50,206 bases of DNA. It comes from Moorena sp. SS36440bin_2. GTDB taxonomy: Bacteria > Cyanobacteriota > Cyanobacteriia > Cyanobacteriales > Coleofasciculaceae. The stretch is taken from positions 1 through 50,206 of the forward strand of contig WTKN01000230.1 of NCBI GenBank assembly GCA_011524395.1, given 5' to 3'. Within the stretch, counting starts at the first letter, position 1. Each line of letters begins with the position of its first letter. Under the pieces are notes generated by a model, which was not told where the DNA came from, did not search any database, and saw nothing but the letters and a program-made list of their open reading frames with translations. The position numbers and the translations under genes are program-made. Below are positions 1 to 50,206 of this stretch, piece after piece.

Positions 1-183
1 ATTAAAAGCTGACTAGATCAGGCTTTGATACCAATTATCCTCAGAGAGGTAATGGAGGTTTTTGATGGCCCTTACTTTATTAATCACTCCGAAATCCAAT
101 TTTTACGCAGTTTTCTATAAAGTTTGGCTGAGGGGTTGACATGAGCCATTAAAAGCTGACTAGATCAGGCTTTGATGCCAATT
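1..183. repeat. 36-bp direct repeat, two copies
   Basis: A 36-bp segment beginning ATTAAAAGCTGACTAGATCA occurs at 1-36 and again at 148-183 with one difference. The first copy touches the window edge, so the unit may extend further left. The sequence following each copy differs. No coding sequence is seen between the copies. It may be a dispersed repeat or the remnant of a duplication; its function is unknown. Confidence 0.7.
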
Positions 184-284
184 CTCATCAGAATTGATCA
201 ACTCATTGACCCTCCTGTGATTTTATGAAAGCTCAAACCCTTATAACTACGTCCAAGGTCGGCCCAAAACAGCATGTATCTTTT

Positions 285-333
285 AGGTGCGACCCGTGGC
301 GAATTTAATAATTAGATGCGGAAAGAGCACCGA
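285..333. repeat. Palindromic intergenic repeat, family A copy 1
   Basis: It starts AGGTGCGACCCGTGGCGAAT and ends in GAGCACC, so the ends can pair. Related segments with the same GGTGCG arm, AATTTAATT core and GCGCACC end are at 12009-12058, 17300-17347 and, inverted, 22152-22194. All four lie between genes. The family looks like a small non-autonomous palindromic repeat. Confidence 0.5.
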
Positions 334-908
334 TTAAGTAACAGATGGGCTGAACATATTCCCAGTAATGGTTTTGGCTTGCATCTCCCTCCAGGGCTAC
401 TTTCACAATCGGATTTAGTATCAGATGTTGATTTGCCTTGCTCATGACCATTGATCACGAATCCTTGTCCAATAGACCTCTTGCATAAGTCTGATCAAAC
501 CTGGGTGTTGACAAGGCAAAAGCCATGCATGGCTATTGGGATGCATGGCTAGATTTTGATTTCATATTTATTTTTACAAGAAGTTTAATTAGTGATCAGG
601 GTAGTTTCCAACTTTTATGACAAAGGTACATGCCTGGGGCTTACAAGGGTACGTTTTTAATATTTCTGGAGCTACTGCCTTAAAATTGAGAATTAATCAT
701 GCCTAAGAGTCAAGCTGTCATCAGTAGGGATGGCTGATTCAAATCAAATCCTTACCTGGCTTGGGCTTCAGCTGCAATAATCCAGGTAGTAGGATGGTCA
801 ACATTGCGCCAAAGGGGTAATGGCTCCCCATCATATAGTTATGGAATATAAGCTATGACTGATTCCCCCATACCTTACAAGGACGGGCGTTGAATAGTAA
901 CCAGCAAA

Positions 909-1064
909 ATGCCTCATTTAACCAAACCCCAAGCTGTAGTCTTGAGCATGGCTCGCAATGGGTACGCTATCCCCATTGTTGCGGGTTATCAACCGTATCA
1001 GCTTTTCTGGCACAACGTTGATTCAAAACACATTTGTTACAAATATTTTTTAAATATGCTATAA
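909..1064 (+). pseudogene. Possible 5' remnant of a DDE transposase gene
   Basis: A 51-codon frame opens with ATG at 909 and ends with TAA at 1062-1064. Its first 15 residues read MPHLTKPQAVVLSMA, which resembles the amino terminus of cyanobacterial IS701/IS4-like transposases (MPxLxKPQAxVLAMW, from memory). The remaining residues do not look like a transposase. If correct, only the very start of the gene survives. The alternative is a chance match in decayed DNA. Confidence 0.3.
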
Positions 1065-1093
1065 TATAAATTTTTTTGTGCTATAGTATAAGA

Positions 1094-1160
1094 GTGGGCG
1101 CTGAGACGCCCAGAGTCAAGAGCTAGCCCGGGAACCGTCTAATCTCTACGGGCTAGCTCT
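1094..1160 (+). promoter_or_regulatory. Two stacked hairpins in the leader of a small gene
   Basis: The first hairpin is GGGCG/CGCCC near 1095-1111. The second is a perfect 12-bp inverted repeat, AGAGCTAGCCCG at 1119-1130 and CGGGCTAGCTCT at 1149-1160, with an 18-nt loop. An AAGGAG ribosome site (1174-1179) and the ATG at 1188 follow. The position suggests a structured 5' leader or attenuator for the 64-aa protein. There is no T-run after the second stem, so a simple terminator is unlikely. Confidence 0.55.
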
Positions 1161-1187
1161 GGCTCCCCTATAAAAGGAGATACTTTA

Positions 1188-1382
1188 ATGATGACCTATT
1201 CTGAACGCCTTCATCCGTGGGTGGTCATTCGGTTATTACCACAAATGCAGCGAGTTGTTGTTGCTCGCTTTCGCAATCGGTCGGATGCGGAAGGACATTT
1301 ATGGGCTCTGAAACGATTGATGCCGGATGCGGAATTTATAATTGTTTTCGATGTTGGTTATCGGATTGATGAGGAATCGTAG
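1188..1382 (+). CDS. Small conserved hypothetical protein (64 aa)
   Basis: This short protein has a close relative in the window, the 71-aa product at 12160-12375. The shared pattern is PWxxxRLLPxxQRxxVARFxNRxDAxxHLxxLxRxMPxAxFxxVFD, covering about residues 10-56. Conservation of the pattern despite divergent ends argues that both are real genes. The ribosome site AAGGAG lies 8 nt before the ATG at 1188; a second ATG follows directly. No membrane segment or signal peptide is seen. The basic, aromatic, compact fold could bind nucleic acid or protein, but the function is unknown. It stands alone behind a structured leader. Confidence 0.75.
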   Translation: MMTYSERLHPWVVIRLLPQMQRVVVARFRNRSDAEGHLWALKRLMPDAEFIIVFDVGYRIDEES

Positions 1383-1742
1383 AGGGTAAATCTCATATAG
1401 CGGTTTGGGACTTAAATCAGGATTGGATTTCATGATCGATTTTAAAATGCTATTGCTATCAATACTTAATCCAATTCTCAGATATCACTCACCTTGGTTT
1501 CATGTTATGCCCTCACCCTAAGGTTAGGGATTCCAGCCACAGCACCTGATGCTGGGGTTGATAAGAAGCCCACACTAACAATGCTAGGAAGGTTTGAGTA
1601 GGTTATAGCACTACGCATTAAGGTGTTTGACATTGATACAAGCAGCAAAAGCTATTGTAGTAAACTGTTGCCTTTTGTATGCAAGTCTCTTGCCTTACGC
1701 GTAGCGCTATACCAGTGATATCTAGGCAGGGAAAGTAGGATT
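1383..1742. other. Intergenic stretch with a dispersed repeat
   Basis: No gene is seen. TATAGCGGTTT, the arm of the inverted repeat at 3060-3187, occurs near 1397. The main content is a 108-bp repeat with near-perfect terminal inverted repeats at 1604-1711, described separately. Confidence 0.5.
1604..1711. repeat. 108-bp MITE-like repeat, copy 1
   Basis: The ends are TATAGCACTACGC and GCGTAGCGCTATA, a 13-bp inverted repeat with one mismatch. A second copy at 42753-42859 matches along most of its length in the same orientation, including AAGGTGTTTGA and GCAAAAGCT. The inner part holds TTGCCTTTTGT-type heptamers, whose number varies between the copies. No coding capacity. It is best read as a small non-autonomous element. 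Confidence 0.65.
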
Positions 1743-3006
1743 ATGAATAAATTACTTAAAATAGCCCTCAGCACTACTTCCTTAGTCGGGCTGTGTTTGA
1801 TGGCACTAGTTGTACAAGCCGGTAGCTGGGATAATTTCAAACTCCGTTACTTCCATCTCACTGGCTATCTCCACAACCAAGACCAAGAAATCACTGACCT
1901 CCAAAAACAAAACCTTAATCCAGCCAAAGTCACTCGCATTAATTTAACGGAACTCCTCAATGGTGGTCCCCCAAAAGACGGTATTCCTAGTATCGATAAT
2001 CCTAAGTTTGATACGGCTACAACCACACCATTTTCTAAAACAGAAACTGTGATTGGTGTGGTAATTAATGGAGAAGCCAAAGCCTATCCTTTCGGGATCA
2101 TGAATTGGCATGAATTGGTCAATGACACAGTCGGTGGAGTTAATGTTAGTCTATCCTATTGTCCCCTTTGTGATACTATAGTTGCCTTTAATCGCAGCAA
2201 TACAACCTACGGTGTTTCAGGCAAACTTTATCAAAGTTGCCTAGTCATGTATGACCGTGCCGATGATACCCTTTACTCTCAACCTTGGGGGATGGGTATT
2301 ATTGGTGCTAAAGTCAATCGTAATCTTAAAACAATTCCCGCTATCAAAACTACTCTTGGCGCTTGGTTAAGCAAGTATCCCAACAGTAAAATTCTATCCA
2401 CTGACACAGGTCATAACCGGGATTACTTCAGTTATCCCTATGGTAGTTACTATACCGATAAGCGAATTATTTTTCCAGTCAGAAATCAACAACGACTTAC
2501 GCTTCTTGATGCAGTCGCTCATGGGGAGGGGCTGTGTGCGGAACTTGTTTCCGCACCTTGTAAGCCCCGTGGAAACCACGGCAGTCGCTCATGGTTAGAA
2601 GTTACCGTAAGACAGTTGAGCCTTAATCAATAAGTTTTACCCCTTTTCTGCATAGCCTACCAACCATAAAGGCTCAACTGTCTAAGGTTTCGTCTCCGGG
2701 GGGACCCCCAAGACCGCGCTGCCTTCCCAAGACCGCGCTGCATCGCTTCATCCCAAAGCTATTGTTAGCTATGTGTGGGAAGCGGATCAACAAACCCCTA
2801 AAAACCAATTTTCTGGGGCTAGCTATCAATTTGTCCATGATCAATTAAAAAAAATGGGCGAAAAAGTTGTAGAATTCAATGATCGTCCAATTAGAGCACG
2901 TTGGGATAGCCAACTTCAAACTGTATTAGTAGAAGAATTCGATGGCACTCCCATCCCCAGTTCTACAGCTTTTGCCTTTGTGTATCCAGCTTACTTTGGT
3001 AAATAA
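1743..3006 (+). pseudogene. DUF3179 domain protein gene, interrupted by a 238-bp insertion
   Basis: The reading frame starts at 1743 with a signal peptide (hydrophobic residues about 5-26, VQAGS). It runs through a DUF3179 domain with GVVINGEAKAYPFGIMNWHE, the CPLCDT motif, and GKLYQSCLVMYDR. At codon CTT 2502-2504 it enters an inserted element and stops at 2633. The rest of the domain resumes at 2750 in another frame (HPKAIVSYVWEAD to AYFGK, stop 3004-3006). Removing 2506-2749 joins RNQQRLTL to HPKAIVS in frame. DUF3179 proteins are exported proteins of unknown function. The present gene would give a C-terminally truncated 296-aa product ending in element-encoded residues. Confidence 0.85.
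2506..2743. mobile_element. 238-bp non-autonomous element inserted in DUF3179, 6-bp target duplication
   Basis: CGCTTC is present at 2500-2505 and 2744-2749, directly flanking the insert. The ends are weakly inverted (ATGCAGTCGC near the left, GCGCTGCAT at the right). Inside are a direct repeat GCAGTCGCTCATGG (2511-2524, 2580-2593), a perfect 15-bp hairpin (2610-2624 with 2669-2683) and a GTTTCGTCTCCGGGGG tract. A related copy lies in opposite orientation near 16990-17260. There is no ORF for a transposase, so mobilisation must be in trans. Confidence 0.75.
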
Positions 3007-3059
3007 CCTTACAAACAAGGTACTTCACCCAATTAAAAACTGCAATAAATCATAACTAA

Positions 3060-3187
3060 TATAGCGGTTTCTATCCTAATTAAGTAAACATGATTTTGTC
3101 CCTGTTCCCTGTTCCCTGTTCCCTGCTCCCTGCTCCCTACTCCCTAAAACCTAAAGATTTGTACCTCACCCAATTAAAACCGCTATA
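3060..3187. repeat. Inverted-repeat-bounded segment carrying heptamer repeats
   Basis: TATAGCGGTTT at 3060-3070 and AAACCGCTATA at 3177-3187 form an 11-bp perfect inverted repeat around a run of CCCTGTT/CCCTGCT heptamers (about 3099-3145). The arm also occurs near 1397. The motif GTACCTCACCCAATTAAAA sits just inside the right arm, with a variant at 3020-3040. This looks like a palindromic repeat that contains a short tandemly repeated (STRR) tract. Confidence 0.6.
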
Positions 3188-3190
3188 ACC

Positions 3191-3955
3191 ATGACTAATA
3201 ACCACAATATCTTAGTAATTATCCCTGTTCTCAATGAAGAAACCACTATCACTGGGGTGATTAAGTCTCTTCAATCCTATAATTTGAACAATATTCGGGT
3301 AGTCGATAATGGCAGCACTGACAACAGTATTATTAAAGCAAAAGAAGCCGGAGCAGAAGTAATTTGTGAGCCTATTCCTGGTTACGGTCGAGCCTGTTGG
3401 CGGGGATTGCAGCAACTAGACCGAGATATTAATTGGATATTATTCTGTGATGGCGATGGGAGTGATGACTTAAGTTATTTACCCCAGTTTCTAGCTGAAC
3501 CGCATAAGTATGACCTAATTTTAGGTAACCGCCGCGCCACAGTAGATGGACGTAAGGCGATGACCCCAGTGCAAAATTTTGGCAACTGGCTGGCTACCTT
3601 ACTAATCGGTTGGGGTTGGGGACACTGCTATCAGGATTTAGGACCATTGCGCCTAATTCGCCGTTCAGCTTTGGATGAAATCCAAATGCAAGATAGAGGA
3701 TTTGGCTGGACAGTAGAAATGCAAGCCCGTGCCATAGAATGTAGTTTGCGAATCTGTGAAATTCCTGTTGGTTACCGTCGCCGACAAGGGGGACGCTCGA
3801 AAATATCTGGTACCCTTTCTGGTAGTGTCCAAGCAGGAACAATAATTTTGATGACTTTAGGTCGTCTATATCTACGTCGCCTTAAGCTTACCCAGGCAGA
3901 TGGCACAATCGGTACAAGTGTTAAAGAGGGAATAGGGAATTTCCATCAATACTAG
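3191..3955 (+). CDS. Glycosyltransferase family 2 protein (dolichol-phosphate mannose synthase-like)
   Basis: The product has a GT-A fold nucleotide-sugar transferase signature: ILVIIPVLNEE (residues 7-17), VVDNGSTDNS (37-46), and the DGDGSDD metal-binding motif (87-93). The later motifs CYQDLGPLRLIRR, GFGWTVEMQARA and PVGYRRRQGGRSKISGT are typical of the DPM1/DPG-synthase branch, which loads a sugar on a polyprenyl phosphate. There is no obvious transmembrane anchor beyond a weak hydrophobic stretch near residue 220. The ATG at 3191 lacks a strong ribosome site. The next gene begins 13 nt after the stop, so the two probably form an operon in which this enzyme could supply lipid-linked sugar to the GT-C-like membrane protein (inference). 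Confidence 0.85.
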   Translation: MTNNHNILVIIPVLNEETTITGVIKSLQSYNLNNIRVVDNGSTDNSIIKAKEAGAEVICEPIPGYGRACWRGLQQLDRDINWILFCDGDGSDDLSYLPQFLAEPHKYDLILGNRRATVDGRKAMTPVQNFGNWLATLLIGWGWGHCYQDLGPLRLIRRSALDEIQMQDRGFGWTVEMQARAIECSLRICEIPVGYRRRQGGRSKISGTLSGSVQAGTIILMTLGRLYLRRLKLTQADGTIGTSVKEGIGNFHQY

Positions 3956-3968
3956 TTTCACATCTCAA

Positions 3969-5540
3969 ATGAAAACGCTATATATATGGCTTAGTTCTCT
4001 ACTCCTGTTGTTAGGTTGTATCTTGATTGTGCCTCATGGGGATTTCCGAGAGGTGGAAGCTGTGCCTCGATTTTGGTTAGGTATCGGTGTAATCAGCTTA
4101 GGTTTTATCTTATCTTGGGGATTAAGCGTCTATACTAGATATCCTGCGAAAGTTGGCAACAGGAAACTTGGGATTTCCCAACAAGCAAAAAGAATTAACA
4201 ACAGAATTAACAAAAACAGTATCAAGACAAGACTTTGGCAACAGGTCTATAAACAATTTACCAAATCTCTTAGTATCAAGTACTTCCGAAAAATCAAAAC
4301 TCAGCACTCAGGACTAAATTTTTGGAGTACTACCATCCTAAGCAGGCTGCTACTGCTACCAATGTATCCTGGAGATGATGTATGGCGCTATCTATGGGAA
4401 GGGTATATTCAAACATTAGGGTTTAGTCCATACCATTTGCCACCTAATGCTGCTGAACTGATTCCCTACCATACCGAATGGTGGTCACTAATCAATCATC
4501 CTACTGTTTCTGCTATCTATCCACCAGTAGCGCAATTGGGTTTCCGGTTATTAGCGCTGATTGACCTTAAGGTTTGGTTGTTCAAAATTGCATTTATCTT
4601 AGCTGACTTATTAATCTGTTGGTTACTCAGTCGTCGATTTGGTTATCAACAGGCAATCTTCTATGCCTGGAATCCTTTGATAATTTACTCCTTTGCTGGT
4701 GGTTCTCATTACGACAGTTGGTTTATTTTACCCCTAGTTGCAGCTTGGTTAGTGGTTGACCGAAAAACAGAGAATTTAAGGCAGACAGAAATAAAAGAAA
4801 TAGAGGAAAGATTGGACAGTGGGACAGTAGCAGAAGGCTCCTCATTTACTAACCCCTTGATGTGTTCATCAGATCACTCCCTGACTTGGTGGCACTGGAT
4901 TGCTTCGGCTTTGCTGGTAGGAATTAGTATGGCAGTGAAGTGGATGTCTTTGCCAATTTTAGGCTTTCTGACCTGGCAAGCTTTCCGAAAAGTAGGGGTA
5001 AAACTAGCAATAGTAGTGCTATTGTGCGGTTTCTTACCTTTTGGCATCACTGCTCTCCAATTTTGCTCTCATGGAGAATGTCCTTTGATTCCTACTGGAT
5101 CAGTGTTTGTATCCCATGGTCGCAGTGCTGAATTGATTCCTTATATTGTTAGCGAATATTGGGAACCCTCTCGCTGGGTTAATTGGATTTATGCTTTTCC
5201 CCTGGGGTTAACGGTAAGTTGGCTAATTTTGCGATCGCGCAATTTTCAACAATTCACAGAATGGTACTTTTTTTTCCTACTAATCCTATCTCCGATTATC
5301 CATGCTTGGTACTTCACTTGGATAATTCCTTTTGCTGTTCCTTCTATAAATCTGGGAGTACGTTTAGTCAGTATCTCTACTTTTATTTACTTTGTACTTC
5401 AGCATCGCATGGCTTTAGGTAACTACAGCTGGTATCTAACTCCTCAGGAGCGATTGTGGTTATGGTTACCCTTTGTTTTGGGTTGGTTTTGGACTCATTA
5501 CCGCAATCCTAATGTTGCTCTCAACCAAAACTCAGATTGA
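3969..5540 (+). CDS. Polytopic membrane protein, GT-C type mannosyltransferase-like
   Basis: The 523-aa protein has about ten hydrophobic segments. After the first two helices a basic loop (residues 55-115) is followed by LPMYPGDDVWRYLWEGYIQ. The acidic pair in this loop fits the catalytic loop of GT-C enzymes that use polyprenyl-phosphate sugars. FSPYHLPPNAAEL and INHPTVSAIYPPVAQ are also typical of the GT87/DUF2029-like group. A polar loop near residues 265-305 looks variable. The gene follows a GT2 gene by 13 nt, which supports a shared pathway for surface glycan or glycolipid assembly at the cytoplasmic membrane. The acceptor is unknown. Confidence 0.75.
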   Translation: MKTLYIWLSSLLLLLGCILIVPHGDFREVEAVPRFWLGIGVISLGFILSWGLSVYTRYPAKVGNRKLGISQQAKRINNRINKNSIKTRLWQQVYKQFTKSLSIKYFRKIKTQHSGLNFWSTTILSRLLLLPMYPGDDVWRYLWEGYIQTLGFSPYHLPPNAAELIPYHTEWWSLINHPTVSAIYPPVAQLGFRLLALIDLKVWLFKIAFILADLLICWLLSRRFGYQQAIFYAWNPLIIYSFAGGSHYDSWFILPLVAAWLVVDRKTENLRQTEIKEIEERLDSGTVAEGSSFTNPLMCSSDHSLTWWHWIASALLVGISMAVKWMSLPILGFLTWQAFRKVGVKLAIVVLLCGFLPFGITALQFCSHGECPLIPTGSVFVSHGRSAELIPYIVSEYWEPSRWVNWIYAFPLGLTVSWLILRSRNFQQFTEWYFFFLLILSPIIHAWYFTWIIPFAVPSINLGVRLVSISTFIYFVLQHRMALGNYSWYLTPQERLWLWLPFVLGWFWTHYRNPNVALNQNSD

Positions 5541-5600
5541 TTAGCTTTAATCAAAATTGCCTAGGTTAAGCATATTATCGGCTAAGTCATCTGAAGTACT

Positions 5601-6452
5601 ATGAATACATCCAAGAGATTACTAACCCTAGTTCCAACCCTGATTATTCTGACAAGTTGTACACTTTCCTTACCGATAAATCAAGCACCAGCACAAGAGT
5701 CTGAAGTACAAGTAAATAGAGGTACTGACACGACTCTATTGAATTATGATGACTATGCTACTGTCTTAAAAACCCATGTCAACAATAAAGCGCTAGTTAA
5801 TTACCAAGAATTGCAGAAAATTCCAGAGCAGCTGGAGACGTTTAATACCTCCTTAGGTGCTGTTGAACCTAGCACCTATCAGTCTTGGGATGAAGCAGAA
5901 AAGATTGCTTTCTTGATAAATGCTTACAACTCCTTTACTCTAGAATCAATTATTGATCAAAGCCCGCTCAAAAAGAGTATTCGGGACATTAAAGGAGTCT
6001 GGAAAGGACGCGAATTCAATATTGCTGGAGAATCTAAAACCTTAGATAATATCGAACACAAGACACTGCGAACGCAATTCAACGAGCCCCGAATTCATAT
6101 GGCTTTAGTTTGCGCCGCTATCAGTTGTCCTCCCTTAAGAAAGGAACCATATACTGGGGAAAAACTCGATCAGCAACTGGATGACCAGACACAGAAATTT
6201 ATAGTTAGTCCCCATGGCTTTCGTATTGACCGTCAAAAACGTACCGTATATCTTTCTTCCATCTTTAAGTGGTTTGGGGAAGATTGGAAAGAAACCTATG
6301 GTATCGATGACAAATTTACTGGTAACGCCAATCAACGGGCGGTGTTAAACTTTATCAGTGACTACCTTAGTCCAGAGGATCAGGAGTATCTTGAGCAGGG
6401 TAATTACAAGATAAAATATCTGAACTATGATTGGTCTTTAAATAAACAATAA
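5601..6452 (+). CDS. DUF547 domain-containing lipoprotein
   Basis: The N-terminus is a lipoprotein signal: basic residues, a hydrophobic run, then the lipobox LTSC with Cys20. The rest is a DUF547 domain, with VNYQELQKIPEQLETF, KIAFLINAYNSFTLESII, the RGVWKGREF-like region (IKGVWKGREFNIAG), HKTLRTQFNEPRIHMALVCAAISCPPL, and a C-terminal SSIFKWFGEDW. DUF547 proteins are widespread and biochemically undefined; the conserved Asn, His and Cys residues have prompted suggestions of an enzyme. The gene lies 60 nt after the GT-C gene on the same strand, so co-transcription is possible. The length of 283 aa is usual for the family. Confidence 0.85.
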   Translation: MNTSKRLLTLVPTLIILTSCTLSLPINQAPAQESEVQVNRGTDTTLLNYDDYATVLKTHVNNKALVNYQELQKIPEQLETFNTSLGAVEPSTYQSWDEAEKIAFLINAYNSFTLESIIDQSPLKKSIRDIKGVWKGREFNIAGESKTLDNIEHKTLRTQFNEPRIHMALVCAAISCPPLRKEPYTGEKLDQQLDDQTQKFIVSPHGFRIDRQKRTVYLSSIFKWFGEDWKETYGIDDKFTGNANQRAVLNFISDYLSPEDQEYLEQGNYKIKYLNYDWSLNKQ

Positions 6453-6548
6453 CTAATTAACCATAACCAACAACAATAACCAATTAAGCATAACTAGCTT
6501 GATTAATTGATTATTATAGGGATACGTTTAGGAATTATGATAATTTTT

Positions 6549-6593
6549 GTTCCCTGTTCCCAGATCCGCTGTTCCCAGATCCGCTGTTCCCTT
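6549..6593. repeat. Short tandem repeat tract (GTTCCC/AGATCCGCT)
   Basis: The unit GTTCCCAGATCCGCT is repeated twice and flanked by CTGTTCCC heptamers. It resembles the heptamer tract at 3099-3145 and is a typical cyanobacterial STRR. It lies between the convergent DUF547 and argJ genes. Confidence 0.6.
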
Positions 6594-6656
6594 TGCTATA
6601 AGGATTTGTTATGGTTTATTATTGATTGTTTAAAACGTCTTTGACGACAAGGCTAA

Positions 6657-7898
6657 TCAAGTGGTATATTCCGCGTTAATCTTGACATAGTCATAACTCA
6701 AATCACAACCCCAAGCCTGACCAACACCATGACCATTGCCCACATTAACCTGAATTAAAACTGTATCTTCTTTAAGATAAGCACCAGCAGCAGCCTGCTT
6801 GAGATAATCACTAGCCTGTTGACGGTCAAACCCTAAGGGTTGACCATTGTCCATTAGCAAGACATCCCCTAACTGAATCCGCAGGTTTTCTTGCTCAAAG
6901 GGTACTCCTGCACGGCCAGCGGCTGCAGCAATTCTGCCCCAGTTTGGGTCTCGTCCAAAGATAGCAGACTTCACCAAAGATGACCCAACAATGGTCTTAG
7001 CAATTTGACGAGCGCCTTTATCATCCGGTGCGCCAGTCACTTGGACTTCAATCAAACAGGTTGCCCCTTCTCCATCCCGTGCGATCGCTTTTGCCAAATG
7101 CTGACAGACTGCTGTGAGCATCCCCTCCAACTTCACAGCTGCTGGTCCGATTTCTGTAATCGCTGATGTTCGGGACTGACCATTAGTCAAGGCAATTAGA
7201 GTGTCATTGGTGCTGGTATCCCCATCTACCGTAATTTGATTAAAACTTTTATCCGCTGCCCGCTGTAACATCTGTTGCCACAGGGAAGTAGACACTGCAG
7301 CATCACAGGTTACAAATGCTAGCATAGTCGCCATGTTGGGATGAATCATACCAGAGCCCTTAGCAATACCACCTATCCTGACCGGACGGTCATCAATCAT
7401 GGTTTCCAGAGCAATGGATTTAGTGACTAAATCCGTGGTAATAATCGCTTGAGCTGCTGCATCGGAACCAGTTTCTGATGCTTGTGCTACCAATTGGGGA
7501 ATGCCTGACAATAGAGCATCCATCTTGATGCGTTGACCAATCACCCCCGTCGATGCCAACAAAATCGAATTAGGGGAAACATTGAGTGCTTCACCCAAAG
7601 CGTTAGCACTAGCTAGAGCATCTTGCCAACCCTGCTCACCCGTTGCTGCATTGGCTTGTCCAGCATTACACAAAATAGCACGAGCACTAGCTTTAGACTG
7701 TAAGCGTTGACGGCAATAATCTACACAAGCAGCCCGGACATGACTGGTGGTGAACACCCCAGCTGCGATCGCATCCACCTCTGATAATATCAACCCTAAG
7801 TCTGGCTGACCCGAAGGTTTTAAACCTGCGGTAATCCCTGCTGCCTGATAGCCCCTGGGAGCTGTTATCCCACCACTAATCTCTTGCCAGTCCGACAT
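6657..7898 (-). CDS. argJ: Bifunctional glutamate N-acetyltransferase / amino-acid acetyltransferase ArgJ
   Basis: ArgJ transfers acetyl from N-acetylornithine to glutamate, recycling acetyl groups in arginine synthesis. In the bifunctional form it can also acetylate glutamate from acetyl-CoA. The product has the self-cleavage site in KGSGMIHPNMATMLAF; Thr191 becomes the N-terminal nucleophile of the beta chain. Other family blocks are FTTSHVRAACVDYCR, CNAGQANAATGEQG, the TGVIGQ oxyanion region, TVDGDTSTNDT and GRDPNWGRIAAAAGRAGV. The length of 413 aa is standard. Whether it is mono- or bifunctional cannot be told from sequence alone. The gene is monocistronic here and convergent with DUF547; TGCGATCGC-type octamers lie inside it. 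Confidence 0.95.
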   Translation of the reverse strand: MSDWQEISGGITAPRGYQAAGITAGLKPSGQPDLGLILSEVDAIAAGVFTTSHVRAACVDYCRQRLQSKASARAILCNAGQANAATGEQGWQDALASANALGEALNVSPNSILLASTGVIGQRIKMDALLSGIPQLVAQASETGSDAAAQAIITTDLVTKSIALETMIDDRPVRIGGIAKGSGMIHPNMATMLAFVTCDAAVSTSLWQQMLQRAADKSFNQITVDGDTSTNDTLIALTNGQSRTSAITEIGPAAVKLEGMLTAVCQHLAKAIARDGEGATCLIEVQVTGAPDDKGARQIAKTIVGSSLVKSAIFGRDPNWGRIAAAAGRAGVPFEQENLRIQLGDVLLMDNGQPLGFDRQQASDYLKQAAAGAYLKEDTVLIQVNVGNGHGVGQAWGCDLSYDYVKINAEYTT

Positions 7899-8014
7899 GA
7901 TGCCTCCATTTCAACCATAATTCATGCCCGATCCGGGATTATATCAACTCTTATGGACTTACGCACGCTTGCTGATTGATGCGTAGCTTGATGTGTAGCC
8001 GTAATTTCGATAAT

Positions 8015-8066
8015 TGCTTTGAACCTCCCCACTAATCACGAGGGATGGGGATTCCCAGGCACAACC
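8015..8066 (-). ncRNA. Putative tnpB right end / omega RNA 3' scaffold hairpin
   Basis: Immediately past the tnpB stop, read on the minus strand, lies a GGAATCCCCATCCC...GTGGGGAGGTTC hairpin (about 8026-8058). IS200/IS605-type tnpB genes carry their guide-RNA scaffold over the 3' end and right terminus, with such a stem at its end and the guide just beyond. That assignment is from family knowledge. Here only the stem is seen, and the boundary with host DNA is not proven. Confidence 0.45.
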
Positions 8067-9418
8067 TAAGTGGCTGTTATTTCCATGGGCGTAACTTTCC
8101 CTCGCACCGAGGGTAGCTGGATGGGGTCAATACCCAGTTGTTTTAAACCCCTGTTCCTAATGTTTACACCACCGTTCACATCAGCATCATCGTGATATTC
8201 GCATTCAGTACAGAGGAACTTTTCCCCATGTCTATTGTCTGCACTGATGTGATGGCATTTCGGGCATTCAACAGATGTATGCTTAGGGTTGACTTTGATG
8301 ATCGGTATGCCTGACTTCCCAGCCACGACTTCTACCTTCTTTACTAGTTCTCCCCAGGCGGCTTCGGATATTACACGATTGAGTGCTCTTTTGGCAGATT
8401 GTCCGTTGCAATCATATCCACCATCCTGATTGGGCTTGGGTTTGCAACGAGACTTCATACCCTTAATGTTGAGATCTTCAAAAACCAGGGCATCTGTATC
8501 ATCGGTCAATTTTTTAGCCACTTCCCAATGGTACGCAGAACGCTTGTTGGCTAATCGTTCGTGTAACGACGCAACCTTACTAAAAGATTCTTTGCGGTTA
8601 TTTGAGCCTTTCTGCTTCCGACTCGCAACTCTTTGTCTTAGTTTCAAGCGCCTTTTTTGACGCTTGAACTTAAGAGTGTTAGATGGGTTTGCAATAGTTT
8701 CGCCATCAGAAGTACTGACAAGTTTCTTGATACCTAAATCGCATCCTTTGACACAATTTGGGTTGATTTCATCAGTAGTTTTCACCGGAGGTAACGGAAC
8801 TGATTTGTCCTCGATCTGAATACTGACAAACCAACCCCGTGACTTTCGACGCACGGTCACAGATTTCATCGTGAAACCTGTTGGGATAGGACGAGAATTA
8901 TAAAATCTCATCCATCCTATTCCGGGCAAGTAAATTCGATTGCCGTCAAGTTTTACTTGACCTGGTGAGTACTTGAAGCTCCGGTAACGAGAAGGTCTTT
9001 TCGGTTTGGGATACCCTGCTTCACCTTTAAAGAATTTTGAGAAGGCGGTATCCAACTGTCTTAGCATTTGTTGCAGGACAGTTGAGTGTATTTTTTTGTA
9101 CCAAGGGCGTTCTTTTTTTAAACTCGGAAGAGTAGAACTTTGAACCTCATAAACACTACGTCTAGGATTTTTCTGGCTTTTCTTCCAAGGATAACCAACA
9201 GAGGTTGACTTATTGACCGAGCAAGTCAACGGACACGCCTCTCCACGAGTCCTCAAGTCGCAGTAATTCCCCATTTTAGGTGACTTAACCTGCTCATAGG
9301 AATCATTCCTATCCCTTAACAGATAGTTGTACTGCGCTAAGAGCATATCCAGCCACCGATTCATGACAGTCATCTGCTGAGAACTTGGAATGAGCTTGTA
9401 GACGTATCCGTATTGCAT
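8066..9418 (-). CDS. tnpB: TnpB-family RNA-guided endonuclease (IS200/IS605, IS1341-like)
   Basis: The 450-aa protein has an N-terminal OrfB HTH region (residues 1-45), a cyanobacterial-style insertion with ERPWYKKIHSTVLQQML (104-119), and the split RuvC nuclease. RuvC I is CDLGIKKL (Asp227), RuvC II is LVFEDLNIKGM (Glu314) and RuvC III is DADVNGGVNI (Asp413). The zinc ribbon cysteines are 385, 388, 403 and 406. All catalytic positions are present, so the nuclease may be active. No TnpA transposase is in the window, so the element is IS1341-like or depends on TnpA in trans. The divergent RHH gene starts 64 nt away. The start at 9418 gives MQYGYVYKL, as in relatives. Confidence 0.93.
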   Translation of the reverse strand: MQYGYVYKLIPSSQQMTVMNRWLDMLLAQYNYLLRDRNDSYEQVKSPKMGNYCDLRTRGEACPLTCSVNKSTSVGYPWKKSQKNPRRSVYEVQSSTLPSLKKERPWYKKIHSTVLQQMLRQLDTAFSKFFKGEAGYPKPKRPSRYRSFKYSPGQVKLDGNRIYLPGIGWMRFYNSRPIPTGFTMKSVTVRRKSRGWFVSIQIEDKSVPLPPVKTTDEINPNCVKGCDLGIKKLVSTSDGETIANPSNTLKFKRQKRRLKLRQRVASRKQKGSNNRKESFSKVASLHERLANKRSAYHWEVAKKLTDDTDALVFEDLNIKGMKSRCKPKPNQDGGYDCNGQSAKRALNRVISEAAWGELVKKVEVVAGKSGIPIIKVNPKHTSVECPKCHHISADNRHGEKFLCTECEYHDDADVNGGVNIRNRGLKQLGIDPIQLPSVRGKVTPMEITAT

Positions 9419-9482
9419 GGTATCGACCTCTTTATCCGTGCTATCTTAATTATAGATTATAGAATCGTAAAGTGATCAGGAA

Positions 9483-9665
9483 ATGGCTAAAACAAAAACA
9501 AAAAAAATGGGAAGACCCTGTATTCACGGGGAACCCAAAGGAGCACATACCATTAGAGTGACGGATACAGCATGGAACGGACTGAAGCGATTAGCTTCCG
9601 TTGCCGGTGTAAGTCTTTCCGAATATTTGGAAGCGTTGGGAAAAGCCGGTGTATTGCCTAGTTAA
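9483..9665 (+). CDS. Small ribbon-helix-helix protein divergent from tnpB
   Basis: The 60-aa basic protein has a KTKTKKMGRP AT-hook-like start and then an RHH-type region (THTIRV-like strand, then TDTAWNGLKRLASVAGVSLSEYLEALGKAG). RHH proteins bind DNA as dimers and usually repress their own promoters. The gene starts 64 nt from the divergent tnpB start, so an operator between them could control both (inference). The ribosome site is CAGGAA just before the ATG. It could instead be an antitoxin or a passenger gene of the insertion sequence. It ends 20 nt before a long hairpin that may mark the element end. Confidence 0.7.
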   Translation: MAKTKTKKMGRPCIHGEPKGAHTIRVTDTAWNGLKRLASVAGVSLSEYLEALGKAGVLPS

Positions 9666-9685
9666 CAGATTGTGGCTTACGCCAC

Positions 9686-9742
9686 TTGAGAGGGGCAAGA
9701 ATACCCAGTCCTCTTAGGTCGGGGATGAATTTCCCCTCTCAA
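9686..9742 (+). repeat. Long hairpin, possible IS200/IS605-type end
   Basis: TTGAGAGGGG (9686-9695) pairs perfectly with CCCCTCTCAA (9733-9742). Between the arms is a smaller C-rich/G-rich stem (CCCAGTCC with GGTCGGGG). The inner sequence AAGAATACCC...GGGGATGAATTT resembles right-end/guide-scaffold hairpins of cyanobacterial tnpB elements. It may be the far terminus of the tnpB-RHH element. Confidence 0.45.
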
Positions 9743-9775
9743 ACTGTCCTATTTTCGATAAAGTCTCAAAACTTT

Positions 9776-9806
9776 ACAAAAAAACAAAAAAAGGGGTTAC
9801 ACCCCT
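9776..9806 (-). terminator. Intrinsic terminator on the minus strand
   Basis: Read on the minus strand, AGGGGTGTAACCCCT forms a stem with a 3-nt loop and is followed by a run of T residues broken by one G. It lies about 150 nt past the gatB stop and would end gatB transcripts. Confidence 0.7.
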
Positions 9807-9953
9807 CATACAAAATAGTGTATATTTTGATATGTAGATGCACCCTGATGATCGGGAGGGTCACGTCAGTGACTCTCCTTTTCTTAGTTATTTGTTATTT
9901 GTGATTGGTCATTAGTGATTTAGTGATCAGTAACACATGGCAAGCCCGTTACC

Positions 9954-11441
9954 TCAATCACCCTTGAGCTTCTTGCCCAAAATTTGGTTAGTCAGCTTAG
10001 GATCAGCTCGTCCGCTAGTTTTTTTCATCACCTGTCCGACAAAGAAACCTTGCAGCTTGGTCTTACCATTGCGATACTGTTCGAGTTCCTTAGGATTGGC
10101 GGCAAGTACCTCATCAATAATGGTTGAGAGTTGATCCGGGTCAGAGATTTTAATCAAACCCTTACGTTCCACTAGTTCCCTAGCAGAACCCCCTTGAGAC
10201 AGTAATTCTGGCAAAATCTCCTTGGCAATCTTACCACTAATGGTGTCATCATCAATCAGGTTGATCAGTTCTGCCAGAGTATTGGGTTTCAGAGCAATTT
10301 CTGTAATAGCCAGTTTCTCAGTCTTAAGATAAGCAGCAATATCTCCCATTACCCAGTTTGCGGCTTGTTTGGGATTAGCATTAGCAGCAACACTTGTTTC
10401 AAAATACTCTGCCACTTGACGATCATCCGTCAACACCCGGGCATCATAGGCAGAAAGTCCCAGTTCACTTTCATAACGATGCCGCTTCTGGGCAGGAAGT
10501 TCCGCTAGCTCACTGTGCCATTGCTCTAATTGTTCCGTTGATACTTCAATGGGTGGTAAGTCAGGTTCAGGAAAATAGCGGTAATCGCTGGATCCTTCCT
10601 TAGTCCGCATACTAATGGTGCGTTGACTACCCTCTTCCCAAAGGCGAGTTTCTTGAATAATCGATTTTCCAGCTTCCACAGCTGCGATTTGCCGGTCAAT
10701 TTCGTACTCAATCGCCTTCTGGATAGCATTGAAGGAGTTCATATTTTTGATTTCAACTTTGGTGCCAAACTCCTTCTGACCAACGGGACGTACAGATATA
10801 TTGACATCACAACGCAGGGAACCTTCTTGCATGTTGCCATCACTGACACCGATGTAGCGTACAATCCGACGCAGCTCTTGAGCGTATTCTGCTGCCTCTT
10901 GACCAGAGCGCAGATCAGGTTCTGATACTATTTCAATCAGAGGTACCCCAGCACGGTTGAAATCTACTAGGGAGTAGGTAGAACCAGCCAGTCGGTCACT
11001 ACCAGCATGAACCAGTTTCCCGGCATCTTCCTCCATGTGTAGGCGAGTGATGCCAATCGTTTTACGGATAGGATTGCCGTCATTATCGGACACTTCAATT
11101 TCCAGAGAGCCATGCTCAGCAATGGGCAAGTCGTATTGGGAAATCTGGTAGTTTTTGGGTAGGTCAGGATAAAAATACTGTTTCCGGTCAAATTTGCTGT
11201 AGGGAGCAATCTGGCAATTGAGTGCTAAACCCGCTTTGACAGCATACTCTAGTACCTTTTGATTCAGAACCGGTAACACTCCTGGCATCCCCATACAAAT
11301 TGGGTCAATATTGGTATTAGGGGTAGCACCAAATTTTGTCGAAGAGTTAGAAAAAATTTTGGTTTCGGTACTAAGCTGACAATGGGTTTCTAAACCAATG
11401 ATTGCTTCGTATTGAGTTTTAGCTGGTGCAGCAGTAGTCAT
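9954..11441 (-). CDS. gatB: Asp-tRNA(Asn)/Glu-tRNA(Gln) amidotransferase subunit B
   Basis: GatB is the tRNA-binding kinase subunit of GatCAB, which converts Glu-tRNA(Gln) to Gln-tRNA(Gln) using ammonia from GatA. Family blocks seen include [51 protein letters not shown], the [14 protein letters not shown] motif, [17 protein letters not shown] and [11 protein letters not shown]. The C-terminal YqeY-like tail domain runs from about residue 300 and ends in [20 protein letters not shown]. The length of 495 aa is typical. gatA and gatC are not adjacent, as is common in cyanobacteria. The start at 11441 is followed by [16 protein letters not shown]. Confidence 0.96.
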
Positions 11442-12008
11442 TGGATGTTACAATTAAAGGTTAACTTTATTGATGGAACTTCGGGCATTTTTTGTCCACT
11501 ATTCCCAATAATGTACACTATCTCATTAGCTACAGCGTTACTTCGTCCAATTACTGGCAGGATTTGATTTAAAAATTTTTCTGTAACTTTTTGTCTTTTA
11601 GGATTGGGAATTGTTCGACATTTTTACATACCATTATTATAGCAAATGTGTCTTACGCTATAATGTCGTAAGTGTAATGTTAAAGGGCTTTTTTTAACTA
11701 AATACTTACATTTAACGCCTAGGCTAGCTGATTAAAATTAGAGACTGTTTATAAAGTAAATCTTAAGACAGCGATTAGTCGCTGAATATTGGTGGGTTAC
11801 GGCGGGCAGCTCTGTTAACAGGTGAGCTTTTCTCTTGGTGCGCGTTCACCGTTGTCGCGAAACCAGACCAGGCTCGCACCGCAATCAGCTGATCACCTTT
11901 CCCTTTTGTGATCAGGAGTCTGGTAGTATCACAGAATCATTCTAATGTCCAGATCACGCGGTCGTTTTTTAGTTAGCCATTTTAGATTAATGTGACTAAA
12001 GATTCGAC

Positions 12009-12058
12009 AGGTGCGCTTGCCGTTGGCGAATTTAATTCTTAATGGTAAGAGCGCACCT
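12009..12058. repeat. Palindromic intergenic repeat, family A copy 2
   Basis: AGGTGCGC at the left pairs with GCGCACCT at the right. The middle holds GGCGAATTTAATTC, shared with the copies at 285-333, 17300-17347 and (inverted) 22152-22194. This is the best-preserved copy, with 8-bp perfect ends. Confidence 0.6.
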
Positions 12059-12084
12059 AAGAAAACAAAGGTTTTTCATCACCT

Positions 12085-12109
12085 AGGCGATGGACGAAGT
12101 CCATCGCCT
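12085..12109 (+). promoter_or_regulatory. Perfect 11-bp hairpin in the leader of a small gene
   Basis: AGGCGATGGAC (12085-12095) pairs with GTCCATCGCCT (12099-12109) around a GAA loop. It lies 50 nt before the ATG of the 71-aa protein. The paralogous gene at 1188 is also preceded by a strong stem, although of different sequence. It could be a leader control structure or simply another palindromic repeat. Confidence 0.45.
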
Positions 12110-12159
12110 TTCATCAAGCAATTATCCAGTGCTCTTATTACTTCAAATGAGGGGTAAGC

Positions 12160-12375
12160 ATGACTAATCGAGAAATTTTAATAACAGAAGACTACACTCG
12201 TCCTTGGGCACTTATGCGTCTACTGCCTAAATGCCAAAGGTACACAGTTGCTAGATTCTTTAATCGTCAGGATGCTGATAACCATCTCCGATTTTTGGAT
12301 CGGTATATGCCAGAAGCAAAGTTTGAAGTAGTTTTCGATCTGCCTGTAAATCAGGATACTAATCAGCTGCTGTAA
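12160..12375 (+). CDS. Small conserved hypothetical protein (71 aa), paralogue of the 64-aa protein
   Basis: It shares with the product at 1188-1382 the core PWxxxRLLPxxQRxxVARFxNRxDAxxHLxxLxRxMPxAxFxxVFD. The N-terminal extension (MTNREILITEDYTR) and the C-terminus differ. The ribosome site GAGGGG precedes the ATG by about 8 nt. No export signal, metal site or membrane segment is seen. The function is unknown. It is flanked by hairpins and convergent with the aminotransferase gene. Two family members in one window, both solitary and both with structured leaders, suggest a multi-copy family within this genome (inference). Confidence 0.75.
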   Translation: MTNREILITEDYTRPWALMRLLPKCQRYTVARFFNRQDADNHLRFLDRYMPEAKFEVVFDLPVNQDTNQLL

Positions 12376-12427
12376 ACACTCATTCTGAGCTGGCCCTAAC
12401 CCTTAACATTAAATTCGAGTGTAGCTA

Positions 12428-13651
12428 TTAATAAGATTGCAAAAATCCTGAAATTCTCTCCACTGCTCTTTCTAAAACGTCTGGTTCCTGTACTAAGGCA
12501 AAACGCACATACCCTTCACCAGCCTTGCCAAAACCAGCTCCTGGAGAAGCAGCCACCCCAGTGGCTTCTACCAAGCTAGTACAAAATTTCACTGAGTTGC
12601 CTGCCCAAGGTTCTGGCAATTTTGCCCAGACATACATAGTGGCTGGTGGCACTGGCACTGACCAACCAATGCGGTTTAAAGCATTAACAAAGGCATCCCG
12701 CCGCTGTTGATAGGTGGTGACTACAGGTTTAACAATGTCTTGAGAACCATTCAACGCTGCGATCGCACCATTGAGAATCCCCGTGTACTGGTTAAAGTCA
12801 ATGGCGGCTTTCACCTGCCGCAACCCTCGAATCAATTGAGGATTACCGATAGCATAGCCAATCCGGAAGCCTCCCATATTGTAAGACTTGGAAAAGCTAA
12901 AAAACTCAATCGAGACAGTCTTCTCTGGGTCTGCTTGCAAAACCGAGGGAGCAACAGAGGTGGGATTTAGGGTTTCTGGGATTTTCCCGATCTGCTCCCC
13001 ATTGCCTCTGGTATCTTCAAAAACGATATCAACGTAGGGAAAATCGTGAACTAATACCAGGTTATGACACTTACAAAACGCCACTGCTTCCTCAAAAAAA
13101 GACAAGGGTGCGATCGCAGTAGTGGGATTATGGGGATAACTCAACACCATCATCCGTGCTTGAGCTAGCACTGCCTGAGGGATATCCTCAAATACAGGCA
13201 AAAAATTGTTTTCTGCCAATAGGGGCATGGGATAAATCTGACCACTGGCTAGGTGGACACCACCGGAATGGGAAGGATAGCCTGGGTCTTGTAACAGAGC
13301 AAAATCCCCCGGATTAAGCACAGCTAAAGGTAAATGAGCTGTGCCTTCCTGAGAACCAATCAGTTGTAGCACCTCAGTTTCTGGGTCAACCGGAATACCA
13401 AATCGTTTAGTATACCAGCTAGCTGCTGCCTGACGAAAAGCTTTAGTACCATGAAACAGCAAGTAACCGTGAGTGCTGGGATCATACAACGAGGCTTCAA
13501 TCGCAGCACACACATGGTTGGGAGCTGGTAAATCGGAAGACCCTAATGATAGGTCAATGATTTCTTTCCCAGCAGCTGCCAACGCTTTTGCCTGATCCAT
13601 ATCGGCAAATACATTTGCTTGCAGGGGTTGTAAACGTTGGGCAAACTGCAT
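12428..13651 (-). CDS. PLP-dependent class I/II aminotransferase
   Basis: The fold-type I aminotransferase signature is complete. IIDLSLGSSDLPAP opens the small domain, SQEGTAHLPLAVLNPGD is the cofactor loop, and DPGYPSHSGGVHLA and SYPHNPTTA (residues 171-179) form the substrate/PLP site. VHDFPYVDIVF holds the ring-stacking Asp and SFSKSYNMGGFRIGY holds the Schiff-base lysine, Lys255. The C-terminal YVRFALV provides the substrate-carboxylate Arg. The family resembles LL-diaminopimelate, alanine and succinyl-DAP aminotransferases; the exact substrate cannot be fixed from motifs. The length of 407 aa is usual. The gene precedes thioredoxin on the map but is separated from it by about 80 nt; no link in function is evident. 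Confidence 0.88.
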   Translation of the reverse strand: MQFAQRLQPLQANVFADMDQAKALAAAGKEIIDLSLGSSDLPAPNHVCAAIEASLYDPSTHGYLLFHGTKAFRQAAASWYTKRFGIPVDPETEVLQLIGSQEGTAHLPLAVLNPGDFALLQDPGYPSHSGGVHLASGQIYPMPLLAENNFLPVFEDIPQAVLAQARMMVLSYPHNPTTAIAPLSFFEEAVAFCKCHNLVLVHDFPYVDIVFEDTRGNGEQIGKIPETLNPTSVAPSVLQADPEKTVSIEFFSFSKSYNMGGFRIGYAIGNPQLIRGLRQVKAAIDFNQYTGILNGAIAALNGSQDIVKPVVTTYQQRRDAFVNALNRIGWSVPVPPATMYVWAKLPEPWAGNSVKFCTSLVEATGVAASPGAGFGKAGEGYVRFALVQEPDVLERAVERISGFLQSY

Positions 13652-13733
13652 TTTAATCTTCGTTGTCTATTGTTTTCGAGCCTTTCCCATCGGTTGCGCT
13701 GGCATTGCTCCCATTGAGGCTTACTTCCCTAAT

Positions 13734-14063
13734 TTAAAGGTTCTCATCCAGCATAGTCTCCAATTGAGCTTTGGTAATTGCTCCCTCGTGGGATTTGGTC
13801 AGCTCACCATTTTTAAACAGTCTTAGAGCAGGGACACCCTCTACCTTGCACTTGGCAACGGCATCTTTATTCTTGTCGAGGTCTACTTCCATCTTAATGA
13901 CTTTTAAGCGATCGCTATAATTTTCCGCAACCCATTCCACTGATGGCGATACTAAGCGGCACGGTCCACACCAAGTTGCCCATAAGTATACCAGTACTGG
14001 CTTCTGGGCTTTTAAAACTTCGATTTCAAACTCTTGATCTTCGATTGTAATCACATTACTCAC
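13734..14063 (-). CDS. Thioredoxin
   Basis: The 109-aa protein has the thioredoxin fold with the redox motif WCGPC at residues 31-35, preceded by VYLWAT and followed by RLVSPSVEWVAENY. The cis-proline region is VEGVPALRLFKNGE. It passes electrons to target disulfides in the cytosol, receiving them from ferredoxin- or NADPH-thioredoxin reductase. The Tyr-Leu-Trp before the active site and the Leu-Val-Ser after it differ slightly from the classic m-type FWAPWCGPCR pattern, so it may be one of the alternative cyanobacterial thioredoxins. The ribosome site AGGGGA lies upstream of the ATG. Confidence 0.93.
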   Translation of the reverse strand: MSNVITIEDQEFEIEVLKAQKPVLVYLWATWCGPCRLVSPSVEWVAENYSDRLKVIKMEVDLDKNKDAVAKCKVEGVPALRLFKNGELTKSHEGAITKAQLETMLDENL

Positions 14064-14131
14064 AACGGTATCCCCTCAAAAGACTAGATTAGACTGCATT
14101 CACACATTCTATATATTAAGCGCTTGAACTT

Positions 14132-14154
14132 TCCCCCAGCTCAAGCATGGGGGA
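14132..14154. repeat. TCCCCCA/TGGGGGA hairpin, tnpB-end-like
   Basis: TCCCCCA (14132-14138) pairs with TGGGGGA (14148-14154) around GCTCAAGCA-type sequence. Hairpins of this type with flanking CGCTTGAACTTT resemble ends of IS200/IS605-type elements. It lies between the ycf35 terminator and the thioredoxin gene. No ORF is associated with it. Confidence 0.4.
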
Positions 14155-14194
14155 TTATAAAATCGAAATTTATACAATTGCATAAAAATTTGCA

Positions 14195-14235
14195 CAAAAA
14201 AACGGGTTAACCCGCTATACAATTGGTCAACCCGT
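14195..14235 (-). terminator. Intrinsic terminator of ycf35
   Basis: On the minus strand ACGGGTTGACC (14235-14225) pairs with GGTTAACCCGT (14212-14202), with one G-T pair, followed by a run of seven T residues. It lies 24 nt after the ycf35 stop. Confidence 0.8.
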
Positions 14236-14258
14236 GAGCTTGGGAACGCCTAAATGGA

Positions 14259-14612
14259 CTACTTTTGCAGCACCAACTTAACGTTGGCATTGTTTAGCCC
14301 ACGCTGCTTGACTTCTGCCAAGGTCTTGTTAACGGCATACTTCTGGTTGATGGAATTGATCAACTCGGTTTGGTTGTGCTTCTTAGCTACACCCCAGAGG
14401 TCAGCAATCAGGTCAAAGGTGCCATCGCTGTTGCGAGACCAACCTAGATCATATTCGCCTTCGAGAACGGCAACCAAGTCAGCGCGAACCCGCTGACCAT
14501 TGTAGCCACGAACATCAGCTTCTGTCTTAACAGTGATTCCCAGGTCACACAGGGAAGTTTTCAGGATTTCGGCATCGGAGATTTTAGTGCGCAGAGTGCT
14601 AAAGTGAGACAT
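14259..14612 (-). CDS. ycf35: Ycf35 family protein (DUF1257)
   Basis: The 117-aa product starts MSHFSTLRTKISDAEILKTS and contains VKTEADVRGYNGQRVRADLV and DLGWSRNSDGTFDLIADLWG, the hallmarks of the Ycf35/DUF1257 family found in cyanobacteria and red-lineage plastids. Its biochemical role is not established. It lies 155 nt downstream of ycf46 on the same strand and has its own strong terminator. The pairing of ycf35 with the Ycf46 AAA ATPase suggests they act together (inference). The ribosome site GGAGG is seen about 8 nt before the ATG on the minus strand. Confidence 0.95.
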   Translation of the reverse strand: MSHFSTLRTKISDAEILKTSLCDLGITVKTEADVRGYNGQRVRADLVAVLEGEYDLGWSRNSDGTFDLIADLWGVAKKHNQTELINSINQKYAVNKTLAEVKQRGLNNANVKLVLQK

Positions 14613-14767
14613 TTGGATTTCCTCCAGAAAAGGTATCAGAGAAACGACAACGTAGCGTTTTACTTTTATGGCTAGCCGCCCTCAACAATTACAAGCGGCT
14701 ACTTATCAAACTGCTAGCAATGATGTTTTGCTAGCCTTTACTCCTGTTGGGAGCAGGAGAAAGCCTG

Positions 14768-16294
14768 TTAGAACTCCATACGCTGATATTCAGCTAGGGA
14801 GGATGCAGCAGGTCGCGCGCGTTGCCTAGCCCAATCCCTCAGGGCTGCAACCTGCTCTGTCATCGTGCGCGATAGAGGCTGAGTTGATTTAATCGCAGCA
14901 ATAATATCCAGTTGAGTAAACTCTCGGTCTTGAGCAAATGCCTCGTACATGGCTGCCACCATAGCTTGCTCAATCTCAGCCCCAGAAAAACCGTCAGAAA
15001 CCTTAGCTAACTGTTCAATGTCAAAGCGGTCAATATCTCCACGCCGCTTTTTCAGGTGAATTTCAAATATTTGCTGGCGTTCTTGGGTGTTGGGTAAATC
15101 AACAAAAAATATCTCATCAAAACGACCTTTGCGCAGGAATTCTCCTGGTAGGCGCTCCACTCGGTTTGCTGTCGCCATCACAAAGACTGGTGAGGTTTTT
15201 TCTTGCATCCAGGTCAGGAAAGAACCAAAGATTCGACTTGAAGTACCCCCATCAGAGTCAGAAGAACCGCTGCTACCAGCAAACGACTTATCAAGCTCAT
15301 CTATGAAGAGAATAGCTGGAGAGATTGATTCTGCTGTCTTCAAAGCATTGCGCAGGTTGGCTTCCGAGCGCCCTACCATCGATCCATCGTATACTCGCCC
15401 CATATCCAAGCGCAATAGTGGCAGGCCCCATAAACGAGACGTAGTTTTGGCAATCAGAGATTTACCACAGCCAGGAACCCCTAGAATCAACATTCCCTTC
15501 GGTTGAGGCAAACCATATTCTCTCGCCCTCTCTGTAAAGGCATTAGAGCGCTGCTTCAGCCAACGCTTCAGTTCCTCTAACCCTCCTATAGAATCGAGGG
15601 TTTCATCTTCTTCGATATAGTCTAGGATCCCGTTGCGACGGATGATCTGCTTCTTCTCGGATAGAACAATATCGACTTCAGCTTCAGTAAGACGATTAGC
15701 TTTAACGTAGGCTTTGCGATAAACTTTCTCTGCTTCATCGCGGGTCAAGCCTAATGCTGCTTTCAGCAGCTTTTCCCTAGTTTCTGTAGTAGTTCGGCGA
15801 GTTTTACTCTGATCCAGTTGGTGGGATAGGACTTGGTTAAGTTCCTTAAGATTTGGTAGGGGAAAGTCAAGGACAACCACTTCCTTTTCCAACTCAATAG
15901 GAATCTGCTGAACCGGGGACATTACGATGATAGACTTTTTAAGAGACTTCTTAGCTTCCTCTCTAAAGCTTGCCATCGCATCCCGCAACCATCGGGTAGT
16001 TGCTGGTGCATCTATAAAGGGATGTAAGTCCTTAAAGATGTATATACCAGGTTCTTTTTGTTGAATTACCCACTGAACCGCTGCCTCAGGAGAGACCGTA
16101 TTGTGCTGAGTGGTGTGGCGTGATTGACCATACTCAACAATCCCGTGAGTGACGGTCCAAACGAAGACTCGTTGCTGTTGAGACTTCCTTTGAGCAATCA
16201 TTGCTATTGCCCTCTCTGCCCGCTCCTCCTCGGGAGTCACGAGGTAGATTAGAGGATATTGAGCTTGAATGAGAACGTTTATCTCTTCTTGCAT
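14768..16294 (-). CDS. ycf46: Ycf46-type AAA family ATPase
   Basis: I place the start at 16294 (MQEEINVLIQAQYPLIYLVTPEEERAE) because relatives begin in this way. The frame stays open 13 codons further upstream. The N-terminal half is a Ycf46-specific domain. The C-terminal AAA module has Walker A GVPGCGKS, Walker B AILFIDELDK, an arginine-finger segment GEFLRKGRFDEIFFVDLP, and an SDGFSGAEIEQA sensor-2 region. Length is 508 aa. In cyanobacteria Ycf46 has been linked to regulation of photosynthesis and CO2 use, though its substrate is unknown. It sits between an RHH gene and ycf35 on one strand. Confidence 0.92.
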   Translation of the reverse strand: MQEEINVLIQAQYPLIYLVTPEEERAERAIAMIAQRKSQQQRVFVWTVTHGIVEYGQSRHTTQHNTVSPEAAVQWVIQQKEPGIYIFKDLHPFIDAPATTRWLRDAMASFREEAKKSLKKSIIVMSPVQQIPIELEKEVVVLDFPLPNLKELNQVLSHQLDQSKTRRTTTETREKLLKAALGLTRDEAEKVYRKAYVKANRLTEAEVDIVLSEKKQIIRRNGILDYIEEDETLDSIGGLEELKRWLKQRSNAFTERAREYGLPQPKGMLILGVPGCGKSLIAKTTSRLWGLPLLRLDMGRVYDGSMVGRSEANLRNALKTAESISPAILFIDELDKSFAGSSGSSDSDGGTSSRIFGSFLTWMQEKTSPVFVMATANRVERLPGEFLRKGRFDEIFFVDLPNTQERQQIFEIHLKKRRGDIDRFDIEQLAKVSDGFSGAEIEQAMVAAMYEAFAQDREFTQLDIIAAIKSTQPLSRTMTEQVAALRDWARQRARPAASSLAEYQRMEF

Positions 16295-16411
16295 AACTCT
16301 ACCTAATATTAGAGACGGCTTACAACTGCCCAAACATCTTCAACTGAACCACTGAGCTAACTAACTCTGCTCTGCGAGTAGATTAATTTGTCTACCTTAA
16401 CTTTGGCTACC

Positions 16412-16759
16412 TTAACAAGGAACCAATTCCTCTTCTCCGTGAGAATCGGTACTGGAGCATACTTGTGCTGTTACCTTTTCTACTGGGAGTTTTTCCGATA
16501 TCACACCAGGTTGGTTTTTCAGAGCAACTAATTTTCCCTCTGAGAGAACCAAGTCACTAGAACACTCAGGACAGGGGTATACTTTATGGGTTTGTCCATA
16601 TTGGTCTACCTCTTCAACCACATCTTGGTGTTCTATATAGAATACAATCGCCCTCTCAACCATAGCTGACATTGATTCAGAATCAACAGCCGCTTTAATT
16701 TTGAGCCGGCGGTGCAATCCTGGTGGAAGATAAAGAGTAACTTTTTGCTTGTCTTGCAT
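16412..16759 (-). CDS. Ribbon-helix-helix domain protein upstream of ycf46
   Basis: Residues 1-45 (KQKVTLYLPPGLHRRLKIKA, then ESMSAMVERAIVFYIEHQD) form an RHH DNA-binding domain like that of CopG/ParD regulators. A tail follows with one CPEC pair (YPCPECSSDLVL) and a region that could pair with the later cysteines to bind zinc; only one CxxC is present. The protein ends SHGEEELVPC. It lies about 118 nt upstream of ycf46 on the same strand, so it may regulate or be co-expressed with ycf46 (inference). No toxin partner is adjacent, which makes a classical toxin-antitoxin role less likely. Confidence 0.75.
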   Translation of the reverse strand: MQDKQKVTLYLPPGLHRRLKIKAAVDSESMSAMVERAIVFYIEHQDVVEEVDQYGQTHKVYPCPECSSDLVLSEGKLVALKNQPGVISEKLPVEKVTAQVCSSTDSHGEEELVPC

Positions 16760-16989
16760 ATATTTTTTATATCGTTGTACCCGGGTATGTATTTAACCTT
16801 ATCGGCTTCCTCTCTAGCTGTCAAGACATTTAGCTGGCATGACCGCTAAATTGTTACATTACTTAATATTATGACGGCAGGATGGATAAGGAATAACATA
16901 AGGCGCGCCTGTAGTTGGCAAGGTATGCAGCACGAAAAAGGAGCGATTGTGAACCAAAAGACTTTATCGAAGGGGCTTACAGCTATGCA

Positions 16990-17260
16990 GCAAGGGAACA
17001 GGGGAGGCAGCTCCTTCACGGGGGGGTTTCCCCCGGAGACGAAACCTTAGATAGGGTCGCCTTATTCAAAAATATTTAACCATGCATCTGCATAACCTGC
17101 TAACTATAAAGGCTCCACTATCTTACGGTAACTATCGCCTTTGGCGACGCTACGCGAACAAACCACTCGCGCTTTGCATGGGTGACAGCTGCGGACGCAG
17201 GTTCCGCAGGCAGCCCCTCCCCACTCGCGCTTTGCATGGGTGACAGGTGTGGACGCTTGC
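16990..17260. mobile_element. Second copy of the DUF3179-type element, core inverted
   Basis: Compared in reverse complement with 2506-2743, it has the same modules in the same order. These are a G-rich GGGGAGGGGCTG segment between direct repeats (here CCACTCGCGCTTTGCATGGG at 17163-17182 and 17221-17240), then GTTACCGTAAGA, then a hairpin core, then CTAAGGTTTCGTCTCCGGGGG. The hairpin loop sequence (CTGCATAACCTGCTAACTATAAAGG) lies inverted with respect to these flanks. The arms are 17049-17063 and 17109-17123, imperfectly paired. Boundaries are approximate and no target duplication was found. Confidence 0.6.
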
Positions 17261-17299
17261 CTGGGCACACAGAACCCAAACCATCAGCAACTGCATCCA

Positions 17300-17347
17300 G
17301 AGGCGCGCACTAAGAGCGAATTTAATTCGATGACTGTAAGCGCACCT
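17300..17347. repeat. Palindromic intergenic repeat, family A copy 3
   Basis: AGGCGCGC at the left and GCGCACCT at the right flank a GCGAATTTAATTCG core. It is closely related to 12009-12058. It follows the second copy of the larger element by about 40 nt. Confidence 0.5.
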
Positions 17348-17525
17348 AACAAAAGCTGGGGTAGGTTTTTTGCTAAGGATGGAAAGGATGCTTTTATTAC
17401 AGGTAATGAAGCGGAGTAATGACGCGGAAATGATCTAATTATGAACTATATAGCCACAATATAAACGCGCTTAAGCTAATTAATAACAGCTAAAAGTATC
17501 ATAAATAACGATTAAGGACTAACGA

Positions 17526-18260
17526 CTAAGGCATTACTTTCAATCCTCCACGACATATCAGTTGTCCAGTGCTCAGGGTCAGTTCTTGAAGCTCCACCTC
17601 TGGCCCTAAATTTATTAGAAACCCATCTAAACTAATAGGGGGGGCATCAGGGTCTATCTGAACTTGCAAGGGGTTAAGTTCCAGTTGGTTGGGGGTAGCT
17701 AGTTGGATACCAGCACGAATTACTATCAGCTTGGTACCAACATCAGAATTAGTATAAATGCCTCTTAATGTCAGCTGTCCTATATTGATATTAATCTTTT
17801 GCCAGCGTATTTGTGGCGGTTTTGGGTCGTCACCGGGTTGAATGATATCATCTGATTTAAAGAATGTATATAATAACTCCGTCAAAGCGTTAGATAACAA
17901 GGGTGCTTCAAGAGATGATTGCAGGTCTGGTTCTAGGAGTAATAGCTGACCCACTACGGGAACTGGTTCTAAAAGACGTACGGGTTTACGCTTAATTATC
18001 TGACCCAGGTTGAGTCTAATATTACTGCCTTCGAGCTGAATTTGGCTTAGATGCAGTCCTTGATAAACTGCTTGGTTGGCAGCAAGGGCAACCTGAGGAA
18101 TGTAACCAGTCAGGATTTGGCGATCGCATCCCACAATGTTTAGTTGCAATGTAGCAACTTCCTCTACTTGCGATCGCAGCCACATCCGTAGCGCTGGGGA
18201 AATAACTTTGCTGATAATCTCGCTTGGCTTTTGCTTCGAGCTTTTCGGAGTTTTAACCAA
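17526..18260 (-). CDS. DUF2993 (LmeA-like) family protein
   Basis: The 244-aa protein lacks a clear signal peptide and begins with a Lys/Ser-rich tail. It then carries a DUF2993 fold: VISPALRMWLRSQVEEVATLQLNIVG, LTGYIPQVALAANQAVYQGLHLSQIQLEGSNIRLN, a proline-rich loop and repeated beta segments ending GLKVMP. DUF2993 proteins include the mycobacterial lipid-binding LmeA; cyanobacterial members are uncharacterised. The fold suggests lipid or membrane-surface binding. It is divergent from the pseudouridine synthase gene, with a 147-nt intergenic space that could hold both promoters. Confidence 0.8.
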   Translation of the reverse strand: MVKTPKSSKQKPSEIISKVISPALRMWLRSQVEEVATLQLNIVGCDRQILTGYIPQVALAANQAVYQGLHLSQIQLEGSNIRLNLGQIIKRKPVRLLEPVPVVGQLLLLEPDLQSSLEAPLLSNALTELLYTFFKSDDIIQPGDDPKPPQIRWQKININIGQLTLRGIYTNSDVGTKLIVIRAGIQLATPNQLELNPLQVQIDPDAPPISLDGFLINLGPEVELQELTLSTGQLICRGGLKVMP

Positions 18261-18407
18261 AAGAACACCTTCTTGTACTATTTGTACATAGTATTTTGAA
18301 GTGATTGTCTAATGGAAATCAACTCCTGGGCACACTATAAGCATAAGGCAAACTAAATTCAGCATCACCATAGTCCAGAAGACAAAGCTCAAGCCAAATG
18401 TTAGGTC

Positions 18408-19163
18408 ATGGAGGAAAGAGTACAAAAAATTCTTTCACAGTGGGGTATTGCGTCACGGCGTCGAGCCGAGAAGATGATAGCCGCAGGACAAGTGCGCCTA
18501 AATGGTAGGACCGTACATTTGGGGCAGAAAGCTGATCCAGAAACAGATGTAATCGAAGTAGATGGCAAACCGATAAACCCCTATCACCGACCTCAATCTA
18601 TCTACCTTTTACTGAACAAGCCTGCTGGAGTGGTTTCCACTTGCCGAGATTCCCAGAATCGTCCGACAGTAATTGACTTATTACCGGATAAACTAACCAA
18701 GGGTCAGGGGATTCATCCTGTAGGAAGGCTGGATGCGGATTCTACAGGTGCATTACTACTGACAAATGATGGTGAGCTAACATTTCGCCTGACCCATCCT
18801 AGTCATCATATACCTAAGACGTATCAGGTTTGGGTACGGGGTAATCCCCCAGAATCGGTACTGCAAACTTGGCGTGAAGGTGTTAATCTGCTGGGTAAAA
18901 AAACGTTACCCGCTCAAGTCCGTGTACTTAAGCGTAAGGGTCAATCCACACTTTTGGAGGTAGTCTTAACCGAAGGTAGAAACCGACAGATCCGTCGTGT
19001 TGCTCAACTCCTAAGCTATCCAGTGATTCATCTACATCGTACTGCTATTGGCCCGATTAAATTAAATCTACCAGGAGAGCAAATTCTTCCTTGTGGTGAC
19101 TACCGTGCCTTGAATCATGTAGAGGTGAGTTTTCTTACCAGTAAATCCACCATTGTTCAGTAA
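18408..19163 (+). CDS. Pseudouridine synthase, RsuA/RluB family
   Basis: An N-terminal S4 RNA-binding domain (EERVQKILSQWGIASRRRAEKMIAAGQVRLNG, residues 2-33) is followed by the catalytic domain, with LLLNKPAGVVST and the active-site motif GRLDADSTGALLLTNDGEL (catalytic Asp109). The C-terminal EGRNRQIRRVAQLLSYPVIHLHR motif is typical of RluB/RsuA enzymes, which isomerise a uridine in ribosomal RNA. Which site is modified (16S or 23S) cannot be told here. The likely start of the next gene (19195) follows this stop by 31 nt, so the two are likely co-transcribed. Confidence 0.93.
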   Translation: MEERVQKILSQWGIASRRRAEKMIAAGQVRLNGRTVHLGQKADPETDVIEVDGKPINPYHRPQSIYLLLNKPAGVVSTCRDSQNRPTVIDLLPDKLTKGQGIHPVGRLDADSTGALLLTNDGELTFRLTHPSHHIPKTYQVWVRGNPPESVLQTWREGVNLLGKKTLPAQVRVLKRKGQSTLLEVVLTEGRNRQIRRVAQLLSYPVIHLHRTAIGPIKLNLPGEQILPCGDYRALNHVEVSFLTSKSTIVQ

Positions 19164-19194
19164 AAATGCCAGCAGATGTCGAGGAGTACCGTGT

Positions 19195-19983
19195 ATGAAT
19201 GAAAACAAAGTCCCGTTGCAGCAACAACAAGAGAAGAAGCTGGCAGAAATGGGTTCATACCTGTGTCAGTTACGCACTCAACAGTGTAAAACCATTGAGG
19301 AAATTGCCGCTTGCACCCGAATTAATGCACGATTTTTGACGGCAATAGAGCAAGGCAAGCTAGACCAATTACCAGAACCTGTGTATGTTCAAGGGTTTAT
19401 CAAGCACTTTGGGGATGCACTAGGCTTAAATGGAGACGAGTTTGCCAAGGCTTTTCCCACTGGGGTAACTGTAAAAAGGTCAAAACTTTCCTGGGGTAAG
19501 AGTAAGGTTCCTCAACTGCGACCGTTTCATCTTTATTTGTTCTACATTTGCTTGGTTATTGGCTCAGTGAGTAGCTTATCTGTCTTAATCAACCCTTCTA
19601 AGCCACAAATAACGGATAAGGAACCAAACTCGTCTCCAGCTCAATCGTTACCGACACCCGGTAATTTAGATCAAACTAACTCGCAAACGCAGTTAGCCTT
19701 AACTAAGATACCGTCGGGTCCAAATAAACCAGTTCAGGTGGATATCACTCTCAAAGGTAGATCTTGGCTTCTGATCGTGGCAGATGGCAAGAAAAAATAT
19801 GAAGGCATCCTAGAAGAAGGAGCGCACCAGACTTGGGTTGCTAACGAAAAACTATTTGTTAAAGCTGGCGATGCTGGGAATGTAATCGTTGAGTTCAACA
19901 ACCAACAGGCAAAACAGATGGGGGCTCCTGGTGCAGTACAGGCATTAACTTTTGCTGCTAAACCTAGACCCTCTGTTCAGTAG
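19195..19983 (+). CDS. RodZ-like membrane protein with HTH and DUF4115 domains
   Basis: I start at the ATG at 19195 because GAGGAG at 19181-19186 is well placed. The frame opens earlier at 19153 within the previous gene. The 262-aa protein has an HTH_25 domain (residues 14-75, with GSYLCQLRTQQCKTIEEIAACTRI and QGFIKHFGDALGLN), then one transmembrane helix (LYLFYICLVIGSVSSLSVLI). A Ser/Pro/Thr-rich linker leads to a beta-rich DUF4115 domain (VDITLKGRSWLLIVADGKKKYEG). This is the RodZ layout, which links the MreB cytoskeleton to cell shape in rods. A role in cell shape is a family inference. Confidence 0.88.
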   Translation: MNENKVPLQQQQEKKLAEMGSYLCQLRTQQCKTIEEIAACTRINARFLTAIEQGKLDQLPEPVYVQGFIKHFGDALGLNGDEFAKAFPTGVTVKRSKLSWGKSKVPQLRPFHLYLFYICLVIGSVSSLSVLINPSKPQITDKEPNSSPAQSLPTPGNLDQTNSQTQLALTKIPSGPNKPVQVDITLKGRSWLLIVADGKKKYEGILEEGAHQTWVANEKLFVKAGDAGNVIVEFNNQQAKQMGAPGAVQALTFAAKPRPSVQ

Positions 19984-20410
19984 TCAAGCTTTCTATGGTA
20001 AAAGCATTAAATTTATCAATCTTAAACATTAAAAAAGCATATAGTTGGGGGCAACAACCTATAAATGTTACTAAAAAAATCACAAACTTTAGAATAAAAA
20101 ATTAAAAATAGATTCATGAAACCCAATGCTGATTTACCATAAAACTCTCACAATTTCATGCTACATTTATTAATGTTACCTATTAATTTTGTTAATCAAT
20201 AAAATTTTAAGATATCAAATAAAAATGCTATAGCAACGACTTAAATTATATCAATTCCAGTTAATCCCTTGTATAGAATAGAATTGTGTAGGATTGTGAG
20301 TTTACGATTGTCAATTAATAATTAACATTTTTGTCAAAATATAAACAACCTATTATGAACTTAATAACATTAATTGTTGAAACTATTCCAATACAAGATA
20401 ACTAGGCTTG
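19984..20410. other. AT-rich intergenic region
   Basis: This 427-bp stretch is strongly AT-rich with no ORF of note, no clear palindromic repeat and no RNA gene that I recognise. It lies between the convergent RodZ-like and malQ genes. Confidence 0.5.
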
Positions 20411-21919
20411 CTAGTCATAACTGGGAGCACGACCGTAAGTGTGAGTGAGGATTTTGAGGCGATTAGCCAATTCTTCACTCAACGCATTCGGTCGATAGCG
20501 CCATTGCCAGTTACCTTCCACGGTACTGGGAAAATTCATTCGAGCATCTGTGTCCAGACCTAAAATATCTTGCACAGGAATAATCGCTTGGTTGGCAATA
20601 CTACTGAGCGCTAATCGGATTAAATCCCAATGGATGCCTTCTTGGCTGACTGGTCCGCAGTGATTAATTATAATTTGCTTATCTTCACCAGAGAGTTTGT
20701 TAAACCAACCCACTGTTGTGTCATTATCATGGGTCCCGGTGTAAACCACACAGTTTTGGATATAGTTAAAGGGTAAGTAAGGGTTACTTGATCCCCCACT
20801 AAAGGCAAACTGTAAAATTTTCATACCAGGAAACTGGAAGCGTGAGCGTAATGCTTCTACTTCTGGAGTGATGATCCCTAAATCTTCGGCAATAATTGGC
20901 AAATTGCCCAACTTGTCTTGGAGTACTTCAAAAAATTCTTTTCCTGGTGCCTTAACCCATTCTCCAATGATGGCAGTTGTTTCTCCTTGCTTGACTTGCC
21001 AGTAGGCCTCAAATCCTCGGAAATGGTCAATGCGCACAATGTCTACATACTCCAAGATGGTTTGGAAGCGTTGTATCCACCATCGGAATTTATCTGCCTG
21101 TAACTGTTCCCAGTTATAAACTGGATTACCCCACAACTGACCTGTGGCACTGAAATAGTCGGGAGGGACCCCAGCCATGAGTGTGGGTTCTCCAGTGTGG
21201 TGATCAATGGCAAAGATTTCCCGATGAGCCCAGACATCAGCACTATCATGAGCCACATAAATTGGGATATCACCAATAATCTGGATCTGGTGATGATTGG
21301 CGTACTGTTTGAGAGCTGACCACTGGCAGAAAAACTCAAACTGTAGGTATTTGTAGAAATAAATTTCATCCTGCAATTTCTGTCGCCAATACTCAACTGC
21401 TTTGGGTTCAGCCATAGCAATGTCTGGTTCCCAAGTATGCCAGCTACTCTGGTCAAACGCATCATGAACAGCCATAAATAAAGCATAGTCTTCCAACCAG
21501 CTGGCTTTTGCTTGACAAAATTCTGTAAATTTCTGGTGCTGTTGGGGTGAGGCGTTGGCACGGAAGCGATCGCAAGCTTGGTACAACAGAGGCATCTTGG
21601 TTTGAATTACCTGATCATAATCCACTGAGTCGAGGGGAAACTCTGGTAGATTGGCAAAGTCTTCATCCTTTAGCAGTCCTTGCTTTTGCAATTGTTCTGG
21701 GCTAATGAGTAGGGGATTGCCTGCCATGGCTGAGTAAGAGCCATAGGGAGAGTTACCATACCCAATCGGACCCAGGGGCAAGATTTGCCAGTATTGCTGG
21801 GCGCTTTCTGCCAAAAAGTCAATGAATTGATAAGCCTGTAAACCTAAGTCACCAATACCAAAGGGACTGGGTAGGGATGTCGGATGGAGCAAAAGACCAC
21901 TAGATCTCGGAAAAGGCAT
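20411..21919 (-). CDS. malQ: 4-alpha-glucanotransferase (amylomaltase)
   Basis: GH77 enzyme that moves maltosyl or longer glucan units between chains, used in glycogen turnover. The 502-aa protein starts with PRSSGLLLHPTSLPSPFGIGDLG and contains WQILPLGPIGYGNSPY and GDIPIYVAHDSADVWAH. The nucleophile segment is DIVRIDHFRGFEAYW, the acid/base region is LPIIAEDLGIITPEV, and the transition-state Asp lies in VYTGTHDNDTTVGWF. All three catalytic positions are present. The length is normal for the bacterial type. The gene appears monocistronic and divergent from nothing close by; a repeat-rich gap follows upstream. Confidence 0.96.
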   Translation of the reverse strand: MPFPRSSGLLLHPTSLPSPFGIGDLGLQAYQFIDFLAESAQQYWQILPLGPIGYGNSPYGSYSAMAGNPLLISPEQLQKQGLLKDEDFANLPEFPLDSVDYDQVIQTKMPLLYQACDRFRANASPQQHQKFTEFCQAKASWLEDYALFMAVHDAFDQSSWHTWEPDIAMAEPKAVEYWRQKLQDEIYFYKYLQFEFFCQWSALKQYANHHQIQIIGDIPIYVAHDSADVWAHREIFAIDHHTGEPTLMAGVPPDYFSATGQLWGNPVYNWEQLQADKFRWWIQRFQTILEYVDIVRIDHFRGFEAYWQVKQGETTAIIGEWVKAPGKEFFEVLQDKLGNLPIIAEDLGIITPEVEALRSRFQFPGMKILQFAFSGGSSNPYLPFNYIQNCVVYTGTHDNDTTVGWFNKLSGEDKQIIINHCGPVSQEGIHWDLIRLALSSIANQAIIPVQDILGLDTDARMNFPSTVEGNWQWRYRPNALSEELANRLKILTHTYGRAPSYD

Positions 21920-21965
21920 AAAAAAGCGATCAACAATACTAAGTAAGCCTTACCAAAAAAATTAT

Positions 21966-22010
21966 TTATAGTTTAAAGCCCCGTCCTTTTAGGAAGGCTT
22001 TAAGCTATAA
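21966..22010. repeat. Long imperfect hairpin, IS200/IS605 end-like
   Basis: TTATAGTTTAAAGCC (21966-21980) pairs with GGCTTTAAGCTATAA (21996-22010) with one mismatch, and TCCT/AGGA extends it inside. The central CCCCGTCCTTTTAGG resembles the terminal hairpins of cyanobacterial tnpB-type elements. No transposase gene is nearby, so it may be an orphan end or a palindrome-associated mini-element. Confidence 0.5.
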
Positions 22011-22151
22011 TTTATGGTAGCGGTAAAGCGCATATATAAAAAGCGTAGTCGGTCTAGCGTACAGCTTCTGATCCGGAACCCTGGTAGCAAAAATCCTCGC
22101 ATCTTGTACAAATTTGGAAGCTGTAATAAGAGAATTTAAAAATCTCTGCCT

Positions 22152-22194
22152 GTGCGCTTTGTGTAGGCGAATTAAATTTCCCACGGGTCGCACC
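22152..22194. repeat. Palindromic intergenic repeat, family A copy 4 (inverted)
   Basis: In reverse complement it reads GGTGCGACCCGTGGG, then AAATTTAATTCGCC, then AAGCGCAC, matching the copies at 285-333 and 12009-12058. It lies in a gap without genes. Confidence 0.5.
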
Positions 22195-22517
22195 GGTTGA
22201 AACGCCGCCGGGGAGACGGTGTATGCAATAGTCGGGCAAGTTCATTAGAACCCCTATGAAGAAAGAATCCTCGTTCTTCTAAGAAGAGGAGTCTCAAGAC
22301 ATTATCACAGTAGCATGAGTCAAAAAGGTTTAAGGGTTAGGGGTTGAACGCGCACCCGTGGCCAAACGCGCACGCGTAGCCTATTCGCTTAGCGTGGCCT
22401 AAAGGCCAAGGCCAAGGTTGTTCGGCCAAGGGGATTGGGTTTACGGTAGATTAAAGGGTGAAGGGGTGAGAAGCTACTTTTCACCCCTTCAGGTCAAAAT
22501 CGACCGTGAGGGATCAA

Positions 22518-24875
22518 TTACGAGTGGCACAGCGGCAACAACAACGTATCTTCTATTTCTTTGCGCACCGTCAGACTTAGCTGACAATTACTATTGAGGC
22601 ACTCTACTAGCAAGTGATTAGCACGGCTATACTGCTCTAACCAATCTTGGCATGTCTTGCTCAAATGCCATTGGTGACCAATATTGCGATGCTCGATCAT
22701 CAAGGCTCTTAATTGTGATACCCATTCCGAACCATGACTTTGCCACCATTGTTGAATACTATCTCGGTCGTCATCATCTAGGTCAGGTAGCTGATTTTTC
22801 AGCTTCTCTAGATAGTCTCCTATAGACTCAATACCAGTCAGGTGATTCAAGTCAAGGGCAAGGTAAAGAGCACTGAGTCGGTCGTAAACTAGTTCTGGTG
22901 TCATAGCTTGGGCAACAGCTAAAGCATGATCTAAAGCTAAATCTAGGGCAAGTTCACTACCCAACTCCCCTCCTAGTCTGTGATCAATAGCCAACGCTAA
23001 GGCTTGATTCCGGGAAAGAGGATGGCTAGGAGGAAGGGCAAGGGTCATGTAAAACGCACGCACTGCTGCTGGCTTGTAGGGAGTATCGATGTGTAGAGAT
23101 TTGATCTCAATCCAGTTCAAGAACTTTGTTAAGTTATCATCTAAAGCCATAGCGCCTGGTGTCAGTTTGACTGAGTCAAACACGATTTCTGCACAGACTA
23201 ACCGATTAACCTGTTGCTTGATCAGCAACAATAGCTCATCAGCATCTGGCAACATTTGTGCTGTGAGTAAAAATACTTCCCGCCAACGTTTCTCCTTTAG
23301 GTGTTGGGCTAGCTGTGACAAAGACATCCCAGTGCCGATCACAATCGCTCTGGCGGTAAAATACTCTTGAAATGTCAGATGAGAGAATGAGTAAATTCTT
23401 CGTGCCCGCTCTACCAATAATCCATGCTGCACCTCGATAGATTTGAGTACTGCTAAGCTATCTAATTCTAGAGCTGCCTGATTACTTTGAGTTGCTGGTA
23501 ATTTCCCTAAATAATCAGCAATTAATTGTTGCAGCCGAATTTCTTCAAAAAAATACTCCCCTTGCTCAAAGGTGATAACTGCTAATTGAGAAAGTAATTC
23601 TAGCTTGTGAGGCAAGGATAAATTACGATAAATATCATCTCGCTTAACACCCCGGGCTTCATCCCAACGAATCAGCAGTAAGTCTAGTCCTTGCTGGTAA
23701 AGATCAGAGCGTTTTACAGGAAAGTCTGCTTTGGTTTGAAAAACCAGACAGGCTAGATTCAATAAGACTGGTGTTGTTGCTAGTTCTCTAATTTGCTGAT
23801 TTTCTGGCAGCTTCATCTGCTCGATAAACAGAGATGCTTTCTCCAAACCTGATTCTGGGTCATTCCTTGCTACAGCCACAAACCACTTTTTAGCAAAGTG
23901 TTGAATTTGTGCTGGTTTGAAGTCAGCAATCTCAACTTCCGTAAATCCCTGAAATCGATACTGTTGAGCTGCAATGCGACATGTGATGATCAGCTGATTT
24001 TTGTAATACTTTTCCGAAATCTTACGGATTTGTTGAATAACTTGATTACTGGCAGTTTCCGGGACTTCATCCAAGCCATCCATTAAGATCAAGCCTCTCC
24101 CATAGCTGAGGATAGTTTCAATATCTTGTTCTGAAATACCACAACTTTGTAATTCTTGATTAATGTAGTTAAATAGGCTAAAACTACATTCGACCATAGC
24201 ATCCTCGGCAAAGTTTTTCAATCGAATCAAAATCGGAACCCGATCCGATTGAAAATTTCCTTGATTGCACTGAATTGCCAGATATTGCAAAAAGGTGGTT
24301 TTCCCAGAGCCAGGTTTACCTAGCACCATCATTTTAGGATAGCGTTCTACCGCTTGCACTCCTGGTATGCTTTCCCGGCGGACTTTGCCTATACCCAAGC
24401 GGTCAAATTCCTCGGCTGGGAAGCCTTGCAAATCGTCAATTTCCAACCATCGTTGACTAGTTATTTCTTCAAGAATATTCACATCCACGTAGATATGATC
24501 TAAGCTCACCGGTCGAGCAATATCCAATAGGCGCAGAGTGCCACACTGATTTTGAATTTTGTCATGGTAGTGCGATCGCACTTTGGTGACGATGGCATCA
24601 ACTTTACTTTTTTCCTCAGCTGCTTTCTTTTCGGCATCTATCTGAGCATATTCTGGTATTGCGACAATCTCTTCCATCTCCAAATCCAGATGAAAGCAGA
24701 TTTCGCTAAAAACGCGGCGGTCAACGGGTTTACCGGCAAAAAACTTCCAAATCGGTTGGCGAGTTTCTATGCCGATTTCACCCGCAAAATATTCTTGTGT
24801 CCATCCCTTACGTTCAAAAGCCTGTTTGGCTTTTTTGATGCCGTCTGGAGATGCCTGGAGAGATCGCTTTGCCAT
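22518..24875 (-). CDS. HTH-NACHT STAND NTPase
   Basis: The N-terminus (residues 1-75) is an XRE-like HTH module seen in many cyanobacterial NACHT proteins (GWTQEYFAGEIGIETRQPIW). A linker leads to the NACHT domain, with Walker A GKPGSGKTT (186-194) and Walker B GLILMDGLDEV (261-271). IITCRIAAQQY and PVLLNLACLVFQ follow. The C-terminal half is helical, with Ala/Leu-rich repeats (ALALAIDHRLGGELGSELALDLAL) and ends in a short tail, consistent with a NACHT C-terminal helical domain. Bacterial NACHT proteins are known anti-phage or programmed-death switches. No nuclease, protease or TIR effector domain is visible, so the effector role may lie in the HTH or C-terminal part. The gene is solitary. 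Length is 785 aa. Confidence 0.88.
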   Translation of the reverse strand: MAKRSLQASPDGIKKAKQAFERKGWTQEYFAGEIGIETRQPIWKFFAGKPVDRRVFSEICFHLDLEMEEIVAIPEYAQIDAEKKAAEEKSKVDAIVTKVRSHYHDKIQNQCGTLRLLDIARPVSLDHIYVDVNILEEITSQRWLEIDDLQGFPAEEFDRLGIGKVRRESIPGVQAVERYPKMMVLGKPGSGKTTFLQYLAIQCNQGNFQSDRVPILIRLKNFAEDAMVECSFSLFNYINQELQSCGISEQDIETILSYGRGLILMDGLDEVPETASNQVIQQIRKISEKYYKNQLIITCRIAAQQYRFQGFTEVEIADFKPAQIQHFAKKWFVAVARNDPESGLEKASLFIEQMKLPENQQIRELATTPVLLNLACLVFQTKADFPVKRSDLYQQGLDLLLIRWDEARGVKRDDIYRNLSLPHKLELLSQLAVITFEQGEYFFEEIRLQQLIADYLGKLPATQSNQAALELDSLAVLKSIEVQHGLLVERARRIYSFSHLTFQEYFTARAIVIGTGMSLSQLAQHLKEKRWREVFLLTAQMLPDADELLLLIKQQVNRLVCAEIVFDSVKLTPGAMALDDNLTKFLNWIEIKSLHIDTPYKPAAVRAFYMTLALPPSHPLSRNQALALAIDHRLGGELGSELALDLALDHALAVAQAMTPELVYDRLSALYLALDLNHLTGIESIGDYLEKLKNQLPDLDDDDRDSIQQWWQSHGSEWVSQLRALMIEHRNIGHQWHLSKTCQDWLEQYSRANHLLVECLNSNCQLSLTVRKEIEDTLLLPLCHS

Positions 24876-24984
24876 AGCTCAAGCTTAAATTACTGAAAAA
24901 TCTTTCGATACTCACCTATAGATTTCCCGAAAAATAGGTCAAAAGCCACAACGAACGGATCAGAATGGGAAATTTTTGATCAGA

Positions 24985-25047
24985 CGGGGTAATGGGGTGA
25001 TTGGGTGATGGGGTGATGGGGTGATGAGGTGATGAGGTGATGGGGTA
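24985..25047. repeat. GGGTGATG-type tandem repeat tract
   Basis: Octa/heptanucleotide units GGGTGATG and AGGTGATG follow each other about seven times. It is a simple STRR tract without coding value. It is not a CRISPR array: the units are contiguous and there are no spacers. Confidence 0.75.
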
Positions 25048-25170
25048 AGAAGTATATGGAAATGCTCAATCATTTCTGAAAAATAACCCATAGTAAGATT
25101 GTTACTTCTGTTCATCCACTTCCGGAAGCGCGACCCCTTTTCTGGTATTTCACAACTCAAATCGAATTGC

Positions 25171-25299
25171 TAAGTAGTCGGACATAAATAAACGGTACTG
25201 TCTCGAAAACTGTAAAATGCTTGTAACCTTTACCCCACAATGTTTTACCTAGATTTACAAAACTTTATACAGCACCCAAAACTTTTGTCCGACTACTTA
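25171..25299. mobile_element. 129-bp MITE-like element with 14-bp perfect terminal inverted repeats
   Basis: TAAGTAGTCGGACA (25171-25184) and TGTCCGACTACTTA (25286-25299) are exact reverse complements. The outermost TA at each end fits a TA target duplication as used by IS630/Tc1-mariner-type elements. The interior of about 100 bp is AT-rich and non-coding. It would need a transposase supplied in trans. Confidence 0.7.
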
Positions 25300-25662
25300 T
25301 ATTTTCTTCTATCCCACTCTCCAAGTCAGACCGTTGATTTTTCTCGGAAAAAAGATGATGTTAAACCTGAGGCAAGAGGATATCCATGTTGCCTGCAAGC
25401 CTTTTTCCTTTTCACCCTCTCCTATTTCTGGTGAGTGATTGGTATACATCAAATCAAACACAACAAAAACGCAATCGCAAACATCCAAACTTCATCCTGA
25501 AACTATAGCATCAATTCAGTTCAGTAATTTTTCGTACACTTTAAGCGTTCGTTGAAGAGGAATTGTAAGCATTAATAAAGCTATGATAACGACCGTAATT
25601 GATTAGTGATTTGCTGTCATACTAAGGCTTATTTCTATATTTAAATCAACTTAACTCTACTT

Positions 25663-25986
25663 ATGAACCATCGTTATTGGAGAACCTTTATCGAAGCAGC
25701 TGCTTTCACTACCTGCCTGATGTTTGTCAATGGGATTCCCCCAATGACTGAAAATTTTATCTCTGGAACCCTTATGAATAATAAGGTTTTCCAGAATTAT
25801 CAGGATGGCGTTAAGGAAGTAGTCGCTCAAAAATATACTTACCCCTTGAATATTTCATCACTATCATTCTTAGGGAGCGTAGACTTACCTGAAACCTTAT
25901 GGAATGTCAAGTCTCACCAATTAACAGCATCAACGGTGAAGCAGGAATATTTCATTGATTCTGCCTTCAGCTTAGGGAGTTTTTAA
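25663..25986 (+). CDS. Hypothetical protein (107 aa) with N-terminal hydrophobic segment
   Basis: I do not recognise this protein. Residues 8-27 (FIEAAAFTTCLMFVNGIPPM) form a hydrophobic segment that could be a signal peptide or membrane anchor. The rest is soluble with no known motif (VFQNYQDGVKEVVAQKYTYPLN). The ATG at 25663 is followed by a plausible reading frame ending at 25986. The next gene starts 52 nt later on the same strand, suggesting co-transcription. Its codon use looks ordinary, which supports a real gene, but it could be a lineage-specific orphan. Confidence 0.55.
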   Translation: MNHRYWRTFIEAAAFTTCLMFVNGIPPMTENFISGTLMNNKVFQNYQDGVKEVVAQKYTYPLNISSLSFLGSVDLPETLWNVKSHQLTASTVKQEYFIDSAFSLGSF

Positions 25987-26037
25987 TGATGATATTCATA
26001 GGTTTATTAGACTATAAATAGATAATCAGGAGTTAAA

Positions 26038-26616
26038 ATGTTACAAGTGTGTCTACAGCAATCCTGGCCCCAGGATAAACCAATTAGCAAAATTGTATTT
26101 CCAGCAATTTTACCAAGCAGCTTGGGAAATTTTGCCACCTTATGCTTGATGTTATCCCCACAAGAAATGCAGTATTATCTATTCAGCAAGCCCCACAGTC
26201 AATTTGTCTTCATCAATTCGCCTCATCCGATGCTACTATGGGTTACTGTACTTCACTCTACAGCACACGACTCTCGGTTACTCCCTTGCTATCTAGACTT
26301 GAAAACCTCGAAAGTTCAGACTATTACTCGTTGCTTAGCAGATAAAGGCTTCTATCGACTACTGTTGTTTTCCACTGAAGAACCACAACGCTGTAACCAG
26401 GTAATGACAGTAACACTTACACCCCAACAATGCCAAATGTTACAAGACTCGGCTAATACTAGTCAAACCTCACAACCTATAGCTCAAGCCATAGTCAGCA
26501 GACGCATACTAAAGCTTAAATTTGAACAACTCAAATCCCAAATGTTGAATAAATGGGATGCTCTGGACCAGTTGAATTCTCCAACCCAGGCAGAACTTGC
26601 TCATTCGATTTCCTAG
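26038..26616 (+). CDS. Hypothetical protein (192 aa)
   Basis: I do not recognise the family. The product is mainly soluble, with several short beta-like hydrophobic stretches (LLPCYLDLKTSKVQTITRCL, GFYRLLLFSTEEPQRCNQV) and a C-terminal Gln/Lys-rich helix (ILKLKFEQLKSQMLNKWDALDQL). A possible ribosome site, AATCAGGAG, precedes the ATG. It follows the 107-aa gene by 52 nt, so the two may be an operon. No signal peptide or metal-binding motif is seen. It is probably a conserved cyanobacterial protein, but a function cannot be given. Confidence 0.65.
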   Translation: MLQVCLQQSWPQDKPISKIVFPAILPSSLGNFATLCLMLSPQEMQYYLFSKPHSQFVFINSPHPMLLWVTVLHSTAHDSRLLPCYLDLKTSKVQTITRCLADKGFYRLLLFSTEEPQRCNQVMTVTLTPQQCQMLQDSANTSQTSQPIAQAIVSRRILKLKFEQLKSQMLNKWDALDQLNSPTQAELAHSIS

Positions 26617-26800
26617 TGCCCAGCTTTTTATAACCTTAGGTATGATGAGGTCATTGCTAGCATGATATAATTGGGCTTTGACTACTTATCATTGTGGCAA
26701 GCTGGCTGATTAGTCATTAGTTATTAGGTAGATATCACAAAGAACAAATTGCTAATGATTAATAATGACTAATTAAAATTTATTCACGATCGAGATTTTC

Positions 26801-27610
26801 CTAATTGTTCACAATTGGCAAGAACTCCTTTCTCTGTGATGAATATTCCCAGGCAATTCCGTCTGGATCTTTACTTTGACTCCATTGTGAAAAGTCTGCA
26901 TCAGATTTACGTTTACCAACTGTGCTGGAATGAACATCCAGTCGCTTCGCTAATTCGGCTTGGATCAGAGGTTGATAAACTTTCTTATCCTGCTTCTTTT
27001 TGACCCGTTTTTTTTGTTCACCTGAAGTGTCACCAGTCAAGGCAGCTAGTTTTGAGGCCACAGATTCTTGTGATCTTGGAGTTTCTAGCAATTTTGGGAT
27101 GTCACTGCTAGAGAACTCATCTTTTTGGAGCTGTAGTTCCAAAGACGGGGTTGCTTGACTGGTTTTGGATTCACTCTCAGGCTCCAAGGAGGATTCACTT
27201 TCAGGCTCTAAGGATGGTTCACTCTCATCAAAGATACTACCAAGAGCGCTAGCGGTCAGAAAGTAATAAACAGTGCCTTTGTCATCATAGGTTTGACTCT
27301 GAGCTCCAAACTCCTGTGCCTTTTTGTCTAAATACTGTTTGGCTGCAGTTCCAGAAATATCGGCCTTGATCGACAAGTCAATGGGTGTCAGACAGCCTTG
27401 GTTATCTTTAATCAGTTGATTGAAGAAGGGATTAACTTTCCGAGTCCACTTCTGCCATTGATATTGCTGCCAAAGCCTGATGATGATAATTAGGGTAAGT
27501 ATGGCCAGTACTATTGGCCATGCCTTTAGCAAAAGAACCATCACCAATGCGACGGGGATGATCAGAATGAGAATTCCAGTGGCACTGCTATCGATTACTT
27601 TTCCAGTCAT
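26801..27610 (-). CDS. Membrane protein with winged-helix-like segments, hypothetical
   Basis: The 269-aa product has two hydrophobic helices at the N-terminus (GILILIIPVALVMVLLLKAW and IVLAILTLIIIIRLW, residues 13-45). A cytoplasmic part follows: residues 68-115 (CLTPIDLSIKADISGTAAKQ, then YLDKKAQEFG) resemble a winged helix. A Ser/Glu-rich spacer contains a repeated LEPESESSLEPESES stretch. A second HTH-like segment (QAELAKRLDVHSSTVGKRKSD) and a tail follow. It could be a membrane-anchored DNA-binding or adaptor protein (inference). I do not recognise a named family. The spacer repeat is encoded by repeated GGCTC(C/T)AAGGA-type DNA. Confidence 0.7.
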   Translation of the reverse strand: MTGKVIDSSATGILILIIPVALVMVLLLKAWPIVLAILTLIIIIRLWQQYQWQKWTRKVNPFFNQLIKDNQGCLTPIDLSIKADISGTAAKQYLDKKAQEFGAQSQTYDDKGTVYYFLTASALGSIFDESEPSLEPESESSLEPESESKTSQATPSLELQLQKDEFSSSDIPKLLETPRSQESVASKLAALTGDTSGEQKKRVKKKQDKKVYQPLIQAELAKRLDVHSSTVGKRKSDADFSQWSQSKDPDGIAWEYSSQRKEFLPIVNN

Positions 27611-28247
27611 CTGACTTTACGGGGTAGGGAAACCGCGTCTGTCTTGGTGCGCGTTCCCATGGCGAGGTCTCTCGCCGGGGTCGCACCGCTTTTAAAGCGC
27701 GGAGGAACTACAAAACCAGCGGTTTTAACCGCCGTCAAACAACCCTTTTCAGGGTGAGGGATTTAAAAAATCCCCCAAAACTCCCATTTCTGGGGTTAAG
27801 TTTGCCTAGCCAATGTTATCGGTCGGTACTATCCAGATGGCACTGTCTTACCCCTCGTACAACTGTTTAACCACCCGGTTCTAGAGCTTGAGACTGGCAC
27901 GCATCCCAAGGTAGGAACTTCAACGCTTGCCGATAACGTAGTCCTGGTAAGACTTAGGCTGGTCAGCTACCTAAAGAAAGAGGCTCGTTTGCGTAAGCGT
28001 GTGCTTCGCACAAGGCTCCGTCTATTCAGAGCGGGGTGCTGACATCCCTGTTGACGGATTTACTTGACCAACTCCCTCGCTCAACTGCTTGGGAGGGGGT
28101 ATAGTTAATAGTTTATTCGTTTACGAGGCATTGAGGGGCTATCCACTCAAGTCACCGACTGTGGATGATTAATAATTGGTAAACATTTCTACCATTACCG
28201 ATGCCCTATTCCCAGTAAGAGTCACCACTTCTTGCTAGTAGTCTTAG
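27611..28247 (+). other. Structured gene-free segment
   Basis: No gene is seen in 637 bp. A GGTGCGCGTTC hairpin repeat (27640-27690) is followed by a dense series of stems that look like a structured RNA (27790-28115, separate entry). The last part (28120-28247) is plain AT-rich sequence. Confidence 0.55.
27740..28115 (+). ncRNA. Candidate orphan omega RNA-like structured RNA (IscB-type scaffold?)
   Basis: The plus strand shows many short stems. Examples are GGGATTT/AAATCCC (about 27762-27778), CCCA/TGGG (about 27784-27797), GTGC-TTC-GCAC (about 28000-28010) and CTCCC/GGGAG (28071-28096). GGTAG...CTACC encloses an AGTCCTGGTAAGACTT branch (about 27910-27980). The order CTGGCACGCATCCC, CGCTTGCCGATAACGTAG, TGGTAAGACTT, GAGCGGGGTGCTGACA matches my recollection of IscB-associated omega RNA scaffolds upstream of cyanobacterial RRXRR/HNH genes. 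No IscB or TnpB gene follows, so it would act in trans. The assignment rests on memory of the motif order and is unproven. Confidence 0.42.
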
Positions 28248-29048
28248 TTAACTCAGGTTAGTCAGGGCAAGACGTTTAAACATCGCCACCCGTGCCTTGG
28301 TTGCTAAGGTATCATCGAGTGGTTCTAAGGACACTGGTATATGATACTTTTGCTTGAGGGCAGTTTGGATCAGCCAATCAGCAAGAAAGGGGTTTTTCGG
28401 TAACAGCGGACCGTGGGAGTAGGTTGCGATCGCATTTCGATAAAATGCTCCTTCTGTACCATCTTCCCCATTGTTACCATATCCTTTGACCACTTGAGCT
28501 AGGGGTTCGACATTACCTAAATAGGTACGACCACCGTGATTTTCAAAGCCAATCACTACTGGATTTTTCCCGAGCATAGCCTTTAAGTCTTGGGCTAGGG
28601 GTGATGCAGTAATCTTAAATACCACATTCCCAATGCAACGGCGAGCATCTACGCCAGGATGCTTGCTGACCAAATCCAGCAACCCTAAGCCCTGAATCCG
28701 CTTACCTACAGCTGGTTCATAGTAGTGACCTAGCAATTGAGGTGAGCCACAGGTAAATACCCCCGGTGTACCTCCTTCAATTTTCTCTTGTAGCGCATTG
28801 GCTTTGCTACCTTGTAAGTCTCGCATAACAATTTCTTGCTGTCTATCTTGAGCACCACCACCCATTAAGATATCCACTTTATAGAATTGCTCAGTAGGAG
28901 TCTGCTGATCCAGGGGGATTACATTGACTCGAATGCCTCGCCACTGGGTTCGTTGTTGTAAGCAGATGACATTACCCCGATCGCCGTAGGTACTCATTAG
29001 GGTAGGGTAAAGCCAGCCTATAGTTAATTCTAGTTGTTCGGAATTCAT
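28248..29048 (-). CDS. gatD: Type 1 glutamine amidotransferase, GatD-like (MurT/GatD partner)
   Basis: The product is a class I amidotransferase domain of the CobB/CobQ type: LTIGWLYPTLMSTYGDRGNVICL at the start, the glutaminase Cys100 in GVFTCGSPQLLG, GFENHGGRTYLG, and the histidine in YSHGPLLPKNPFLADWLI. In bacteria GatD with MurT amidates the D-glutamate of lipid II. MurT is not adjacent in the window. The usual nucleophile context CGGYQLLG is here CGSPQLLG, with the Cys kept. The length of 266 aa fits the family. It is a single-gene unit, divergent from lgt, with a repeat-containing gap of 370 bp. Confidence 0.85.
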   Translation of the reverse strand: MNSEQLELTIGWLYPTLMSTYGDRGNVICLQQRTQWRGIRVNVIPLDQQTPTEQFYKVDILMGGGAQDRQQEIVMRDLQGSKANALQEKIEGGTPGVFTCGSPQLLGHYYEPAVGKRIQGLGLLDLVSKHPGVDARRCIGNVVFKITASPLAQDLKAMLGKNPVVIGFENHGGRTYLGNVEPLAQVVKGYGNNGEDGTEGAFYRNAIATYSHGPLLPKNPFLADWLIQTALKQKYHIPVSLEPLDDTLATKARVAMFKRLALTNLS

Positions 29049-29417
29049 CTTGGGTTGAAGGTGATTTGGTTGTTCGCCTTTGGCATCCCTTGTCGGGTAG
29101 GTTTAAGGTCAGAAGGTTGTTCGCAAAGCGTGACCGAAGGTCAAGGTTGTTCTATGGACAAGTGACTTGCCATAATCGAGGCTGTTACAGGAATTTATTG
29201 ACAGCTTTGACAGCTATATAGTCTATTTATACTTTCTTACAGCAGTTATGGCAGAAGCTTAACAAAGTCCCGATACCTCGACCAAGCACTTGATCAGAAT
29301 ATTTCTATCACCATTACACCCCATCATCCCATCCTCTCATCACCCGATTATCAATTGGCCTAGTTTTGTGATCACTTAACTGATGCTCTAGGAGACTACA
29401 ATGAAACTTGTGGTTTG
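29049..29417. other. Intergenic region between gatD and lgt
   Basis: No gene is seen. There are AAGGTTGTTCGC-type repeats (29070-29150) shared with the gap near 22420. A CATCACCCCATC-like tract (about 29310-29350) is the reverse of the GGGTGATG tandem units at 24985. Promoters for gatD and lgt are expected here but not identifiable. Confidence 0.5.
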
Positions 29418-30314
29418 ATGCCTATCGATAAATCAATGCTGCAAGCAATCTCTGCTCTAACCCTAGGGTTCCAATTTGTTTCTCCTGGGCCAATAATCGT
29501 TGAACTCGGACCCGTAACAATCCGCTGGTACGGACTATTGATTGCCTCAGCAGTGTTAATTGGAGTTAGCCTTTCCCAATACCTAGCCAAGAGTCGTAAC
29601 GTTAACCCAGATTTGTTGGGCGACTTGGCTATCTGGCTGGTGATTTCTGCGATTCCTGGAGCCAGACTTTACTATGTCTTGTTTCAGTGGGAGCAATACG
29701 CCCAGCGTCCAGACCAAATTATTGCGATTTGGAATGGTGGGATTGCCATTCATGGCGCTATCTTGGGTGGTATCTTAGCTGCAACAATTTTTGCCCGCCT
29801 CAATAAACTGTCTGTCTGGCTGTTAGTTGATCTAGTAGTTCCTTCTCTGATATTGGGTCAAGCAATCGGACGTTGGGGGAATTTCTTTAATTCCGAAGCC
29901 TTTGGCGCTCCCACGGATTTACCTTGGAAATTGTATATTCCACCACTACAGCGTCCCCCAGGGTTTCAGAATTTTGAATATTTCCATCCCACCTTTCTGT
30001 ATGAGTCTTTGTGGAACTTATTGGTCTTTGGGTTACTGATGACTCTGTTCTTTCGGGATTTACGCCGCAAACCCCATCTGAAGGTAGGGACGATGGCTCT
30101 AGTTTATATGGTGGCCTATAGTACTGGTCGCTTCTGGATTGAGGCATTGCGGATGGATAGTCTGATGCTCGGTCCATTACGCATTGCTCAAGTAGTTAGT
30201 TTGGTTGCGATCGCATTGGGAGTTGCTGGTTTAGGGTGGCTGTATTGGATGGGTCGGTCTTTGCCAGATGTTGTTCCAGTCGATAATCAGCAGTGGGATA
30301 CGGTATCTAAATAA
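29418..30314 (+). CDS. lgt: Prolipoprotein diacylglyceryl transferase
   Basis: Lgt attaches diacylglycerol to the lipobox cysteine of prolipoproteins at the cytoplasmic membrane. The 298-aa protein has about seven transmembrane helices and the signature [13 protein letters not shown] (family pattern GRxGNFxNxExxG). Other family parts are [16 protein letters not shown] near the N-terminus, [34 protein letters not shown] and the late [10 protein letters not shown] start at the ATG at 29418; a TTG one codon earlier gives one more residue. A likely terminator follows directly. The gene is solitary. The substrates include the DUF547 lipoprotein encoded at 5601. Confidence 0.96.
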
Positions 30315-30345
30315 AAAAAGCCCCAGAGTTTAGCTCTAGGACTTT
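30310..30345 (+). terminator. Probable terminator after lgt
   Basis: AAAGCCCCAGAG pairs imperfectly with CTCTAGGACTTT across a TTTAG loop, right after the lgt stop. The T-run after the stem is short (ACTTT then ACC), so termination may be partial. Confidence 0.55.
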
Positions 30346-30630
30346 ACCAGGGTGCATCTACCACTTTCTTTTTACTGGGTAGATCAGGTTAATCCGGACA
30401 ATTTTGGAATACAGGAATCTGTGATCAGTTTTGATAGTGGGAAGATGGGGCAACGGATGCTTCGAGCCCATGTCACCGGTAGATAACTGTCTGGTAGTTG
30501 ACCCAAAATACTCGCAGCTAAAGGGTCATTGGTAAAAGGTCGGGATTAATCACAAATACCAATTACCCTTTACCAATGACCAATTATTCAATTTTGACAA
30601 TATTCATGTTCTCGTAAATTATAGGGAACC
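30315..30630. other. Gap between lgt and the transporter permease
   Basis: Apart from the terminator-like hairpin, no gene is seen. CAGGGTGCATCTA at 30348-30360 is the reverse complement of TAGATGCACCCTG at 9835-9847. Further copies may exist elsewhere in the genome. Nothing else is recognised. Confidence 0.45.
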
Positions 30631-32652
30631 TCAAATTCCAGAAGTTGCTCCAACTTTGCTAGCTTCTTCAACCCAGCTATCAAACAACTTTTGATTCTTT
30701 TTAATCCATTCTTGGCTATGGCGACGGATATCTGCTGGGCTATTTTCCCCCTTTTCGGCCCGTAGGCTTTCAGCATTAATATCCTCAATCGGCATCTTAA
30801 ATCCCTCAAACAATTTTCTGGCTGCTGGGTTGGCTGCTATAAATTTTTTGTTGGCCACAAAGCGAACCCGATCCACCGCAAATCCCAGATTTTTCCCATC
30901 AATTGAAGTATGTTTTTCTGTCAACCCTTTCTGGGGTCCTGGTAGATTGGTTTGGGCAACTTCTAGCCAAACCACATCCTCATCCGGTTTTAATACCGTA
31001 GCCAGCCACAGGGGAGTCCAGGTATAGTATAGGATTGGTTTTCCTTGTTTGTAGCGAGCAATGGTATTGGCAATTAGGACACTATATTCTCCTTGGTCGT
31101 GTTCCACAGTATCCCTGAGCCCATAAGCATCTAAGTGATGCTCAATAACTAACTCACATCCCCAACCGGGAATACAACCAGCTAAATTTGCCTTACCATT
31201 GCCATCAAAGTCAAAGAGTTTGGCAATTTTAGGGTCTTTGAGTTGCTCCAAATTGGTGATATTGTATTTTTCAGCAGTTTTTTTATCAATCTGATACCCT
31301 TGCAACAGATCAGAAACAATAACTCCAACTCGCTCTAATTTCTTGTCGCCACCATTTTTTTCAAAGAATTCTGTGTGCAGGTTTTCCCAGTGGCTAGCGG
31401 TAAAATCAAGGTCGTTATTACCCAAAGCAATGTGGCTGGTGGTTGGTTGGAGTTGTTTGGGTTTTTCAATCTCGTAACCAAGCTTTTCCAGAGCCGTGTT
31501 AACGATGTAGGTCATGAATTGTGAATCGGCTAGATAACCATAGGTAGAGCGTACCTTCACCCCTTTCCCAGGTAGTCCTATTTCTGATGCAGTTAATTCG
31601 GTTGTAGATTGGGGAATTTGTTGCCAGCTGATGAAACCCACAAGCAATGCCACTAAAACCATTGCAGCAACATTAGCCCCAGTTAGTGGTTTTTTTGTTA
31701 ACCTCAAACGCACAAAACCAATGGGTCCTCGCTCTAGCCAAGGGATTTGGTTGTTGCCTTGACTCACCACTTGAGTGATCCGGTCGAGCATCACCGCAAT
31801 CAGAACGATGCTTAATCCTCCCACAGCAGCTAGTCCGACATTCACCCGACCGAGACCTTGTAAGACCATCTGTCCCAATCCCCCGACACCAATCATAGAA
31901 GTCACCACGGACATCGATAGTGCTAATAGGATGGCTTGGTTGACTCCAGCTAGGATAGTTGGCATGGCTAGGGGAATTTGCACTTCCCAAAGCATTTGTG
32001 TTGGGGTTGAGCCAAATGCGATCGCAGCTTCGACAACTTCTGTAGATACTTGTCGGATGCCTAGGTTGGTCAGGCGAATCAAGGGGGGGACAGCAAAGAC
32101 TAAAGTAGCGATTACTCCAGGGACTGCACCAATGCCAAACAGCATTACCACTGGGACAAGATAGACGAATGACGGGAGGGTTTGCATGGCATCAAGCAGG
32201 GGTCGCAGGAATTTCTCCACGCGATCGTTACTAGCACAGGCAATGCCAAGAGAAATGCCAATCAGCACGCAAAAAACTACAGCTGTCACCACTAGCGCCA
32301 GGGTAGTCATTGCTTGTTCCCAAGCTCCAAAAAAGCCAATCAAGGTCAAGGCTATAAGGCTATAAATACCAATTTTACCACCAGCAATTTGCCATACTAT
32401 CAAGCCCATAATAATCAAGAAAATTAGGGGAGGAATGGATAGGAACAGCGATTCTATCCCTTCCAGAGTCCAGGTAATGGGCAAGCTAATTGCTTGAAAG
32501 AAGGGACGGAAGTTGTCAACTAGGAAATTAACTACTGCGGTAATCCACTCGTCCAGGGGTAAGGTATAAAGCTCAAAGGGATTCAAGATAATATCTAGAC
32601 CGACTTGGCTTGTTGCGATATTATTAAGGGATAGAATTAAATAATTGAACAC
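30631..32652 (-). CDS. Fused ABC permease and substrate-binding protein (glycine betaine/proline type)
   Basis: Residues 1-300 form the permease, with five or more membrane helices and the BPD_transp_1/EAA-like segment VEAAIAFGSTPTQMLWEVQIPLAMPTILAGVNQA. A transmembrane helix (MVLVALLVGFISW) leads to a periplasmic OpuAC/ProX-type domain (about 370-673). This domain carries the GCIPGWGCE loop, HWENLHTEFF, and the aromatic cage YYTWTPLW that binds quaternary amines such as glycine betaine. A fused ProW-ProX layout is known in cyanobacteria. The start at 32652 is GTG; other starts are possible. The companion ATPase gene lies 205 nt upstream on the same strand. Confidence 0.92.
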   Translation of the reverse strand: MFNYLILSLNNIATSQVGLDIILNPFELYTLPLDEWITAVVNFLVDNFRPFFQAISLPITWTLEGIESLFLSIPPLIFLIIMGLIVWQIAGGKIGIYSLIALTLIGFFGAWEQAMTTLALVVTAVVFCVLIGISLGIACASNDRVEKFLRPLLDAMQTLPSFVYLVPVVMLFGIGAVPGVIATLVFAVPPLIRLTNLGIRQVSTEVVEAAIAFGSTPTQMLWEVQIPLAMPTILAGVNQAILLALSMSVVTSMIGVGGLGQMVLQGLGRVNVGLAAVGGLSIVLIAVMLDRITQVVSQGNNQIPWLERGPIGFVRLRLTKKPLTGANVAAMVLVALLVGFISWQQIPQSTTELTASEIGLPGKGVKVRSTYGYLADSQFMTYIVNTALEKLGYEIEKPKQLQPTTSHIALGNNDLDFTASHWENLHTEFFEKNGGDKKLERVGVIVSDLLQGYQIDKKTAEKYNITNLEQLKDPKIAKLFDFDGNGKANLAGCIPGWGCELVIEHHLDAYGLRDTVEHDQGEYSVLIANTIARYKQGKPILYYTWTPLWLATVLKPDEDVVWLEVAQTNLPGPQKGLTEKHTSIDGKNLGFAVDRVRFVANKKFIAANPAARKLFEGFKMPIEDINAESLRAEKGENSPADIRRHSQEWIKKNQKLFDSWVEEASKVGATSGI

Positions 32653-32857
32653 AATACTATTCCGAGGAACCTTCTTATAGTATAGATTGTCGATTTATCT
32701 AGATATTTTGTTTTTCAGCATTCAGCTATCAGCATTCACCTTTCCGTAACTAAGATTAAACGAATGCTTACCTCTTTTATTTAACAGCTGTTGGCTTAGC
32801 ATGGGCGTAGGGCATCAGCTGATAGCTGATACGCGACACGCTGATAGCTGATAGCAT

Positions 32858-34084
32858 TTAGTATTCAGCTACCTTGTCTTGGACAACCTTTTGAGGTTTG
32901 CCAATACTAGCGATAAGATCAGACTGTTCGACCATTCCTTTGAATGTACCGTCAGTATCGACTACAGCAACAGGAAGTCCATCTCGGTAGAGGTGAAATA
33001 TATCTTCTAGGTGGGTGGAAGCGTTGACTGTGGGGAAGTCTGTTTCCATCACTTCAGTAATATCTTCGGTTCCTTTTTGGAGGACTGCTTCGAGCCATTG
33101 TTTCTTGACAATTCCAACTGGTTTGCTGTGTTCATCGACAACATACATTTGTTGGAGGTGATGGTCTATCATCTGTTCCAGTCCAACCTTAGCAGAGTTT
33201 TCTTTAAGAACTAAGGCAGGAGTTTGACGAGCAATTGACCCAGTTTTTAGGACTTGGGCGCGGTTAACATCTTGGATGAATGCACTGATGTAGTCGTCAG
33301 CTGGTTGGTTAATCAGTTCTTCTGGTGTGCCAATTTGGACAATATAACCGTCTTTCATCACTGCTATGTGATCGCCCATCTTTAGGGCTTCTTGAATATC
33401 ATGGCTGATAAATACAATGGTTTTGTGCAGTTCTGTTTGGAGTCGCAGTAATTCATCCTGCATGTCCCGCCGAATCAGGGGGTCGAGGGCGCTGAATGCC
33501 TCATCCATAAGTAAAATCTCGGCATCTGTGGCTAAAGCGCGGGCTAAACCTACCCGTTGACGCATTCCACCACTCAGAGAAGAAGGTAAATAATCTGCCC
33601 ATTGGGATAAACCTACCACTTCTAAGGTTTCCAAGGCTTTTTTGCGGCGTTTGGCTTGATCTATTCCCCGGACCTTGAGACCATACCCTACATTTTCTGC
33701 AACTGTTTTGTGGGGAAATAATCCAAATCGCTGAAACACCATTGATACCTTGCTCTGGCGAATCTCTCGCATCCGCTTCTCATCAACATGGGCAATGTCT
33801 TCATCATCGATATAGATATTGCCGCTGGTGGGATTAATTAAGCGGTTAATACAGCGAGCTAGGGTAGATTTTCCGGAACCGGATAACCCCATGACCACAA
33901 ATAATTCTCCTTTATTGACGGTCATAGAAACATCAGCAATACCTAAGACTTGACCGGTTTTTTCTAAGATAGAATCCCTACTCCCACCTTGGCGAAATAG
34001 TTTGAGGGCAGCTTGGGGTTTTTCGCCATAAATTTTAATCAGATGTTCAATACGAATTTTGGGGTTTGAATTAGTAGTAGTCAT
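32858..34084 (-). CDS. proV: Glycine betaine/L-proline ABC transporter ATP-binding subunit
   Basis: I start at the ATG at 34084 (MTTTNSNPKIRIEHLIKIYGE), which matches ProV N-termini better than the frame opening at 34189. Walker A is MGLSGSGKST and the Q-loop segment is MVFQRFGLFPHKTVAENVGYGL. The signature is LSGGMRQRVGLARALATD, followed by Walker B EILLMDEAFSALDPLIR. H-loop and helical portions follow, and then two CBS domains at the C-terminus (about 290-408; MYVVDEHSKPVGIVKKQWL and LPVAVVDTDGTFKGMVEQSDLI), which sense ionic strength in OpuA-type transporters. It pairs with the fused permease/binding protein 205 nt downstream. A role in salt-stress uptake is inferred. Confidence 0.92.
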   Translation of the reverse strand: MTTTNSNPKIRIEHLIKIYGEKPQAALKLFRQGGSRDSILEKTGQVLGIADVSMTVNKGELFVVMGLSGSGKSTLARCINRLINPTSGNIYIDDEDIAHVDEKRMREIRQSKVSMVFQRFGLFPHKTVAENVGYGLKVRGIDQAKRRKKALETLEVVGLSQWADYLPSSLSGGMRQRVGLARALATDAEILLMDEAFSALDPLIRRDMQDELLRLQTELHKTIVFISHDIQEALKMGDHIAVMKDGYIVQIGTPEELINQPADDYISAFIQDVNRAQVLKTGSIARQTPALVLKENSAKVGLEQMIDHHLQQMYVVDEHSKPVGIVKKQWLEAVLQKGTEDITEVMETDFPTVNASTHLEDIFHLYRDGLPVAVVDTDGTFKGMVEQSDLIASIGKPQKVVQDKVAEY

Positions 34085-34189
34085 TAGTAGTTGTTGAAAA
34101 TTGGAAAAGGTTACTTTAAAAAAATGGTTACTAAAAACCCCTAGTTTATAAAAGTTACTCAGCAGACTTATTACTGAAGCACTCAGCAC

Positions 34190-34687
34190 TTGTTATTGCC
34201 ATTCATCTTAAATTTTATCTGGATCAATCCCTGCCTGTCGCAGTCGTTCTGCTAATTGCTCAGCTCGTTGCTCAGCTGTTTCAGCTCGTTGCTCAGCTGC
34301 TTCAGCTTCGGTCTTGGTTATGGTGCTATGCAAAAAATCTACTGTCACGTTTGGAAGCCTGGTATCTAATCACTGGGAAGAAAAAATGCACTAAGAGCGC
34401 GGTGTTAACCGCTAATATGAAGGTCTTTTCCCTAGACTAGTATATCTGTTCTCTTTACTCCCATTAACCAAGCACAAGGTACCTCACCCATTTAAGCACT
34501 ATTATATTCTATTTGTGATTTTGTCAACTTCTATGCCAAGACGAACATAGTTTTATGGCTGGCTAATGGGTTACCGTAGCGGCTCGTACCGAGCATCATG
34601 TTTACTAATCATGGTCACTGATAGGGTTCTGAGCATAAACCACGAACCCTCAACTCGTTTCTGCTCGAATAGTAATCAACCAAAGCT
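34190..34687. other. Gap with an endonuclease-gene fragment
   Basis: Contains the tail of a broken gene on the minus strand (34208-34369) and otherwise no gene. GTACCTCACCCATTTAAGC near 34480 resembles the motif beside the inverted repeat at 3160-3187. A short TTACCGTAGCGGCTCG stretch occurs near 34570. Confidence 0.5.
34208..34369 (-). pseudogene. C-terminal fragment of an Uma2-like endonuclease gene
   Basis: Reading the minus strand from 34369 gives LDTRLPNVTVDFLHSTITKT, then a run of EAEAAEQRAETAEQRAEQLA and finally ERLRQAGIDPDKI before a TAA at 34208-34210. Heptad-like AEQRAE repeats ending in LRxxGIDPDxI are the usual tail of cyanobacterial Uma2/DUF820-type nuclease genes. The catalytic part is absent and a TGA stands directly upstream in frame (34370-34372). 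It is best read as a 3' remnant. Confidence 0.55.
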
Positions 34688-36634
34688 TTAGAAGTTAAAC
34701 TGGGTTCGGAGTACTCCAATCCCAATGGTGTCATTTTCATCATTGTGTTCTGGATCGACAATCACCAAAACACCTGGAGTGATAAAGATTCTATCAGTGA
34801 GTGGGTAGCGATAAGACAGTTCGAGATGGTATGAAACATCGCGATCGCGACGACCAGCAACATCATTACTAGCTAGTCTTGGAGGCATGCCAACAATGAG
34901 ATTCAATTGGCTGCCTAGTTTTCCAATGTCTGGGAAAGCGGCGGTAATTGCCCAGCTCCAAATGTCTGCATCTGATCCGGTTGACCCATCGAAACCATCG
35001 TTACGGGGTGAGGATTCTGCGATCGCATTGCTATAACCAACCCAACCTCCTAGGGTAAAGCGATCGCTAAATCGATAGCTAGTCGATACACCCAAGCTAT
35101 TTGATGAGGTGGCTGTATTTGAGCCAAAGGGAGATTGAGCGAATTGGCTACCGAGGAACGATGCCGTATTGGGTTGAGGAGAGTAGTAGCGGACATAGGT
35201 CAAGGCCATACCAAAGCGATCAGATGGAGTAAGGGTCACCTGAGCCAAAGCACCAAAGTCACCATTGAACAGTCCAAAGTCTGAATTAGAGGCAGAACCA
35301 GTGTAATAGGCTGCTCCAGTAGCAAGCACGTCATTGAATTGATAGTATATCCCAGCACCAGCACCAAAACCCAAGTCGTAGATGTAATTATTGAATCCAA
35401 AACTGGAAATGGAAAATGCTGGATTGAGGGTGGGAATCAAAGCAGTTGCTCCCTGACCTGCTGCTGCTATAGATACCAGACCTTTATTACCTAGGGGAAA
35501 CCGATAGAACAGCTGGTTTAATCTCACATCATTGCCGGTATTAGTGGCAAAACCAAACTTTGTCATGGCTGTGCCGGTGAAACCAGTGCTAAAGTTACTG
35601 GTATTCCCTGCCCTAAGTCTAGTGCGCAAAAGGTCTCGACCAGTGAAACTGGTGTCAAAGTTGAGAATTGCCCGGCCTCCCAACAGAGTATTAGTATCAT
35701 CAAAATCTTCGGTTGGGCTTTGACCAGAAGGAACTGCTTTTTTCCCGCCAAAGCCAGTAGCTAGAGCAATATCTACACTCCCACGCAATATAGTAGTAGT
35801 AGAAAACTGATGGTCTTCGAGGAAAGTCACTCGCCCTTCCAAGTTATCGACCCGAGCCTGTACAGTAGCCAATTCATCACTGAATTCTTCTTGTAGCCTT
35901 TGCATTGCTGCTAAATCAGCTTCCGTTACCAAGTTTGCTGTTTTACCAATAATCATGGCATTGACCCGATTTAGGCAAAAATTCAAGCCAAACGCAAACT
36001 CGTAGCGAGTCAGAGCGCGGTTACCGCGATAGGTGTCATCCTCGTAACCAGTCAGGCATCTATAGCGCTTTAATAAAGACTGTAGTGCTTCGTAAGCCCA
36101 ATCCGTAGGTTGGACATCAGACAGTTCATAAACTGGTGTTATCCGCCCCATTGGTGCATTATTCAAGGGGTCTGCCACACCTAAGTTTTGGGATATATCT
36201 AAACTATTATCTAGACTATTATCTAGACTATTGGAGTTAGTCTGAGTAGATGGCATGTCTAATAGTTTAGAAATCGGTGCTACCTGACCCATAGAGGGAT
36301 TAATCACAGTGTCTGCCACCTCTAGGTCTGGCGGTGACTCCAGACTAGTCAACCTAGCTGTGGATATCCCAGAATTAGGAATAGACGTAGTAGTCTTAAA
36401 CTCTAGTTCATGGTGGAATTGGTCGGTTAACTGAGGAGTTTTTGGGGGAGTTTTTAAGTACTCTCGCGCTAGATATTTAGGGCTGGGATTAAGATCTGAC
36501 CAATCTGGTGATGGGTTAGGGTCTATAGCGGTCAAGGTTTCTGGCTCGCTCTCAGCCATGGCAGGGGTAATGGTTACCAAATGGACACCAAGTACTATCG
36601 GTGTCAGTGGTAATGCACCGCAAAAGTTTTTCAC
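34688..36634 (-). CDS. SLH/OprB-type outer-membrane porin (iron uptake porin type)
   Basis: I place the start at the GTG at 36634, which has GAGGAGA just upstream and gives VKNFCGALPLTPIVLGVHLV, a good signal peptide cleaved after AMA. The frame opens earlier, at 36700. After a Pro/Ser-rich region, an SLH domain lies at about residues 170-225 (QPTDWAYEALQSLLKRYRCLTGYEDDTYRGNRALTRYEFA). A coiled-coil segment follows (AMQRLQEEFSDELATVQARVDNLEGRVTFLE), then a carbohydrate-selective porin OprB-type barrel of about 380 residues ending in FNF. Such porins are abundant cyanobacterial outer-membrane proteins that pass ions or iron. Its neighbour is a PstS gene, which suggests phosphate-related transport (inference). 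Confidence 0.9.
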   Translation of the reverse strand: MKNFCGALPLTPIVLGVHLVTITPAMAESEPETLTAIDPNPSPDWSDLNPSPKYLAREYLKTPPKTPQLTDQFHHELEFKTTTSIPNSGISTARLTSLESPPDLEVADTVINPSMGQVAPISKLLDMPSTQTNSNSLDNSLDNSLDISQNLGVADPLNNAPMGRITPVYELSDVQPTDWAYEALQSLLKRYRCLTGYEDDTYRGNRALTRYEFAFGLNFCLNRVNAMIIGKTANLVTEADLAAMQRLQEEFSDELATVQARVDNLEGRVTFLEDHQFSTTTILRGSVDIALATGFGGKKAVPSGQSPTEDFDDTNTLLGGRAILNFDTSFTGRDLLRTRLRAGNTSNFSTGFTGTAMTKFGFATNTGNDVRLNQLFYRFPLGNKGLVSIAAAGQGATALIPTLNPAFSISSFGFNNYIYDLGFGAGAGIYYQFNDVLATGAAYYTGSASNSDFGLFNGDFGALAQVTLTPSDRFGMALTYVRYYSPQPNTASFLGSQFAQSPFGSNTATSSNSLGVSTSYRFSDRFTLGGWVGYSNAIAESSPRNDGFDGSTGSDADIWSWAITAAFPDIGKLGSQLNLIVGMPPRLASNDVAGRRDRDVSYHLELSYRYPLTDRIFITPGVLVIVDPEHNDENDTIGIGVLRTQFNF

Positions 36635-36736
36635 AATTCTCCTCACACAACAAAAATAAAAGGTAAAAGCTCGAAAGCCATACCACACCGATAACAGCAA
36701 TACACCGATACCAAAGTACTTTTGACTTTTGTCGTT

Positions 36737-37756
36737 CTATGGAACAACCCTGATGTTGTTATTCACAGCTTCGATAGCTCGGTTAGCAACATCTTCCGGT
36801 ATCCGAGTGTACTGTAGATCTTCGTTCAAGTCTTGACCCTCAGTCAGAATCCAATTTATCAGGTCTTTAACCCCTTGGGCTAGTTCTGGTTTAGGATACT
36901 TTTCGTAGACAAACAGCCAAGTTATACCTACAATTGGATATCCCTCTTCTGGGTCATCTATATTTTCGATGGTGAAGTCATCATTGAACTGCACATTGGC
37001 TAGGGCTTTATTGGCTTGATCAACCGTAGGCTTGACGTAGCGACCAGCTTGATTTTCCAGCCTGGCCATCGGTAAGTTAAGCTGTTTAGCATAGCTCGCT
37101 GGTACATAGCCAATGGCACCGTCAATTCGCTTAACTTCGCTAGCTACTGGTCCATTTCCCGGAACACTAGAGAAGACCTTAAAACCCCAATTAGGTCTTC
37201 TACTAGCTCGGATTCTACCATTAGTAATTTCATTCAAATATTTAGTAAAAATAAAGCTAGTACCGCTAGTGCCTGAGTGAACAACTACTTGGATCTTCCG
37301 GTTCGGTAGGCGGGAGTTTACTTGCTTCCAATTAGAAATTTGACCTGAGAAGATTTTACCTAGAGTATCTCGAGATAGCTTAACATCGGTGGTTATCCCT
37401 TGAAGGTTATAAACCACAGCCAAAGACCCCCCAGCCGTTGGTACCATCAACAAACCCCGTTTCATGGAGTTTCTTTCCACAGGAGTTGGAATCACATTGC
37501 TCGCTCCGAAGTCAACGGACTGATTGAGAAATCGTCTAATTCCACCACCACTGCCAATGGCACTGTATTTGAGCTTTACATCCGTTGTTTCTTCTTGATA
37601 TTCTCTAAAGTAACGGCGATAAAGGGGTTCAGGAAATGTAGCTCCCGCGCCAGTGAAGGATTGAGCGATCGCACCACTGATAGAACCAAAGCCAACGGTT
37701 AGAGTTACTGCTGTTGCTGTTAAAACCTTCTGCAAAAAAAATTGATAGCCAATCAT
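36737..37756 (-). CDS. pstS: Phosphate ABC transporter substrate-binding protein, PstS/SphX family (copy 1)
   Basis: The 339-aa product starts with a signal peptide (residues 1-31, ends AIAQS). It then carries TGAGATFPEPLYRRYFREYQ, GIRRFLNQSVDFGASN, VPTAGGSLAVVYNLQ, LGKIFSGQISNWKQVN and SGTSGTSFIFTKYL, the usual phosphate-binding blocks. The protein is exported to the periplasm and binds inorganic phosphate. pstC, pstA and pstB are not in the window. A second close paralogue lies at 38645, with an oppositely directed small secreted protein gene between them. The porin gene downstream begins about 100 nt away on the same strand. Low-phosphate control is likely, but I see no convincing Pho box. 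Confidence 0.93.
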   Translation of the reverse strand: MIGYQFFLQKVLTATAVTLTVGFGSISGAIAQSFTGAGATFPEPLYRRYFREYQEETTDVKLKYSAIGSGGGIRRFLNQSVDFGASNVIPTPVERNSMKRGLLMVPTAGGSLAVVYNLQGITTDVKLSRDTLGKIFSGQISNWKQVNSRLPNRKIQVVVHSGTSGTSFIFTKYLNEITNGRIRASRRPNWGFKVFSSVPGNGPVASEVKRIDGAIGYVPASYAKQLNLPMARLENQAGRYVKPTVDQANKALANVQFNDDFTIENIDDPEEGYPIVGITWLFVYEKYPKPELAQGVKDLINWILTEGQDLNEDLQYTRIPEDVANRAIEAVNNNIRVVP

Positions 37757-37988
37757 TAATTTATCCTTAATTTATTCTGTTTTTTATTTAAATTACGCGT
37801 TCGCGTCAATAACAATATAATTTATATGACGACCATTTCAAGTCTAAAGTTTCGCCAACTTTACTGGCGTTATAAGTGGGCAATCAATAGTGGCTAATAA
37901 AATTTATATCATAGCGATAGTGTACTAGAAAACTATAAGCCAAGTTTAATGGTATTTTACAAGAAAGCAAACTTTTTTTTGGTGTGAC

Positions 37989-38492
37989 ATGGAGATGAGT
38001 TTACTGCGAAAATTTAGCTTGACACTGGTTTCATTCCTTGCACTTAGTCTCCCAGCTGGCAAGGCATTAACCCAAAGCTTTGGGGGGATATATCAGGAGA
38101 TTTCTATCTCTGAAGTGCCAGCTCCTGCTATCACTGCGGCCACTGTTGCTTCTGGTGTTTCACCCACGGATGCAGCTATCGAGATTGGGAATGATGGCAA
38201 GCTAATCTATGGACTGAGTGGTCAGAACTCCCAGGGCAACCGCTTTGAAGTGGATGTCAATGCAATTGGGGAAATTCAACAGGTTGAAGAAGAAATTGAC
38301 CAAAGTCAGGTACCGCCAGAAGTACTCAAAGGTCTAAGAGTCTGGCTACCTGACTTCCAGCCTACTGTGATTAGAAGGAGCGTCCGAGCCACAGACGTTA
38401 TATACGAATTCAATGGTAAGGATGTGCAAGGCAACAACCTTCAAATTGAAATGCCCTCTAAGGGTGGCAGATTGGTGCTATTTACCTATTGA
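37989..38492 (+). CDS. Secreted protein with two PepSY-like repeats, hypothetical
   Basis: Residues 1-29 form a signal peptide (SLLRKFSLTLVSFLALSLPAGKALTQ). The mature protein contains two similar units. One is YGLSGQNSQGNRFEVDVNAIG (residues 77-97) and the other YEFNGKDVQGNNLQIEMPSKG (140-160), each after a helical segment (TAATVASGVSPTDAAIEI; EVLKGLRVWLPDFQPT). This layout resembles PepSY domains, which are small exported ligand-binding or inhibitor modules. It is divergently oriented between two pstS genes, so it may be co-regulated with phosphate genes. The identification as PepSY-like is moderate; the signal peptide is clear. Confidence 0.7.
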   Translation: MEMSLLRKFSLTLVSFLALSLPAGKALTQSFGGIYQEISISEVPAPAITAATVASGVSPTDAAIEIGNDGKLIYGLSGQNSQGNRFEVDVNAIGEIQQVEEEIDQSQVPPEVLKGLRVWLPDFQPTVIRRSVRATDVIYEFNGKDVQGNNLQIEMPSKGGRLVLFTY

Positions 38493-38562
38493 AACAAAGA
38501 CTAACTCTAGTGTGGTTGCTGTAAACCGGGTGCATCTGATTAAAGGTGTTTGACCAAGTGGC

Positions 38563-38620
38563 TGGAACGGGCATCAGGGGTGGAACGGGCATCAGGGGTG
38601 GAACGGGCATCTTGCCCGTT
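38563..38620. repeat. Three tandem 18-bp units ending in a hairpin
   Basis: TGGAACGGGCATCAGGGG occurs at 38563-38580 and 38581-38598, and a third copy starts at 38599. The last copy turns into AACGGGCA-TCT-TGCCCGTT (38602-38620), a perfect 8-bp stem. It lies between the ends of the convergent PepSY-like gene and the second pstS and may act as a shared terminator. There is no clear T-run. Confidence 0.6.
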
Positions 38621-38644
38621 ACAACAAAGCACCCTAAGCCACTA

Positions 38645-39658
38645 CTATGAGCCAACAGTTATGTTTTGATTCACTGCTTGGATGGCTTGGCTAGCAATAC
38701 CGTCTGGAATCCTGGTGTACCCCAGTTCCCCGTTGAGGTCCTGACCTTTAGTGAGAATCCAATTAACCATATCTTTAATCCCCTGGGCTTTGGCCTGAGT
38801 GGGGTACTTCTCGTACAGTAGTAGCCAAGTTAGACCCACAATTGGATAACCATCGGCTGGATCGTTAAGTTTTAGGGTGAAGTCTTGGTTAAACTCCACA
38901 TTGACCAGCCCTTTACTGGCTTGGTCAAGACTAGGCTTAATATAGCGACCCTCTTGATTTTCAATCCTAGCGCTAGGGAAGTTGTTTTCTACAGCATAAT
39001 GAGCTTCTACATAGCCAATGGCACCATCAATCCGCCGCACTTCTGCAGCTACTCCACCATTTCTAGGACGGCTTGAGAAGACCTTGAAGCCCCAATCTGG
39101 TTTTCGGCTAGGTTTGATCAGACCATGGGTAATGGCACTCAAGTACTTGGTGAATATGAAACTGGTACCGCTGCTATCTGAGCGCACAACAACTTTGATG
39201 TCTCTTCTGGGGAGGTAAGTGTTAACTTGCTTCCAATTACTAATTTGACCTGTAAAGATTTTGCCTAGAGTCTCGCGAGATAGTCTAACAGAACTCACTA
39301 CACCTTGGAGATTGTAAATAACTGACACAGCTCCCCCCGCTGTTGGCACCATTTGCAACCCCCGTTTCATCTGACTTTTTTCCTCATCGGTTGGGGGCAT
39401 ATCAGTGGCAGCGAAATCCACAGACTCGTTAATGAATTCCTCAATACCACGACCACTGCCAATGTTACTGTAACTTACATTAACGCTGGTTTCTTGTTGG
39501 TATTGGGAAAAGTAACGCTGGTAAAGGGGTTCGGGAAATGAAGCACCAGCACCAAACAATGGTATTGCACTTGCTGCCTTGAGTGAAATCAATACAATGG
39601 CAACTGTAACAGTTAAGGTTATCAATGTCCGACGGGACTTGATTAGAGTTAAACTCAT
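38645..39658 (-). CDS. pstS: Phosphate ABC transporter substrate-binding protein, PstS/SphX family (copy 2)
   Basis: Paralogue of the product at 36737: the same block order is LFGAGASFPEPLYQRYFSQYQ, GIEEFINESVDFAATDMPPT, MVPTAGGAVSVIYNLQG, LGKIFTGQISNWKQVN and SSGTSFIFTKYLSAI. The signal peptide ends near residue 32 (ASAIPL). Overall similarity is high, but the two differ in the 30 residues after the signal and near the C-terminus. Duplicated periplasmic binding proteins such as PstS and SphX in cyanobacteria usually differ in affinity or induction. Whether each serves a different affinity is not visible. No transporter genes are adjacent. Confidence 0.93.
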   Translation of the reverse strand: MSLTLIKSRRTLITLTVTVAIVLISLKAASAIPLFGAGASFPEPLYQRYFSQYQQETSVNVSYSNIGSGRGIEEFINESVDFAATDMPPTDEEKSQMKRGLQMVPTAGGAVSVIYNLQGVVSSVRLSRETLGKIFTGQISNWKQVNTYLPRRDIKVVVRSDSSGTSFIFTKYLSAITHGLIKPSRKPDWGFKVFSSRPRNGGVAAEVRRIDGAIGYVEAHYAVENNFPSARIENQEGRYIKPSLDQASKGLVNVEFNQDFTLKLNDPADGYPIVGLTWLLLYEKYPTQAKAQGIKDMVNWILTKGQDLNGELGYTRIPDGIASQAIQAVNQNITVGS

Positions 39659-40173
39659 TTGTCTATAAGGATTCAGGATAATTCAAGGGATAAGCTATCA
39701 GCTAATGGGCTACGCGCACCCTATGGGAATAGCTTATGGTTATGGGAAAACCATGACATTTAAATTTTTGTTAAGTGATTTAGCATTAGCTGCTCCAGCA
39801 CCTGAAGTGACGCAGAGATGACAATTGCTGGAGTTATGGGATTGGCCGTAGGCCACGCTACGCGAACGCATCCCCCTCCTCTACCAGATGTTTGTGATCG
39901 GGAAAGAGATAACAGCTGAAATTATCAAAAAGACTGGCATGTCCAGTAAGCGATGGGAAAGAGTAGTGAAGTATATCCTTTCACGACTGAAGTTTTCCTA
40001 GTGAGCCTTTTTCATAACTATGAGGTTCACAGGATTGTTTCCCTGCTCCCTTGCTAAAGTCCCACTACCTTTTTTTTACCATAAAATGGTACTACCTTTA
40101 CATACCAAGCATTTCAGCTTGTTTCGTCACCCCTTCAGGAATGTTTGTCTGAACTAATAACATATGTAAAAAT
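39659..40173. other. Gap upstream of the EAD1-NACHT gene
   Basis: Contains a 37-codon frame at 39888-40001 (FVIGKEITAEIIKKTGMSSK) without a recognised family. A GGCCGTAGGCCACGCTACGC repeat lies at 39844-39863. Otherwise AT-rich sequence. The leader of the following gene is in the last 80 nt. Confidence 0.45.
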
Positions 40174-40542
40174 ATGGGCTTATCCGGTGAACAACGCAAA
40201 ATACTACAAAAGGCTTTTACTGATGCTTTCCCTAATAAATCATCATTAGAGCAAATGGTATCGTTTCAATTAAGTAAAAATTTAAACACACTTGCTGGAG
40301 AAGGTAACTTAAACGACATTGTTTTTGAATTAATACAAACAGCAGAAGCTGATGGTTGGGTTGACGAATTAATTTATGCTGCACGTAGGGCAAACCCTGG
40401 AAGCCCAAGCTTAAAAGCAATAGCTATTGCTGCTATTGCTGAAGCAGCAACAACTGAACAAAGAGACATCAAACAGACAAATCCAGGCTCAATGGGTGAT
40501 GGACAAAAAGCTGGAATTGGGAAGAGTATTTTCCAGTTCTAG
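40174..40542 (+). CDS. EAD1-type effector-associated domain protein, N-terminal part of a NACHT gene
   Basis: Residues 3-90 match the effector-associated domain 1 pattern (GLSGEQRKILQKAFTDAFPN, SLEQMVSFQLSKNLNTLAGEG, NLNDIVFELIQTAEADGWVDELI, AARRANPGSPSLKAIA). EAD1 is a death-like adaptor known from conflict systems, where it recruits effectors or STAND NTPases by self-association. The frame ends with TAG at 40540-40542, but the next codons in the same frame continue into the NACHT region with no further stop until 42435. So either a nonsense mutation or a sequencing error splits one gene, or the stop is read through. The product alone would be 122 aa. Confidence 0.75.
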   Translation: MGLSGEQRKILQKAFTDAFPNKSSLEQMVSFQLSKNLNTLAGEGNLNDIVFELIQTAEADGWVDELIYAARRANPGSPSLKAIAIAAIAEAATTEQRDIKQTNPGSMGDGQKAGIGKSIFQF

Positions 40543-40680
40543 TGGTTTGTTAGTTGGGTTAGTCAAAGTTCAACTCCTCGCCAAGAATACCGCAACCGTC
40601 AGGCATTACTCACTAAAGTCAAGAACTATTGGATCAAAGGCATTCTGGAAAAATCCCTCTATCGCCAGGTACTGATTGAA

Positions 40681-42435
40681 TTGGGATTAGAAGAGAGACC
40701 CGATGCTATTACTAATCCTTTGAGCGAAATTCTCGAAATCGGTGACGACTCACCTCAACCCTTCCCCGAAGGGACTAAAGTAATTGATATTTTTGACCAA
40801 ATTGGGACAGGAAGAACCCTACTCATTTTAGGGGAACCAGGGTCAGGAAAAACTACAACCTTACTGGAACTCGCCCGGGATTTAATTGGTCGTGCTGAAC
40901 AAGACACTAATCAGCTAATTCCTGTAGTATTTAACCTTTCCTCTTGGGCAAAAAAACGACAGACGATAGCACATTGGTTAGTAGAGGAACTGAACACTTT
41001 ATATCAAGTTCCTAATAAAATTGCACAAGCTTTGGTAACGCAACAGCAACTGCTACCATTGCTTGATGGTTTGGATGAAGTTAAGGCAGACTATCGAGAC
41101 GACTGTATCCTAGCGTTGAACAAATTTAATAAGGATTATTATAATGGCGATTTGGTAGTGTGTAGTCGGATTAAAGACTATCAAACCCTATCCAATCGTC
41201 TAAATTTTCAGAAAGGAGTTTGTATAAGATTACTGACTTTAGAAAAAATATATCATTACTTGGATAGTGTTGGAGATAATTTAACGGTATTGAGGACATT
41301 AATTGCAGAAGATACAGTATTACAACAGTTAGCCCAATCGCCCTTGATGCTTCACATTATGACTCTGGCTTATCAGGGAGTAGCAGTTGAGGATTTACCT
41401 AAAACTGAGGTAATAGAGGAACGGCGCAAGCAGCTCTTTAATGCATATATCGAGAAAATGTTTAAGCGTCGTAAGACTAATCAGCAATACAAGAAAGCGC
41501 AAGTAAAGCACTGGCTAATTTGGATGGCGCAGAGGATGGTTGAGGAGTCGCAAACAGTATTTTTAATTGAAAAAATGCAGCCATATTGGCTAAAAAATAG
41601 AAAGCAAAAACAAACTTACATTCTGATGTTAGGGCTGATGTTAGGGCTGATGTTAGGGCTGATGGGAGTGCTGATCGGAGGGCTGATCGGAGTGCTGATC
41701 CGAGGGCTGGACGAAGGGCTAATGTTCGCGCTGATGTTAGGGCTGATGGGAGTGCTGATGGGGCTGATGGGAGGGCTGATGAGAGGGCTGAGGGTCATTC
41801 TGGATCAAGAGGTAACGGAAGAAATCAAAACAGTTGAAATACTTCAAATTAATTGGAAAAAAATTTTGATTTACCTGCTGATATTCGGGCTGATCGGAGG
41901 GCTGATATTCGGGCTGATCGGAGGGCTGATATTCGGGCTGATCGGAGGGCTGATGGAAGGGCTGATATTCGGGCTGATCGGAGGGCTGATATTCGGGTTG
42001 ATGGAAGGGCTGAGGGAAGGGCTAGAAATTTCAGAAATTGAAACAAAAACAACTCCAAATCAAGGAATTCGGAAATCAGCTCGTAATGCTATAACTGTAG
42101 CGCTGGTGTTCGGGCTGGTGTTCGGGCTGGTGTTGGGGCTGATCGGAGGGCTGATCGGAGGGCTGATCGGAGTGCAGAGCGCAGGGCTGATATTCGGGCT
42201 GATGTTCGGGCTGATGTTCGGGCTGGCGGGATGGCTGAGGAATGGTGGTGAAGCCTGCATCAAACACTTCAGCCTCCGCCTTATCCTCTACCGTAACAAT
42301 TACATCCCCTGGAACTATGCCCGCTTCCTGGACTATGCCGCTGATCGCATCCTCCTACAAAAAGTAGGAGGAGGTTACATCTTTATCCACCGGATGCTGA
42401 TGGAACACTTTGCCGATATGAAGCTTGAGAGTTGA
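40681..42435 (+). CDS. NACHT NTPase with [IMV]xGL repeat membrane blocks (C-terminal part of the split gene)
   Basis: The open frame actually continues from 40543. There is no ATG, GTG or TTG before TTG 40681, so 40681 is only the first possible start. Walker A is GEPGSGKTTT (residues 51-60) and Walker B is QLLPLLDGLDEV. DLVVCSRIKDYQ and a short helical part follow. After residue 310 come three blocks of [IMV]xGL tetrapeptides (about 315-375, 398-450, 473-520), separated by polar segments; each block could form one or two membrane helices. The tail (CIKHFSLRLILYRNNYIPWNYARFLDYAADRILLQKVGGGYIFIHRMLMEHFA) is typical of the cyanobacterial NACHT group. A membrane-permeabilising effector is suggested, not shown. 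Confidence 0.8.
   Translation: MGLEERPDAITNPLSEILEIGDDSPQPFPEGTKVIDIFDQIGTGRTLLILGEPGSGKTTTLLELARDLIGRAEQDTNQLIPVVFNLSSWAKKRQTIAHWLVEELNTLYQVPNKIAQALVTQQQLLPLLDGLDEVKADYRDDCILALNKFNKDYYNGDLVVCSRIKDYQTLSNRLNFQKGVCIRLLTLEKIYHYLDSVGDNLTVLRTLIAEDTVLQQLAQSPLMLHIMTLAYQGVAVEDLPKTEVIEERRKQLFNAYIEKMFKRRKTNQQYKKAQVKHWLIWMAQRMVEESQTVFLIEKMQPYWLKNRKQKQTYILMLGLMLGLMLGLMGVLIGGLIGVLIRGLDEGLMFALMLGLMGVLMGLMGGLMRGLRVILDQEVTEEIKTVEILQINWKKILIYLLIFGLIGGLIFGLIGGLIFGLIGGLMEGLIFGLIGGLIFGLMEGLREGLEISEIETKTTPNQGIRKSARNAITVALVFGLVFGLVLGLIGGLIGGLIGVQSAGLIFGLMFGLMFGLAGWLRNGGEACIKHFSLRLILYRNNYIPWNYARFLDYAADRILLQKVGGGYIFIHRMLMEHFADMKLES
41622..42235 (+). repeat. 12-bp coding minisatellite encoding [IMV]xGL
   Basis: Units of 12 nt such as ATGTTAGGGCTG, ATCGGAGGGCTG and ATATTCGGGCTG repeat in the reading frame in three clusters (about 41622-41795, 41880-42025, 42105-42235). 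They encode MLGL, IGGL and IFGL. Variation is confined mostly to the first two codons. A period of 12 keeps the frame, so copy number can change without a frameshift. Long open frames appear on the opposite strand in this region; they are by-products of the repeat. Confidence 0.8.
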
Positions 42436-42954
42436 TAGATTACTATAGAGTCTGCTGTATTAATTAGTCATTAGTGAAAAATCACGATTCAGGATTATAC
42501 TTAACCTAGACACAAACCGTTATATCTCGAAAACTACTTCTGTCCTATTCCCTTTTGCCTGTTAAACACATCTGGCACAATCTTTAATTATATCAAATAA
42601 AATCACTAACGATTCCAAAAAAAGTACCCTCAAGGGTACTGTCAAAGGATTATTGTATTGCTGATACTAAAAATAGTACTGAAATCTTATTGCACCTAAA
42701 TAGTTAGAGTGGGCAATGATTCCACTCTAAGATTAAGCTAGGGATAACTTAATATAGCACTACGCATCAAGGTGTTTGAAATTGATATAAGTAGCAAAAG
42801 CTGTTGTAGTAAACTTTTGCCTTTTGCCTTTTGCCTCTTGCCTTGCGCGTAGCGCTATATTGCCGAAGCTACGGCTAGTGACAGTGGTGCAAGATTTCAG
42901 GGAAAGCAACTATAGTAAACCCTTGAGTTAGGTATATATCCTAAATTTATAGTT
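42436..42954. other. Gap with a MITE-like repeat copy and a small hairpin
   Basis: No gene is seen. It contains a perfect hairpin AGTACCCT-CA-AGGGTACT (42623-42640) followed on the minus strand by T residues (a minus-strand terminator shape without an upstream gene) and the second copy of the 108-bp repeat (42753-42859). The promoter of the M15 gene lies near 42900-42950. Confidence 0.5.
42753..42859. repeat. 108-bp MITE-like repeat, copy 2
   Basis: Same orientation as 1604-1711. TATAGCACTACGC at the left end and GCGTAGCGCTATA at the right end are terminal inverted repeats (one mismatch). Inner heptamers (TTGCCTT) are expanded compared with copy 1. No target duplication could be defined. Confidence 0.65.
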
Positions 42955-43905
42955 ATGAAAGACTATAGCAATCTTGAATCAGAACACACAGAAAATGCAG
43001 ATTTTTGTGAAGATTGTCACCAAATTAACCTGATAGATAATCAACTTGAAGCCCTGATCCAGACACAAGCGATCGCAAAAAATCGATTAACTACTGTTCG
43101 ACAGGCTCCTGGCTGCTCTACTTCTGTGCTGGGGGGACTAGACCAGCAGCTGATTGATGAAATGAATAGCATCGCACCCAATAGCTTGGTAAGTTTTGCC
43201 GACCTAGATGTGGCTAATGGTCCAGCAGTTCACCCTTTCCTTCAGGCAGCAGCTAAGCAGTCCCTGGCACGGGCAATTAAGGCTCGTGGTCGGACTCTTT
43301 CGGTCAATTCTGCTTACCGAACTATTGCTCAGCAACTAATGCTATTCAATCATGGTAAAGTTAGACGCTGTGGTATTAATTTGGTTGCCCGTCCTGGTAG
43401 AAGTAATCACCAGAGTGGTTTAGCCCTAGATATTAATGACGAGCAAGGCTGGAGACCCTATCTAGAGCGAGAGGGTTGGAGGTGGTTTGGACCTGCGGAT
43501 AGGCCTCACTTTGACTATAGGGGCACAGGTAGACGAGACATCGGTCCTGTTGCAGTTAAAGCGTTTCAGCGACTCTGGAACCGATATAATCCCGACAAAC
43601 CCATTGCTGAAGATGGGATTTACGGAGGAAATACTGAAGCGCGACTGAATCAAGCCCCTATAGTTGGCTTTGGAAAAACTAACGAATCTATTCCAGACAG
43701 AAGACTGAGCCTGACTCAACCCTATCTCGAAGGTGATGATGTTCGCCAACTTCAGGAAGCTTTAGTTAAAGCAACTATTACTGTCAAGGTAGATGGCGTT
43801 TTTGGTCCAGGTACTGAGGAAGCTGTTAAGAAATTCCAGAAGCTAAAAGATTTAACAGTAGATGGAATCGTTGGACCTGCAACTCGCTCGGCTCTGGGAT
43901 TGTAA
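42955..43905 (+). CDS. M15 (VanY-like) peptidase with peptidoglycan-binding domains
   Basis: The 316-aa product has a central D-Ala-D-Ala carboxypeptidase domain with SNHQSGLALDIND (His152 and Asp159) and ADRPHFDYRG (His185), which together form the zinc site and active site of VanY/M15 enzymes. Following it are a PG_binding-like region (VAVKAFQRLWNRYNPDKPIAEDGIYGGNT) and a clear PG_binding_1 domain (DDVRQLQEALVKATITVKVDGVFGPGTEEAVKKFQ). The N-terminal 55 residues contain CxxCH (CEDCHQ), which is unusual for this family; heme or metal binding cannot be claimed. No typical signal peptide is visible. A strong terminator follows. Confidence 0.88.
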   Translation: MKDYSNLESEHTENADFCEDCHQINLIDNQLEALIQTQAIAKNRLTTVRQAPGCSTSVLGGLDQQLIDEMNSIAPNSLVSFADLDVANGPAVHPFLQAAAKQSLARAIKARGRTLSVNSAYRTIAQQLMLFNHGKVRRCGINLVARPGRSNHQSGLALDINDEQGWRPYLEREGWRWFGPADRPHFDYRGTGRRDIGPVAVKAFQRLWNRYNPDKPIAEDGIYGGNTEARLNQAPIVGFGKTNESIPDRRLSLTQPYLEGDDVRQLQEALVKATITVKVDGVFGPGTEEAVKKFQKLKDLTVDGIVGPATRSALGL

Positions 43906-43932
43906 GCTTATTTGTGAACTTCTTAATGTTAG

Positions 43933-43970
43933 AATATCTCTTCTGTCACTCTAGACAGAAGAGATATTTT
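43933..43970 (+). terminator. Terminator after the M15 peptidase gene
   Basis: AATATCTCTTCTGTC (43933-43947) pairs perfectly with GACAGAAGAGATATT (43954-43968) around ACTCTA, followed by TT. The 15-bp perfect stem lies 28 nt after the stop. Confidence 0.8.
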
Positions 43971-44000
43971 ATGAGTCTCGTTAATCACTTAGTATTAAGC

Positions 44001-44330
44001 TTAATCGTTAACTATTCCCAATTCTAAATTCCCAATTCTAAATTTCCTGTTTCCGATTCCCGATTCCCTAATAATTTCCACTAGACTTTTCACTACACCT
44101 GTGAGGGGAATTGCGAGAATTACCCCTAACAATCCTCCCAGTTTAGCTCCCAATAGCAAAGAGACAAATATAATCACTGGCGATAAACTGGTCAAGTTAC
44201 CGAGAACTCTCGGAGCAATGAAGTTGTCTTTGATCTGCTGTAGTCCTACGGATACAGCCAATACTTATAGGGCTAGCCACCAGATTTGACTGATCGAGTT
44301 ATTAAGATTAGTAGCCCAGTGATCAGTAAC
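44001..44330 (-). pseudogene. C-terminal remnant of an AI-2E/PerM family transporter
   Basis: The readable frame gives VSVGLQQIKDNFIAPRVLGN, LTSLSPVIIFVSLLLGAKLG and GLLGVILAIPLTGVVKSLVE, the conserved C-terminal helices of AI-2E/PerM exporters. Going upstream in the same frame, IWWLAL then TAA (44265-44267) then VLAV continues the family (usually LKVLAV), with another stop near 44330. Only about 110 of some 340 residues are traceable. The C-terminal tail (ESGIGNRKFRIGNLELGIVND) is encoded by GGGAATC/GGGAATT heptamers (44013-44070), so an STRR tract has replaced the natural end. Confidence 0.75.
44013..44070. repeat. GATTCCC/AATTCCC heptamer tract
   Basis: Repeats of CCCAATTCTAAATT and TTCCGATTCCCGATTCCC. 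It forms the 3' end of the AI-2E remnant when read on the minus strand. STRR type. Confidence 0.6.
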
Positions 44331-44640
44331 TGTTTAATTGGTGAAACAATAGAATTCATTGACAATCGGCTCAGGTAATAGCAGTGCAAGTATTCAGGTA
44401 TCAGCGGTCAGTGGTCAGCTATCAGGTTTTGAATAAAATAAGCTGAAAACTGTTAGCCTAGCCTGTGCGTAGCGCATATGCTTACATAGCAGTGACTGCT
44501 AGGAGCAGTAAGCTTACCTAATGATTATCGGATCTACCAGTCAGATTGTGAAGTGCTATACTATACCTGATATTATGGTTAATTGTCAATATGTGTTCGT
44601 AAAAGATTAGCTCAATAGTCGGGAGCATCATCTATTATCT
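44331..44640. other. Gap upstream of the DUF389 gene
   Basis: No gene is seen. TATCAGCGGTCAGTGGTCAGC-type short palindromic text occurs near 44400, and GTGCGTAGCGCATATG near 44466. The promoter of the DUF389 gene is expected near 44560-44630. Confidence 0.4.
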
Positions 44641-45705
44641 ATGGAAGACCAAAAGAATCAAAAGGCTCAAAAGAATCAAAAAAATCAAAAGACTAAAACT
44701 AGAGTCTCCAAAACCTTGAATCTTGTCAGGAACTTTGGCTTAAAGGCCATTCCAATTATGATGGTAAGGAATTCTTTGTTTGAAGAATCCGAACTTACCC
44801 TCAATTTCTTAGTCTTAATCATCAGCTCTTGTTTAATTGCTACCTTTGGACTAGTACTCAACAGTGCTGCGGTGATTATTGGAGCGATGATTATTGCTCC
44901 TCTGATGTTGCCCTTAAGAGGATTGTCCTTTGCTACCTTGGAAGGAGATTGGGAACTATTACGGCGGAGTTTTGTTTCTATTGCTGTAGGCACCCTACTG
45001 GGTATAAGTTGTTCTTGGTTGGTTGGTACAGTTATCGGATTCCCTGAATTTGGAGCCCAAGTTTTAGCTAGAACTAAACCCAATCTAATTGATTTACTGG
45101 TTGCGATCGTGGCCGGGGGAATTAGTGGTTTCTCTAAAATTCGTCCCTCTTTAGAAGATGCGGTACCAGGGACAGCAATTGCCGTAGCCCTAATGCCTCC
45201 CCTTTGTGTGGTTGGATTAACCCTATCCCAGGGAGAATGGGCTTATAGTCAGGGCGCATTTCTCCTTTATATTACTAACCTGATTGGGATTAACCTAGCT
45301 TGTATGATCGTTTATATCTTTAGCGGGTATGCTCAGAGCACTGAACTGAGCCGGTCTTTAAATTGGGGAGTCTCTTTAGTGCTGATTGCTGTGTTAGTGG
45401 TGCCCCTAGGACTTACCTTTTGGGACGTGCTTGAGCAAGGAAGAGTTGAAGAGCCAGTTCAGGAATTGATTAACAGTTCATTGTTTAACAAAGAAGGTGT
45501 TAGAGAAGTTTCTGATTGGAAGATCGATCGGACAAAGAATCCTCCTGAGATCGAAATTGCTATGCGTTCAATAGAACTGATTACACCAGAACAGGTTAAG
45601 GAGTTTGAAGATGCGGTTGAGATTAAGCTAGGTAAACCGTTTAAAGTGAAAGTTGACGTTACTCCATTTATACCAGTGGAATCCCCTAAGCTTAAAGCTA
45701 ATTAA
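44641..45705 (+). CDS. DUF389 family membrane protein
   Basis: The 354-aa protein begins with a low-complexity KNQK-rich tail (residues 2-22, encoded by AAAAGAATC-like repeats). The DUF389 membrane domain follows: LNFLVLIISSCLIATFGLVLNSAAVIIGAMIIAPLMLPLRGLSFATLEGD, GTLLGISCSWLVGTVIG, KPNLIDLLVAIVAGGISGFSKIRPSLEDAVPGTAIAVALMPPLCVVGL and GAFLLYITNLIGINLACMIVY. The C-terminus is a soluble alpha/beta region with VREVSDWKIDRTKNPPEIEI. The family is widespread and uncharacterised; a transport role is only suspected. It stands alone in orientation, between a transporter remnant and a broken GNAT gene. Confidence 0.93.
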   Translation: MEDQKNQKAQKNQKNQKTKTRVSKTLNLVRNFGLKAIPIMMVRNSLFEESELTLNFLVLIISSCLIATFGLVLNSAAVIIGAMIIAPLMLPLRGLSFATLEGDWELLRRSFVSIAVGTLLGISCSWLVGTVIGFPEFGAQVLARTKPNLIDLLVAIVAGGISGFSKIRPSLEDAVPGTAIAVALMPPLCVVGLTLSQGEWAYSQGAFLLYITNLIGINLACMIVYIFSGYAQSTELSRSLNWGVSLVLIAVLVVPLGLTFWDVLEQGRVEEPVQELINSSLFNKEGVREVSDWKIDRTKNPPEIEIAMRSIELITPEQVKEFEDAVEIKLGKPFKVKVDVTPFIPVESPKLKAN

Positions 45706-45746
45706 CTGTAATTTGACCTAACCAACTATAGCAATTATCAATTCGG

Positions 45747-45789
45747 TAGGGAGATAGGGAGATGGGGAGATGGGGAGATGGGGAGATAG
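45747..45789. repeat. GGGGAGAT heptamer/octamer tract
   Basis: Units GGGAGAT and GGGGAGAT repeat about five times (AGGGAGATAGGGAGATGGGG). STRR type, in the gap between DUF389 and the broken GNAT gene. Confidence 0.7.
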
Positions 45790-45922
45790 TGCCCACCCCA
45801 CCTCCCTTTCACGCCTATTAACCTGACTTTTCTTCTGATTAATGAAACAGCCCTGCCCTTATTAAGGGAGGAATGCAGCTTCGGAGTAGGGAGACGTTGC
45901 CAAAAATATTGTGTACCTAAGT

Positions 45923-46375
45923 TCAATGCTGTGCCAAAGGTTCCTGTTTCGTAAACTTCAAGCGAAGTACTTGTTTTCCCGTTGGCTCGTGATGCTTTTC
46001 TTCTAAATACTCAAAACCATAACTTGAATAAAACTTACGACCAATCGGATTGTCCTTGAATACTTCGACTTCAAGATTGCCATGGAGTTCTTGGGCTTTA
46101 TTCATGAGTGCCCAGCCTACTCCCGCGCCCTGAAAAAATGGCTGTACAAATATTGCTCCAACTTCAGAACCAATTAGAGCTATAAAACCAATAACTTGTC
46201 CGTTATTCTCAGCTACCCAGGTATCAGCATTGGGTAAATACACATTCGGAATGTTGTAACGTTCTAGTTCTAAAAATTATTCTGTTAAAAATGGATGAGC
46301 TATCTTTGATGCATTTTCCCATGAAGACATGACATCATTTAAGTCACTATCTTTATAGTGTCTAATGATCAACAC
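45923..46375 (-). pseudogene. GNAT family N-acetyltransferase, interrupted by an in-frame TAA
   Basis: On the minus strand a GTG at 46375 opens VLIIRHYKDSDLNDVMSSWE, then NASKIAHPFLTE, and TAA follows (46277-46279). The same frame continues as FLELERYNIPNVYLPNADTW, then VAENNGQVIGFIALIGSEVG, IFVQPFFQGAGVGWALMNKA and EVEVFKDNPIGRKFYSSYGF. Relatives usually have HPFLTEEFL, so a single GAA to TAA change explains the stop. The acetyl-CoA site QGAGVG is intact. The remaining 106-aa frame (from the GTG at 46243) lacks the first strand and helix of the fold. A sequencing error is possible. Confidence 0.75.
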
Positions 46376-46722
46376 AATGGAGGATTCCTTTTCAAGTAAC
46401 ACTCCCTTTAATCCTACACAAAATACTATAAGCCGCCCAGGGAGTAATACAACTTTGTTATTCGCGGCACGACTTTAAAGGATAACCCTGCTGCTTCAGC
46501 TTTTTTCTTTAAACCTTACTCCATTGCTTCAGCATAGCTGCCTTATCCCCTCTGCCTTCGATACACTTATATTATGGGTATTCAACCGGACTTGATATAT
46601 ATAAATTATATATCCCATAAGGTACAAATTGATCCCCCTAAATCCCCCTTAATAAGGGGGACTTTGAGGTTGAAGAGCGTACCTCATAACTGCAAGAAAC
46701 GCTATAAGGGAGGTTTTTGTAA
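46376..46722. other. Gap before the DUF488 cluster
   Basis: No gene is seen. It contains the hairpin TCCCCCTT-AAT-AAGGGGGA (46643-46661) that is common in cyanobacteria, and GTACCTCATAACTGC near 46679. The hairpin lies 60 nt before the first DUF488 gene, with GGAGG at 46710-46715. Confidence 0.5.
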
Positions 46723-47397
46723 ATGATTAGTACAATCAGTAATACTGGAAAATTATTCACTATTGGTCATTCTAATCTTAGTATTGAGGATTTTATTGCT
46801 TTACTAGAACAGCATGGAATTACGGCGGTGGCTGATGTGCGATCGCATCCTTACAGCCGTTACTTACCTCATTTTAGTCAAGCCCCCCTCAAGGCTGAAC
46901 TATTGTCGGCAGGAATTCGCTATGTATTTCTGGGTAAGGAGTTGGGAGCAAGACCGGCTGATCTCAGTTGTTATGTTGGTGGTAAAGCGTTATATGAAAA
47001 AATTGCCGCCACTGACCTGTTTTCAGCGGGTCTTAAACGGGTAATTCAAGGGGCTGAAACGTACCAAATTGCTTTGATGTGTGCTGAAAAAGACCCGATC
47101 ACTTGTCATCGGACAATTTTAGTCTGCCAACATTTAGTGAAATCGGGGTTAGAGATTAATCATATTCTCAATGATGGCAGCTTAGAGTCCCATCAGGAGT
47201 TAGAAGAAAGGCTGCTCAGCTCTCATGGGTTAAATGATTCCCAAATTAAACAACCGAAGCAACTTTCCCTATTTGATGATGCTACATCTATGGATAACTG
47301 GGAAAATCGCTCTCGCGAGGATAGACTTAAGGAAGTTTATCATAGGCAAGGGGATACTATTGCTTATCTAGCAAAGGGAATAGGGAGTAGGGAGTAG
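46723..47397 (+). CDS. DUF488 domain-containing protein (first of two)
   Basis: DUF488 signature: FTIGHSNLSIEDFI (TIGHS at 13-17), ADVRSHPYSRYLPHFS (Asp38, Arg40, Arg46), YVFLGKELGARPAD and LMCAEKDPITCHRTIL (Cys120, Cys128, His129, Arg130). Conserved Cys, His and Arg suggest an enzyme; the reaction is unknown. The C-terminus beyond residue 165 is a tail with RLKEVYHRQGDTIAYLA. The last residues GIGSRE are coded by a GGGAGTA tandem repeat (47374-47408) that also supplies the stop. The ribosome site GGAGG precedes the ATG. A second DUF488 gene follows 44 nt later on the same strand. Confidence 0.9.
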   Translation: MISTISNTGKLFTIGHSNLSIEDFIALLEQHGITAVADVRSHPYSRYLPHFSQAPLKAELLSAGIRYVFLGKELGARPADLSCYVGGKALYEKIAATDLFSAGLKRVIQGAETYQIALMCAEKDPITCHRTILVCQHLVKSGLEINHILNDGSLESHQELEERLLSSHGLNDSQIKQPKQLSLFDDATSMDNWENRSREDRLKEVYHRQGDTIAYLAKGIGSRE

Positions 47398-47408
47398 GGA
47401 GTAGGGAT
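47374..47408. repeat. GGGAGTA heptamer tract at the end of the first DUF488 gene
   Basis: AATAGGGAGTAGGGAGTAGG repeats a 7-bp unit about four times and encodes the last residues and the stop of the first DUF488 gene. It separates the two DUF488 genes. Confidence 0.7.
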
Positions 47409-47441
47409 AAAAAAAATGAGTGTACCTCATAAGTAATAGAT

Positions 47442-47888
47442 ATGAATCAAACTATTAATTTATTTACAATTGGGTTTACTAAAAAGAGTGCTCAACAGTT
47501 CTTTGAGCTTCTGATTAATGCTGGAGTAAGGCGAGTTATCGATACGAGACTCAATAATAAATCTCAATTAGCTGGTTTCACTAAAAACAAAGATTTTGAA
47601 TACTTTTTGCACCAAATTGGGAATATTGACTATACACATCGTCTAGAATTGGCTCCGACTAAGGATATCCTAAATACCTATAAAAAAAATAATGGTGATT
47701 GGGAAACCTATGAAAAACAGTTCTTACAATTAATTACAGAGCGTGAAATCGAAAAGACGGTATCACCAGATTTATTAGATGGTAGCTGTTTGCTCTGTAG
47801 TGAACCTACTCCCCATAACTGTCATCGCCGTTTAGTAGCAGAATATCTGAGTCAAAAATTGGGAACTATAAAGATAGTTCACCTATGA
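47442..47888 (+). CDS. DUF488 domain-containing protein (second)
   Basis: Shorter paralogue (148 aa): LFTIGFTKKSAQQFFELLI (TIGFTKK at 9-15), RVIDTRLNNKSQLAGFTKNKDFEYFL (Asp34, Arg36) and CLLCSEPTPHNCHRRLVAEYL (Cys119, Cys127, His128, Arg129). The conserved Asp/Arg and Cys...CHR match the first copy, but the second has a different core and belongs to another branch. Two divergent DUF488 copies side by side suggest a heteromeric or two-step function (inference). A dual-OB-like protein gene starts 121 nt later on the same strand. Confidence 0.88.
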   Translation: MNQTINLFTIGFTKKSAQQFFELLINAGVRRVIDTRLNNKSQLAGFTKNKDFEYFLHQIGNIDYTHRLELAPTKDILNTYKKNNGDWETYEKQFLQLITEREIEKTVSPDLLDGSCLLCSEPTPHNCHRRLVAEYLSQKLGTIKIVHL

Positions 47889-48009
47889 TTTATCCCAAAT
47901 CCCCTTTGCTAAGACCATAGAAAAATATCAAAGTCGTTGCATAACTAAACCGGATTTGGCGATCTAGGTCAGTAGTCTAAACTAACCTTACTTGGGATTA
48001 GATAGCAGC

Positions 48010-48720
48010 ATGACTCAGATTATTTGCTTGGCTAACTCCTGGAAGCGTGGCGATAGATGTATCGCTGGAATTAATTCTCTGAAATGTCAATGGATTCGTC
48101 CTGTATCTGATTTACCGGATGGTCGCATTCCGAAACCAATGCGTCAAATTGCGGGAAGGGAACCAACGTTACTGGATATTTTAGATATTCCTTTGGCTAA
48201 AACTGGACCCGACTTTGGCTTTGAGTGTGAAAATCTTTTGGTATTACCAGGACAATGGCGACGAGTAGGACAAGTTCCCGCTGGATATCTGAATAAGTTT
48301 TGTAGCAGGGAAAAATACATTCTCCATAATAATGAGCGCTATGTAACGGTGAGTTTCTTGCAGTCATTACCGGTAGAGCAACGCTGTACACTCCAACTGG
48401 TGAAAGCTGTGGAATTCTTGGTTCAACCTATTGGTATCAGACGTGAGGGTGTAGAAAAATGGGAAGGTTCACTGGTAACAGATTTTGGACAAGAATTGAC
48501 TGCTACGATTACTGATCCGATATTTGTGAGGTATTTAGAGTTAGGGTATCGACCGCAAAATCAGTGTTTGGTTACGGTTAGTCTCAGCATGCCTTGGCTA
48601 CCTGATCATTGGACAAAGGATGGTGACCCTTGTTGGAAGTTGATAGCGGGTGTTATTGAATTACCTAACAAATCCGGGAATAAACTTAGACTCGGAATGG
48701 ATGATGAGCTTCCTTTTTAG
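48010..48720 (+). CDS. Dual OB-fold-like domain protein
   Basis: I start at the ATG at 48010 (MTQIICLANSWKRGDRCIAG); a TTG at 47992 opens the frame but lacks support. The 236-aa protein begins IICLANSWKRGDRCIAGINSLKCQWIRPVSDLPDG, which I associate with dual-OB (DuOB) proteins. Two beta-rich halves follow (about 1-95 and 130-225), the second with LGYRPQNQCLVTVSLSMPWLPD. OB folds bind nucleic acids or oligosaccharides. It lies after two DUF488 genes and 318 nt before an AAA ATPase gene. A nucleic-acid-sensing role in a conflict module is an inference from neighbours. Confidence 0.72.
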   Translation: MTQIICLANSWKRGDRCIAGINSLKCQWIRPVSDLPDGRIPKPMRQIAGREPTLLDILDIPLAKTGPDFGFECENLLVLPGQWRRVGQVPAGYLNKFCSREKYILHNNERYVTVSFLQSLPVEQRCTLQLVKAVEFLVQPIGIRREGVEKWEGSLVTDFGQELTATITDPIFVRYLELGYRPQNQCLVTVSLSMPWLPDHWTKDGDPCWKLIAGVIELPNKSGNKLRLGMDDELPF

Positions 48721-49037
48721 GAATAAAATTTAAAGGAATAAAACCTGGGTTGATGTTAGTCCATCATGGATATATTTGCCTAGCAATAATGAGAGTTTTA
48801 TTTATTTTTGCTACAGAGGATACGGGAATCAGGTCATAAGGTGATAAACTGATAATGTAAGGCGGTGGAATAGGAGATTAAGGTGTACTAATACTTTGTG
48901 TAATTGGTATTACTAGTAACAGATGCAATTGCATCTCTATTAACTAGCTTCCTATAATCAACTAAATCATGGCTTTAGCATTGTTTACTATTCACAAAAA
49001 TTAATGGATAATCCCTAAGTAACCATGGGAGACCCTA
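48721..49037. other. Gap before the AAA ATPase gene
   Basis: No gene and no clear repeat are seen in 317 bp of AT-rich sequence. It may hold the promoter of the ATPase gene, so the ATPase could be a separate unit rather than part of an operon with the DUF488 genes. Confidence 0.45.
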
Positions 49038-50138
49038 GTGATGCTAGTTGAGTTCAGCGTAGAAAATTATCGCTCATTTAAAGAGCGCCAGACCTTGAGC
49101 ATGGTGGCATCTAATAAAAAAACTGGGCGGAATAGCAATAGTTTCCCGATGCCTAATGTCAAGTCTCTGCGCCTACTCACTAGCGCTGTGGTCTACGGTC
49201 CTAATGCTTCGGGGAAGAGCAATCTGGTGCGTGCAATGCAGACCATGCGTCAGATTGTGCTAGAGTCCGCTACTGGCATGCAGCTTGGCAGTAGATGGAA
49301 TATCGAACCATTTCGCTTAAATGTTGACTGCCAGCAGAAGCCAAGCTGTTTTGAAATTATTTTCATTCAGGATAATATTCGCTACCAATACGGATTTTCC
49401 TTAGACCAAGAGCTGGTGTATGAAGAGTGGCTAATCGCGTATCCCAAAGGACGTGCTCAAACTTGGTTTGAGCGTAACTATCGTTCAGAAGAACAGGAGT
49501 ATGATTGGTATTTTGGGCGAGGGCTGAAAGGCGAGAAGGAACGTATTAAGGGTTTTGTTCGCTCAAATTCTTTATTTCTATCTCATGCCGCCCAAAATAA
49601 CCATCCTCAGTTAGGAAAGATATTTATCTGGTTTAGCTCTAAGTTAAAGTTAATTCCATCAAAGTTTCAAGGCTATTCTAACTTTACGGCTTTAAAATTT
49701 GATAGATATACTAATTATAGTGACAATTTTTTGAAATTAATCAAGGGAAATGATTTCGGAATCTCAAATGGTATCCAACGATTATTTGAAATTGGAGGAT
49801 ATTGGATAAATGCTTTGGATAATGGAGAAATTTTAATTATTGATGAACTAGACCGCAGCTTACATTCAGAAATATCAACTTATTTAATCAAGGAGTTTAA
49901 TAACCAAACAGCTAATCAAAATAATGCTCAATTGATCGTTACCACCCACGATACGACTTTCCTAGATCGAGACATAGTAAATCAAGACCAGATATGGTTC
50001 ACAGAAAAAGATAGTAACAATAGCACTCACCTCTATTCCTTACTAGATTTTAAAATTCGTGAGGATGAATCTCTACAGAAAGGCTACCTCAAAGGTCGAT
50101 ATGGAGCGGTTCCCTTTGTTAGTGGGCTGGATAGTTAG
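49038..50138 (+). CDS. AAA family ATPase (AAA_15/RloA-like), middle part shortened
   Basis: The N-terminus MLVEFSVENYRSFKERQTLSM is typical of SMC-like/OLD-related ATPases. Walker A is VVYGPNASGKSN (residues 51-62). The C-terminal half has GIQRLFEIGGYWINALDN (ABC-signature region), Walker B EILIIDELDRSLH, QLIVTTHDTTFLDR, QIWFTEKD and the family ending LQKGYLKGRYGAVPFV. Relatives I know usually have a longer helical insertion between the two halves and a SxGTQRL motif; here LIKGNDFGISNGIQRL joins directly, so 60-90 residues may be missing. Members act in RloA/B, retron and Abi-type defence. No partner gene follows before the window ends. Confidence 0.83.
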   Translation: MMLVEFSVENYRSFKERQTLSMVASNKKTGRNSNSFPMPNVKSLRLLTSAVVYGPNASGKSNLVRAMQTMRQIVLESATGMQLGSRWNIEPFRLNVDCQQKPSCFEIIFIQDNIRYQYGFSLDQELVYEEWLIAYPKGRAQTWFERNYRSEEQEYDWYFGRGLKGEKERIKGFVRSNSLFLSHAAQNNHPQLGKIFIWFSSKLKLIPSKFQGYSNFTALKFDRYTNYSDNFLKLIKGNDFGISNGIQRLFEIGGYWINALDNGEILIIDELDRSLHSEISTYLIKEFNNQTANQNNAQLIVTTHDTTFLDRDIVNQDQIWFTEKDSNNSTHLYSLLDFKIREDESLQKGYLKGRYGAVPFVSGLDS

Positions 50139-50206
50139 ATACCTACAAGACCAGTAAAAATTGATCTGACTACAGCATCAAGGGTCAGGTAACGAGAGTC
50201 AGTGAG

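Follow-up and report, generated by a model that had tools for sequence, protein, structure and literature searches.

Three adjacent genes near the end of a Moorena sp. contig, encoding two DUF488 proteins (DUF488-1 and DUF488-2) and a DuOB protein, probably represent a chromosomal copy of PDC-M45, a self-contained three-protein conflict module. A nucleic-acid-binding DuOB would here be combined with the thiol/phosphate chemistry of a DUF488 pair, and the ATPase encoded downstream is excluded. We give this reading a probability of roughly 0.6. The three genes form a true unit, and a defence role of this candidate is likely. The window, i.e., the whole stretch of DNA analysed, is 50,206 nucleotides long; its last base is the contig end, with nothing readable to the right in the Moorena genome.

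The locus and its proteins

The preliminary description had placed four same-strand genes at 46723-50138, and ORFs were found there, all on the forward strand. DUF488-1 (46723..47397, 224 aa), which is PDC-M45B-like, matches Pfam DUF488 over residues 20-134 (2e-23) and has a C-terminal extension past the DUF488 core. It is followed after 44 nt by the PDC-M45C-like DUF488-2 (47442..47888, 148 aa; Pfam DUF488 1.3e-20), and after another 121 nt by the ATG of the PDC-M45A-like DuOB (48010..48720, 236 aa from that ATG). The DuOB frame could also start from a TTG at 47992 (47992-48720), but the ATG at 48010 is the better fit to relatives. The ATPase gene (49038..50138, 366 aa) begins 317 nt further downstream and is, together with DUF389 and GNAT genes upstream, the nearest neighbour of the trio according to the ORF list and Pfam. 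Around the trio, promoter-like sites numbered 10 (shuffled mean, 11.0) and terminator-like sites 5 (shuffled mean, 2.9), and no Rfam match was found. Compared with three Moorena copies, dN/dS was 0.13-0.17 for DUF488-1, 0.16-0.43 for DUF488-2 and 0.22-0.25 for DuOB.

DUF488 is a large enzyme family to which, to our knowledge, no reaction has been assigned. The Asp/Arg and Cys...CysHisArg residues previously described as conserved are invariant in both aligned families. In DUF488-1, D38, R40, C120, E122 and C128-H129-R130 are fixed in all 46 aligned rows, the stretch from C120 to R130 being encoded at 47080..47112 (+). In DUF488-2, the fixed residues are D34, R36, C116, C119, S120, E121 and C127-H128-R129-R130 (52/52 rows), with the stretch from C116 to R130 at 47787..47831 (+). 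Excluded from these counts were the six loci in which copies are broken or truncated (L076, L080-L084), duplicates of identical sequence, and proteins not longer than 110 aa. The active-site motif is also kept in plasmid and viral copies, in 14/14 for DUF488-1 and 49/50 for DUF488-2. DUF488-2 belongs to the "active" subclade DUF488-N3a (1.1e-7; 32.6 bits, above the curated cut-off of 27). DUF488-1 stays under that cut-off with 14.4 bits and is assigned to the broad Pfam DUF488 family only (83.7 vs a cut-off of 22.2 bits).

A natural fusion of DUF488-1 and DUF488-2 exists at one locus (L131). DUF488-2 was modelled alone, because in the alignment for this fusion the DUF488-1 rows fell on the DUF488-2 half. 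In the resulting AF2 model (pLDDT 88.7), strand 115-119 ends at C119 and a helix starts at H128, carrying R129-R130, which in this predicted structure is the layout of a phosphatase loop. The local features of rhodanese-phosphatases, i.e., a strand ending in Cys and, after a loop, a helix opening with Arg, are thus all present in the model. The residues C116, C119, C127 and H128 could alternatively make up a metal site, in which case the Cys would not be a nucleophile. Its fold neighbours include PRL-1, PRL-3 and diphthine synthase (Z 6-7), and the best one was the methyltransferase CbiL (Z 7.8, rmsd 3.8 over 120 residues), all below the safe-match level of the tool. The sequence search with DUF488 for a solved protein gave nothing convincing.

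The protein described earlier as dual-OB-like is indeed a tandem OB-fold protein, as indicated by the match to Pfam DuOB (8.5e-36; 124.4 bits, curated cut-off 27) and by a beta-rich AF2 model (pLDDT 91.5, pTM 0.88), both halves of which align to OB folds. Fold neighbours were the OB folds of POT1, telomere-end-binding proteins, HIN, SSB and BrxL, which are generic OB matches. Foldseek gave no match at E <= 0.001 for the DuOB and DUF488-2 models, with best Z of 7.3 and 7.8, respectively, all weak. That DuOB is some solved protein was ruled out, as phmmer and profile searches stayed at chance level and fold searches returned generic OB folds only.

Recurrence of the trio and the neighbouring ATPase

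Wherever DuOB was near-intact in the cyanobacterial loci read (36 loci, the window and L045-L079), it had both DUF488 genes beside it, and none of these loci has lost DUF488-1. One of the 36 (L051) keeps DuOB and DUF488-1 next to a frameshifted DUF488-2. Of 40 further cyanobacterial loci, 35 have the trio adjacent and arranged as in the window. It was also present in all ten loci of a second scan, two of which lie on contigs that equal two of the 36 in length. Among genomes with a DUF488-2 of at least 190 bits, 38/39 had a DuOB match, although the DuOB of two genomes (G241 and G332) is broken. Overall, DuOB occurs in 43 of 386 cyanobacterial genomes and 28 of 142 genera. It was found in none of 14 control genomes, six of which have the broad DUF488 family. 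The neighbourhood search proposed earlier therefore found the DUF488-DUF488-OB order recurring widely, and the outcome named as refuting the cluster, that these genes never recur together, did not materialise.

Several of the cyanobacterial copies have decayed, and in nearly every broken locus read DuOB is broken or lost (L080-L084, L151-L158, G332). In two cases DUF488-2 persists although the other two genes, DuOB and DUF488-1, are broken or largely lost (L157, G332). DUF488-1 persists alone and uninterrupted in five genomes, and may therefore serve a separate purpose. Within one cyanobacterial family, chromosomal genes of housekeeping type (e.g., an NADH:quinone-oxidoreductase-type subunit and DUF1257) are found near several copies, so that the module there appears to be inherited vertically at a fixed site and not to be mobile. 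This weakens mobility as a general rule.

The ATPase shows a different picture. The preliminary description had seen in it an OLD/RloA-like protein and a possible member of the cluster. It is an ATPase (AAA_21 6.5e-33, AAA_15 7e-11) and strongly resembles the PADLOC family AbiLi (1.1e-93), but its identity as OLD is unsupported, since Pfam found only AAA-type and other P-loop ATPase families on the 366-aa protein and no TOPRIM domain. That the ATPase acts as an NTP-driven switch in a system of four genes, as suggested beforehand, is highly improbable and largely refuted. The gene does follow the trio in 4/4 Moorena-type loci (the window, L035, L036 and L037), yet these are the only ones with it among the 51 sources scanned, and it was not found in the other 47, most of them scanned over about 8 kb on each side. 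Moreover, the window and L035 proteins (366 aa) are shorter by an internal stretch of some 80 residues, which L036 (447 aa) and L037 (445 aa) retain, the deletion lying at about 49761-49766 in the window, and the dN/dS of the ATPase (0.32-0.38) exceeds the values of DUF488-1 and DuOB. On the grounds of neighbourhoods and internal deletion we rejected it as a fourth member; within our sample, it lies outside the module and is a mere neighbour in Moorena-type genomes.

Plasmid copies and defence neighbourhoods

The unit recurs in many bacteria, on plasmids and in prophage-like contigs. The plasmid collection holds 23 records with the module, and in one plasmid of 4167 bp the three longest ORFs encode DuOB, a DUF488 protein and a DUF4326 protein. 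Two queries of 50,697 phage records revealed no DuOB. One position of the enzyme pair can take a DUF4326-type enzyme: in many plasmid and prophage copies, such a protein stands in the place of DUF488-1, leaving DUF488-2 as the DUF488 subunit common to both module forms. The swap partners retain full active-site motifs. One of them, when scanned, had a SLOG-like N-terminus below threshold, and the DUF4326 protein of a Klebsiella plasmid had no PADLOC matches. DUF4326 proteins have been predicted to process ribose-borne terminal phosphates in ADP-ribose or in products of its breakdown (PMC9503650), and also to bridge NAD+ signalling and DNA modification (PMC7824862).

Several neighbourhoods outside the window fit conflict or defence, in agreement with the defence role suggested for the cluster beforehand. 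In one locus (L097), the gene order is BrxC, PglX, DuOB, DUF488-1, DUF488-2, PglZ, BrxL, and in another (L098) it is PglX, the trio, PglZ, BrxL, where the ORF tried before pglX was unlike the BrxC part of the former. As the two contigs are close relatives, the link with BREX may be a single event. In the plasmids read, the surroundings of the module (within about 8 kb) include, depending on the plasmid, Cas1/Csx16/Csm6, a CBASS cyclase with a HORMA protein, viperin or a NotI-type restriction-modification system; in one plasmid, genes for an HTH protein and a CapP-type protease lie directly upstream of the module. In the window past its first 44 kb, the AbiLi-like ATPase was the sole known defence gene found, and the nearest genes of the trio include none of BREX. 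For the cyanobacterial flanks, we counted 54 PADLOC families among 128 genes vs 19 among 126 control genes, counts which are by family; overlapping models that hit a single gene make up a large part of the 54, and control genes matched defence models too. Three of ten further flank proteins had a PADLOC match at 1e-10. This moderate excess over controls is only suggestive of defence islands.

Proposed function, alternatives and known systems

A sensor (OB) with two enzymes (DUF488) had been suggested beforehand, an idea that is still an inference. Judging from its fold, DuOB would bind nucleic acid; the most plausible targets are single-stranded DNA, DNA ends or RNA that become exposed when a phage or plasmid invades. 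The natural fusion and the near-constant co-occurrence suggest that DUF488-1 and DUF488-2 form a heterodimeric enzyme. This heterodimer is predicted to be bound to DuOB. Its two cysteine active sites could perform thiol-dependent phosphate or sugar-phosphate chemistry, with the nucleic acid held by DuOB or a nucleotide released from that nucleic acid as substrate, and this chemistry may block the invader or the infected cell. A bolder version of this scheme is possible, but we hold it only tentatively: an autonomous immune effector, its chemistry new to defence, in which the tandem-OB protein would present invader ends to a two-enzyme complex moving phosphates or sugar-phosphates in a thiol-dependent way. 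Its exchangeable slot, filled by DUF488 or SLOG-like DUF4326, would alter the reaction or the trigger, while sensor and core enzyme stay.

The decay of the cyanobacterial copies could also be read in terms of a toxin/antitoxin-like pair, in which DuOB and DUF488-2 would be harmful and the swappable DUF488-1 or DUF4326 would restrain or reverse the harm. The loss of DuOB in nearly every broken locus, the absence of a near-intact DuOB without DUF488-1 in the 36 loci, the five genomes with a lone DUF488-1, and a 4.2-kb plasmid whose main coding content is the module would all fit. We nevertheless consider such a pair unlikely. A system simply useless without DuOB would leave the same decay pattern, DUF488-2 survives where both other genes are broken or mostly gone, and in L051 it is DUF488-2 that carries a frameshift, with both DuOB and DUF488-1 retained. 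Furthermore, because active-site motifs are kept in DUF488-1 and DUF4326 and a fusion of the two DUF488 proteins exists, two joint enzymes are a better fit than an enzyme and its inhibitor.

Similarly unlikely is a self-marking function, by which the module would protectively modify the nucleic-acid ends or bases of its own carrier, either for anti-restriction or as the marking half of a defence system, and would not attack an invader. The module adjoins pglX, a methylase gene, in two BREX loci; this position, the proximity to one restriction-modification system, and the presence on plasmids and prophage-like contigs point in this direction. Against it, no shared nuclease partner emerged, since the most widespread neighbour cluster apart from the trio is a 2TM-domain protein in 10 of 51 sources, and the two BREX contigs may reflect one event. 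A housekeeping task in repairing nucleic acids or metabolising nucleotides, unconnected with conflict, would agree with the purifying selection on the trio, the housekeeping-type neighbours in one cyanobacterial family and the widespread broad DUF488 family in cellular genomes. It appears quite improbable in view of the patchy and partly decayed distribution of DuOB, its absence from the control genomes, and the carriage on small plasmids, in prophage-like contigs and within BREX genes. The reading as a conflict module is the one we prefer. With invariant active sites, a nearly fixed partner and a size that fits a 4-kb plasmid, this minimal module brings both the DUF488 reaction and its part in defence within reach of direct tests in laboratory Escherichia coli. 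The exchange of DUF488-1 and DUF4326 offers an internal comparison, in which the constant parts, DuOB and DUF488-2, should hold the core function.

Both DUF488 proteins share the conserved Cys and Cys-His-Arg with the rhodanese-phosphatase-type clade, and the DUF488-2 model is weakly similar to PRL phosphatases and diphthine synthase. One study is said to have predicted DNA-end-processing conflict systems in this clade. Similarity to the AbiLi and OLD-type ATPases is limited to the AbiLi match of the neighbouring protein, which differs in being a non-member, internally shortened and reported without TOPRIM. The DUF4326 (with SLOG) proteins known from phages and giant viruses correspond to the swap partner in plasmid and prophage copies of the module, whereas in the window copy this position is occupied by DUF488-1.

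The trio is not an entirely undescribed cluster. That it was called uncharacterised holds insofar as our literature search found no paper characterising it, nor any experiment on anti-phage activity of PDC-M45, but it is already catalogued, since PADLOC-DB 2.0.0 lists PDC-M45 A, B and C as a phage-defence candidate, and Pfam names DuOB and DUF488-N3a. The PDC sets are described as the product of a guilt-by-embedding screen (PMC12988326), and a further paper (PMC12409345) reports that two other PDC systems in a native host gave no defence in that model. All three window proteins match the component models of this candidate, namely B (DUF488-1, 2.7e-75), C (DUF488-2, 1.5e-67) and A (DuOB, 3.5e-25), and their genes are adjacent. 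The relatives bearing DUF4326 fall outside the B model, and the window trio shows no departure from PDC-M45 in the features compared.

Composition and conservation of the trio

The preliminary description claimed four same-strand genes, and all four are present in the final 3.4 kb of the window, on the forward strand: DUF488-1 (46723-47397), DUF488-2 (47442-47888), DuOB, a protein with tandem OB folds (48010-48720), and an ATPase (49038-50138). Pfam assigned them, in order, to DUF488, DUF488 with DUF488-N3a, DuOB and AAA_21/AAA_15. In PADLOC-DB, a single candidate anti-phage system, PDC-M45, covers the first three proteins (the trio), as components B (2.7e-75), C (1.5e-67) and A (3.5e-25), and the fourth protein matched AbiLi (1.1e-93). 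At E <= 0.001, the window genome contains two DUF488 matches, both from the trio, a single DuOB and no more. Because the window ends with the contig, the right flank was taken from relatives, the closest of which are Moorena loci with a DuOB identity of 93-97%, in keeping with a probable Moorena-type cyanobacterial genome. Upstream of the trio, the window carries genes for a DUF389 membrane protein (44641-45705), whose position is kept across three Moorena loci, and for a short GNAT acetyltransferase (45923-46243).

The ATPase had been considered a possible member of the cluster. Its profile was run against 51 sources, for most of which about 8 kb of either flank was available, and matched only the window and three Moorena loci. 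Furthermore, the window protein (366 aa) lacks one internal block of about 80 residues compared with its homologues in Moorena loci L036 (447 aa) and L037 (445 aa), and is shortened like that of L035 (366 aa). Both results exclude it as a fourth gene.

The trio itself recurs as a unit. DuOB was present in 43 of 386 cyanobacterial genomes, from 28 of 142 genera. From the positive genomes we fetched 40 loci besides the window, leaving out the G070 and G332 fragments, and read them by a scripted search with profiles built from the window genes. All three genes stand together in the window and in 35 of these loci (L045-L079); the remaining five (L080-L084) have a broken copy. In L076, DuOB is a little short, close to the contig end. 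Scanning genomes of named species returned ten loci, all with the trio, one of them from a Hydrogenedentota bin; two of the ten contigs are as long as two in the first set, so the two sets overlap.

Individual copies show different kinds of damage. In L051, a frameshift lies near the start of DUF488-2 (2691-3145), either a true mutation or a sequencing error, and DUF488-1 and DuOB are open. In L082 (2109-2915), the first part of DUF488-1 and the second half of DuOB form a single ORF without DUF488-2, as an internal deletion would leave.

DUF488-2 and DuOB are closely paired. With as many genomes searched as for DuOB, DUF488-2 reached at least 190 bits in 39, and DuOB was matched in 38 of these, broken in two (G241 and G332). 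Only G174 lacks such a match: its DUF488-1 is interrupted, and its DuOB is reduced to an 18-residue trace. DUF488-1 reached at least 240 bits in 42 genomes, 36 of them with a DuOB match; in the other six it is solo in five, and in one DUF488-2 is truncated and DuOB gone. Three solo copies (L151-L153) come from a genus with two trio copies (L067 and L072). The gene following them is 71-88% protein-identical to the gene after the trio of L041, whose contig has the same length as that of L067, so that in this genus DUF488-2 and DuOB were probably lost from, or inserted into, one same site. For DUF488-1, solo copies compared with one another gave dN/dS values of 0.24-0.30, and solo against trio copies 0.19-0.24; the pair of trio copies gave 0.13. 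In one cyanobacterial family, several trio copies lie close to genes for an NADH:quinone-oxidoreductase-type subunit and DUF1257. These surroundings suggest that the trio was inherited vertically there, with losses.

Plasmid and prophage copies

The DuOB of G177, a cyanobacterial genome, retrieved 23 records from the plasmid collection and the window DuOB retrieved one; neither query matched DuOB in phage records. Twelve of the 23 contexts were read, one of which (NZ_AP026896.1, 4.9 Mb) seems to be a chromosome misfiled as a plasmid. Three encode DuOB-DUF488-DUF488, and nine encode DuOB-DUF488-DUF4326, two of these (L089 and L095) with an interrupted DuOB region. In L089 (plasmid pA172, 132-5820), an ISEcp1 transposase gene and the beta-lactamase gene blaCMY-31 separate a short DuOB from the DUF488/DUF4326 pair, so this cassette is broken. 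In four of 5426 E. coli genomes (H25-H28), a DUF4326 gene matches the plasmid cassette end at the DNA level, with the rest of the query unmatched.

The DUF488-2 alignment, used as a query against IMG/VR, retrieved 38 loci, several of which are real prophage or phage contigs, as indicated by portal, terminase and head protein genes in the flanks. DuOB adjoins DUF488-2 in 36, including L107, although weakly matched in L109 and L131 (22-23 bits) and as a short ORF in L121. The other two are L108, which begins at DUF488-2, and L134, with no DuOB in the locus. The third slot holds DUF488-1 in 12 loci and DUF4326 in 24, and in two it is cut off by a contig end; some of the loci are near-copies. In a tree built from 88 DUF488-2 proteins, with weak support at many forks, the partner label needs two changes, versus a shuffled mean of 25. 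The swap thus appears to be ancient and to follow clades, with a second, isolated instance in L105. In L131 (5317-7247), DUF488-1 and DUF488-2 are joined in one natural fusion protein of 377 aa, and the adjoining divergent DuOB-like protein is not recognised by Pfam.

Defence context

Two copies are embedded in BREX loci. The gene order in L097 is BrxC, PglX, DuOB, DUF488-1, DUF488-2, PglZ, BrxL, and its pglZ ORF begins within the end of DUF488-2. Its relative L098 has a split PglX, the trio, PglZ (80% identical to that of L097) and BrxL, with no BrxC recognised in the locus. Both placements may represent one event, and a BREX-bearing contig among viral records could be a genomic island. Within about 8 kb of the trio, one plasmid record carries Cas1/Csx16/Csm6, L090 a CBASS cyclase and a HORMA gene, another record a viperin gene, and another a NotI-type restriction-modification system; others of the 12 plasmid contexts showed no obvious defence gene. 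In L090, genes for an HTH protein and a CapP-type ImmA/IrrE protease (6367-7562) lie directly upstream of the trio. In CBASS, such pairs are linked to DNA-damage-triggered control, which hints that the trio may be controlled similarly. Cyanobacterial flanks gave 54 PADLOC families in 128 genes versus 19 in 126 control genes taken from other parts of the same 16 genomes; the counts are by family, and many families are overlapping models of one gene. This signal is weaker than in the plasmid and viral loci.

Putative function and relation to known candidates

The active-site residues are invariant in all 46 DUF488-1 and all 52 DUF488-2 alignment rows. In further copies, the motif is kept in 33 of 33 DUF4326 partners, 14 of 14 DUF488-1 and 49 of 50 DUF488-2 proteins, the exception being L134, which has lost its C-terminal half. 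There (5986-6474), the half with the CHR motif is swapped for a dissimilar sequence with additional Cys residues. In the predicted DUF488-2 model (pLDDT 88.7), a strand ends at C119 and a helix starts at H128-R129-R130. Fold searches with it matched PRL-type phosphatases and diphthine-synthase-like methylases, every score being below the safe level. The DuOB model (pLDDT 91.5) weakly resembles OB domains of POT1, telomere-end-binding, HIN, SSB and BrxL proteins.

DuOB may bind nucleic acid, and DUF488-1 and DUF488-2 would form a heterodimer. The module could perform phosphate or sugar-phosphate chemistry, for which one study reportedly provides a basis. The other basis is the DUF4326 predictions published in PMC9503650 and PMC7824862. 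One 4.2-kb plasmid has this cassette as its main coding content, so the cassette probably works without a further dedicated partner.

PADLOC's PDC systems originate from guilt-by-embedding and are in their majority not validated, according to PMC12988326. Two others showed no defence when tested in a native host, in that model (PMC12409345). We found no experimental test of PDC-M45 in the literature searched, and PADLOC gave no match for the DUF4326 partner (one such protein scanned). The window trio belongs to this already listed candidate, a putative defence system. New to it may be the replacement of component B by DUF4326, the DUF488-1/DUF488-2 fusion, and the strict pairing of DUF488-2 with DuOB.
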